Made by a program: the position numbers and the translations under genes
In this document: one piece after another, positions 1 through 36,297 of the stretch
How the letters are laid out: the number at the start of each line of letters is the position of its first letter
Numbering within the stretch: position 1 is the stretch's first letter
Virus record (IMG/VR): IMGVR_UViG_3300037193_001621
Location: 1 to 36,297 of that record
Strand: one strand, 5' to 3'
DNA from: a virus
Length of the DNA stretch: 36,297 bases
Notes under the pieces: model-generated
What the model was told of the DNA's origin: nothing
Databases searched by the model: none
What the model saw: the letters and a program-made list of their open reading frames with translations, nothing else

Positions 1-422
1 CCCTTGCGGTCGACCCAGACCCCGGACCCCTCGGTTCCGACGTTCTCCGTCGACTCGACGAAGATCCAGCCCTCGTCGTTGTAGTCGGTGATGGCGATGG
101 TTCCCGGCTCGAACTCCTCCTCGTCGTCCACGTACCCCTCCGCCCCGTACTGGGCCGGGTTGAGGAGGTAGCCCAGCTGGCTAGCCGAGAGGACGAGCGG
201 CCACATGGGCTTGTTCATCCCAAGCACCCCCCGAACCTCCCGGTTCACGCGAGTGACGCGTTCCAGCTCCGCTTCGATGGCCTTGGCGGCCGCGAAGTGC
301 TCCTTGGCACGGCGGACGTGATCCTCGGCGGCCCGAAGATGCTCACTTCCCTGTTGGGTGTTGAACCCCTCCGCCTTCTGGGACTCGATGAGCTGCTCCA
401 TTGCTGCAGTGAGTTCCTGCAC
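1..422 (-). CDS. Hypothetical protein, 3' end cut by window edge
   Basis: A reading frame stays open from a GTG at 422-420 to the window edge, giving 140 residues; the C terminus lies outside. A GAGGAG ribosome binding site sits about six bases before the GTG, and an in-frame TGA lies shortly upstream, so the start is well fixed. The first 60 residues are charged and helical (HLRAAEDHVRRAKEHFAAAK, then AELERV), probably a short coiled coil. The rest is acidic and rich in aromatics, including SQLGYLLNPAQYGAEGYVDD and DYNDEGWIFVEST. I do not recognise the family. It is likely driven from the promoter near 742 through a 320-base leader. The region is GC-rich like its neighbours. Confidence 0.6.
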   Translation of the reverse strand, partial: MQELTAAMEQLIESQKAEGFNTQQGSEHLRAAEDHVRRAKEHFAAAKAIEAELERVTRVNREVRGVLGMNKPMWPLVLSASQLGYLLNPAQYGAEGYVDDEEEFEPGTIAITDYNDEGWIFVESTENVGTEGSGVWVDRK

Positions 423-567
423 GTACTTCTCCTCTGATTGGTTTTGGTAGCGGCCCCCTCAAACCGCGATCCAGGTTGTACACGAACTTCTTCGCCGTGC
501 CGAGTAGGCTAATGGTGCCTACCTTCCCCACTGCCCTCGCGACAGTGCCTGGCCCCTATATCACGGA

Positions 568-654
568 GGCGGGGGGTTAGCCCGCCCCCGGCCGGTACCA
601 CCGGCAAGTTTAGGGAGGAAGCTACCGGGACGCCCTGGCGCCTGGACGTCCCGG
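568..654 (-). other. Structured leader with three hairpins (part of 423-836 gap)
   Basis: The 414-base gap between the edge gene and the next gene holds no convincing coding frame. It contains three perfect inverted repeats: 625-632 with 647-654 (8 bp, CCGGGACG/CGTCCCGG), 591-596 with 600-605 (6 bp, 3-base loop), and 568-573 with 581-586 (6 bp, 7-base loop). All lie between the minus-strand -10 element at 742 and the GTG at 422. They would therefore fold in the 5' leader of the edge gene, or form a small RNA. None is followed by a T run in the minus direction, so they do not look like ordinary terminators. No tRNA T-arm or other known RNA signature was found. Confidence 0.35.
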
Positions 655-736
655 ATTCGGACAGCATTCACGGTGCTTGACCCGGCGCTTGTCCTCGCTT
701 CCTGGGAGGCGGCCCTCAGCTCTACCTCCTACTACA

Positions 737-765
737 AGTATACTCTCACAGAGAGCAAGTACTAC
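737..765 (-). promoter_or_regulatory. Possible promoter upstream of the edge gene
   Basis: Reading leftward, a TATACT hexamer (742-737) is preceded by TGAGAG. The ten bases TGAGAGTATA are shared exactly with the minus-strand promoter at 2004-2032. An inverted repeat, CTCTC-TGT-GAGAG, lies just upstream and could bind a regulator. No good -35 hexamer is seen at 16-18 bases, so this would need an activator or a phage sigma factor. The AGTATACT core is palindromic, so direction is assigned by context. Confidence 0.35.
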
Positions 766-770
766 GCCCA

Positions 771-800
771 CAGAAAGGGCCGGACCCGAAGGCCCAGCCC
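771..800 (-). terminator. Rho-independent terminator with UUCG loop
   Basis: Reading leftward from 800, a 10-bp stem (GGGCTGGGCC / GGTCCGGCCC, two G-U pairs) closes a TTCG tetraloop on a C-G pair, and TTTCTG follows. It lies 37 bases past the stop of the minus-strand lysine-rich gene, the expected place for its terminator. Confidence 0.75.
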
Positions 801-836
801 ATTCCTGCTTATGTGGTGCGGTTCCCCGCGGCCGGC

Positions 837-1529
837 CTACTCGTCCTCGAACTCCTTGGCGATGGCCTTGGCGAGCTTCTTGAACTCCTTGTTGTTGGCC
901 GAGGGCCAGGTGTAGCGGCCGGACTCCTCGTCCTTCTCGATCTCGTTCTTCCGGAGCCAGACGCGCACGTCCCGCCCCTCGATCTCGACCTCGGCGATCT
1001 CGGAGGCCGCCTCGGCCAGCTCCGCGGTGCCGACCCCTCCGGTCAGCTCCTTGGTGGACTTGCCGGCGGAGCCGCCGCCCTTGGCCTTCTTGGACTTGGC
1101 CGACTTCTTGGACTTCTTGGGTGCCTCCTCCTCCTCGTCCTCGTCCTCGTCCTCGTCCTCCTCGACCTTGCGCTTCTTGGCCGACTTCTTGCCGCCCTTC
1201 TTGGCGCCCTTCTTGGCGGCCTTCTTCTTGGCCGGCTTCTCGTCCTCGTCCTCCTCGTCGTCCGAGTCCTCATCGTCCTCGTCCTCCTCGGCGGCCTTGC
1301 GCTTCTTGGCGGTGGCCTTCCCGCCCTTCTTGCCGGCCTTGGCCTTCTTGGCCTTCTTCTTGGGAGCGGGCTCCTCCTCGTCGTCCTCGTCGTCGTCCGT
1401 GTCCGGCTCCTCGACGTCGGCCTCCTCCAGCTCCTCCAGCTCCTCGAGGCCCTCCAGCTCCTCGACGTCGTCCTCGTCGGCGTCGCGGGTGTTCTGCTTC
1501 TTCTTGGTCTTGCTCTTGGCCTTGGCCAT
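837..1529 (-). CDS. Short form: nucleoid-type protein with alternating acidic and lysine-rich blocks
   Basis: Translation from ATG 1529 gives 230 residues beginning MAKAKSK. An AGGAG lies about 12 bases upstream, the same wide spacing as at the SSB-like gene at 15462. Residues 12-160 alternate acidic runs (DEDEDEDEEEE-like) with basic runs (PKKKAKKAKAGKK-like), as in histone-tail or H1-like phage proteins. Residues about 165-230 look folded: DVRVWLRKN followed by RYTWPSANNKEFKKLAKAI. This pattern (WLR, then a short helix-turn-helix) recalls the DNA-binding end of Lsr2-like proteins, but the match is by eye and weak. The likely role is binding phage DNA or partner replication proteins. The terminator at 771-800 ends the unit. 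Confidence 0.6.
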   Translation of the reverse strand: MAKAKSKTKKKQNTRDADEDDVEELEGLEELEELEEADVEEPDTDDDEDDEEEPAPKKKAKKAKAGKKGGKATAKKRKAAEEDEDDEDSDDEEDEDEKPAKKKAAKKGAKKGGKKSAKKRKVEEDEDEDEDEEEEAPKKSKKSAKSKKAKGGGSAGKSTKELTGGVGTAELAEAASEIAEVEIEGRDVRVWLRKNEIEKDEESGRYTWPSANNKEFKKLAKAIAKEFEDE

Positions 1530-1958
1530 GTTGGTTGTGCTCTCCTGTTTGGATGAACGTTGTCTTCTACTGGTGATGCGGTACAGCTTGGTGCGGGTGA
1601 ACTTCTTGCGTCCGGCTCCCGCTATCCGGAACGTCCGCTTCTTAGCGGGCTTCTCGACGCTGCGGAGACGTACCTCCTGTCCTGGGTAGTCTTCGTGGCA
1701 ATAGATGGCCAGGTACCGGTAGTTTACCACACCTGGGGAACGCGTGCTGCAACCCAGCTTTAGAGCCAAGCGAAGCTCCTTCTTGCTGAGAAGCGGGACG
1801 GTAATCTCCGTCGCTACACCTCGGAAGCGCCAACTCCTGTCGACGCGACGGAATAGCCTGTGGGCCAACTCCGTATCGCGTTCCAGTAGGCGATCCTTGA
1901 GTGCGGCGACTTGGAACCCGTCTAGCTTGATCGCGTAGACTAGTGTTCCACTCTCCAA
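837..1958 (-). CDS. Long form: unknown N-terminal unit fused to lysine/acid-rich protein
   Basis: One uninterrupted frame of 373 residues starts at TTG 1958, with AAGGAG about five bases upstream and a promoter 45 bases upstream. Residues 1-143 form a globular-looking basic unit of unknown family (VYAIKLDGFQVAALKDRLLE, ELRLALKLG, VVNYRYLAIYCHEDYPGQEV). Residue 144 is an ATG with its own ribosome binding site, and from there the protein is the lysine/acid-rich species listed separately. Either the frame makes one fused protein, or two proteins are made from nested starts. Another possibility is that two genes lost the stop between them. A competing frame starting at ATG 1989 would have its ribosome binding site at the predicted transcription start, and its translation looks like non-protein sequence. 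Confidence 0.55.
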   Translation of the reverse strand: MESGTLVYAIKLDGFQVAALKDRLLERDTELAHRLFRRVDRSWRFRGVATEITVPLLSKKELRLALKLGCSTRSPGVVNYRYLAIYCHEDYPGQEVRLRSVEKPAKKRTFRIAGAGRKKFTRTKLYRITSRRQRSSKQESTTNMAKAKSKTKKKQNTRDADEDDVEELEGLEELEELEEADVEEPDTDDDEDDEEEPAPKKKAKKAKAGKKGGKATAKKRKAAEEDEDDEDSDDEEDEDEKPAKKKAAKKGAKKGGKKSAKKRKVEEDEDEDEDEEEEAPKKSKKSAKSKKAKGGGSAGKSTKELTGGVGTAELAEAASEIAEVEIEGRDVRVWLRKNEIEKDEESGRYTWPSANNKEFKKLAKAIAKEFEDE

Positions 1959-2003
1959 AGCACTCCTTGATTGGGGAACCGTTGCACATAACCTTACTCC
2001 TGC

Positions 2004-2032
2004 AATATACTCTCATCCCTACCATCTGTCTA
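2004..2032 (-). promoter_or_regulatory. Minus-strand sigma70-like promoter
   Basis: On the minus strand, TAGACA (2032-2027) is followed after exactly 17 bases by TATATT (2009-2004); each hexamer matches the consensus at five of six positions. Transcription would start near 1997, about 40 bases before the TTG start at 1958. This gives a short leader holding the AAGGAG site. The -10 overlaps a TATACT (2006-2011) facing the other way. Confidence 0.65.
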
Positions 2033-2119
2033 CATACATATAAAATCCCTGGAAAACGCCTGAAACAGGGGAACAAGTCTTCTCCGACAGGATCACCGCT
2101 GAATCAGATGATCTATACT
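2006..2119 (+). promoter_or_regulatory. Plus-strand promoter region for early genes
   Basis: The AT-rich stretch between the divergent genes has two TATACT hexamers on the plus strand, at 2006-2011 and 2114-2119. The first has a poor -35 (TTGCAC, 1982-1987, 18-base spacing). The second lies about 45 bases before the first plus-strand gene and has no clear -35. An imperfect inverted repeat, CCCTG/CAGGG (2047-2051 with 2066-2070), lies between them and may be an operator. One or both should drive the rightward early operon. Confidence 0.45.
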
Positions 2120-2163
2120 ATATATAGGCCCTCCTGGGGGGAACACCAACAGAAAGTAGGAGA

Positions 2164-2394
2164 GTGGACGAGGAGATTACGCCCGAGCAGGAAAACAAGA
2201 TGTCGGCCATCATGGCTGAGATCAGGCTCGCGCACCCAGAACTGGCAGAGTTTCTAGTGTGGGTAGCGCACCACGAGGACTATTCGGAGGAGGAGTTCAT
2301 GGAGCACCTGGGAGCGGTATACAGCTACTCCCGCGCCAAGAATCCCTCGCTCGAGAACCTGAAAGAGGAGAGCAGTGAGCAGGGGACCGACTGA
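2164..2394 (+). CDS. Small hypothetical protein, first gene of the early operon
   Basis: A 76-residue acidic, helical protein of unknown family. Recognisable stretches are AHPELAEFLVWVAHHEDYSE and EEFMEHLGAVYSYSRAK. The GTG at 2164 has AGGAG only one base upstream, which is too close. An ATG at 2200 in the same frame has AGGA at a normal distance, so the true protein may be 64 residues. It overlaps the next gene by 20 bases, and that gene has its own strong ribosome binding site. No metal-binding or DNA-binding motif is visible. Confidence 0.55.
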   Translation: MDEEITPEQENKMSAIMAEIRLAHPELAEFLVWVAHHEDYSEEEFMEHLGAVYSYSRAKNPSLENLKEESSEQGTD

Positions 2395-2566
2395 ACACAT
2401 CGCCCTGAACGTCAACGCCCAGTCCCACGTCGAACCGGAGATGGTGCATGTCGCCCACCTCCGTAAGCCGTTCCGGGACGTCATCAGGGCCAGTCGGGCC
2501 GCGAAGATCGAGAGGCTCATCGCGGCAAAGGCCAGCAAGATCCTCTCGAAGGGCGGGAACCGCTAG
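2375..2566 (+). CDS. Small basic hypothetical protein
   Basis: A 63-residue protein starting at GTG 2375 with AGAGGAG four bases upstream. The N terminus is polar and histidine-rich (HVEPEMVHVAHLRKPF). The C terminus is a basic amphipathic helix (VIRASRAAKIERLIAAKASK), which could contact nucleic acid. The family is not recognised. Its stop shares one base with the next start, so the two are translationally coupled. Confidence 0.55.
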   Translation: MSRGPTEHIALNVNAQSHVEPEMVHVAHLRKPFRDVIRASRAAKIERLIAAKASKILSKGGNR

Positions 2567-2865
2567 TGCACTATGAGGCTCTCCTGACGAATCGGCAGGT
2601 GGAGATTCTCATCTGCTGCGACGACCAGATCGTCACGGTTCCCCGACTGTGGGAATCCTTCCGCCAGATCCAACTGGACTGGGAGGAGCCGCCGATCAGT
2701 CGGGAGAGCCTCTACGTGTCGCTCTGCATCCTAGAGCGGCGGGGGTTGGTAATCCGGGACGACGGATACTGGCCCCACCAATGGACAGCAACCGACGAAG
2801 GAAAGGAAGCGTTGGAGATAGCAGAGTCCACCGACGTCTTGAAACCGTCAAGGAAGACGGCATGA
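2566..2865 (+). CDS. Winged-helix DNA-binding protein
   Basis: A 99-residue protein starting at GTG 2566. Residues about 12-85 have the pattern of a MarR/PadR-type winged helix: a helix at QVEILICCD, a recognition-helix region at ISRESLYVSLCILERRGLV, and a wing followed by WTATDEGKEALE. The run LYxxLxxLExRGLV...LTxxG is typical of these families. It may be a transcription regulator of early phage genes; its target is unknown. It overlaps both neighbours (TAGTG before, ATGA after). The fold assignment is by eye and the function is inferred. Confidence 0.6.
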   Translation: MHYEALLTNRQVEILICCDDQIVTVPRLWESFRQIQLDWEEPPISRESLYVSLCILERRGLVIRDDGYWPHQWTATDEGKEALEIAESTDVLKPSRKTA

Positions 2866-3473
2866 TCGGCTACACGGGCACGGCCCCTGAGCGGGCCAAC
2901 TGGCAGGTCTTGTGGATCAAGGATGGAAAGGTCCACCGCAAACACTGCGGACATGACCTTATGGAGGCCATCCGCATCCACGACTTGGCCAAGAACGCCG
3001 ACAGGAAGGGAGTCACTCTTCGGTGTTGCAACTTCGGGTTCCCTCCGCCCGAGAAGTACCTGCCGCACGAGGTCAAAGTCAAGGTGCCGCTCGACCCGCC
3101 CAAGATCGTGAAGATCAAGGGCAAGCGGTACAAGAAGACCTTCGAGGTCGTGACCGCCGTGAAGAACCCCATGCGGGAGATGAACAAGAAGGGGATCTGG
3201 TGGTGCCCCTACTGCCAGAAGATGCGGAAGTTCGTCTACCACAGCCTCTCGGTCAACCAGCACCTGGGCAACGTCCAGAAGTTCCGGGACCCCGCGTACC
3301 GCTGCCCGATGTGCAAGATCCCACACCGAGATCTGACCGTCCGCAAGTACAACCCCATGGCCATTCAGCTGGTGTACGAGCTGGAGCAGAAGGCCACCAG
3401 GGCGCCGAAGAAGGACCGGCGCAAGGAGTTCGCCAAGAAGAAGAAGCGACGCAAGAAGGAGGTGGACGAGTGA
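2862..3473 (+). CDS. Zinc-finger protein with basic C-terminal tail
   Basis: A 203-residue protein from ATG 2862, with AAGGAAG upstream and ATGA overlap with the previous stop. Two CxxC pairs at Cys115/Cys118 (CPYC) and Cys148/Cys151 (CPMC) enclose a 29-residue segment and should bind one zinc. The last 25 residues are almost all Lys/Arg (KKDRRKEFAKKKKRRKKE), which suggests nucleic-acid binding. Residues 66-105 contain a repeated Lys/Pro/Val pattern (HEVKVKVPLDPPKIVKIKGK). The longer frame extending upstream to 2649 only shadows the winged-helix gene. It might be a transcription or replication accessory factor; the family is not recognised. Confidence 0.6.
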   Translation: MIGYTGTAPERANWQVLWIKDGKVHRKHCGHDLMEAIRIHDLAKNADRKGVTLRCCNFGFPPPEKYLPHEVKVKVPLDPPKIVKIKGKRYKKTFEVVTAVKNPMREMNKKGIWWCPYCQKMRKFVYHSLSVNQHLGNVQKFRDPAYRCPMCKIPHRDLTVRKYNPMAIQLVYELEQKATRAPKKDRRKEFAKKKKRRKKEVDE

Positions 3474-3601
3474 CCGTCTGTCCCTCATGCAGAGATGGTG
3501 TGGTCTGGAAGCGAGTGGGGAACGTTTCCGTCCCGGTTTGTATCAACCCCAACTGCCCCGCGAAGAAGGTGGACGATGAACGCCTACGAGATCCGGCCTG
3601 A
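3470..3601 (+). CDS. Small zinc-ribbon protein
   Basis: A 43-residue protein from GTG 3470, with GGAGG seven bases upstream and overlapping the preceding stop. It has CPSC at the N terminus and a second pair (VCINPNC) about 17 residues later, a compact four-cysteine zinc ribbon with little else. It follows another zinc-binding protein. Function unknown; such minimal ribbons often mediate protein or nucleic-acid contacts. Confidence 0.55.
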   Translation: MTVCPSCRDGVVWKRVGNVSVPVCINPNCPAKKVDDERLRDPA

Positions 3602-3983
3602 CTCCGAAGTCTTCGTGGCCGCCATTCAACGCGGCAACGTGCAGGCGATTCTCCCTCTCATGGAGGAGCACCTCCGAATGACCGGGTCGGAGATCGCTCG
3701 GGCGGCAGCTGTGGCTGTCATGAACCTGCAGCAGCAGTTCCCCGTCAGCAAGAGCAGCCACCCCATCATCCCCGGAAGTCGGGTGCAGCTCATCCTCGCC
3801 TGGAAGGACACGGGCGAGTACCTCCGAGCGGATGTGTCGCTAGGAGCCCAAGCCACAGGGAGGTGGCAGATGGTCGAAGTACCCGAAGCGATGCGTACGG
3901 AAGGCGCGTTCAAGGGAGTACGTGAAGTGCCGTCAGTCGAGCTGGAACTCAAGGACAGCCCGATCATTCTGTCAGCAGGTTAG
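3576..3983 (+). CDS. Hypothetical protein
   Basis: A 135-residue protein from ATG 3576 (AAGG upstream), overlapping the zinc-ribbon gene by 26 bases. The N-terminal 50 residues are helical (VFVAAIQRGNVQAILPLMEE, EIARAAAVAVMNLQQQF). The rest alternates beta-like segments (GSRVQLILAWKDTGEYLRAD, VELELKDSPIILSAG). No known motif was recognised. Starting further upstream, at 3495, would run it entirely over the preceding gene, so 3576 is preferred. Confidence 0.55.
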   Translation: MNAYEIRPDSEVFVAAIQRGNVQAILPLMEEHLRMTGSEIARAAAVAVMNLQQQFPVSKSSHPIIPGSRVQLILAWKDTGEYLRADVSLGAQATGRWQMVEVPEAMRTEGAFKGVREVPSVELELKDSPIILSAG

Positions 3984-3992
3984 GAGACCAAC

Positions 3993-4169
3993 ATGGCCAA
4001 TACCAAGGAAATCACCGTGGAGTTCGAGCGTGAGCGTGAAACTCCCAACAAGCAGCGCTTCAAGGAGCTGGGCACCAAGAAGGTGGTCGGCATGCTCTAC
4101 GTCTCGAAGAAGGACGACGAGTCGATGGGCAAGCCGAAGAAGGTCACCGTCGTCATCAAGGCCGGCTGA
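3993..4169 (+). CDS. Small conserved-type phage protein
   Basis: A 58-residue protein from ATG 3993, with AGGAG seven bases upstream. It is highly charged (EITVEFERERETPNKQRFKE, KKVVGMLYVSKKD) and ends in a beta strand (KKVTVVIKAG). The layout, FE.E..T.N..RF.E then GxLYVSK, resembles short single-domain proteins common in actinophage early regions; this is from memory and their role is unknown. Its stop overlaps the next ATG by one base. Confidence 0.6.
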   Translation: MANTKEITVEFERERETPNKQRFKELGTKKVVGMLYVSKKDDESMGKPKKVTVVIKAG

Positions 4170-4342
4170 TGAACTGGATCGGCTTCAGCATCGCGTTGGG
4201 CGTGACGGGGGTCTACAGCGTGGCCATCTACTCGATCGGCCATGCGGTGGGCTACCGGAAAGGTGAGCACGAGGTCCTCCACCGCGTCCGCACTCGCAAG
4301 TTGCACGATTCGGCAACACCCCCCGGAAAGGGCGGCTACTGA
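4169..4342 (+). CDS. Small single-pass membrane protein
   Basis: A 57-residue protein whose ATG shares a base with the previous stop (TGATG) and whose own stop shares a base with the next start. Residues 3-26 are hydrophobic (WIGFSIALGVTGVYSVAIYS) and form one membrane segment. A basic cytoplasmic tail follows (HEVLHRVRTRKL). No function can be assigned. Its position in an early operon would suit host-takeover or exclusion proteins, but nothing in the sequence shows this. Confidence 0.5.
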   Translation: MNWIGFSIALGVTGVYSVAIYSIGHAVGYRKGEHEVLHRVRTRKLHDSATPPGKGGY

Positions 4343-4956
4343 TGGACCCGATCAAGAGAGTGGCCGACGCGATTGGGGGAGGCTCGTCTGAGCCTGTGCG
4401 CCTTGGCGTTCCCGCCTCCCCGAACCCCGGCGACATCCGGCACCGAATGATCCCAGGAGATGCCGAGGCGGAGGCACGGAGCCGCGCGCCTCTTCCCCCG
4501 CCCCCGGATATCGCGGACCTCCGTGTGACGCTCCCTGGGCCCCACTCGGAGGACAGCATGGAGGGGGAGGTCGGGCCTGGACGGCATCCCCTCCCCACGG
4601 ACCGCCCCGGACGTGTCGTGAAGATGAAGTTCGGGGGCATCAAGATGTACATGTACACGGGGGAGTACGACGACGGCAGGCTAGGTGAGATCTTCATCAA
4701 AGACGCCGGCAAGCAGGGCTCGACGTTGCAGGGCCTTCTGGAGAGCTTCGCCATCATGTTCAGTATCGCTCTTCAGTACGGAGCCGAGTTCGACATGATC
4801 GCAAGGAAGTTCCACCAGATGAACTTCGAGCCCAACGGGTTGTACTACGAGTCGACGCAGATCCGCTTGGTCCGCAGCCCGATCGACGCCATCATCAAGG
4901 AGCTGACCATCATCTACGGCAGCGACGAGCTGAAGAGGGAGATACTCAATGCGTAG
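4342..4956 (+). CDS. Stand-alone C-terminal (TSCPD) domain of B12-dependent ribonucleotide reductase
   Basis: A 204-residue protein. Residues 1-90 are proline- and glycine-rich and probably disordered. Residues about 92-190 match the TSCPD domain at the C terminus of adenosylcobalamin-dependent ribonucleotide reductase (NrdJ): GGIKMYMYTGEYDDGRLGEI, then GSTLQGLLESFAIMFSIALQ, then FEPNG and RLVRSPIDAII. In NrdJ this domain follows the catalytic barrel. Here neither the barrel nor the terminal redox cysteines are present, and no other reductase gene lies in the window. It may modulate a host or phage reductase, or have been recruited to a new role; both are inference. It overlaps the next gene by eight bases. 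Confidence 0.75.
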   Translation: MDPIKRVADAIGGGSSEPVRLGVPASPNPGDIRHRMIPGDAEAEARSRAPLPPPPDIADLRVTLPGPHSEDSMEGEVGPGRHPLPTDRPGRVVKMKFGGIKMYMYTGEYDDGRLGEIFIKDAGKQGSTLQGLLESFAIMFSIALQYGAEFDMIARKFHQMNFEPNGLYYESTQIRLVRSPIDAIIKELTIIYGSDELKREILNA

Positions 4957-5209
4957 ACCGATGCCGCGCCCGGGGAACCAGCCCCAGATCAACAAGGTTA
5001 CAGACCACCCCTTCAAACCGCAAAAGACCGGCAACAAGGGTAACCTCTCGGACTATGCCGTGTTCGACGGGTGCGCCACTTGTCGGCTCGACGAGCAGTC
5101 CCACACGGAGACGATGGTCTGCCGGGACGAGACCGGCAAAATCACTGGGGTCGGAAACACCGAATCCAACAACCAGATGACCATGTTCCCCGAAAGGCAG
5201 AACCCATGA
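4949..5209 (+). CDS. Small cysteine-containing hypothetical protein
   Basis: An 86-residue protein from ATG 4949 with GGGAGA upstream. The N-terminal 35 residues are proline- and lysine-rich and polar. A CxxC pair (GCATCRLDEQSHTE) and a third cysteine (MVCRDETG) could form part of a metal site or a redox pair. It directly follows the NrdJ-like domain, whose parent enzyme normally needs a C-terminal cysteine pair. It is tempting to link them, but the sequence does not prove it. ATGA overlap with the next gene. Confidence 0.55.
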   Translation: MRRPMPRPGNQPQINKVTDHPFKPQKTGNKGNLSDYAVFDGCATCRLDEQSHTETMVCRDETGKITGVGNTESNNQMTMFPERQNP

Positions 5210-5622
5210 AGATCTACGTCGCCGGCAAGTTCGAGGACTACCGCCGAGTGCGGGAGATCCAAGAGTTGGCCAGGAAGCATGGCCATACGATCACCTTCGA
5301 CTGGACGGTCGTTGCGGCCATGGTCGAGAACACCGGCCAGAGGCCCACAGAAGACCTGGAACGGGAAAACGCCGGCAAGGATCTGTGGGGAGTCAAGACG
5401 GCGCACCTGCTAATCGCTCTGCATCACCCCGAGGCCCTGGGCACCCTGATCGAGGTCGGCATCGCCTTCGGAACCGGCAAGCAGATCTGGCTCGTCGGCC
5501 CGTGGGGGCACTCGGTCTTCTGGGCGGACCCGAACGTGATGAAGGTAGAAGCACAAGCGGACTGGCAAGCACAGCTGTCGGCCCTGAACTTCTTGCTCCG
5601 CGAAAAGAGCCCGACGGCATGA
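5206..5622 (+). CDS. Nucleoside 2-deoxyribosyltransferase-fold protein
   Basis: A 138-residue protein from ATG 5206. It opens with MKIYVAGKFEDYRRV, the strand-loop of the nucleoside 2-deoxyribosyltransferase superfamily. Near residue 85 it has GTLIEVGIAFGTGKQIWLVG, where the Glu corresponds to the catalytic nucleophile of that family. Enzymes of this fold cleave or swap the base of deoxynucleosides or deoxynucleotides; the family includes DNPH1, which hydrolyses 5-hydroxymethyl-dUMP. With a possible hydroxymethylase downstream, nucleotide-pool sanitising is an attractive role but is inference. Phage members annotated DUF4406 share the same look. It is coupled to both neighbours by ATGA. Confidence 0.65.
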   Translation: MKIYVAGKFEDYRRVREIQELARKHGHTITFDWTVVAAMVENTGQRPTEDLERENAGKDLWGVKTAHLLIALHHPEALGTLIEVGIAFGTGKQIWLVGPWGHSVFWADPNVMKVEAQADWQAQLSALNFLLREKSPTA

Positions 5623-5729
5623 CCCCGAAGCAAGAGGAGTGGCGGGGAACCCGCCTGACCCGGGTCTACGGCAGCGTCAGCTGGGCTGGCTTCTGGGTTG
5701 GCCTCGGTATCGCGGTGGCTAACTGGTAA
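5619..5729 (+). CDS. Very small membrane peptide
   Basis: A 36-residue frame with ATGA overlap at its start and TAATG overlap with the helicase gene at its end. The last 20 residues are hydrophobic (VSWAGFWVGLGIAVANW) and could span a membrane; the N terminus is basic. The tight coupling on both sides supports translation, possibly serving mainly to feed ribosomes to the helicase start. No function is recognised. Confidence 0.45.
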   Translation: MTPKQEEWRGTRLTRVYGSVSWAGFWVGLGIAVANW

Positions 5730-7183
5730 TGAGCAAGCTGGTCTTCAAGACCAAGCCTCGGCCACACCAGACCCCTGCCCTCAAGTTCCTCATCAAGAAC
5801 GGGGGTGGGGGTCTGTACGTGCCGATGCGGTACGGCAAGACTTGGATCGCCATCAACGCCGCGGCTGGCCTGCACTTGAAGCACTTCGCTCCACGGATCC
5901 TGATTGTTTGTCCGAACGACGTCAAGGAGGTGTGGGAGAGAGAGATCGAGCTGCACTGCCCGCTTCCGTACGAGATCCTCGAGCAGGTCACCAAGACCAA
6001 GTTCCAGGACTTCTCCCGCGGCAGTCTCCAGTTCCACATCCGTAACTTCGAGGGAGTCTTCGCGCACGAGTGGGATGACCCTGATGCCGTGGACCCGGAG
6101 ACCGGCAAGAGAACCGACCGAGCCTGGTCCGCCGTCTCTGACAAGAACCTGCTGGAGTGGAAGCCTGACATCGTCATCGTGGACGAGGCTCACCACATTG
6201 GCAAGCCAACTACCCTGACGTCAAAGAAGGTCCAGCAGGTAGCGCGCATGAGCCGTTTCCGGATATTCATGACGGGCACTCCCTGGCACCGCAAGCCCTT
6301 CTACGTCTACGGCCAGTTCCAGTTCTACGGACCGCACGTGATCGGCCTGCCCTGGTCCAAATTCAAGCGTCACATCGCCGTCTACGGGGGGTACGGTGGG
6401 TACGAGGTCAAGCGGTACAAGAACTTGAAGTGGGTACGCGACAAGATCAAGCCGCACGTTTTCATCGCCGAGAAGGTGCCTTCGGCGCCACCAACGTACA
6501 AGCACCTCCGCTACTCCCTCACCGGCAAGAACGCGGCCTACTACCGCAAGATGGAGAAGGAGTCCATTATCACCTTGTCGGACGGAGCCACGGTAGACGC
6601 GGACCTGGCGCTCACGCGCTACCTACGCCTAGCCCAGATCGCCGGGGGCTGGGTGAAACTCGAGAACGGGAGATACCGACGTGTCGGAACCGACAAAAAG
6701 AGAGCACTCCAGAAGCGTATCGCTGAGTATCAAGAGAACGAGCTCACGAAGTTGGTGGTCGGGTGTCGATTCATCCCGGAACTCGTCGACGTTCGAGATG
6801 CATTCGTGGCCGCCGGGTACAACACATACATGGTGCATGGTGGTGTGGAGCGTAAGGATCGGGCGGTACGACGTGACGCTTTCAACGAAGACGATCAGCC
6901 CGCCGTATTCATCACCCAGTTCCGCACCAGCCGAGAGGGGATCGACCTAAGCTCGGCCGACGCGATGTTGTACTATTCGATGCCGGAGGACTATCTCACC
7001 TACGACCAGTTCAGTCAACGAATCGCCAAGTACGCCGAGAAGCGGACGCTCCTCTACGAGCACCTGCTAGCTCGCGGCACCGTCGAGATTATGGCCTACG
7101 AGGCTATCTCGCGGCAAGAAGACGTAGCTCGCTACATCATGTCACGACCTCGCCTGGTAGAGCGGCTTACCGCAAGAGTGTGA
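5729..7183 (+). CDS. SNF2-type superfamily 2 DNA helicase/translocase
   Basis: A 484-residue protein. Motifs in order: Q-like RPHQTPALKFL at 11-21, motif I MRYGKT at 33-38, motif II DEAH at 152-155, motif III TGTP at 182-185. The second RecA lobe has MVHGGVERKDR, TQFRTSREGIDLSSADAML (motif V) and a motif VI form, YDQFSQRIAK, lacking the usual HRxGQ. These features fit the compact SNF2-like helicases found in many phage replication modules, which use ATP to move on double-stranded DNA. It should act in replication or recombination. The start ATG overlaps the preceding stop. A gap with a promoter follows, so this gene probably ends the first early transcription unit. Confidence 0.85.
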   Translation: MSKLVFKTKPRPHQTPALKFLIKNGGGGLYVPMRYGKTWIAINAAAGLHLKHFAPRILIVCPNDVKEVWEREIELHCPLPYEILEQVTKTKFQDFSRGSLQFHIRNFEGVFAHEWDDPDAVDPETGKRTDRAWSAVSDKNLLEWKPDIVIVDEAHHIGKPTTLTSKKVQQVARMSRFRIFMTGTPWHRKPFYVYGQFQFYGPHVIGLPWSKFKRHIAVYGGYGGYEVKRYKNLKWVRDKIKPHVFIAEKVPSAPPTYKHLRYSLTGKNAAYYRKMEKESIITLSDGATVDADLALTRYLRLAQIAGGWVKLENGRYRRVGTDKKRALQKRIAEYQENELTKLVVGCRFIPELVDVRDAFVAAGYNTYMVHGGVERKDRAVRRDAFNEDDQPAVFITQFRTSREGIDLSSADAMLYYSMPEDYLTYDQFSQRIAKYAEKRTLLYEHLLARGTVEIMAYEAISRQEDVARYIMSRPRLVERLTARV

Positions 7184-7195
7184 TTCTTTCAGGTG

Positions 7196-7204
7196 TGGTA
7201 TACT
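7196..7204 (+). promoter_or_regulatory. Extended -10 promoter before the nucleotide cassette
   Basis: TGGTATACT (7196-7204) is an extended -10 element (TGn plus TATACT) in the 58-base gap between helicase and kinase genes. The -35 region is not convincing, as is usual for extended -10 promoters. Start of transcription near 7211 would give a leader of about 30 bases carrying AGGAG. Confidence 0.5.
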
Positions 7205-7241
7205 GTAATAGAGCCGAAATGTTCCTAAAACAGGAGAATCC

Positions 7242-7805
7242 TTGATCATTATCGAAGGCCCGGACGGCGCGGGCAAGACGACTCTCGTCCAGAAGCTTCT
7301 CGACGAGTTTCCCACCGGCTTGGTGCTCGGAGAGAGGGGTACCACAGATCGATCCAAACTGTACGAGGTCACGGTTCCCGACACCTTCCGGGCGCTCACC
7401 TACGCAGTGAATGGGGACAAGCCCGCCCGCCTGTGGGACCGGCTGTTCTACTCCGAGTTCGTCTACGCCCCCCTGGGGATGCCCCCGCGGGAGCCAATGT
7501 TCAACGAGAGCCAGCGGGTGCACATCACCAAGATGATCCAGGCGATCGGCGCCCCCTTCGTGCTCTGCATGCCTCCCCTCCAGACTGTGCTCGACAACAT
7601 GGCCGAGGAGCGGGAGCAGATGGCCGGCGTCCGAGAGCACATCGAGTCGATCTACTCGTCGTACAGCACTCTCTACGACGACCGCTGGTTCCCCGACCGC
7701 ACCTACGTCTTCGACTACACCGCGCCAGATGCGGAGGACACGGTCGAAGAACTCATGGCCGACATCCAGGACTACATCGACGAGTACGAGGAGCTGCAGG
7801 CATGA
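7242..7805 (+). CDS. Thymidylate kinase-like deoxynucleoside monophosphate kinase
   Basis: A 187-residue protein from TTG 7242, with AGGAG five bases upstream. The Walker A loop, GPDGAGKT, spans residues 6-13 (Lys12). WDRLFYSEFVY near residue 65 matches the DRxxxSExVY signature of thymidylate kinases and related dNMP kinases. A lid region with acidic/Arg residues follows (AEEREQMAGVREH). It should phosphorylate a deoxynucleoside monophosphate to the diphosphate. The substrate cannot be read from sequence; the neighbouring hydroxymethylase-like gene makes hydroxymethyl-dCMP a candidate besides dTMP. It is the first gene behind the extended -10 promoter and couples to the MazG gene by ATGA. Confidence 0.75.
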   Translation: MIIIEGPDGAGKTTLVQKLLDEFPTGLVLGERGTTDRSKLYEVTVPDTFRALTYAVNGDKPARLWDRLFYSEFVYAPLGMPPREPMFNESQRVHITKMIQAIGAPFVLCMPPLQTVLDNMAEEREQMAGVREHIESIYSSYSTLYDDRWFPDRTYVFDYTAPDAEDTVEELMADIQDYIDEYEELQA

Positions 7806-8449
7806 CCGACCTCCTGACGATCCAGCAGGAACGCAACGAGTGGGTCGCCCACAACTTCCCGGACCTGCCCAACCGCAGGGAGAACATGACGCGCTCGCTC
7901 CTCGGGTGCATCGAAGAACTCGGCGAGCTGGCCCACGCAGACCTCAAGCAGAAACAGGGGATCCGGGGTACGGCTGAGGAGCACGAGGCCAACGCCAAGG
8001 ATGCCGTTGGGGATGCGCTCGTGTACCTCCTGGGGGTCTGTGAGTACGCCGGCTTTACCCTGCAGGCCGCGGTGAACATGGTCGGCCATCCCCACCCCTT
8101 GGAGTCCGACGGCTCCCTGTTCTGGGCCTGCAATCGCCTCGGCAAGATGTGTAACCTGGACTGGATCCAGTGGAACGCCGTCATGCAGCGTTTGGTCGGG
8201 GAGTTCTACTGGGCACTCCACCAGTACGCCTACAAGAGGTGGGACATGGACGCCTACGACCTGCTCTACATCACCTGGTCCGAGGTCAAGAAGCGGGACT
8301 GGCAGAAGAACCGCCAGGACGGGGGAGAAGAGGCAACCGGAGCCGTCACCATCGTGATCCCCATCCACCCCGACTTCCCGATCAACAAGAAGCACCTTGA
8401 GGAAGCGGCCAAGCAGGCTATCGCTGATCTCGGAGTCCCGGTAGACTAG
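7802..8449 (+). CDS. MazG-like nucleotide pyrophosphohydrolase
   Basis: A 215-residue protein. Residues 35-80 hold the MazG metal-binding pattern: EELGE at 38-42, then KDAVGDALVYLLG with Asp67 and Asp71. The second half (residues 110-170) contains QRLVGEFYWALHQYAYKRW and LLYITWSEVKKRDW, a helical segment and TW.EV.KRDW ending often seen in phage MazG proteins. Such enzymes hydrolyse (d)NTPs to monophosphates and pyrophosphate. Between a dNMP kinase and a hydroxymethylase-like protein it could act as the dCTPase that keeps normal dCTP out of phage DNA, as T4 gp56 does in its system. Substrate is inferred. Confidence 0.75.
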   Translation: MTDLLTIQQERNEWVAHNFPDLPNRRENMTRSLLGCIEELGELAHADLKQKQGIRGTAEEHEANAKDAVGDALVYLLGVCEYAGFTLQAAVNMVGHPHPLESDGSLFWACNRLGKMCNLDWIQWNAVMQRLVGEFYWALHQYAYKRWDMDAYDLLYITWSEVKKRDWQKNRQDGGEEATGAVTIVIPIHPDFPINKKHLEEAAKQAIADLGVPVD

Positions 8450-9318
8450 TGGCACCGATCCTCTTCAGAACCGACACCCTCTCCAACCTGTGGCACAAGG
8501 GCTGTGACGCCCTGCTCTACGCCACCGCAGACCAACTGGACTGGGCGGCGGGAGCTACCACAGGTAGGAACGACAACCTGCTCATGTGCGAGTCGATGGA
8601 GTTCGACTTCGACTGCGCCGACATCTGGCTCACAGCCGGCCGCTTCAAGAAGCTCCAACGCGACTACCTCGACTACGAGATCCTTCCCCAGTTCGTCGAG
8701 CGGGCGGCGAGCATGAAGCCTCTCCTGGCTCGGAGGGGAACCGTCACCCAGATGTCCTGTCGAGTCCACGGAAAGGTGGAACGCACGGACGGTCGGAAGG
8801 AGAACTACAAGTGGGGCAACTGCATCTTCGGTTTCAGCTTTCGCCCAGTCGACAACCGCGGGAAACGGGGCCAACCCCCACAGACCAACCAGGCTGGCAT
8901 CTTTTCGATGCACAGCCGAACGAGCTACGTCTCGTACATGGGTGGCATGGATCTGGCCCTCTCCTACGTCTTGGCGAAAGCGATAGCCGAACAGCGCGGG
9001 GACTCCGTCGAGGACTATGGCTTCCGGTGGATGGTGGACTCACTTCAGTGGTACTCCATCAAGTCCCTGGCATACATGTCGACCTTCGGCGAGCTGGACG
9101 CTTTGACCACCGAAGCTTCCCGCGCTGAGTACCCCGACAAGAAGTACCCGTCGATCAAGATCACCCGCAACTCGTTCGACTTCATGAAGCGCCGGCTCGA
9201 CGCCAACAACCCACCGAAGTACGGTCCCACACTGCGTATGTGGGAGATGCTCTACGACAAGTCCAAGCGACCGAAGTCCACTCCGGTCGACAACCTAACC
9301 CTGGAGGCACTAGCGTGA
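8449..9318 (+). CDS. Divergent thymidylate-synthase-fold paralogue
   Basis: A 289-residue protein from GTG 8449. Several stretches align by eye with the thymidylate synthase fold and with the next gene: GRNDNLL and ESMEFDFDCADIWL at 39-61, KWGNCIFGFSFRP at 121-133 (Cys125 in the catalytic-Cys region), and HSRTSYVSYMGGMDLALSYVLAK at 155-177. In the last, Arg157 and Asp168 hold the 11-residue spacing of the phosphate-binding Arg and Asn/Asp. The Asp after RSx is Tyr160 and the usual His is Gln200, so the site is degenerate. It may be a partner subunit or modify a different base. An unrelated protein is possible. Confidence 0.4.
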   Translation: MAPILFRTDTLSNLWHKGCDALLYATADQLDWAAGATTGRNDNLLMCESMEFDFDCADIWLTAGRFKKLQRDYLDYEILPQFVERAASMKPLLARRGTVTQMSCRVHGKVERTDGRKENYKWGNCIFGFSFRPVDNRGKRGQPPQTNQAGIFSMHSRTSYVSYMGGMDLALSYVLAKAIAEQRGDSVEDYGFRWMVDSLQWYSIKSLAYMSTFGELDALTTEASRAEYPDKKYPSIKITRNSFDFMKRRLDANNPPKYGPTLRMWEMLYDKSKRPKSTPVDNLTLEALA

Positions 9319-10169
9319 CCGCCATCTTCAGCGCCATGAGAAGCGCAACCTTCGGACCAACTTGGTTCGACATCGAAAAGCAGTTCCTCCTGGAGGGGGA
9401 CCACCAGAAGGTTGACACCGGCCACTGGCAAGGAGTGAAGGGGACGCCCCACAGCCAGACCCGCGAGATCCAGAACGCCCTCATCGAGGTGCCGATCGAG
9501 AAGTCCATCGAGGACTGGCAGTCCTTCATGCACCCGAACCTTCCGTGGGCCGAGGACCACTTCCTGGAGCGCGTCTCCGGGGAGCCGCTCAACCCCGGCG
9601 TCGAGTACCAGAACTGGCCCTGGTACAAGGGTGGCGTCGAGGACCACAAGGAGACCGGCCAGTTCAGCCACACGTACATGGAGCGGTTTTGGCCTCGGTT
9701 CGCCGGGGACGGGAGTCCCGATGCTGAGCGCTTCGCGGGAGAGAACTTCGGCATCCGCTTCCGTTATGCGGACCTCAACGACCTGGTGCAGCTTCTGGCG
9801 GAGCACCCCTACACCCGTCAGGCGTACCTACCGATCTGGTTCCCGGAGGACGGCGCCGCCAGTCTCCAAGGAGAGCGAGTCCCTTGCACGCTCGGATACC
9901 ACTTCATGCTCCGCAACGGACAGCTGCACTGCTTCTACCCGATGCGCTCGGTGGATTTCGTCCGCTATCTCCGGGACGACATCTACATGGCCGGCCGTCT
10001 GGCCCTGTGGCTCTGTGAGAAGGTGCCGGGGTTCTTCCAGAGGGGTATCACTCCCGGCAAGCTCACCTTCTTCGCGAGCAGCCTACACATCTTTGAGGGA
10101 GACGTGCCCAAGCTCCAGAGGGAGTACGACGAGCACCAGGCCGAGAAGCTGCGGAGGGCATTCGGATGA
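9315..10169 (+). CDS. dCMP hydroxymethylase-like protein of the thymidylate synthase family
   Basis: A 284-residue protein from GTG 9315 (GGAGG eight bases upstream). The family core is clear: TRQAYLPIWFPEDG at 167-180, VPCTLGYHF with catalytic Cys191, MRSVDF with Arg211-Ser212-Asp214, Asp222, and SLHIF with His258. Cys to Arg is 20 residues, exactly as in E. coli ThyA (146 to 166). Arg to the base-selecting residue is 11, also as in ThyA, but that residue is Asp rather than Asn177. Asp here is typical of dCMP hydroxymethylases (T4 gp42) and dCMP-using relatives. It probably transfers a one-carbon unit from a folate to C5 of dCMP. A thymidylate synthase with changed specificity cannot be excluded. 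Confidence 0.7.
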   Translation: MTAIFSAMRSATFGPTWFDIEKQFLLEGDHQKVDTGHWQGVKGTPHSQTREIQNALIEVPIEKSIEDWQSFMHPNLPWAEDHFLERVSGEPLNPGVEYQNWPWYKGGVEDHKETGQFSHTYMERFWPRFAGDGSPDAERFAGENFGIRFRYADLNDLVQLLAEHPYTRQAYLPIWFPEDGAASLQGERVPCTLGYHFMLRNGQLHCFYPMRSVDFVRYLRDDIYMAGRLALWLCEKVPGFFQRGITPGKLTFFASSLHIFEGDVPKLQREYDEHQAEKLRRAFG

Positions 10170-10255
10170 ACGAGATGCTCAAGGAACTCACCGGACTTCT
10201 CCGGGACCTGCGGGTGTTGATCCGGATCGTCATCGAGCAGGAGAGGGATGAATGA
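10166..10255 (+). CDS. 29-residue peptide between hydroxymethylase and deaminase genes
   Basis: A short frame with ATGA overlap at both ends and GGAGG eight bases before its ATG. The peptide is one amphipathic helix (LKELTGLLRDLRVLIRIVIE). It fills exactly the gap between two enzymes in an otherwise gapless operon, supporting translation. It may only couple ribosomes to the next start; no function is recognised. Confidence 0.4.
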   Translation: MNEMLKELTGLLRDLRVLIRIVIEQERDE

Positions 10256-10722
10256 CCCGCCTCACCCGCGAGGACTTTTTCATGGAGGCCGCCCGCCTCT
10301 GTGCCAAGCGGAGCACTTGCCTCCGGGGACAGGTCGGAGCCGTACTCGTCGACGGTAAGCACATCGTTGCTCACGGCTACAACGGAGCGCCGGCTGGTAT
10401 GAACCACTGCCTGGACGTGGGGTGCGACGAGGAGACCGTCTACGTGAAGGGGGAGCGCGCCTTCGAACCACAAACCACGGGGTGCAGAAGGGCCATCCAC
10501 GCCGAGGCCAACCTCATCGCCTACGCGGCCCGGCATGGAGTCTGTACCCTCGGGTGCGTTCTGTACTCCACAGCCGAGCCCTGCAGAAAGTGCGCTGAGC
10601 TCATCGTGCAGGCGGGCATCACTCACGTCTACTTCGAGAACCCGTACCGCCTCGGTGCCTCTCAGTTCCTGACCGAAGCCGGCATCCACATCTACCAGCA
10701 CGTCTGGACGCCTGTGGGATGA
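10252..10722 (+). CDS. dCMP deaminase
   Basis: A 156-residue zinc-dependent cytidine/deoxycytidylate deaminase. It has HAEAN near residues 83-87 (zinc His and catalytic Glu) and EPCRKC near 107-112 (the two zinc cysteines). The N-terminal region (ARLCAKRSTCLRGQVGAVLV, then GYNGAPAG) is typical of dCMP deaminases, including the extra Cys/His residues that bind a second zinc. The enzyme turns dCMP into dUMP for thymidylate synthesis. In this cassette it would compete with the hydroxymethylase for dCMP and set the balance between T and (modified) C. It overlaps the following polymerase gene by four bases. Confidence 0.9.
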   Translation: MTRLTREDFFMEAARLCAKRSTCLRGQVGAVLVDGKHIVAHGYNGAPAGMNHCLDVGCDEETVYVKGERAFEPQTTGCRRAIHAEANLIAYAARHGVCTLGCVLYSTAEPCRKCAELIVQAGITHVYFENPYRLGASQFLTEAGIHIYQHVWTPVG

Positions 10723-13160
10723 CTTGGAAAGATGACATCCGCAACCCCGACTGCACTCTGTGCTCTCTGCACCAGGAGGCGGAGCACGTCTGCTTGATGG
10801 GGTCGGGGAAGCGGAAGTCTCGGGTCATGGTGATCGGGGAGGCACCTGGCCAGCGGGAGGACGAGGAGCACCGGGCCTTCGTGGGCAGCGCGGGCCAGGT
10901 ACTCCGCTCGGTCCTGAACCAGGTGGGGATCGACCCCGACGACTGCTACATCACCAACGTAGCCAAGTGCCGGCCCCCCAACAACCGCACACCCGAGAAC
11001 AAGGAGATCAAGGTCTGTGTCGAGAACTATCTCGTCAAAGAGTTCGATAGAGTCCGACCGGACTTTGTACTTCTCCTCGGTAACTCAGCGCTCCGTGGAG
11101 TCATTGGAAAGTCAGGAATCACCAAGTACAACGGAGTGGTCTGGGAAGTCGAGGTTGCGGCTGGCCATAAGGCTAGCATCATGGGCACTGTTCACCCGGC
11201 AGCCGTACTCCGAAATCCACGCTATAAGGATGTGTTCGCGGCCGACATCGTCCGCTTCGCGAACCTAACCCGCGGCGTCTCCACCGAGCCTGAGACCAAG
11301 ATCAAACTTGTCTCGAAGAAGGGACACCTCAAGTATCTGCTCGAGGTGCTTATGGAAGCCGACGAGATCAGTTGGGACGTAGAGACCGCCACAGAGCCGG
11401 TGGAGAAGCCGTACGTCCGAACACCAGGGCAGGACTGGCTCGGAGACGAGAGCTACATCACGAGTATCGCGTTCTCTGTAGAGGAGGGAGAGTCCTACGC
11501 CTTCTTGCTTGACCACCCTGACACTCCCTGGGCCTCCCCGGAGGACGTGCTAGAGGCTGTCCGGCCTGCCATGCTCAGGAAGGACTGCAAGTACGTCGCG
11601 CACAACGGCAAGTTCGATGCTCGGTGGCTCCACAGCAAGGGGATCCCGGTCCGCCAGGACTTCGACACTATGCTCGCGGCTCACATGCTTGACGAGAACC
11701 GGCTGAAGGGTCTCAAGCCGCTGAGCAAGATCCTGCTCGGAGCAGCTCCGTACAATGAGGAAGTAGACACCAAGCAGACTCGAAGTATCCCGGGCAGGCA
11801 GCTTCTCCGGTACAACGCCAAGGATACCGACTACACGCTGCGCCTCTACCACATTTTCCGTGACCAGCTGAAGGAGGAACCGCGGATTGCTCGCGTCTTC
11901 CAGAAGCTCATGATGCCTGCATCCAACGTCCTGGTAGACGTGGAACGGTACGGGGTGTGGGTGGACCCGGAGCGCTGGGAAGAGCGGTATCTCCAGGCCT
12001 GCGAGAACCGCGACAAGATCGATCGGTACATCCAGCAGTGGTGGCCGGAAGACAACTCGATGAACATCAACTCTCACCCACAGGTGGCGAGGCTGTTGTT
12101 CGAACACTTGGGTCTTCCCATCATCGAGAAGACCAACAAAGGTAAGCCCTCCAGTCGAGAGGGCGTACTACTGCAACTGGAGAAACAGCATGTCGTCTGC
12201 AAGGCGCTCATCAAGTGGAGAAAGTGGGCGAAGTACGTCAACACGTACCTCGGCCCGTGGAAGTACGAGTGGATGGACGACAACGGTCGTATCCACAGCA
12301 CCTACAAGCTCTTCGGCACGGTCACAGGCCGAATATCGGGTGAGGGAGGCATTCAGCAAGTTCCGCGGGACCCGTTCATCCGGTCGGTAATTGGCGCCCC
12401 TCCGGGGTGGAAGTTCCTGCAAGCCGACTACAGCCAGGTCGAGCTGAGGGTAGCGGCGATGCTGGCTAACGAGAGGCGCATGATTCGACAGTTCCTCCAG
12501 GGAGAGGACATCCACATGATCCGCGCCATGAGGATGACCGGCAAGACCAACCCACAGGACGTGGCGAAGGAGGAACGCAAGAAGGCCAAGCCGGTGTCCT
12601 TCGGCTACCTCTACGGGATGGGCGCCAAGAAGTTCGTCACGTACGCATTCGAGAACTACGGCGTCGACTACACGCTAGAGGAGGCACAGGAAAACCGTGA
12701 GCAATTCTTCTCGGACTACCCCGCCCTTCGACCTTGGCACGATCGTCAACGGAGACTGGCACGTAAGTACGGACGTGTCAACTCGCCGATCGGGAGGGTT
12801 CGACATCTACCTGACATTGAGTCCGCGGAAGAGAGTGTTCGGCAGGAAGCAGAACGTCAAGCTATCAATAGCCCTGTACAGTCCTTCGCTTCCGACCTCA
12901 TGCTTCTCTCCCTCATCACCCTACACCGGGAAGTTCTGGACCCTCGAGAGTGTCGAATTGTCGGAACCGTCCACGACTCCATCCTTTTCGAGGTTCGAGA
13001 AGATGTCGCGGAGGATTACGCGGGTGTCATCAAAGAGACGATGGAGGACATGAGCCTCGTCCGTCGCAAGTTCGGTACGGAGGTCACAGTACCCATCGTA
13101 GCCGACATCGAAATTGGTCAGCACTGGGGTGAGGGCACTCCGTGGGAGCCTACCCAGTAG
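10719..13160 (+). CDS. Family 4 uracil-DNA glycosylase fused to DNA polymerase I
   Basis: An 813-residue protein with three parts. Residues 1-185 are a family 4 uracil-DNA glycosylase: cysteines 12, 15, 84 and 100 have the 4Fe-4S spacing, GEAPGQRED lies at 40-48 and VHPAAVLRNP at 158-167. Residues 215-400 are a DEDDy 3'-5' exonuclease: Asp220-x-Glu222, Asn296...Asp300, Tyr365...Asp369. Residues 400-813 are a family A polymerase: motif A DYSQVELR at 570-577, motif B KPVSFGYLYG at 624-633 (Phe628 at the 762 position), motif C VHDS at 751-754. It should replicate the phage genome and remove uracil at the fork. A UDG-like domain on the SPO1 polymerase is a precedent. The catalytic residues look intact throughout. 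Confidence 0.9.
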   Translation: MTWKDDIRNPDCTLCSLHQEAEHVCLMGSGKRKSRVMVIGEAPGQREDEEHRAFVGSAGQVLRSVLNQVGIDPDDCYITNVAKCRPPNNRTPENKEIKVCVENYLVKEFDRVRPDFVLLLGNSALRGVIGKSGITKYNGVVWEVEVAAGHKASIMGTVHPAAVLRNPRYKDVFAADIVRFANLTRGVSTEPETKIKLVSKKGHLKYLLEVLMEADEISWDVETATEPVEKPYVRTPGQDWLGDESYITSIAFSVEEGESYAFLLDHPDTPWASPEDVLEAVRPAMLRKDCKYVAHNGKFDARWLHSKGIPVRQDFDTMLAAHMLDENRLKGLKPLSKILLGAAPYNEEVDTKQTRSIPGRQLLRYNAKDTDYTLRLYHIFRDQLKEEPRIARVFQKLMMPASNVLVDVERYGVWVDPERWEERYLQACENRDKIDRYIQQWWPEDNSMNINSHPQVARLLFEHLGLPIIEKTNKGKPSSREGVLLQLEKQHVVCKALIKWRKWAKYVNTYLGPWKYEWMDDNGRIHSTYKLFGTVTGRISGEGGIQQVPRDPFIRSVIGAPPGWKFLQADYSQVELRVAAMLANERRMIRQFLQGEDIHMIRAMRMTGKTNPQDVAKEERKKAKPVSFGYLYGMGAKKFVTYAFENYGVDYTLEEAQENREQFFSDYPALRPWHDRQRRLARKYGRVNSPIGRVRHLPDIESAEESVRQEAERQAINSPVQSFASDLMLLSLITLHREVLDPRECRIVGTVHDSILFEVREDVAEDYAGVIKETMEDMSLVRRKFGTEVTVPIVADIEIGQHWGEGTPWEPTQ

Positions 13161-13191
13161 ACATGTGGCCTCGTGAGAGTAGACTATAACT

Positions 13192-13446
13192 ATGGCCTCT
13201 AAGCGGACTCCAACTCAACGAGCAAAGCGGGCAGTGACCCGCCAGCTCCTGCATGACCAAGGAACTCACATCCAAGTCTCCCTCGGTCAGCTCAACCGGA
13301 TGGCCAACGACGAGGATAAGCAGTACGGTCTGTCGAAGGCCGAGAGGGAGTTCATCAAGCGGCGGAAGATCGCCATCGAGCACGAGGTGCAGATGCTCTC
13401 GAAGCTCGCAATCCGAATGATGCAGCAGGAGCAGACCGGTGCCTAA
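13192..13446 (+). CDS. Small basic hypothetical protein
   Basis: An 84-residue basic, helical protein with stretches RTPTQRAKRAVTRQLLHD and KAEREFIKRRKIAIEHEV. It follows the polymerase after 31 bases. That gap contains TATAAC (13185-13190) right before the ATG; as a -10 it would place the transcript start inside this gene, so it is probably not this gene's promoter. No clear ribosome binding site is seen, only GAGAG about 12 bases upstream. The family is not recognised; a polymerase accessory or DNA-binding role is possible from charge and position. It overlaps the next GTG start by eight bases. Confidence 0.5.
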   Translation: MASKRTPTQRAKRAVTRQLLHDQGTHIQVSLGQLNRMANDEDKQYGLSKAEREFIKRRKIAIEHEVQMLSKLAIRMMQQEQTGA

Positions 13447-13669
13447 GAAGCTCAAGGTCAACCAACACAAGCGCCGGTTCATCCACGAGATGTTCTGGTA
13501 CACCGCCCTTCGGTGGGTACAGCAGTCTCGGACCGTCATCTGGGACTTCACCCACAAGTACCAGGACGGCTTGACACCAGGAGAGATCAAGCACCTGCTG
13601 GAGACACGAGACATGCTGGAGGAGTGCCACAAGCGGCTCCTAGTCATCTACGCGAGGCTCAAGAAGTGA
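13439..13669 (+). CDS. Small helical hypothetical protein
   Basis: A 76-residue protein from GTG 13439, with AGGAG eight bases upstream. It is basic and helical throughout, with many aromatics early (RRFIHEMFWYTALRWVQQSR) and a charged amphipathic helix later (IKHLLETRDMLEECHKRLLV). No metal or catalytic motif is visible. Its GTGA overlap with the nuclease gene suggests coupled translation. Function unknown. Confidence 0.5.
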   Translation: MPKKLKVNQHKRRFIHEMFWYTALRWVQQSRTVIWDFTHKYQDGLTPGEIKHLLETRDMLEECHKRLLVIYARLKK

Positions 13670-14667
13670 CCAACGTCCTAGACATCCCCCGCACCTACGG
13701 GAACTGGATGCTGCTGTCCAACAGCCGCGCCAAGACCTTCCGTCGGTGCGAGAAGCAGTTCGAGTTCAAGTACGTGCTCGGACTGAAGCCCAAGAGTCGG
13801 GCGCTCGCCCTGGAGCGAGGCTCCTGGCTCCACCGCCTGCTCGAGGTCCACTACGACGGGGGGGACTGGCGGGCCGAGCACAAGAAGCTCAGCGACGAGT
13901 TCAACTCGCTCTTCATCGAGGAGCGCGAGGAACTGGGGGATCTGCCCGCCGAGTGCGAGAGAATCATGCTCTCGTACATCATGAACTACAAGGACGACCC
14001 GGACTACTACCGCGTTCTCGACACCGAGCTTGACGAGATCATCACCCTCCCCAACGGTCTCAAGTTCCGCATGATCATCGACAAGATCGTCGAGGAGCCG
14101 GACGGAGGCATCTGGATCGTCGACTACAAGACCGTCAAGAACTTCCTCCCACCCGACTTTATGCTCCTCGACGCCCAGCTGGCCCGCTACTTCTGGGGCG
14201 CCGAGAAGTTCGGGTTCAAACCGCTCCGTGGCATCATCTTCGACGAGATCTGCACGAAGCCGCCGACGCTACCAGAGGTGCTCAAGGACGGCAGCCTCAG
14301 CCTCCGGAAGAACATCCAGTGCGACTACATGACGTACTACCGCGAGATCAAGCGCCGCGGGTTGGACGTCAAACCCTACCTTCCCCACCTTCGCTACCTC
14401 AAGGCCCAGAACCACAAGTGGTTCCGCCGCACCCCCCTGGCCAAGGATCGGCCCCTGGTCCGTCAGCAGATGCGGGAGCTGATCATGACCGCCCGGGAGA
14501 TGAGGAAGGCGGAGGAGCTGGGGCAGTTCCCCCGCACGCCTATGAAGGACTGCCGGTGGGACTGCTCCTTCCTCGAACCTTGCACTATCCAACTAATGGG
14601 AGGCGACATCAGCGACACGCTGAAACTCAGATACACAACACGAAGCCAACGAGCAGAGGACGAGTAG
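13666..14667 (+). CDS. Cas4/RecB-like PD-(D/E)XK exonuclease with Fe-S cysteines
   Basis: A 333-residue protein from GTG 13666. It has the layout of Cas4/AddB-type nucleases. LSNSRAKTFRRCEKQFEFKY contains Cys28, and GSWLHRLLE carries the His of motif 1 (His56). FRMIIDKIVE (Asp139) and IVDYKT (Asp153, Lys155) form the D-x(n)-D-x-K active site, then QLARYF. CRWDCSFLEPC supplies cysteines 296, 300 and 306. Cys28 with the last three would hold a 4Fe-4S cluster. Such enzymes resect DNA ends to give single strands. It lies directly before a Sak4-like recombinase ATPase and SSB-like protein, a typical phage recombination set. The longer frame beginning at 13513 only shadows the previous gene. Confidence 0.85.
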   Translation: MTNVLDIPRTYGNWMLLSNSRAKTFRRCEKQFEFKYVLGLKPKSRALALERGSWLHRLLEVHYDGGDWRAEHKKLSDEFNSLFIEEREELGDLPAECERIMLSYIMNYKDDPDYYRVLDTELDEIITLPNGLKFRMIIDKIVEEPDGGIWIVDYKTVKNFLPPDFMLLDAQLARYFWGAEKFGFKPLRGIIFDEICTKPPTLPEVLKDGSLSLRKNIQCDYMTYYREIKRRGLDVKPYLPHLRYLKAQNHKWFRRTPLAKDRPLVRQQMRELIMTAREMRKAEELGQFPRTPMKDCRWDCSFLEPCTIQLMGGDISDTLKLRYTTRSQRAEDE

Positions 14668-15453
14668 ATGGCCAAGAAGAAAGGCAACAAGACAGTCGAG
14701 GCCGGGGCAGCCCGCTTCGCGAAAGGGATCAAGTCCGTGGACGAGGCAAGCCCCTACCTCAAGTGCCTGGTCTACGGGCGGAACGGTTCGGGCAAGACTC
14801 GCTTCGCGGCGAGTGGTCCCAACTGTCTCATCATCGACATCAACGAGGAAGGTACTCGTTCTGCAGCCGGCTGGAGCGAAGCTGACGTTCGTGAGGTGCG
14901 GACGTTCGATGACGTTGCTCATGGTTACTGGTACCTCAAGGCCGGCAACCACGAGTACGAGACGGTGGCGATCGACACGGTCACCGCTCTTCAGCAGGCG
15001 GCGATCCGCAAGGTGCTCGGCGACCAGGAGGACCGGGACCCAACCCGCGAGCCTTCCATGCCGGACAAGCGGACATGGGGAAGGGCGGGTCAGTTGGTGA
15101 ATCAGCTGGTCCTCGACTTCCGCAACCTGCCGATGCACGTCGTCTTCCTCGCGCAAGAGCGCATCATCGACGACGAGGACGGAGAGGGCAACCCTTTCCA
15201 CACGCCCGATCTTCCGGCGGGCACCCGAGGAACCCTCATGGGATCCGTCGGGGTGATGGGCCGTATCTACGGCCGGGAGGTGAAGGTCAAGAACAAGAAG
15301 GGCAAGAGGTCCACGAAGTGGGAGGACCGCATGCTGGTCGGCCCCCACGAGGACTACGACACGAAGGACCGAACCAACCAGCTTGGCAGGATCGTTCGTA
15401 ACCCCACCATGCCGCAGGTTATCGAGGCATGGGAAACCCGCAACAAGGAGTAA
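14668..15453 (+). CDS. Sak4-like RecA-fold recombination ATPase
   Basis: A 261-residue protein starting directly after the previous stop. Walker A GRNGSGKT is at 37-44, Walker B is TVAIDT near 99-104, and FLAQE with a following acidic loop is typical of the compact RecA-core AAA ATPases called Sak4. These act with a phage single-strand-binding protein in strand annealing. Here the SSB-like gene follows immediately and the exonuclease precedes, which supports the call. The Lys-rich N terminus (MAKKKGNK) resembles that of the next protein. Confidence 0.8.
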   Translation: MAKKKGNKTVEAGAARFAKGIKSVDEASPYLKCLVYGRNGSGKTRFAASGPNCLIIDINEEGTRSAAGWSEADVREVRTFDDVAHGYWYLKAGNHEYETVAIDTVTALQQAAIRKVLGDQEDRDPTREPSMPDKRTWGRAGQLVNQLVLDFRNLPMHVVFLAQERIIDDEDGEGNPFHTPDLPAGTRGTLMGSVGVMGRIYGREVKVKNKKGKRSTKWEDRMLVGPHEDYDTKDRTNQLGRIVRNPTMPQVIEAWETRNKE

Positions 15454-15461
15454 GCCACACC

Positions 15462-16163
15462 ATGGCGAAGAAGAAGCAGTCGGCCGTCCTCAGCATCGAC
15501 TTCTCGAAGGAGGAGGAGTCCGGCGGCGGTGGGAAGCGCATCCACTGGCCTGAGGGCGACTACCACGTCAAGATCACCAAGGCGGAGTCTGTCCGCTCGG
15601 GTGAGAAGGACACGCCGGGCCTCAAGCTCACCTTCAAGGTGATCGAGGGCAAGAAGAAGGGCAAGGAGTTCGAGGACACGCTCTGGATCACCCCCAAGAG
15701 CCTCGTCCGGATCCGTCTCCTGCTCGAGGCCATCGGGGCCAAGGTCCCGAAGTCGGCTCTCAAGCTCCCGCTCAAGCAGCTGATCGGCAAGACCCTCTGG
15801 GTCGAGCTGGAGGACGAGGAGGGCAAGGACGGCTACGACGACCGGTCCCGGGTCGCCTTCCGTGGCTTCACCTCGGAGGACGACTACGAGTCCGACGACG
15901 ACGTCGAGGATGACGACGAAGACGAGGACGACGACGACCTCGACGACGACGATGACGACGAGGAAGACGACGAGGACGAAGACGACGAAGACGAAGAGGA
16001 CGACGAAGACGAAGAGGAGGAGCAGCCGAAGAAGAAGGCCAAGAGCAAGAAGAAGGCACCGGCCAAGAAGAAGGCCAAGCCGGCGAAGAAGGGCAAGAAG
16101 AAGGCCAAGGACGAGGACGACGATGACGACGACCTCGAAGAGCTGGACCTGGACGACCTGTAG
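15462..16163 (+). CDS. Phage SSB-like protein (DUF669-type) with extended acidic/basic tail
   Basis: A 233-residue protein from ATG 15462 with AAGGAG 11 bases upstream. Residues 1-137 look like an OB-fold domain of the phage type that accompanies Sak4: PEGDYHVKITKAE, GLKLTFKVIEGKKKGKEF, LWITPKSLVRIRLLLEAIG. Residues 139-187 are almost all Asp/Glu, 189-216 almost all Lys/Ala/Pro, and the last 16 are acidic (LEELDLDDL), like the partner-binding tip of bacterial SSB. It should coat single-stranded DNA and recruit the recombinase and polymerase. The 95-residue charged tail is unusually long; its alternating blocks echo the protein encoded at 837-1529. Confidence 0.75.
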   Translation: MAKKKQSAVLSIDFSKEEESGGGGKRIHWPEGDYHVKITKAESVRSGEKDTPGLKLTFKVIEGKKKGKEFEDTLWITPKSLVRIRLLLEAIGAKVPKSALKLPLKQLIGKTLWVELEDEEGKDGYDDRSRVAFRGFTSEDDYESDDDVEDDDEDEDDDDLDDDDDDEEDDEDEDDEDEEDDEDEEEEQPKKKAKSKKKAPAKKKAKPAKKGKKKAKDEDDDDDDLEELDLDDL

Positions 16164-16172
16164 GCCGACCTG

Positions 16173-16475
16173 ATGGCAGCCTCCAACGAGACCGCGCTGG
16201 TCAAGACGTTCCAGCGCAAGATCAAGGCCCGCGGAGGCTACTCTGTCAAGATCCACGGGGGGCCTCGCCAAACGCGGGGCCTCCTGGATCTGACGGTTGT
16301 GTACCGCGGGTACACTCTTTTCGTCGAAGCGAAGATGCCCGGCGGGAAGCCAACGGACAAGCAGCAGGACACTATCAACAAGATCAAGGCTGCCGGCGGG
16401 ATCGCCTTCGTGGCTGATTGCTGGGAGACGATCGAGCGTCGTCTCGGCAAGATCGATGAGATCATCGATGGCTAG
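16173..16475 (+). CDS. VRR-NUC domain nuclease
   Basis: A 100-residue protein forming a minimal VRR-NUC nuclease: GLLDLTVVYRG (Asp39), LFVEAKMPGGKPTDKQQ (Glu52, Lys54, Gln64), then IAFVADCWE. This is the D...ExK...Q core of the PD-(D/E)XK superfamily, as in FAN1 and many phage proteins. Phage stand-alone VRR-NUC proteins are thought to cut branched or flapped DNA during recombination or replication. It follows the SSB-like gene by nine bases and overlaps the next gene by eight. Confidence 0.85.
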   Translation: MAASNETALVKTFQRKIKARGGYSVKIHGGPRQTRGLLDLTVVYRGYTLFVEAKMPGGKPTDKQQDTINKIKAAGGIAFVADCWETIERRLGKIDEIIDG

Positions 16476-16761
16476 GCGTTACCCCATCAAGAAGGCTCGG
16501 AGCATTAGGGCCGACAGGGCCTCCGTCCTAGCTGAACTGGAAGAAGGGACTCGTAGCCTGCGCGGTGTCCTTAGGGAGCCGCCTGTGGCTCTCCAGGGCT
16601 GCCAAATCTACCGGATCCTAGAGGCGGCCCCCGGCATGGGACCTGAAACCACCAAGAAGGTGCTGCAGGATGCCGGGGTCTGGCCTCTTCAAGCTTTGTA
16701 CGCAGTATCCAAGCTCAAGCGTCGAGCCATCCTCGACGAACTCCCCGAAAGGATCAAGTAA
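16468..16761 (+). CDS. Actinobacterial IHF-like (H2TH) DNA-binding protein
   Basis: A 97-residue basic protein from ATG 16468. Residues about 40-95 resemble mycobacterial integration host factor (mIHF) and the helix-two-turn-helix of ribosomal protein S13: YRILEAAPGMGPETTKKVLQ, then VSKLKRRAILDEL. The AAPGMG segment corresponds to the LPGVG hairpin that touches the DNA backbone. The N-terminal 35 residues are Arg-rich and helical. It may bend or organise phage DNA for recombination or replication. If correct, this is the best single hint that the host is an actinobacterium. Its stop overlaps the next ATG by one base. Confidence 0.6.
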   Translation: MARRYPIKKARSIRADRASVLAELEEGTRSLRGVLREPPVALQGCQIYRILEAAPGMGPETTKKVLQDAGVWPLQALYAVSKLKRRAILDELPERIK

Positions 16762-17168
16762 TGGCGAAGATGGAAACAGTTGCGGAGTTGGTGGCTTTCC
16801 GCCAGCTCGAAGAAGTGGAGGGAGGCAACCCACGGAACCAGCGGCAGCCGATGTTCCGGCCCGGCCAACACAAGGCCCGGCTCACCCCCGCGGGAATGGT
16901 GCAGTTGACCTACGTAGACTCCGCCGGCACGATGGTCATGCTCGTTCTCCAGAAGGACGGCGACGAGTGGGCGTTGGCCATGACGCACGGGCTCCGCGTA
17001 TCGCACATCCACATGGAGCTGGTGCACATCCCCCGTGGCTTCAGGCTCTCTGACGAGATGGCTCGCGCCATCCAGGAGGCAGAGGCGGCGCGGGACGCGA
17101 AGCTGGAAGCGAAGAAGGCCAAGAAGCAGCAGAAGGCCAAGACCGAGAAGCCCCAGGAGCAGAAGTGA
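16761..17168 (+). CDS. Hypothetical protein with Lys/Glu-rich tail
   Basis: A 135-residue protein. Residues 30-100 are probably folded with beta strands (HKARLTPAGMVQLTYVDSAG, MVMLVLQKDGDEWALAM, RVSHIHMELVHIPRGF). The last 35 residues are a charged helix (EAEAARDAKLEAKKAKKQQK). I do not recognise the family. The end of the gene overlaps the next GTG by four bases. Position beside recombination genes suggests a replication-module accessory, without direct evidence. Confidence 0.5.
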   Translation: MAKMETVAELVAFRQLEEVEGGNPRNQRQPMFRPGQHKARLTPAGMVQLTYVDSAGTMVMLVLQKDGDEWALAMTHGLRVSHIHMELVHIPRGFRLSDEMARAIQEAEAARDAKLEAKKAKKQQKAKTEKPQEQK

Positions 17169-17410
17169 CCTGGGAGGACTTCTGCAGGTGGATGAAGGAA
17201 AACCACCCCGACCTCCAGCTGACTCCCCTACAGCGGGACTGGGTCAAGGCGTTCCTGGAAGGGAAGCAGCCTGTGTGGGTGGGTGGGCAGCGCTCTGGTC
17301 GCACCTTCACTTTGAGTCTAGTGGAGGAGTACGCACAAGAGAAGGGGGCCGCCCGAGGAGGAGAAGAACCTCGGACGACCCCCACACCCAGCGACGGCGC
17401 GGAGAGCTGA
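17165..17410 (+). CDS. Small protein with Walker-A-like loop, last gene of the plus-strand arm
   Basis: An 81-residue protein from GTG 17165 (AGGAG six bases upstream). Residues 19-50, LTPLQRDWVKAFLEG then VWVGGQRSGRTFTLSL, look like the start of an ATPase domain such as a terminase or helicase. The P-loop reads GGQRSGRT, with Arg in place of the essential Lys. The rest of any ATPase is missing, and the C terminus is polar (ARGGEEPRTTPTPS). It could be a remnant of a broken ATPase or a regulator that mimics its N-terminal domain. Transcription probably ends at the hairpin just downstream. Confidence 0.5.
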   Translation: MTWEDFCRWMKENHPDLQLTPLQRDWVKAFLEGKQPVWVGGQRSGRTFTLSLVEEYAQEKGAARGGEEPRTTPTPSDGAES

Positions 17411-17421
17411 CGCCAACTGAG

Positions 17422-17452
17422 TGCTGCGCCGGCAGGTCCGCTACCGGCAGCA
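17422..17452. terminator. Hairpin terminator between converging gene arms
   Basis: TGCTG-CG-CCGG (17422-17432) pairs with CCGG-CAGCA (17444-17452), a 9-bp stem with a two-base bulge and an 11-base loop. It fills the 44-base gap between the last plus-strand gene and the end of the minus-strand lysis gene. A long T run is missing on both sides, so termination may be partial or factor-assisted. It could serve both directions. Confidence 0.5.
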
Positions 17453-17454
17453 GG

Positions 17455-17958
17455 TTAGAACGAGGTCCAGCGCGCCCTGAAGCCTCGTGAGTCGAAGTGA
17501 ACGCTCCCCGCAGGGTAGCGCCCGACTCCTCCGTCGCGGAAGACCTTGTCAGCAGCAGCATTGACCCGGGCTCGGCCAACCCGTTCCACCCACTCTCGAG
17601 GGTGGTCAGTGGCCCGGGCCTGGATGTGCTGGGACTTGGTCGCCCCGCGGATCTCGCGGTTGTAGCGCTCGGAGCGGTACCAACTCACGATCGGGATCGA
17701 GACGTCTCCCAGCTCGTGGCGAAGCTGCTCCAGGTTGAACGCGTGGTTACGGGCGTGCTTGAGCAGCTCCCTCGGAACCCACTCTCCGTTGTGGCTCCTG
17801 GCCTCCTCCTTGGTGAAGTGAGGGGTGAGGTAGCCGTTCCGCCCCAGCCACAGGCGGAAGCCGCGGTTGAGGCGAGCGCGCTGGGTCCAAGGTCGGTCCC
17901 AGTGCTTGCGGTACTTCTTGGGTAGCCCCTTCGGGTACCGCCTCACGGTGCGGGCCAT
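17455..17958 (-). CDS. Endolysin, M15A-type D,D-peptidase
   Basis: A 167-residue protein from ATG 17958. The second half is a zinc peptidase of the M15A family: SWYRSERYNREIRGA at 92-106, KSQHIQARATDHP with His111 and Asp118, and GSVHFDSRGFRARW with His154 and Asp156. His111, Asp118 and His154 should bind zinc, and the enzyme would cut peptide cross-links in peptidoglycan. The N-terminal 45 residues are very basic (RRYPKGLPKKYRKHW) and may help wall binding; there is no signal peptide. It is the last gene of the late operon and sits beside a holin-like gene, so lysis is its natural role. Confidence 0.85.
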   Translation of the reverse strand: MARTVRRYPKGLPKKYRKHWDRPWTQRARLNRGFRLWLGRNGYLTPHFTKEEARSHNGEWVPRELLKHARNHAFNLEQLRHELGDVSIPIVSWYRSERYNREIRGATKSQHIQARATDHPREWVERVGRARVNAAADKVFRDGGVGRYPAGSVHFDSRGFRARWTSF

Positions 17959-17959
17959 T

Positions 17960-18226
17960 TCAGCCCCGCTTCAGCTCGACGGCGACCGCCTGGATCGCGC
18001 GGGAGATGATCAGGACGCTGATGATCACCATGATCGCGATGATCAACCACTTCCTTGTCGTCTCCGAGAGGCGCTCGTCGCTGAGCGCGTCGATCAGGAG
18101 GGGAAGGGCGGCGACAGCGGCGGTCACCAGGCCGGTGATCGTACCGGTGCCGATCGAGATCTTCGCGGGCGGGGACTCGACCTCGACCTCTTCAAAGTCG
18201 GTGTTGAGAATGTTGCTCTCAGGCAT
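17960..18226 (-). CDS. Holin-like protein with two membrane segments
   Basis: An 88-residue protein with an acidic N terminus (FEEVEVESPP), a first membrane segment near residues 30-48 (TGLVTAAVAALPLLIDAL), a charged turn, a second segment near 65-84 (WLIIAIMVIISVLIISRAIQ), and a basic end (LKRG). This is the topology of small phage holins, and it directly precedes the endolysin. The ATG at 18226 has GGAG upstream and overlaps the previous stop. An in-frame ATG at 18241 and a TTG at 18244 lack a ribosome binding site. Confidence 0.7.
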   Translation of the reverse strand: MPESNILNTDFEEVEVESPPAKISIGTGTITGLVTAAVAALPLLIDALSDERLSETTRKWLIIAIMVIISVLIISRAIQAVAVELKRG

Positions 18227-18740
18227 CTTCGTGCTCTCCATCAATTGTTGTTTCGTGCCTACGTTCGGGGCCGTCGTAGGGGCGGGGCAACCTGCCCTGG
18301 TCCTCGTCTCGGCGGCGATAGGTCTGGAGCTGGGACTCCAAGTACCCGATGCGTTCCTGCAGGTGCTTGATCTTTTGTTCCAGATCGTGCCTTTCGGCGG
18401 TGTGCATCACCTTTGTTTGTCGTAGCTCCTCGCGAAGCTCTTGTCTTTCTTGTGCGGAATTAGACCGAGCTTGGTCTAGTCGCTGTTGGAGGTGTTCTAC
18501 TTGACGGTGGGACCTCTCCAGTTCCTTCTCGATACGTTCAAGTGCTTTGTCGACCGCCTCTACCGCGTCGTTAGAAGCCGTGACCGCGATACTCTTATTG
18601 GTGTTGCGAACCGTGAGCCACCCTACGATGCCACTTCCACCTAGCAGCGCCCCAAGGATTGCAATGACGATTCCGATGTTGGTAGAAGCGGTTTCCTTAG
18701 GTGCAGCTTGTGCCGCGTCGATGAGAATGAGTAGGAGCAA
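18219..18740 (-). CDS. Membrane-anchored coiled-coil protein of the lysis cassette
   Basis: A 173-residue protein from TTG 18740 with GGAGGAG three bases upstream. A hydrophobic N terminus (MLLLILIDAAQAA) resembles a signal sequence. A membrane segment (IGIVIAILGALLGGSGIVGW) follows, then a long coiled coil at about residues 55-140 (ALERIEKELERSHRQVEHLQ, ERQELREELRQTK, KIKHLQERIGYLESQL). The tail is polar. The plan resembles spanin or holin-associated proteins in other phages, but no family match is claimed. It may span toward the cell wall and help lysis. It overlaps the holin gene by eight bases. Confidence 0.6.
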   Translation of the reverse strand: MLLLILIDAAQAAPKETASTNIGIVIAILGALLGGSGIVGWLTVRNTNKSIAVTASNDAVEAVDKALERIEKELERSHRQVEHLQQRLDQARSNSAQERQELREELRQTKVMHTAERHDLEQKIKHLQERIGYLESQLQTYRRRDEDQGRLPRPYDGPERRHETTIDGEHEDA

Positions 18741-19121
18741 CTACTCCTCCGGGTGGATCTTGTCGCAGTCCGGCACGGCCAACGCGGTGATCACCGGGAG
18801 GGGGTATAGATCGGGGTGGTTGTTCTTCAGGAACTCTCGAGTGGAAGGAAAGTTCTCGATGATGAGCTTCATAGCCCGGGTGTACACGTATCTCTTGTTG
18901 CCCTCGATCCGAGCCTCTCGCTGCACAACACAGTTCTTGTGGGCTCGGTCCTGACTAGCGTCGTCTAGCTGTTCTGCCGCCCACAAACCTAGACCGATAC
19001 CGACGGTGCAGGTGGCTACGGTGGAGAGGCACACCGAGAGGACTACCAATCCTCGCCGCATCTTCTTGGTGTGTTCCAAGGCTTCGTGCGACAAAACTTG
19101 CACTAGATCACTCTTCTGCAT
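18741..19121 (-). CDS. Single-pass membrane protein upstream of lysis genes
   Basis: A 126-residue protein from ATG 19121 (AGGGGA upstream). A membrane segment lies at about residues 24-46 (LVVLSVCLSTVATCTVGIGL), preceded by a basic cytoplasmic stretch (HTKKMRRG). The outer part has two cysteines (NCVVQRE, VPDCDKI) that could form a disulphide, and it ends HPEE. It is directly followed by the coiled-coil membrane protein. It could be an additional holin, an antiholin or another lysis-timing factor; the sequence does not decide. Confidence 0.5.
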   Translation of the reverse strand: MQKSDLVQVLSHEALEHTKKMRRGLVVLSVCLSTVATCTVGIGLGLWAAEQLDDASQDRAHKNCVVQREARIEGNKRYVYTRAMKLIIENFPSTREFLKNNHPDLYPLPVITALAVPDCDKIHPEE

Positions 19122-19130
19122 GACGTTCCC

Positions 19131-19583
19131 CTATCCCGCCCGGAAGACGACGCCGTCGAGGTTGATGTAGTTGGTGTTGAAGGTCCCGTACCACTTCACC
19201 GCGCTACCCATATCCTCGTTCAAGATGAGGAGGACACCGGCCTCGTAGTTCGTGAGGTTCCGAGCCACAGCAGGGATGATTCGACTCTCCGGAGGTGTCC
19301 ATCCCTCCGGGAGAATCAGCAGCGACTGGTTGAAGGTGATCGGGATCGACAGGTTGTTGGCGATGAGCAGCCCCTCCAGGAGGATAGCGTCGCCCGCGAT
19401 CTTCGTGGCCCGAGGCTGCTGACTGCCGCCGTAGGTCACTCCGGTCTGCACGTCGGTGAGGGGAATCGACTCCGAGGCCCCGCCCCCTAGGTTGTCCCGT
19501 ACGCGATCGCGAAGCCGCCGTACGTCATCCTCCAACTTGAGGAACCGCTGGTCGAACTTGCGCCTGCCGTGAATCTCGCCCAT
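19131..19583 (-). CDS. Minor tail or tip protein
   Basis: A 150-residue protein. Residues 8-32 form a charged helix or short coiled coil (FLKLEDDVRRLRDRVRDNL). The rest is beta-rich with glycine and asparagine (AGDAILLEGLLIANNLSIPI, AVKWYGTFNTNYINLDGVVF), as expected of a trimeric tail-tip or receptor-contact protein. It lies between the tip gene and the lysis genes and overlaps the upstream stop by one base. The family is not recognised; the structural role comes from position and composition. Confidence 0.5.
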   Translation of the reverse strand: MGEIHGRRKFDQRFLKLEDDVRRLRDRVRDNLGGGASESIPLTDVQTGVTYGGSQQPRATKIAGDAILLEGLLIANNLSIPITFNQSLLILPEGWTPPESRIIPAVARNLTNYEAGVLLILNEDMGSAVKWYGTFNTNYINLDGVVFRAG

Positions 19584-20863
19584 CAGGCGTCCTCGTCCAC
19601 AGAAGCCTGGGTGTAGTGCGGCTGGACGGTCAGCTCGGTTCGGTGCTTGGCGTCGTACTTCTCGTCCTGAAACAAGCGGACCTCCATGATCCGACCTCGA
19701 ACGTTGTTGTAGCGAAGGACACCCACGTGCCAGGAGGCCTCGATGACCGTGCCCACTAGGAAGTCCCTCAGGTACCCGTAGGTGCAGTGAGGCTTGATCT
19801 TGAGATCGAAGAACTCCGGAGGCACCGAGTATGCCGCGAGGATCTGTCGCCCGCGGTTCTTCAGGTTCTCGTCGTCGGCCGACTTGAAGTTCGTCTGCTC
19901 CCAGTCCACGTAGACGCCGTACTGAACCGCGGTCCCAGTGTCCGCTGTGGTAATGCGACGATCCTCGTCGGCGTCTCCCCGTCCGTCCGCGAGGACATGA
20001 ACGTGCGACACGATTCTACCACCTGGGCGGTATCGGATGAAGCAGTTGTCCTCGCCCCACCCCGACACGAACAAGCCGTTCATGATGGGCACGTCGGTAA
20101 GAACTCCGGTGGCAGCTTGGTTGAGGTAATATTCGGCCTCGGTCTGGTCCGGAACCCAAATGTCGTTGACCGGGTCGTGTAGACCACAGCGGGTGGTCGT
20201 GTAGAGGGCTTGGTAGACGCCTGGCACCCCGTCGATCGGAATGAGCATGAACTCTGGTGCGGTCTGGATCCCGACCATCTGCAAGAACGCTTCCCAGACC
20301 TGTTCGCCGCGCTCGAACTTGATGCCGGGAGACGGGTTGGCCATCCACGTCTCGTTGAGATCAAGGCCGGCAATACTGGCGTCGATGCCGAGAGGCGGGT
20401 AACGGTCCGCTTGCGACGGCCCGGCGCTGGTGTCGGTCAGGTTCTGCGCGGCCTCCATGATGAGCGCCAGAGACGGACCCACCAGAGGCAACTCTACATC
20501 GTAAGCCAGATCCCCGAGCCGGATGAAGTGGTGCTGCGCTCGGTGCGAGTGGTCCACGGAGGGGATCGTGATAGTCTCCGTATCGGTGTCCAGCACCGGC
20601 TCGGTGATGATCCCGTCGTGCACGAGGAAGTTGCCGTAGCTCGTCTTGAGCCACGCCCGCAGCCTGTACTGGTAAGGCTGCATCGCGTAGATGGCGTCCG
20701 GATCCCACATACTGATCTGGACCTCAGCCTCCTGCTGATTGCAGAGAGGGATGGTGACTTTGCCGTTCTCCTGAGTCCCAGGTACCGTGACGACCTCCCC
20801 GTCCACGAAGTTCGTGGCGTCAGGATCCGGGCGGTACAGGTTGGCGATCTCGAACTCGAGCAT
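19583..20863 (-). CDS. Tail tip protein (siphovirus Gp37/Tal-like)
   Basis: A 426-residue protein following the distal tail gene, the usual place for the tail-associated hub protein. Its N-terminal half has the pattern seen in ReqiPepy6 Gp37-like tip proteins: an interface segment (EAEVQISMWDPDAIYAMQPY), YRLRAWLKTSYGNFLVHDGI, then TETITIPSVDHSHRAQHHFI. A later GRQILAAYSVPPEFFDLKIK and HVGVLRYNNVRGRIMEVRLF are typical hub beta segments. It probably caps the tube and contacts the tape measure. There is no sign of an enzymatic domain. The start shares one base with the upstream stop. Confidence 0.6.
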   Translation of the reverse strand: MLEFEIANLYRPDPDATNFVDGEVVTVPGTQENGKVTIPLCNQQEAEVQISMWDPDAIYAMQPYQYRLRAWLKTSYGNFLVHDGIITEPVLDTDTETITIPSVDHSHRAQHHFIRLGDLAYDVELPLVGPSLALIMEAAQNLTDTSAGPSQADRYPPLGIDASIAGLDLNETWMANPSPGIKFERGEQVWEAFLQMVGIQTAPEFMLIPIDGVPGVYQALYTTTRCGLHDPVNDIWVPDQTEAEYYLNQAATGVLTDVPIMNGLFVSGWGEDNCFIRYRPGGRIVSHVHVLADGRGDADEDRRITTADTGTAVQYGVYVDWEQTNFKSADDENLKNRGRQILAAYSVPPEFFDLKIKPHCTYGYLRDFLVGTVIEASWHVGVLRYNNVRGRIMEVRLFQDEKYDAKHRTELTVQPHYTQASVDEDA

Positions 20864-21753
20864 CAGAAGGTGGCGTGGTGGTGGGTGACTCGGACAGTGT
20901 CGATGTCAGCCCCGACCCAAGTAAGGTTGTTCACACCTGGAGTGAGGCCATGGACCCCGTGGTCCCACCAAGTCGACTCTTCCTGGTCGATCATCCGAGT
21001 GATGTCCAGGGGGTCGTTTGGGTCGCCGCCATCGATGTAGTAGAGGATTCGGCGGCGACGGAAGTTGAAGGTGATCTTGCCGGCGGCGACGAGGAACAAC
21101 GTCTGCAGCTGGAGCTTTTTACCGATAGAGGTGTTTGTAACTGACAAGGTAGTGCCACCAGCGGTGTCGCCAATCGTCAGCGTGATGTCGGGTTCGGCGG
21201 GTGCCAGCCCGAGGTTGGTCACGGCGAAGCCGGCTGCCTGCTCCCCCGAGTCCTGGAGCACGCTGTGGTAGAACCGGGGGTCGTACTGCCGGATAGATAG
21301 CGTCACCTCGCGGGCCTCCTTGGAGGGAAGTCGGTTGAGGGAGCTGGGCGGGAGGTCGTCGATGTCGAGGGCGATGCATTTGCCGTAGTAGAAGAAGACG
21401 GTGTCTCCGTAGTCGGGGTGAGGCGTGATCGTCATGACCTTCTCGGAGTAGCGGTCCGCGAAGGCGCCGACCATCTCCGTGCGAAGTTCCCGGATCTCGT
21501 GCAGAGTGTCCGCTTCCAGGAACCCCTCGTACACGTTCGTCTTGTCGCGAAGCAGCCCGGGAGTCGGGCGGATCCCGATGCGAGCACCTCCGGAGATGGA
21601 GTCGTCGTCACCCTCCGCCAGCGAGAGCAGACCACGGATGCGCCTCCAGCGAACCCGCGGGAACCCCGCTTCGAGATCGTTGGTGTCGAAGACACCGTCC
21701 CAGTTGTGTACGGCTTCGAGACCGAGAGGTCCACCTTGGATGGAAGTTGTCAT
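20863..21753 (-). CDS. Distal tail protein (Dit-like)
   Basis: A 296-residue protein between tape measure and tip genes. The N-terminal ~150 residues fit a Dit fold: WRRIRGLLSLAEGDDDSISG, TPGLLRDKTNVYEG, TLHEIRELRTEMVGAFADRY, FFYYGKCIALDID, and then EVTLSIRQYDPRFYHSVLQ, the end of the Dit ring domain. The C-terminal ~130 residues form a separate beta sandwich (ITLTIGDTAGGTTLSVTNTS, KITFNFRRRRILYYIDGGD), perhaps a galectin-like carbohydrate-binding arm as in other Dit proteins. It would form the hexameric base of the tail. It overlaps the tape measure stop by four bases. Confidence 0.75.
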   Translation of the reverse strand: MTTSIQGGPLGLEAVHNWDGVFDTNDLEAGFPRVRWRRIRGLLSLAEGDDDSISGGARIGIRPTPGLLRDKTNVYEGFLEADTLHEIRELRTEMVGAFADRYSEKVMTITPHPDYGDTVFFYYGKCIALDIDDLPPSSLNRLPSKEAREVTLSIRQYDPRFYHSVLQDSGEQAAGFAVTNLGLAPAEPDITLTIGDTAGGTTLSVTNTSIGKKLQLQTLFLVAAGKITFNFRRRRILYYIDGGDPNDPLDITRMIDQEESTWWDHGVHGLTPGVNNLTWVGADIDTVRVTHHHATF

Positions 21754-24700
21754 CTACCCAGTCTCCTGAATCTGCGGTCAACTTGTGCGATGAAGGTCTC
21801 GGTGTCGGGAGCGGTCCCGGCGGGAGACTGCACGAAGAACTTGTTGTCGTTGTAGATGTCTCCGCCTCCTCCCCCAGCGGCGGCCGTTTGGAGCCTGCCA
21901 GTGGGGATCGTAGGGACAGGCACCTGGAGAGAGGACTCCAGGAGGCTCCCAAGGCCCGCGGCCCGAGATTGCAGGCCATTCTCGAATCCCCGGATGACGT
22001 TCTTGCCGTAATCGGCGAAGAGCTTGGATGGGGACCCCATCTTGAAGATGCCCAGGGGGGCGGTGGCGATGCCCTTGAGCAGATTCTTGAAGCCCTTCTT
22101 GCCCTTCTCCCAGCGATCCTTGATGCCGCCGAAGAAGCCGTCCACCAAGTTCTGGCCCGCGGTCCAAGCGTCGGCAGCAAGGTTGAAGAACCCCGTGACC
22201 AAACCCGTGAAGAAGTCCTTGACCGTCTGCTTGAACTGTGCCCAGCGTTCCTCACCGAAGGCTTTGCCCATCGTCCGGTCCCACAGACGGACCGCAAACT
22301 GTGCGGTGCTGCCGCCGGAACTGATGGCGTCCCAGAACAGGTCGATCTGGCCAGTGAGTGTCGGGAGGATCCCGGTGACACTTGACACGTCGTCCGAAAC
22401 AGATCCAATCGCAATGGCTAGGTCCGCCGCCGCCTCAGCGAAGTTCTTGGTGGCTTCGACCGCGGCGTAGAGCCAGTCCGTAACCTGCTGCCGTCCTTCC
22501 TTGTCGGCGAGTAGGTTGGCCAGATTCTGAAGCGCGTCTCGCAAGCTCTCGGCGAACCCTCGGCCTGGCCCTTCTGCGGCCATGAGGAAACCGATGAAGA
22601 CTCGGGACAGCTCGTAGGCAATAGACAGCCACAGCTCCAGGTTCTCGACGAGCGACTTGATTAGCCCGTCCATGTTCTCGCCGTCTGCCGTCCAGGCCGC
22701 CCACTCTCCCAGCTTATCCGCGAAGCGGCCTGCCAGGTCCACGAGAGCTGGCATCGCTGCCCGAGAGAAGTTCATCAGGATCGTGAGCAGGTTGATCAGG
22801 ACGTCGCCCGCGGGTCCCGACAGCCGTGCCAACCCGTCGGCCATGTCGTTGAACCAGTCGACGGCGAAGTCGCTGGTCAGGAAGTTGCCGATCTTCGAGA
22901 GGACCGTAGCGAGCGCGTCGCCGAGGCGCTCCATGCCGGGAGAGATGGCGTCCAGGGCACCAGGGATCCGCTCCAGGACCAAGATAAAGGCCAGGAAGAG
23001 CGGGCTGATGGCGGGAGCCATCGCTCGGCGGAATGAGGTGCGGATCTTCTCAAAGAGGAGGAGCACTCGCTGTTCCTGCTTGCTCAGCTCGGCGAACTGG
23101 GCCTCAGCGGCATCCATGGAGGCGTTGCGAGCCAGATCCTCCTGAGCACGGGCGAGACGCTTGGTGGCCTCCTCCTGGGCGAGCATGGCGGCTGCCAGAC
23201 GTTCGCTGGCTCGGATGCCCTCTCGCTGGAACTTGAGGTTGTCCTCTCGAGCACGTTTGAGTTCGCGCTCGGCGTCGGAGAGACCGTCTGTGGCTTCCTC
23301 TTCGCGGAGCTTCGCCTGCCTGATGTTCAGGATGGCGCGCTGGATGTCCAAGTGGTCCCGTTCGTCTGTGGCGACGCCCGCCTTCTGCATCAAGGCGGCG
23401 ACCTGCTTGGGGTCGAACTGGATGTCCACGTCTGTGAACTTCTGGAACATCTCGGAGATGTCGTTGCCCGCCAGACCCAGCTCTTCACGCAGCTCCCTGA
23501 GCGAGAGCTTCGCCTCTTCGACGCCGAGCTTGGCCTCGTCCAGACTCAACTGCGCCCGTTCCACAGAACGAATCGCGTCGGAGACTCGTTCGTACGAGTC
23601 CTCCATCTCGCGATTCGCGTCGACGGTGGCATCCGCCACGTTCTCGTTGGCTCGTTCCAAAGCGGCCAGGGCATCTGCCACGGAGCGGACTGCTGCGGAC
23701 CGACCGGCCTCAGCTGCTAGCGCCTCCTTGGCGGTCTGCTTCCGGGCCTGTTCGCGGGCCTTCAGTACCTCCATGATGGCCGACAACCTGCTTAGGGCGG
23801 CGAAGGCCAACAGCGCGCCGGGGAGAAGTGACCCCACGAGGGCGGTGGCCAGGACCCCGACGCCACCCGCGGCAATGATTGCCGAAGAGGCCAGAGCGGC
23901 GATCCCACCCACGACCAGGAGGGCGAGCGCTGCCATCAAGGTGATGACTGCGAGAGAGGCCGCACCGAGAGTGAAAGAGAAGCCCAGAACTCGAACACCC
24001 ACGGAGCCAAGTCGATCCCCGAATCCGGTGGCCGCTTCTTGTGCTTGGTAGAAGATGTTGCGAAGAACGTTCACGGCCCGACTGCCGGCGGTCAGCTGGG
24101 TCCGGTTGACGATCTCGACGTTGACGTCCCGACGTTCAAGTTCACGCATCGCCTGCATGACGGCCGCGATACCGGCCAAGGTTCCGGTTTCACCTTGTAG
24201 GTTGATACTCGGATCGGCCTCCTCCGCGCCCAACAGCCGGAGGGTGGCGATGATGTGCTTCACCTGGTCGTCGGTTTCCTCCACGCCGTCCAGGTCTACA
24301 CCAGGTCGAACCAGTTCGGCTTCGAGGCGGGCCATCTCGTTGCGTAGGCTGCGAATCTTCTTTTGGAACTCTTCGTCGTGAAGATCGATGTTGGCGCGGC
24401 CCTTCATGCGGGTGATTTCCTGCATGATGGCCCGGATCCGAGATGCCGCCAACTGGGCCTGCTCCGACTCCAACCTCACTTCCGGCTTGACGAGAAGCTT
24501 GCCCAGTTCCTCCAGACGGCGTCGAAGAAGCTCAAGTGCCGTCGAAGCCTGGAGGTGGGTCATCTTCACCTCGATGCCCTGAGCTGCCTCCCGCTTGAGC
24601 TTCTCCAAGGTGAAGCGGGCTGCTTCCAGTTCCTTCTCGGTCTCGCGGATCTTGCCCGCTCGAACCTTGCCTCCCGCGGGACTGAACTGTTCGGAGGCCG

Positions 24701-25103
24701 TGAACTCGGCCAGCTTGTTTCGTTGCCGGCGAAGCTTCCGCTCCAGACGGTTCAGCTGCTCTTGGGCATCCTTGATGCTGCTGGTATCCACCTCGGGACG
24801 AATCTCAGCCTCGAGTTCACCAAACTCCGACAAGGAGCGGGCGAACAGCTCGATGGCTCTCCGGGCTTCCGCCGTTCGAGGCCGGATGACCGGCTGGGCC
24901 TCCATGGCGTTGGTGGTCTTGAGAAGCGCAACAAGCTTCCCAAGATCCACCTGCGCCTCACGAACACCTTCCAGCTCGACCTCGGGATTCGCCTCAACCA
25001 GCCCCAGCGCTTCCAAAGCGGTGTAGAGATCGGTAAGGGCATCCCTACCCTCGTCGTTCTCGACCTGGAATCGGAGGATGATGTCTTCGAAGCTAACGGC
25101 CAT
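21750..25103 (-). CDS. Tape measure protein
   Basis: An 1117-residue protein, the longest in the window. Residues 1-370 are charged and mostly coiled coil (LNRLERKLRRQRNKLAEF, EFQKKIRSLRNEMARLEAEL). Residues about 375-450 are strongly hydrophobic (LAVITLMAALALLVVGGIAA, IAAGGVGVLATALVGSLLPG). Residues 450-680 are coiled coil again, and the rest is helical with Ala/Gly. It sets tail length; at about 1.5 angstrom per residue the tail would be near 170 nm. No peptidoglycan hydrolase domain is evident. Its ATG overlaps the end of the frameshifted chaperone by 11 bases. Confidence 0.9.
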   Translation of the reverse strand: MAVSFEDIILRFQVENDEGRDALTDLYTALEALGLVEANPEVELEGVREAQVDLGKLVALLKTTNAMEAQPVIRPRTAEARRAIELFARSLSEFGELEAEIRPEVDTSSIKDAQEQLNRLERKLRRQRNKLAEFTASEQFSPAGGKVRAGKIRETEKELEAARFTLEKLKREAAQGIEVKMTHLQASTALELLRRRLEELGKLLVKPEVRLESEQAQLAASRIRAIMQEITRMKGRANIDLHDEEFQKKIRSLRNEMARLEAELVRPGVDLDGVEETDDQVKHIIATLRLLGAEEADPSINLQGETGTLAGIAAVMQAMRELERRDVNVEIVNRTQLTAGSRAVNVLRNIFYQAQEAATGFGDRLGSVGVRVLGFSFTLGAASLAVITLMAALALLVVGGIAALASSAIIAAGGVGVLATALVGSLLPGALLAFAALSRLSAIMEVLKAREQARKQTAKEALAAEAGRSAAVRSVADALAALERANENVADATVDANREMEDSYERVSDAIRSVERAQLSLDEAKLGVEEAKLSLRELREELGLAGNDISEMFQKFTDVDIQFDPKQVAALMQKAGVATDERDHLDIQRAILNIRQAKLREEEATDGLSDAERELKRAREDNLKFQREGIRASERLAAAMLAQEEATKRLARAQEDLARNASMDAAEAQFAELSKQEQRVLLLFEKIRTSFRRAMAPAISPLFLAFILVLERIPGALDAISPGMERLGDALATVLSKIGNFLTSDFAVDWFNDMADGLARLSGPAGDVLINLLTILMNFSRAAMPALVDLAGRFADKLGEWAAWTADGENMDGLIKSLVENLELWLSIAYELSRVFIGFLMAAEGPGRGFAESLRDALQNLANLLADKEGRQQVTDWLYAAVEATKNFAEAAADLAIAIGSVSDDVSSVTGILPTLTGQIDLFWDAISSGGSTAQFAVRLWDRTMGKAFGEERWAQFKQTVKDFFTGLVTGFFNLAADAWTAGQNLVDGFFGGIKDRWEKGKKGFKNLLKGIATAPLGIFKMGSPSKLFADYGKNVIRGFENGLQSRAAGLGSLLESSLQVPVPTIPTGRLQTAAAGGGGGDIYNDNKFFVQSPAGTAPDTETFIAQVDRRFRRLGR

Positions 25104-25799
25104 GGGACTTCGCGACCTTGCCCTTCGTCGGCTTTAGCGGGCCACTAGTCGGCAAGGCGGGAGCCTGTGCCGGAAGCAGCTTGCGGAGTTGCTTGGGAGC
25201 GTTCTGGGCCACGTTCATGACCCACCCCAACTCATACAGGTCCATGTCGTGCAGACCCTTGTGAATGTCGAGGAGGTCATAAATCCGCGGGAACGTGATG
25301 CCTTGTTCTTGGTCTACGTTGCCTGAGGTGTCCCAGTAAGCGTCGAGTCCGATGCCCCATTCGCGCCAGGCAAGTCTCGCGACGTGGCCGTCGGCTGATC
25401 CAGGGAGAGGCGTGCCCCCGTCTGGACCAGCTCCAGCAGTTTCCCCAGGCGGTTGGCTCCCGAGACCATCAGGGCCTTCTCGAACGCCCCGACGATGTCG
25501 GCCGTTGTGGGACTCGGGTCGTTGTTCTCGTCGTAGGCGTCGAGGTCACCCTCGCGGTAGCGCTTCCACGCATCCTCGGAGGTGAACCCGTCGAACTCCC
25601 ACGGATGCATGCCCCCGTTTTCGGGGAGCAGGGCGGGGATGAGGATGCAGAGGATACGGTAGGACTCCGTGGCGTAGTCCCTCGACATGATCTTCTGCAT
25701 GTCTGCGGAGGTGAGGTACTTCCGCAGGCGGGCGTGCTTCTGGGGGACCACAGGGAACCGACGATCCCCCAGAACCACGGTTGTGACTTGCTCGGGCAT
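25093..25799 (-). CDS. Tail assembly chaperone, long form made by -1 frameshift
   Basis: Upstream of the tape measure gene the frame of the short chaperone is followed by an overlapping open frame, shifted by -1, that runs to a TAG at 25095-25093. It encodes a protein-like stretch of roughly 108 residues: VARLAWREWGIGLDAYW, FPRIYDLLDIHKGLHDMDLY, WVMNVAQNAPKQLRKLLPAQ. It has no good start of its own. This is the standard G/GT arrangement of siphophages. The shift most likely happens in the G run at 25419-25415 (ACG-GGG-GCA), or less likely at GGGGAAAC, 25446-25439. The fusion would bind the tape measure protein and tail tube subunits during tail assembly. Confidence 0.75.
25314..25799 (-). CDS. 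Tail assembly chaperone, short form (G-like)
   Basis: A 161-residue protein from ATG 25799 with two AAGGAG sites upstream. It starts with a beta segment (VTTVVLGDRRFPVVPQKHAR) followed by helices (TESYRILCILIPALLPENGG, ADIVGAFEKALMVSGANRLG) and ends in a polar tail where the -1 frame overlaps. Position between the tail tube gene and the tape measure gene and the overlapping frame identify it as the first chaperone. It would be made in excess over the shifted form. Confidence 0.75.
   Translation of the reverse strand: MPEQVTTVVLGDRRFPVVPQKHARLRKYLTSADMQKIMSRDYATESYRILCILIPALLPENGGMHPWEFDGFTSEDAWKRYREGDLDAYDENNDPSPTTADIVGAFEKALMVSGANRLGKLLELVQTGARLSLDQPTATSRDLPGANGASDSTLTGTPQAT
25415..25419 (-). 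promoter_or_regulatory. Candidate -1 ribosomal slip site
   Basis: On the minus strand the zero frame reads ACG GGG GCA. A run of five G lets the Gly tRNA slip back one base and keep three pairs, after which the -1 frame (GGC ACG CCT) is open to 25093. It is not a canonical X-XXY-YYZ heptamer. GGGGAAAC at 25446-25439 is an alternative; the -1 frame is open from there too. Confidence 0.4.
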
Positions 25800-25826
25800 A
25801 GTGCTCTCCTTGTTCTCCTTGTCGAC

Positions 25827-26525
25827 CTAGGCCGCAGCCGCGATCGTGCCGGCGTCCTCCACGATCCAGTAGCCGTGCTCACCGCCGGCGGGGGCGGACG
25901 GCTCCGTCAGCGCGTTGAACACGACCTCGAAGTTCACGGGCGTGCCGCGATCGAAGTCGGTCGCGGACTCGTCGGCCGCGATCGTTGCCCTCGGGATGAC
26001 GCGCTGCACCATCGGGGGGCGGGTGATGCCGGAGTCGGTCTCCACGACCTCCGCGGCACCGGAGGGACGGTAGGCGATGAGCGCCACCCGCCACACCGGG
26101 GTGTCGGCGTAAAGGCCGACGTTGACCTTCGAGTAGCCGGCGTGGGATCCCGGCACAGCGGCCACCGTCGAAGCGGAGCCGGCGTTCTCGATGATCTCGA
26201 GCGTCTTGGCGTCGATGTGCGCCACCTGGACCGTGAGCGTCCGGTTGACCGAGCTGATCTGTTGGAACAGATCACCGGACGGCTGCTGGTAGGTGATGCC
26301 CTCGGACTCTCGGGAGTGCGAGTAGCTCGGAGCGTCGGCCGCGAGGCCGAAGTCGAGCCAGCCGGTGATGGGCGGGTACTCCCCGTCCACGTCGGCGACG
26401 TTCTCGATCACGAGTCCCGTGGGAACCGCGACCGTCGTCGGTGCGAACAGCACTCGTGCCGGACCGACAAGGGCGCCGCCCTCGTCGTACGGCATCCGGC
26501 CGCCGTGCATATCTGCCTGTGCCAT
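25827..26525 (-). CDS. Major tail (tube) protein
   Basis: A 232-residue protein from ATG 26525 with AAGGAGG upstream. It has the composition of a siphophage tube protein: beta-rich, with GPARVLFAPTTVAVPTGLVI, TGWLDFGLAADAPSYSHSRE, LTVQVAHIDAKTLEIIENAG, WRVALIAYRPSG and a final NFEVVFNALTEPSAPAGGEH. The position immediately before the chaperone pair and after the tail terminator and neck genes supports the call. Hundreds of copies would stack around the tape measure protein. The strong ribosome binding site fits high expression. Confidence 0.8.
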   Translation of the reverse strand: MAQADMHGGRMPYDEGGALVGPARVLFAPTTVAVPTGLVIENVADVDGEYPPITGWLDFGLAADAPSYSHSRESEGITYQQPSGDLFQQISSVNRTLTVQVAHIDAKTLEIIENAGSASTVAAVPGSHAGYSKVNVGLYADTPVWRVALIAYRPSGAAEVVETDSGITRPPMVQRVIPRATIAADESATDFDRGTPVNFEVVFNALTEPSAPAGGEHGYWIVEDAGTIAAAA

Positions 26526-26540
26526 GTGGCCTTCCTCCTT

Positions 26541-26804
26541 CTACTGGTTGCCGCCGGACGAACCGGTCGGGGTGGAGGTGCCGGTCACGCCGGTCACCTG
26601 GGGACGTGAGGTGCTGCTGGTCTCGGAGTCCTTGACCTCCGAGATGTTGACGCGCTTCATCTCCTTGATGGCGTCGAAGTCCTCCTGGGACATCTCGACT
26701 TCCTCGCCGACGAGGAACTCGCGGGCGTCCTTGCCTTCGCCGACCTGGACGGTCTCGCGGGCGTAGGCCATCTCGGTGCCCGTCTTGGTGATCTTGGCCT
26801 TCAC
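26541..26804 (-). CDS. Small protein between tail terminator and tube genes
   Basis: An 87-residue protein from GTG 26804, overlapping the upstream stop (GTGA). Residues 1-55 look folded and charged (MAYARETVQVGEGKDAREFL, EVEMSQEDFDAIKEMKRVNI). The last 30 residues are a Ser/Thr/Gly tail. The family is not recognised. Small ORFs in this slot occur in several siphophages; it could be a minor tail or connector component, but this is only positional. Confidence 0.45.
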   Translation of the reverse strand: MKAKITKTGTEMAYARETVQVGEGKDAREFLVGEEVEMSQEDFDAIKEMKRVNISEVKDSETSSTSRPQVTGVTGTSTPTGSSGGNQ

Positions 26805-27259
26805 TTGTATTCCTCCACTTGTTCTCCGACCGTGACGGTCAGGGTTGCTTGTCTTGCTCGGGTCCCGTCGGCGTGCTGCAATTCCGGCGGGGTGTAGCTG
26901 GCCTCGTAGAACTTGGATGCCTCTTTGACGCGCCCTCCTAGGGTCGGATCCCGACGAAGTGCTGCTCCCAGCAGATCCACAGCTGAGTATAGAGCCTGTG
27001 AGGCAGTCCAGCTGGGCTCGGGGGGCACTAGCAAGAGTAGCGTCACTCTACGCGTGCGTACGAGGAGCTGCTGGTACGGTCCCAGGTTGGGCACGTCTCG
27101 GTTGCCCTCTCGAACCTCGTCCCCGACCACCTCACCGATCACCATCGGCAATGCCTTGGCCAGTTCGGTCGGCATGTGTTCGTACCGACTGAAGCCCGGG
27201 ACGACCTCGGCCACCCACTCTTCCATCGTTATGGCAAGCTGTTCGGTGGTCAGGTTCAT
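26801..27259 (-). CDS. Tail terminator-like protein
   Basis: A 152-residue protein with ATGA overlap at its start. Helix-strand order fits tail terminators: TEQLAITMEEWVAEVV, HMPTELAKALPMVIGEVVGD, a strand-rich centre (YQQLLVRTRRVTLLLLVPPE), a helix (ASQALYSAVDLLGAALRR), then RQATLTVTVGEQVEEYK. It lies between the gp10-like neck protein and the tube protein, where tail terminators usually are. It would form a ring that stops tube polymerisation and joins head to tail. Confidence 0.6.
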   Translation of the reverse strand: MNLTTEQLAITMEEWVAEVVPGFSRYEHMPTELAKALPMVIGEVVGDEVREGNRDVPNLGPYQQLLVRTRRVTLLLLVPPEPSWTASQALYSAVDLLGAALRRDPTLGGRVKEASKFYEASYTPPELQHADGTRARQATLTVTVGEQVEEYK

Positions 27260-27774
27260 GACAACTCCTGGGAGATATCTCGAGCAATGAGCTTGCCGGT
27301 TCTACGAGTGGCTTCCTGCACCGCGCCGTGACCTCGTTCGGCCCAGTCCTTGGGCGGATGGAATCCTCGAGACCACGGGCGGAAGACCTCTTCGCCTTCG
27401 AAGCGGTGACCTTTGGGACCGATGTCTCCCTTGGTGAACCAGTGCAGAACCGAGACGGTCATGACACTGTCCTGGCGAGGAGTGATGAGGTGGGTTTCGT
27501 GGCCAAATCGGGTGACCGGCGCGTAGTTGAAGCCGCTTTCCGGGTCCTCCGCTCGAACCTTGATCTGGAAGGCGAGTCGGCCGGTCTGGACGGCCTCGAT
27601 ACCGCGAGCCAGGGATCCAGTATCCCGAAGGGCGGCTTTGCGGTAGATTTTGGCGACCGCGAACTCCATGAGGTCGTCCATCCGTCGTTGCACGATGCGA
27701 TCGAACTTCTGCTCAGCCCCTCGCACCTTGCGGGCAGCTCGAGTCGCACCGTCTAGGCGAACTCGGAACCTCAT
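27256..27774 (-). CDS. HK97 gp10-like neck/tail-completion protein
   Basis: A 172-residue basic protein. The N-terminal helix (VRGAEQKFDRIVQRRMDDLM) and the following AKIYRKAALRDTGSLARGIE match the gp10 family, where the region before the 'DTGxL..SI' motif is helical. The later FNYAPVTRFGHETHLITPRQ corresponds to the family's 'YA..VEfGt' segment, and the C terminus is basic. Such proteins act at the head-tail joint. It overlaps both neighbours by four bases. Confidence 0.65.
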   Translation of the reverse strand: MRFRVRLDGATRAARKVRGAEQKFDRIVQRRMDDLMEFAVAKIYRKAALRDTGSLARGIEAVQTGRLAFQIKVRAEDPESGFNYAPVTRFGHETHLITPRQDSVMTVSVLHWFTKGDIGPKGHRFEGEEVFRPWSRGFHPPKDWAERGHGAVQEATRRTGKLIARDISQELS

Positions 27775-28382
27775 GAAGCCACCCCTGCCCGTCGAAGGGT
27801 CAAGTTCACCCTAGGTTCATCGTAATTCACCACGGCGGAGGTGATCTTGTACCAATCGTTTCCGAGGTTGATGTTGTGGTTGGCCCGAAGAAAGTTTCGG
27901 AACTCGATGGGAGCCTCCGCGTCCCAGTCCCGGTAAGTTCCCGTATCTCGGGCCGTCTCGTCCCCACTCCACATCGCGAAGATCACGTAGCTGACCAACT
28001 CGGTTCGATCTTGGCCCCTGATGTAACCGCTGTAGGGATAGAGCACCTCGAGGGGCAACACTTGACAGAACTCGATGCCTGTGGGAGACCCCATGATCGT
28101 GGGAACCGCATGCGTCACGACCTCCCACTCACGACCCTGAGCGAAAATGCGGTCACCTGCCCTCAAGGACTCTACAGCAAAGGAAACAGGACTCTTCCAG
28201 TATCGAAGGTCCCAGAGAGGACCACTGCGGGGCCCATTCGAGGCGGGTCGGCGAGGGGCCGGAGGGATCAGCTCACCTTCATACCGCGGTCCCCCCGCGT
28301 GGTTGACCGTCAGCACAGAACGGTCATCCCCGACAGTGACTCGTCGAGAGATGTAAAATCGTTCTGTGAAGGGAGTGCTCAT
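27771..28382 (-). CDS. Head-tail stopper/connector protein
   Basis: A 203-residue protein from ATG 28382. It is beta-rich with turns (RFYISRRVTVGDDRSVLTVN, ESLRAGDRIFAQGREWEVVT, YKITSAVVNYDEPRVNLTLR), compatible with the small beta-barrel stopper proteins that follow the adaptor in siphophage operons. The order adaptor, this gene, gp10-like, terminator supports the call, but no specific motif was recognised. The first ATG overlaps a TGA in another frame; see the finding on 28379-28445. Confidence 0.5.
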   Translation of the reverse strand: MSTPFTERFYISRRVTVGDDRSVLTVNHAGGPRYEGELIPPAPRRPASNGPRSGPLWDLRYWKSPVSFAVESLRAGDRIFAQGREWEVVTHAVPTIMGSPTGIEFCQVLPLEVLYPYSGYIRGQDRTELVSYVIFAMWSGDETARDTGTYRDWDAEAPIEFRNFLRANHNINLGNDWYKITSAVVNYDEPRVNLTLRRAGVAS

Positions 28383-28445
28383 AGCAGTCGTTCGATAGCT
28401 CTCAGTGCTCGTTTACCGCGAGAAGGGACATCTTCGTCATCCCAG

Positions 28446-28880
28446 TCACGGGATGATGTCGTCGACGTTCTGGTTGGGGAGTCCTTGTCCACGGCTGATG
28501 CCCGAGAGCCGGTAGAGCTTGCCGCGGGTGAGCCAGGTTTGCGCCTTGGGGCCAAGACGCGTCGGTTTGTGGACTTCGACACGACGTCCTACCACCTCTC
28601 GTTGCTCTCCTTGGATGAAGAAGGTCTCACCCATCAACATTCGGTACTCGACTTGTGCACAGACGGCTTTCCTCAGAGCCGTCAACTGCCACGGGACCTG
28701 CGTCATCAGCGTGACATCGAACTTGCGTCCCGTCGTGATGTCGGGGTAGAACTTACCCACAGCATCATCGACGTCATCCTCGGCCAGTTCGAGGATCGGT
28801 TCAAGCTCCTCGTCCGTCTCGGTCAACTCGCGAGGCAGAAGGAAGTCGCGGAACTGCTGGACTGTCACGTAAGTGGGCAT
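28446..28880 (-). CDS. Head-tail adaptor (connector) protein
   Basis: A 144-residue protein from ATG 28880. Mostly helical: TVQQFRDFLLPRELTETDEE, LEPILELAEDDVDDAVGKFY, LTALRKAVCAQVEYRMLMGE, then a beta turn region. The two acidic helices followed by 'A..A...Q..y' are typical of HK97 gp6/SPP1 gp15-type adaptors, which form the ring beneath the portal. Position after the capsid gene and before other neck genes agrees. A strong hairpin lies just upstream at 28899-28946. Confidence 0.6.
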   Translation of the reverse strand: MPTYVTVQQFRDFLLPRELTETDEELEPILELAEDDVDDAVGKFYPDITTGRKFDVTLMTQVPWQLTALRKAVCAQVEYRMLMGETFFIQGEQREVVGRRVEVHKPTRLGPKAQTWLTRGKLYRLSGISRGQGLPNQNVDDIIP

Positions 28881-28898
28881 GATGGTGAGAAGGGGAAT

Positions 28899-28946
28899 GG
28901 GGGATCCAGGCGTGACTTACCCGTGAGGGTGCAGCCCGGATCCCCC
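28899..28946. other. Intergenic hairpin between late genes
   Basis: GGGGGATCC (28899-28907) and GGATCCCCC (28938-28946) are perfect 9-bp inverted repeats around a 30-base loop that itself contains ACCC-GTGA-GGGT. No T run follows on the minus strand, so full termination is unlikely. It could protect or process the capsid end of the late transcript and lower expression of downstream neck genes. Confidence 0.5.
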
Positions 28947-28953
28947 GTGTTCC

Positions 28954-29490
28954 CTAGTAGGACTCGACGCCCTCGTCGAGGGTGTGGTTGTCCTTGGCCG
29001 CGCGCCGCTGACCCATGTGGGTCTCGGGCGTCGGCTTCCCCGAGGTCACACCGGCCACGGTGTAGTGCTCGTTCGGGGTCGGGTCCGCGGCGGCCCCACG
29101 AAACCCGGCCTCGGTCTCGCGGTCCGCCGTGGCCTGGACCTCGGCCTCGCCGACGTCCGCCCCCGCGTCCGTGACCGTGCGGATGTCGCCCGCGAGGGCC
29201 ACGTCGTCACGGATCACGACCTCGGAGTCGTCGTCCTGGCTGCGGCTTGGCATCGTCTTGCCCTGGGGCAGGTCCGATGCGTCGGCGACGGCCTTGGGCT
29301 TCTCCTGCCCGCGGTCCGTCCGCTGGGGGTCGTCGCCGCCCTGCAGGTCACCTCCCTGGTCGTTGGTCTGCTGCTCCTGCTCGTCTCCGCCCGAAGGCGA
29401 AGGGGGGGCCGACGGGTAGTCGGTCGGCGGAGTCGAAGGCGACGACGGGGAAGTCGTCGGATCGCCCTCGGTGCGATGGGTGTCATCCAT
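28954..29490 (-). CDS. Disordered Pro/Ser/Asp-rich protein after the capsid gene
   Basis: A 178-residue protein from ATG 29490 with AAGGAG upstream. Residues 1-75 are Ser/Pro/Gly/Gln-rich (SPSTPPTDYPSAPPSPSGGD) and surely disordered. Residues 90-150 are acidic with short hydrophobic spots (SEVVIRDDVALAGDIRTV). No family is recognised. It lies where capsid decoration or head-assembly proteins often sit, downstream of the major capsid gene. Its end is followed by the 28899-28946 hairpin. Confidence 0.5.
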   Translation of the reverse strand: MDDTHRTEGDPTTSPSSPSTPPTDYPSAPPSPSGGDEQEQQTNDQGGDLQGGDDPQRTDRGQEKPKAVADASDLPQGKTMPSRSQDDDSEVVIRDDVALAGDIRTVTDAGADVGEAEVQATADRETEAGFRGAAADPTPNEHYTVAGVTSGKPTPETHMGQRRAAKDNHTLDEGVESY

Positions 29491-29513
29491 GTAGGATCAG
29501 CTCCTTGGTCTGA

Positions 29514-30572
29514 TCAGGCCGGGGACAGCAGGACGCCGAAGGGCGACCGGTTGGCCTCGGTGGGCTGGTCGTAGTTGATGGCGTTGGAGACCTGGTAGCC
29601 GGCGCGGAAGACGCACCGCATGGCCACCATGTCCTGCTGGGCGAGGTTGTAGACGATCGCGCCCGTGTTGTCCTGGATGACCGCCTGGTCGAGGATCTTC
29701 CAGGTGATGTCCTGGCGGATGCCGATGATACCGTGGGAGAAGTCCCCCGCGATCAGCTCCACCACCGAGGCGCCGGTCGGCCACATGCCCCGCATGGGGT
29801 AGGTGACCTCCTCGTCGAGCACCCGGTCCGCGGTGAGCTCGTTCGACTTGTCGCCGTCCGTGTTGCGGTGCGAGCGGAACCGGCCTCGCATGCGACGGTT
29901 GGCGATGACGCCGTTGACGTCGAAGCCGTCGTCCTCGACGGTGGAGAAGACCTGGTTGAGGTCCTCGGCGAGACCGCCCTGCGCGACCGTGGACGTGCCC
30001 CGGGCGTAGGAGTTGCCGGCGCCAGTCGCGATGCCCACGATGTGGGTCGGCCAGGTGCCCGGCTTGTTGGTCCCGAAGAAGACCGCCGCGTCCAGCGTCC
30101 GGCCGATGGCCTCGACGATGAGCGGCTTGGCCTCGCCCCAGATGTCGTAGTCGACGTCGTCGAGGACGGCGTCCGGCACCGGGACGATGACCGCGATCTC
30201 CTCGGCCTCCAGGTACTTGTTGGCCCAGTTGAGCTCGGTCGTCTGCTTGAGGCCGGTGTCGCCGTTGACGAAATACGCCACGGGGAGCGCCGAGAGGATC
30301 GGCTGCCTCTGCACCTTCGAGCTCATCCGGACCTGCCGGAAGAGAGTCAGCGCCGCCGACTGCTGCGGCACGTTCTTCCAGATCTCGCGAGAGACGTCCT
30401 CGGGCACGAGGGCCGCGGCGTCCGAACGGGAGACGATGTTGTCGTAGGCGTTCATCGGAACGCCTGAGAGCTTCAGAGCGTGGAGCTTGTCGTCCCACGT
30501 CTTCTGCTCGACCGCGGCCAGCGCCTGGATGTCCTCCAGGAACGCGGCGTTGGTGGTGATGGACTGGATCAC
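29514..30572 (-). CDS. Major capsid protein, HK97 fold
   Basis: A 352-residue protein, start chosen at GTG 30572 with AAAGGGA nine bases upstream; the frame extends further upstream but there it overlaps the scaffold gene. The sequence order is that of the phage_capsid family: an N-arm (TTNAAFLEDIQALAAVEQKT), VPEDVSREIWKNVPQQSAAL (spine-helix region), YLEAEEIAVIVPVPDAVLDD and EAIGRTLDAAVFFGTN (A domain), and GASVVELIAGDFSHGIIGIR near the end (beta strands). No delta domain is fused; the separate scaffold gene lies directly upstream. About 415 copies would be needed for a T=7 head; T number is unknown. Confidence 0.85.
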   Translation of the reverse strand: MIQSITTNAAFLEDIQALAAVEQKTWDDKLHALKLSGVPMNAYDNIVSRSDAAALVPEDVSREIWKNVPQQSAALTLFRQVRMSSKVQRQPILSALPVAYFVNGDTGLKQTTELNWANKYLEAEEIAVIVPVPDAVLDDVDYDIWGEAKPLIVEAIGRTLDAAVFFGTNKPGTWPTHIVGIATGAGNSYARGTSTVAQGGLAEDLNQVFSTVEDDGFDVNGVIANRRMRGRFRSHRNTDGDKSNELTADRVLDEEVTYPMRGMWPTGASVVELIAGDFSHGIIGIRQDITWKILDQAVIQDNTGAIVYNLAQQDMVAMRCVFRAGYQVSNAINYDQPTEANRSPFGVLLSPA

Positions 30573-30604
30573 GGGAGTGGATCCCTTTCTGTGTGTTTGA
30601 TTCA

Positions 30605-30620
30605 CCCCCGTGAACGGGGG
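30605..30620. other. Small hairpin upstream of the capsid gene
   Basis: CCCCCG (30605-30610) and CGGGGG (30615-30620) form a 6-bp GC-only stem with a TGAA loop, 33 bases before the capsid GTG and just after the scaffold stop. Without a T run it is more likely an RNA-stability or processing element than a terminator. It would leave an intact leader for the heavily expressed capsid message. Confidence 0.45.
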
Positions 30621-30627
30621 CCTTCGA

Positions 30628-31227
30628 CTAGCCGGCGGGCCGGCCTGCGGCCGACCGAATCGCTGCGTTGAACCCGGAGTTCCCCACGGGCTGCTGCCCG
30701 TTCTGGGGGTTGATCGGGCCGCCCGACGGAGGGGGCGTGCCGACCATGCCCGGGTCCTCCTTCGCGAGATCGTTGAGGGCGGACGTGATCTTGGCGTCGG
30801 TGGAGAGATCAACCTTCCGGAACATCAGGAGGTCAACCGCCACACCAGGGGCACGGAAGCCGGCCTGCGTCGCGACCTTCTCGGCCTTGACGCGGGTCTT
30901 GGTCTCGGCCAGCTCGGCTTCGGCCTTCTCGGCCCTCGCCTTCGCATCGGCCGCTTCCTGCTTGGCTCGGTCCGCTTCGGGCAGCTTCTCGCGCTCGAAC
31001 TGGGTCACCTGCGCCTTGAGCTGGTCGCGCTCCTTCTCCGCCTCGCGGAGCTTCTCGTATGCCTTGGCCACCGGGTCATCCCCGCCCGTCGCGGGGGGGT
31101 TGTTGGCCGGGGGCGGGGTGCTTCCTGACTGCGGCGGGTTTCCGGATCCCCCGGTCCCACCGCCACCGCCTGCCTCGCCCTCGAAGAAGGTGAGGTAGTA
31201 CGGGTTGATTCGCTTGAGCGTGCGCAT
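30628..31227 (-). CDS. Capsid scaffolding protein
   Basis: A 199-residue protein from ATG 31227 with AAAGGAG upstream. A short N-terminal segment (RTLKRINPYYLTFFEGE) is followed by a Gly/Pro linker, a long charged coiled coil at residues about 52-110 (KAYEKLREAEKERDQLKAQV, DAKARAEKAEAELAETKTRV), and a C-terminal part with VAVDLLMFRKVDLSTDAKIT. This is the usual architecture of siphophage scaffolds (DUF4355-like) lying between portal and capsid genes. It guides procapsid assembly and then leaves. No protease motif is visible. Confidence 0.8.
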   Translation of the reverse strand: MRTLKRINPYYLTFFEGEAGGGGGTGGSGNPPQSGSTPPPANNPPATGGDDPVAKAYEKLREAEKERDQLKAQVTQFEREKLPEADRAKQEAADAKARAEKAEAELAETKTRVKAEKVATQAGFRAPGVAVDLLMFRKVDLSTDAKITSALNDLAKEDPGMVGTPPPSGGPINPQNGQQPVGNSGFNAAIRSAAGRPAG

Positions 31228-31259
31228 CTCGCGTCACGACTCCTTTCCGGGACGCCGGA

Positions 31260-32804
31260 TCACCCGGTCGTCCTCGCTCGTGGATCCGGCACTGCTGTCG
31301 GATCCTCATTGCCCGGTTCACGTGGAATCCCTCCAGCGGGATCCGGGATACGTTGGTTGCCGTCGGGAGCTGCGGTCGACTTGAGCATCAGGTCGCGCTC
31401 CTTCCGAATCTCTGCCAGCTCTTCCGTGACGCGTTCGTCCGACCACTCCGGGTTATTGCGCTGGATGGCCGTCTTCCGCGAGAGAACGTTGGTGTTGACC
31501 TCCATGACCACGGTACGGCTGGTGGCCTCGGGATCCGCGGGAACCGGATCGGCCCGCTTGAAGTGTGGCTTCTTCTTGTCAGGCAAGCCCCAGTCCTTCC
31601 CGATGCCGGGCAGGTTCTCGACCTCCATGTTCCGGAGGATGACGTCCGGCATACTGTCGTCCCAGAATTTGCCTTTGCCCTCGGCGGCCATAAGGCTATC
31701 CGTAAGCCTCGCGCGTAGGCTAGGACCGGTCGAAGCTCCCTCTACGCCCTTGCCGAGCAGCTGGGGGGCCACACGGGCTCGCGTTAGCGCCCTTAGCTCC
31801 AGGCTGTCCTGCCACTTGATGATTCCCTCCGCGTCGAACTCCCACTGGATCTGCGCGAACTCGTTCTTGATCTTGTCGGGGTCCTGATCGACTTCCGTCG
31901 CGATGATGACCTCGGCTCCCTTGGGCAGTTGACCGCGGATGTCGAGGAATCGTTCCGGGATGACGACCTTCTGCTTACCGGTGAGGTGCAGGTTCTCCTG
32001 GCCGATGTTGAGCGTCTCGTTCAGGGCCAGTAGGAGGGAGGCGATACCGGCGTAGTCGGAGATCCCGTAGCGCCAGTCTCGACCGAGCTTGTTGGGGATG
32101 CGCCCCGCGAGGGGGCGAAGGTTGTGGACCCACTCTTCGGGGATGCCCGCGGTCTCCGGGTTCGAGTCGAGCGGAATCCTTGCCCCGGCGAGAGAGTGGA
32201 GCTTCTTGCCGTGGTAGAGTCGGTTCAAGGTGACGCCGTGGCTGTGAACCTCGATGTACACGGTTTCCTCGTTGGCGTCCCGATCCTCGGCGAGAATAGA
32301 GACGAACGCGACGGCAACGCACTTTCGACCGACCCAGTAGGGGATGACGTTTAGTCGACTATGCCACTCGGTCAAGGCATGCCCGAACCCCGGGATGCTG
32401 ATGATGCGCCACCAAACCTCGCCTTCCGATGAGCAGACTTCCTCGGCCCACTTGAGCTGGGAGGCCAGCTCGTTGAACTCGACCCAGTCGTCCAGCTTCT
32501 CCTGGTCGCCCTTGTTGATGGCGCCGATGGTGGGCTCGCCCCGGAAGAGCAGGTCCGACCACACTGCGGGGATCCGTTCTCCCAGCGGGTCGACGAGGTA
32601 CGCCTTCCGACGGTGGTCAGGTTCCTCCCACCACCAGGACGGGGCGAGCTTCCGGGCGTCCGACTCCCGAATCGCGTTCCACAGCTCCAGAGCTTGGCGG
32701 TAGAGCCGCTCGCGTTCGAGGCGCCAGCCGGTCTTGCTCGTCTCGATCTCGTGAATCAAGGCGTTCGCGAACCGGATGCCGGTCGTGAGGTCGAGAACAC
32801 TCAT
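31260..32804 (-). CDS. Portal protein
   Basis: A 514-residue protein from ATG 32804, overlapping the terminase stop by four bases. Its sequence fits siphophage portals: RRKAYLVDPLGERIPAVWSD near residue 70, a beta-rich wing (EEVCSSEGEVWWRIISIPGF, VIPYWVGRKCVAVAFV, TVYIEVHSHGVTLNRLYHGK), the stem/tunnel-helix region (SDYAGIASLLLALNETLNIG), and helical crown segments (SDERVTEELAEIRKERDLML). It forms the twelve-subunit ring for DNA entry. Length and place between large terminase and scaffold are standard. Confidence 0.8.
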   Translation of the reverse strand: MSVLDLTTGIRFANALIHEIETSKTGWRLERERLYRQALELWNAIRESDARKLAPSWWWEEPDHRRKAYLVDPLGERIPAVWSDLLFRGEPTIGAINKGDQEKLDDWVEFNELASQLKWAEEVCSSEGEVWWRIISIPGFGHALTEWHSRLNVIPYWVGRKCVAVAFVSILAEDRDANEETVYIEVHSHGVTLNRLYHGKKLHSLAGARIPLDSNPETAGIPEEWVHNLRPLAGRIPNKLGRDWRYGISDYAGIASLLLALNETLNIGQENLHLTGKQKVVIPERFLDIRGQLPKGAEVIIATEVDQDPDKIKNEFAQIQWEFDAEGIIKWQDSLELRALTRARVAPQLLGKGVEGASTGPSLRARLTDSLMAAEGKGKFWDDSMPDVILRNMEVENLPGIGKDWGLPDKKKPHFKRADPVPADPEATSRTVVMEVNTNVLSRKTAIQRNNPEWSDERVTEELAEIRKERDLMLKSTAAPDGNQRIPDPAGGIPREPGNEDPTAVPDPRARTTG

Positions 32805-34306
32805 GCGGCTTGACCCTCCATCAGATCCGGAACCTCATCGTTGGCCTTGGGCGGTTGGAGGGAGGCACGACCTTCTGCCGTCTTCTCCAGCTCCGTGATG
32901 ATGTGACGATGGCGCTTAGCAAGAGGAGTGACCCCAGCAAGAAGCGAGTCCACGGCATCGTCGTTCTTCTTTTCGGTGAGGTCGGGGTTGGTTTCCTTCT
33001 GCTGGACGGTTTGGAGCTGCTCGTCAAGCAGGACGGCCTTCCGTGATATTGCAAGGGCACGGGTCGGAAGGTCCGAGTCATTCCCATCCCACCGGGATGC
33101 ATTCTTGAGGAGCAGGCGGGTGTACTTGATTGCAAGTTGCTTGTACTCCTTGAAGCTGATGGGCACCATGTTCGGCCGGCCCGTCTTCATCACGGCGTTG
33201 TGCTTCCCTACCTCCCGCTCCAACACCTTGCCGACAGTGCGGGCAGACTGAGCGAAGGCGGAGTCGTAGTTGTTGGCCTTCCACCAGAACCGGTGGTACG
33301 GAGACATGGCCAACTTCATCTGGTAGGCGATCTCCTCCAGATCCTCGCGCGAGCTGACGACTTCCCCGGGCGGGACGTACATACCGCCGCGTTCCAGCTC
33401 CCAGAGCGGCTCGAACACGGTCTGGAAGTCGCCGAAGTCGGTGCCGCTCAGCATGCGCTGGTGCATGGGAGGCGGCATGAGGTTCGCGGAGTCGACACCG
33501 TACGGACCACCCCAGCCGTGCTTCTGTGAGTAGGTCAGCAGTCGGTCGTAGTAGTCACCGAGTTCCAGCGCCGCTTCCACGTGCGTGTGGTCAAAGGTCC
33601 ACAGGCCGGGCGGACGAATGTGCCAGTCTCCGTGGCGGAGCTGGGCGTGGGTGATCGGGTCCAGCAGCGCGAGCGACTGCTCGTACGTCTCCTGGTCGAG
33701 ATGGGGGTTGTCCTCCAACCCGGCGGGGATGAACACGCGATCTGGGGAGCGCCCGTCCACAAAGCGCTTCTTCACCCAAACGTGTCCGACCCCGCCGGGA
33801 TTGGCCGCGCCCCGCGCCCGGAGAGGGACGAGCGACAGGGGGCCGGAGGACGGTTTGCGGAGGCGAGACATGAGGTACGTGTAGTCCTCCTCCGGAAAGT
33901 GCGTGAGCTCGTCGAAGCCCACGAACTGGAACTCAGCCGACTGGTAGCGGAACCGGTCGTTGGGTCCCTTGAGGTACGAGAAGTTGATGCTGGCCCCGGA
34001 TGGGAACGTGAACTTCTTCTCGTTGTCGTTCCACTTGGCATCCGTGCCTGCGAGCCACTCCTGTGCCCGGGACATGATCGCGCCCGGGAGGGCGAGGTCG
34101 GTGTACGTCCGGCGAAAGAGAACTGCAGCGTAGCCGGGCACGTCGACGTACTGCAGCGCCGCCATCAAGAGAGCATCAGACTTCCCACCACCGGCTGAAC
34201 CCCCGAAGAACGCCTCCTTGACATCGAGCCACAGGAAGGCGTGCTGCTTGGGTGTCGGTACATGTGGGATGTACTGAGACCACTTGATGTCGACGGCAGA
34301 TGCCAC
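32801..34306 (-). CDS. Terminase large subunit
   Basis: A 501-residue protein. The start is GTG 34306, with GGAGG five bases upstream and a one-base overlap with the tail-fibre stop; the frame is open further up but only over that gene. ATPase motifs: Walker A GGSAGGGKS at 35-43, Walker B FVGFDE at 128-133, coupling motif ANPGG at 168-172. A RNase H-like nuclease follows, with GTDFGDFQTVFEPLW around Asp290/Asp293 and a late acidic motif, NDDAVDSLLAG. It pumps DNA into the head through the portal and cuts it. No small subunit gene was recognised in the window. Confidence 0.9.
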   Translation of the reverse strand: MASAVDIKWSQYIPHVPTPKQHAFLWLDVKEAFFGGSAGGGKSDALLMAALQYVDVPGYAAVLFRRTYTDLALPGAIMSRAQEWLAGTDAKWNDNEKKFTFPSGASINFSYLKGPNDRFRYQSAEFQFVGFDELTHFPEEDYTYLMSRLRKPSSGPLSLVPLRARGAANPGGVGHVWVKKRFVDGRSPDRVFIPAGLEDNPHLDQETYEQSLALLDPITHAQLRHGDWHIRPPGLWTFDHTHVEAALELGDYYDRLLTYSQKHGWGGPYGVDSANLMPPPMHQRMLSGTDFGDFQTVFEPLWELERGGMYVPPGEVVSSREDLEEIAYQMKLAMSPYHRFWWKANNYDSAFAQSARTVGKVLEREVGKHNAVMKTGRPNMVPISFKEYKQLAIKYTRLLLKNASRWDGNDSDLPTRALAISRKAVLLDEQLQTVQQKETNPDLTEKKNDDAVDSLLAGVTPLAKRHRHIITELEKTAEGRASLQPPKANDEVPDLMEGQAA

Positions 34307-35874
34307 TAGACCTCCGACACCACGTACGAGAGACCGTCGAGGCTGAAGCGCCAGTTGGCGGAGTTCGGCAGCACCGCGGCCCAGGCACCGACGGCCCCGG
34401 CGTTGAACCTCTTCTCGTCGAGAAGGATCGAGCCATCCGGGTCGATGAAGATCGCGATAGTGAAGGGGGACGGACCATTGATCGCCGGAAGCGCGAACGA
34501 CCGGAGCCGATTCGGCCGGAACTCCGCGGGAATCACTCCCTCGTCGGCGATGAGCAGACGGTTCATGCCGTCGCGAGCGATAAATCCGTCCCAACCGCCG
34601 CTCCAGTCCAGGTCCAGCGCCCCGCCGAGGATGACGGCGTTTTTGATGCGCGTCATGAAGAGATCGTCGGGGAACCACCCCAGACTGGTACCTGCCGCAC
34701 CGCCGGCTCCGCTGTAGATGTTGTTCCAGCCGATGCCGTTGGCGAAGGACGCCATCGAGGGGGCAGGCTCGGTGATCGTGACGTTCGTGCGGTCGTTGGC
34801 CTCATCATCCGTGGCGCTGACTCCCGCCCCGATGAAGTTCAGGCCCGTACGGGGCGTGCGAACTACCCCTTCGTCCTGGATCGTGTGGGCAGCCCCTCCG
34901 GACCCACCCCCACTTGCCGGACCGGGGCCACCGAGAACGAACTGATCCATCCAGGAACCGGCGGGAATGTTGTTGACTCGGATACCCGCTCGGCCGATGA
35001 TTCCTCGCCCGAACTTGGTGGCCTGTGCCCCCCCGAGGGTTGAGTCGAGACTCACCAACGGAGTTGGTTCCAACGTGATCATCGGGTTGTCCTCGAACCA
35101 GGCCAACCTGCACCGGTTCCCTGAGATCGAGAGCCTCAGCCAGTAGTCCTTACCCGCGACGAAGGCTCCGGCCGTGTTGGTGGCCGCCGCTATCTGCGTG
35201 AAGGCCCCTGCGTCACACCGGAACAGGTTGATGGCCCGGTTCCCCGCACCGTCGTCGTAGGACATGCCCAGGAGGAAGTTGTTGGCGTCCAGGTACTTGG
35301 CGATCAGACCCGGGTCCGCCGCTCCCGCAGCTCCCTGTCGCCACTGAACCTGAACGACCGTATCCGCTTCGGTCGGTACGGCCTGGTGGATGAGGCGCTT
35401 CTCGTTCGTGGCGTGAGTGAACGTGAGATGGTCGCCTGATGCGGCGATGCTCGCGCCGTTGAGCGTCAGATCCCAGTCGTCGAGATCCTCGAAGGAGCCG
35501 TGAGCCACCACGGCAGGTGCGAACGCTCCGGCCCCACCGCTTCCCGCCGCGTCGATCTGAGCCTGAAGTGCCGCGTCCGCCGCGATTCGCGCGGCCTCTT
35601 CGTCGGCGATCTCCAGCGTGCGGGCCTCGCTCTCGGCGAGGACGTGGTTGTTGTGCTGGACGATGACGCTGTTGATGCCGTCCTGCAGCGCGTTGTCGGC
35701 GGCGATGCGGTCAGTGATCTCCTGCTGCAGATCCAACGCCGACGCCGTGGAGTTGATCTGGAACTGGAGGTTCGAGTCCTCCGCTTCGCGGGCCGCGGTC
35801 TCGGCAGCGAGGTCCTCAGCTGCGACGCCTCCTCCGCCACCACCGGATCCTGAACGTCGAACCGGAGGAGCCAT
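34306..35874 (-). CDS. Tail fibre/receptor-binding-type structural protein with lectin-like domain
   Basis: A 522-residue protein from ATG 35874, coupled to the upstream gene by a one-base overlap. After a Gly-rich start, residues 17-110 are a coiled coil with repeats of R-x-AADxALQ type (DRIAADNALQ, ARIAADAALQ), as in trimeric fibre shafts. Residues about 117-320 look like a concanavalin-like jelly roll (EDLDDWDLTLNGASIAASGD, YWLRLSISGNRCRLAWFEDN). A GGGSGG linker leads to IQDEGVVRTPRTGLNFIGAG, a motif common in phage fibre tips, then a C-terminal domain. It probably binds host surface glycans. It is unusual that it sits directly upstream of the terminase, far from the other tail genes. Confidence 0.65.
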   Translation of the reverse strand: MAPPVRRSGSGGGGGGVAAEDLAAETAAREAEDSNLQFQINSTASALDLQQEITDRIAADNALQDGINSVIVQHNNHVLAESEARTLEIADEEAARIAADAALQAQIDAAGSGGAGAFAPAVVAHGSFEDLDDWDLTLNGASIAASGDHLTFTHATNEKRLIHQAVPTEADTVVQVQWRQGAAGAADPGLIAKYLDANNFLLGMSYDDGAGNRAINLFRCDAGAFTQIAAATNTAGAFVAGKDYWLRLSISGNRCRLAWFEDNPMITLEPTPLVSLDSTLGGAQATKFGRGIIGRAGIRVNNIPAGSWMDQFVLGGPGPASGGGSGGAAHTIQDEGVVRTPRTGLNFIGAGVSATDDEANDRTNVTITEPAPSMASFANGIGWNNIYSGAGGAAGTSLGWFPDDLFMTRIKNAVILGGALDLDWSGGWDGFIARDGMNRLLIADEGVIPAEFRPNRLRSFALPAINGPSPFTIAIFIDPDGSILLDEKRFNAGAVGAWAAVLPNSANWRFSLDGLSYVVSEV

Positions 35875-36176
35875 CAGAAGCTCCCCGTGACGCCGACCTT
35901 GGGCGTCCCCGGCGACAGCAGGTGCACGACGGTGTCGCCCGCCCGGCGAACATCGACGGCGAGGGCAGCACCCGGCGTGGGCGGTACCCAGTAGGCGTCG
36001 GCGCCCTCGACGGTGGCGAGCTCGCCGTTGACAGTGAACCAGATCTCGCCGGCGCCGTCTCGGTTCACGACCTCGACGGAGTCACAGTCACGGTCGAAGG
36101 TGACGGTGTCGTCTTGAGAGGCGACCAACGTGCCGTACCACGACGGTTTGTCGGCCGCTACGGGATGATCAGCCAC
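35874..36176 (-). CDS. Small beta-sandwich structural protein
   Basis: A 100-residue protein. GTG 36176 has AAAGGA eight bases upstream and overlaps the previous stop; a TTG at 36248 in the same frame has no ribosome binding site and would overlap the upstream gene more. The sequence alternates strands: WYGTLVASQDDTVTF, SVEVVNRDGAGEIWFTVNGE, AYWVPPTPGAALAVDV, DTVVHLLSPGTPKVGV. This resembles short jelly-roll or Ig-like proteins linked to fibres or capsids. The family is not identified. One-base overlap couples it to the fibre gene. Confidence 0.55.
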   Translation of the reverse strand: MADHPVAADKPSWYGTLVASQDDTVTFDRDCDSVEVVNRDGAGEIWFTVNGELATVEGADAYWVPPTPGAALAVDVRRAGDTVVHLLSPGTPKVGVTGSF

Positions 36177-36297
36177 GCGGAGTGTCCTTTGCAGAGTGGG
36201 AGACTTGAACGAGGAAGAGGGTGCCGATTGAACCTCCGGTGGCGCCAAGCGCCAAGCTGAAGAGGTTCCACTCGAACGCGAGGAACTTAGCCACAGG
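36169..36297 (-). CDS. 3' end of a gene entering from the right edge, possible membrane protein
   Basis: A frame open from the window edge ends at TGA 36171-36169, eight bases inside the next gene. The visible part is about 42 residues and hydrophobic (FLAFEWNLFSLALGATGGSI, then GTLFLVQV), with a polar end (SHSAKDTPRG). It could be one membrane segment or a buried structural segment. A GTG at 36294 could be its start, but the gene more likely continues outside. Confidence 0.4.
   Translation of the reverse strand, partial: PVAKFLAFEWNLFSLALGATGGSIGTLFLVQVSHSAKDTPRG

Follow-up and report, generated by a model that had tools for sequence, protein, structure and literature searches.

A phage gene cassette with two thymidylate synthase-fold proteins is predicted to make a modified deoxycytidine nucleotide

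In phage T4, the modification of cytosine nucleotides involves gp56 dCTPase, gp42 dCMP hydroxymethylase, gp1 kinase and Cd deaminase. Asp145 of gp42 activates water, the D145N mutant is inactive, and an Asp or Glu three residues before the catalytic Cys (Cys-3) is the signature of hydroxymethylases (PMC6400193). The flavin-dependent dCMP 5-hydroxylase AfhB, representing the 5-hydroxy-dCMP (5-hodCMP) synthases of phages whose DNA contains glycosylated 5-hydroxycytosine, also has the thymidylate synthase (TS) fold and uses dCMP as substrate. N177D has been published to turn TS toward dCMP, and Asp177 together with an altered residue 147 is found in the modified-cytosine phage contigs detected by MetaGPA (eLife 2021, PMC8670742). 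On the other hand, an operon of Gordonia phage Azira has been published as "thymine synthesis".

We analyzed a viral stretch of 36,297 nucleotides (IMG/VR record IMGVR_UViG_3300037193_001621; hereafter the window), for which a near-identity search against phage records gave no match. The five open reading frames (ORFs) that the initial annotation placed at positions 7,242 to 10,722 on the plus strand are confirmed, and each junction is an overlap of 1–4 bases (Table 1). The overlaps of the proposed gapless run thus hold, but the run is not one of five genes only, as a 29-aa ORF between the TS-like and deaminase genes had been overlooked. Of the extended −10 promoter proposed ahead of the cassette, the element itself is present as the sole match to TGnTATAMT in the window; however, neither a −35 nor a sigma-70 pair was found at this element, and 17% of shuffles contain at least one match. 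The same gene order is found in phages of Actinobacteria, Gammaproteobacteria and Alphaproteobacteria, and because it recurs across host phyla, the cassette is not a chance arrangement.

Table 1. Positions of the cassette genes, neighboring features and key codons in the window
Feature	Position	Strand	Evidence or remark
SNF2/ResIII-type helicase	5729..7183	+	upstream neighbor of cassette, conserved in P3-bearing relatives
Extended −10 element TGGTATACT, candidate cassette promoter	7196..7204	+	sole TGnTATAMT match in window
P-loop (deoxy)nucleoside monophosphate kinase	7242..7805	+	TTG start behind GGAG; phrog_761 thymidylate kinase 1e-18
MazG-like all-alpha NTP pyrophosphohydrolase, candidate dCTPase	7802..8449	+	phrog_715 2.7e-5
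P3, cryptic TS-fold protein, candidate partner of TS-like protein	8449..9318	+	phrog_13667 (unknown function) 4e-34
P3 Cys125 codon, candidate catalytic Cys	8821..8823	+	invariant in 38/38 relatives
P3 Arg157 codon, EcThyA R166 equivalent	8917..8919	+	38/38 relatives
P3 Asp168 codon, EcThyA N177 equivalent	8950..8952	+	38/38 relatives; Arg+11
TS-like protein, predicted dCMP-modifying enzyme	9315..10169	+	PF00303 7.5e-6 (above cut-off); phrog_160 5e-29
TS-like Arg188 codon, Cys-3 position	9876..9878	+	Leu in TS, Asp in T4 gp42
TS-like catalytic Cys191 codon	9885..9887	+	Cys in 47/47 relatives
TS-like Asp222 codon, dCMP-specifying, EcThyA N177 position	9978..9980	+	47/47 relatives
29-aa ORF	10166..10255	+	coupled to neighbors via ATGA overlaps
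dCMP deaminase	10252..10722	+	PF00383 1.4e-22; phrog_174 9e-46
Family-4 uracil-DNA glycosylase + 3'-5' exonuclease + DNA polymerase A fusion	10719..13160	+	PF03167, PF01612, PF00476

To characterize the two TS-fold proteins, residues were counted in 47 relatives for the TS-like protein and 38 relatives for P3. The predicted structure of the TS-like protein (AF2, pLDDT 86.2) has the TS superfamily fold (Foldseek, 3e-13), and Foldseek matches of the cassette's TS-fold models include AfhB (among the best by fold), MilA and T4-type enzymes. Cys191 and Asp222 are indeed 31 residues apart, the same spacing as C146–N177 in E. coli ThyA (EcThyA) and C148–D179 in T4. Equivalents of the catalytic Cys, Arg166, Asp169 and His207 are invariant among the relatives, the pterin-binding Asp169 of EcThyA corresponding to Asp214. 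Asn177, the canonical ThyA feature for dUMP specificity, is absent and replaced by Asp in all 47 relatives, and the position of residue 147, a His in TS, is Thr192 here and Thr or Ser among the relatives. Both observations support the proposed substrate switch to dCMP, with cytosine and not thymine as the target, and Thr192 together with Asp222 fits the MetaGPA 147/177 pattern.

These residues bear directly on a reading in which the operon would serve ordinary dTMP synthesis, with dCMP deaminase, dUTPase, thymidylate synthase and thymidylate kinase turning cytosine nucleotides into dTTP. This is the published interpretation for Azira and is implied by the gene names in Muddy, Zuko and Serbin; the deaminase and kinase are compatible with it, and the TS homolog, present in about a hundred phage records including therapeutic mycobacteriophage Muddy, is annotated as thymidylate synthase wherever it is named in them. 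However, Asp stands for Asn177 and Thr (or Ser) for His147 throughout, Leu143 is replaced by Arg, and several relatives co-encode ThyA or ThyX. Microbacterium phage Triscuit has a canonical ThyA beside the TS-like gene, ctfzr933 has ThyX between the pyrophosphatase gene and the P3 gene, and ThyX-motif proteins are encoded near three marine TS-like genes. Because all 47 relatives have Asp at the dCMP-specifying position, and some relatives also encode ThyX or a canonical ThyA, dTMP synthesis is a quite improbable function, and a modified deoxycytidine as the product of the cassette is therefore well supported.

What is added to the cytosine depends on the remaining active-site residues. The initial annotation proposed a T4-type dCMP hydroxymethylase producing 5-hydroxymethylcytosine, and Asp222, Cys191, Asp214 and Thr192 are all common to the TS-like protein and T4 gp42, the gene sets are similar, and MilA and T4-type enzymes appear among the structural matches. 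However, the hydroxymethylase signature at Cys-3, the position of Asp145 that in T4 does not tolerate Asn, is Arg188 in 47/47 relatives. Moreover, the position of T4 Ser94 is His119 (43/47 relatives) or Tyr, and a sequence alignment that is uncertain in this helix puts His82 opposite the folate-activating Glu (E58/E60) in the main branch and Glu in a small divergent branch. Formation of hydroxymethyl-dCMP by the T4 mechanism is thus not borne out, and a T4-type hydroxymethylase is a possible but tentative assignment. Alternatively, the TS-like protein could be a flavin-dependent 5-hydroxy-dCMP synthase of the AfhB type, making 5-hydroxycytosine that is possibly glycosylated afterwards. Its best solved-structure match by sequence is the dCMP hydroxylase AfhB (9iqu; 9iqc with dCMP and FAD), and the AfhB-like AmPh_EK29 protein resembles it in the apparent loss of E58 and in having Phe in place of Tyr209. 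The AmPh_EK29 protein, however, has Asn where the TS-like protein retains Asp214 and Glu at Cys-3 where the latter has Arg188, and no glycosyltransferase was found in the window, so we regard this assignment as unlikely. We give little credence to a dCMP methylase producing 5-methylcytosine as in XP12. A single Asn-to-Asp change has been published to turn TS into a dCMP methylase, but methylation regenerates dihydrofolate, and no DHFR was recognized in the record, whereas Elanor and QDWS359 have a DHFR next to their Asn143-type enzymes; the TS-like protein also lacks the C-terminal tail that closes TS and has Arg at the Leu143 position. Judged by its residues, the active site fits neither known prototype.

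The third ORF of the cassette had been called a divergent TS-fold protein. Searches of Pfam, NCBIfam and PDB with the P3 sequence give no support for TS, a PDB search with the sequence and a P3 profile found no meaningful match, and a profile-profile comparison with the TS-like protein reaches only 0.2% probability, though Cys, Arg and Asp are aligned in the expected register. By contrast, the predicted structure does support the call: for the AF2 model (pLDDT 85.5, pTM 0.87), the top PDB matches in Foldseek, with a best E of 4.5e-6 and TMt up to 0.57, are all members of the TS superfamily. According to this model P3 has the TS fold, which is seen by structure prediction and Foldseek and missed by sequence comparison. 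Cys125, Arg157 and Asp168 occur at TS spacing, and the Arg-to-Asp distance is 11 in 38/38 relatives. Synteny suggests that P3 and the TS-like protein are probably partners. P3 was not found in the marine branch. That ORF 3 is a conserved companion of the TS-like gene had escaped the initial annotation.

The other genes of the cassette can be placed around this pair. The kinase matches Pfam and NCBIfam families below cut-off only, and its ortholog is present in nearly all P3-bearing relatives. The product of the second ORF has no MazG match in Pfam and a weak one to phrog_715 (2.7e-5); in relatives its slot holds dUTPase_2, PRA-PH or MazG. The deaminase has a Zn deaminase domain, its translation showing the HAE and PCxxC motifs, and the uracil-DNA glycosylase domain of the polymerase fusion matches TIGR00758 above its cut-off. 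We consider it likely that the cassette produces a C5-substituted deoxycytidine nucleotide before replication. By analogy, the MazG-type enzyme would take dCTP as its substrate and convert it to dCMP. The TS-like protein, whose residues support dCMP as the substrate class, would then modify dCMP at C5, probably together with the syntenic P3; Cys191 would be the nucleophile and Asp222 would recognize the cytosine, and the kinase would carry the modified monophosphate toward the triphosphate; this dCTPase and kinase logic is consistent with the gene content. Leftover dCMP may be turned into dUMP by the deaminase, and uracil may be purged by the polymerase-fused glycosylase domain. The substituent may come from the one-carbon unit of methylene-tetrahydrofolate (hydroxymethyl or a derivative) or may be a hydroxyl, the group that flavin-dependent 5-hydroxy-dCMP synthases add, and the product could be a hydroxymethyl-, hydroxy- or otherwise substituted cytosine.

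The initial annotation saw no glucosyltransferase, and no glycosyltransferase or other tailoring enzyme was recognized in the 36 kb record, which is possibly incomplete: when most ORFs of the window were searched with Pfam and PHROG, and SGGxDS and MCG motifs were sought, neither a glycosyltransferase nor a carbamoyltransferase, an Asn-synthetase or a QueC-like gene came to light. In the marine branch, the TS gene is followed by an intact asparagine-synthetase-like amidotransferase, a hint of further decoration. It is conceivable, though rather doubtful, that P3 and the TS-like protein form a two-paralog hetero-oligomeric enzyme that accepts, in its Arg188/His119 pocket, some nucleophile besides water and hydride, placing a substituted methyl (e.g., an amino-acid adduct) on dCMP in one step, and that the marine asparagine-synthetase-like neighbor amidates the carboxylate. 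If true, this would be a cytosine hypermodification so far undescribed. For the TS-like/P3 clade, we found no virion nucleoside analysis of any member. Muddy is reported to infect efficiently a strain that restricts phage BPs through its hsdSMR system; we set this aside as a sign of modified DNA because absence of sites is equally possible.

The same block is currently labeled as ordinary thymine synthesis in many relatives. If it makes a modified cytosine, the phage DNA would be altered, affecting restriction, CRISPR, type IV defenses and sequencing. P3 provides a defined candidate partner for the TS homolog, and the Arg/His active site predicts a chemistry unlike that of both known dCMP-modifying TS homologs.

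Compared with known systems, the cassette follows the same order of logic as the T4 pathway, and its TS-like protein resembles gp42 in the Asp at the specificity position and in the modification presumed to precede replication. However, it lacks the water-activating Asp145/Ser94 pair of gp42, and the cassette differs from T4 in its extra TS-fold partner, in having no glucosyltransferase and in packing its genes into one operon. AfhB-type enzymes are closest among solved structures by sequence but differ at the Cys-3 and Asp169 residues, and no arabinosyl or other transferase is seen here. The MetaGPA TS homologs likewise have PRA-PH-type pyrophosphohydrolase and dCMP deaminase neighbors; those contigs carry a carbamoyltransferase, whereas here P3 is found instead and marine relatives have an Asn-synthetase-like protein. 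Stenotrophomonas phage AXL3 similarly encodes a kinase, an NTP-PPase, a D177 TS homolog and a dCMP deaminase, plus ThyX, and its DNA resists enzymes with G/C sites, being cut by only 2 of the 37 tested, both with A/T-only sites. P3 was not identified in AXL3, and its restriction resistance serves as an analogy only, because its gp28, which also has Glu58, falls in another TS clade, one that carries the hydroxymethylase Asp at Cys-3. The actinophage operons of Azira, Muddy and Zuko contain homologous genes, with an identical gene order in those members that were examined, and the TS homologs examined have Asp177 and Arg at Cys-3 as here; the interpretation alone differs.

The tail, head and terminase genes of the window, a 36,297-base virus record from IMG/VR, lie on the minus strand and its replication genes on the plus strand. 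The five ORFs of the cassette were confirmed at the positions proposed by the initial annotation, with each junction formed by a 1-4 base overlap. The proposed extended -10 string is also present, but it is weak evidence for a promoter: 17% of shuffles contain at least one such string, and a search for a sigma-70 pair at this site found none. Small ORFs occur at the site equivalent to the 29-codon ORF in some relatives (e.g., CherryonLim 49 and Triscuit 68). MilB, the hmCMP N-glycosidase of mildiomycin synthesis, shares a superfamily with nucleoside 2-deoxyribosyltransferase-like proteins, one of which is encoded in the window.

Features in and around the cassette
Feature	Position	Remark
Stand-alone TSCPD domain	4342-4956	Like the C-terminus of B12-dependent ribonucleotide reductase
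Nucleoside 2-deoxyribosyltransferase-like protein	5206-5622	PF05014, 3.6e-7; directly upstream of helicase gene
Extended -10 string TGGTATACT	7196-7204	
Cassette	7242-10722	Plus strand
ORF 3 (P3)	8449-9318	
ORF 4 (TS*)	9315-10169	TS-like
29-codon ORF	10166-10255	Between fourth and fifth cassette genes, coupled to both
Family-4 uracil-DNA glycosylase fused to exonuclease and polymerase A	10719-13160	Overlaps dCMP deaminase gene; matches UDG_fam4 above the model's cut-off

The first product matches thymidylate kinase in PHROG (1e-18) and only a P-loop in Pfam. The second has a MazG-type PHROG match (2.7e-5), and its slot is occupied in relatives by dUTPase_2, PRA-PH or MazG-type proteins. TS* is barely over the cut-off of Pfam Thymidylat_synt, and ORF 5 is a dCMP deaminase in both Pfam and PHROG. 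The sole PHROG match of P3 is a family of unknown function, and sequence methods alone (PDB sequence search and profile-profile comparison) did not reveal a thymidylate synthase (TS) fold. Its structural model, however, built from 38 sequences (pLDDT 85.5, pTM 0.87), identifies P3 as a TS-fold protein, in agreement with the initial annotation: every top PDB match belongs to the TS superfamily, including AfhB dCMP hydroxylase 9iqu (E 4.5e-6, TMt 0.57), 9iqc, MilA and thymidylate synthases. Among viral models, P3 matches gp42 of Acj9 and an uncharacterised PMBT14 protein; the PMBT14 genome contains a P3-type gene. Invariant residues of P3 include Cys125, Arg157 and Asp168; the spacing from Cys to Arg is 19-20 in 36 of 38 sequences and from Arg to Asp 11 in all 38, close to E. 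coli ThyA (Cys to Arg 20, Arg to Asn 11). P3 thus keeps the TS-type Cys and Arg, with Asp at the Asn177 site of ThyA.

Among TS* relatives drawn from IMG/VR and phage records, one gene arrangement recurs: helicase, kinase, pyrophosphatase, P3, TS*, dCMP deaminase, PolA. It is found in phages of Mycobacterium, Streptomyces, Gordonia and Microbacterium, and also in Serratia, Brevundimonas and Yersinia phages with a more divergent P3 and another helicase/recombinase gene upstream. The proteobacterial P3, present in 18 phage records, is related to that of actinophages (profile comparison 94.5%, E 8e-8); two records already name this proteobacterial P3 'pyrimidine hmase synthase'. TS* lies downstream of P3 at 37 of the 38 loci of a P3-based search, a set P3-biased by construction in which a few loci are one contig fetched twice; the remaining locus meets a contig end. 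One relative (L048:9785-11883) bears a tandem P3 pair ahead of TS*, making three consecutive TS-fold genes.

Cys191 and Asp222 of TS* were both correctly noted before, and Asp occupies the N177 position in all 47 TS* relatives. An Asn177Asp change switches TS to dCMP, and positions 177 and 147 chiefly separate cytosine-modified from unmodified phage contigs in MetaGPA (PMC8670742); position 147 is Thr or Ser in TS*. The published reading of the Azira operon is dTMP synthesis. However, Triscuit has a canonical ThyA (PCH...N) adjoining TS*, ctfzr933 has a ThyX within the cassette, and a ThyX motif occurs at three marine loci. Together with Asp177, these separate enzymes make ordinary dTMP synthesis by the cassette unlikely. 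Asp177 is also found in an Agathobaculum phage protein annotated as deoxyuridylate hydroxymethyltransferase (L045:3782-4444), for which dCMP is therefore the likelier substrate. Xanthomonas phage Elanor (L043:6806-8591) and Stenotrophomonas phage QDWS359 (L044:4641-6507) each encode a TS homologue of the Asp177/Asn143 type, with a predicted DHFR nearby; this combination would be in keeping with a dCMP methylase.

The reaction of TS* was proposed to be T4-type hydroxymethylation. At Cys-3, hydroxymethylases have Asp or Glu and TS has Leu; in T4 gp42, D145N yields no product, and Ser94/Tyr96 and Glu60 participate (PMC6400193). Accordingly, Cys-3 is Asp in T4 gp42 and AXL3 gp28, Glu in the AfhB-like AmPh_EK29 protein, and Leu in ThyA and Triscuit gp67. 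TS* has Arg188 at this position (47/47), His119 at the Ser94 site (43/47) and, in the main branch, a His at the Glu58/60 site, in a helix where the alignment is uncertain. TS* thus lacks the Cys-3 residue typical of a T4-type hydroxymethylase. The pterin-binding Asp (D169) is retained, and TS* may still act on dCMP. T4-like hydroxymethylation is a tentative option, one that overlaps with cytosine modification in general. By sequence, the solved structure nearest to TS* is that of a dCMP hydroxylase dependent on flavin, and the established variants of the TS family include 5-hydroxy-dCMP synthases. AfhB-like hydroxylation, which overlaps likewise, seems unlikely. Methylation, again overlapping, is quite improbable. 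A divergent TS* branch (loci L076, L079, L080 and L084) is, from its aligned residues, a natural intermediate in the active site: the two members examined, L076 and L084, have Glu at E58, Tyr at Tyr209, Arg at Cys-3, and a P3.

A tree of 62 proteins contains a branch (support 100/98) that keeps all Arg188-type sequences together. Within the P3 holders lies a marine branch, beside the TS* of the window; support for this placement is modest (82/86), and the long outgroup branches call for caution. P3 was not found at its 29 loci. Instead, marine TS* genes (L005-L034, e.g., L016:10663-11979) are followed by an asparagine-synthetase-like amidotransferase gene whose product matches Asn_synthase (1.6e-32), has a glutamine amidotransferase domain as well, and shows motifs for glutaminase and ATP-pyrophosphatase (MCGF, SGGLDS); no locus has both this protein and P3. 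These suggest that the partner of TS* is exchangeable; further base decoration may occur in the marine branch, where the amidotransferase gene is a possible new base-hypermodification gene.

Cytosine modification, the best reading of the cassette, is probable. Stenotrophomonas phage AXL3 combines ThyX with a similar set of enzymes, and of 37 restriction enzymes only two, whose sites are A/T-only, cut its DNA. Because the AXL3 TS homologue belongs to the hydroxymethylase type, unlike the Arg188 clade, this resistance backs the logic of the cassette but not the chemistry of that clade. The cassette is of a kind already known, and its novelty lies chiefly in P3, a second TS-fold protein that had been hidden, and in an active site with Arg and His.
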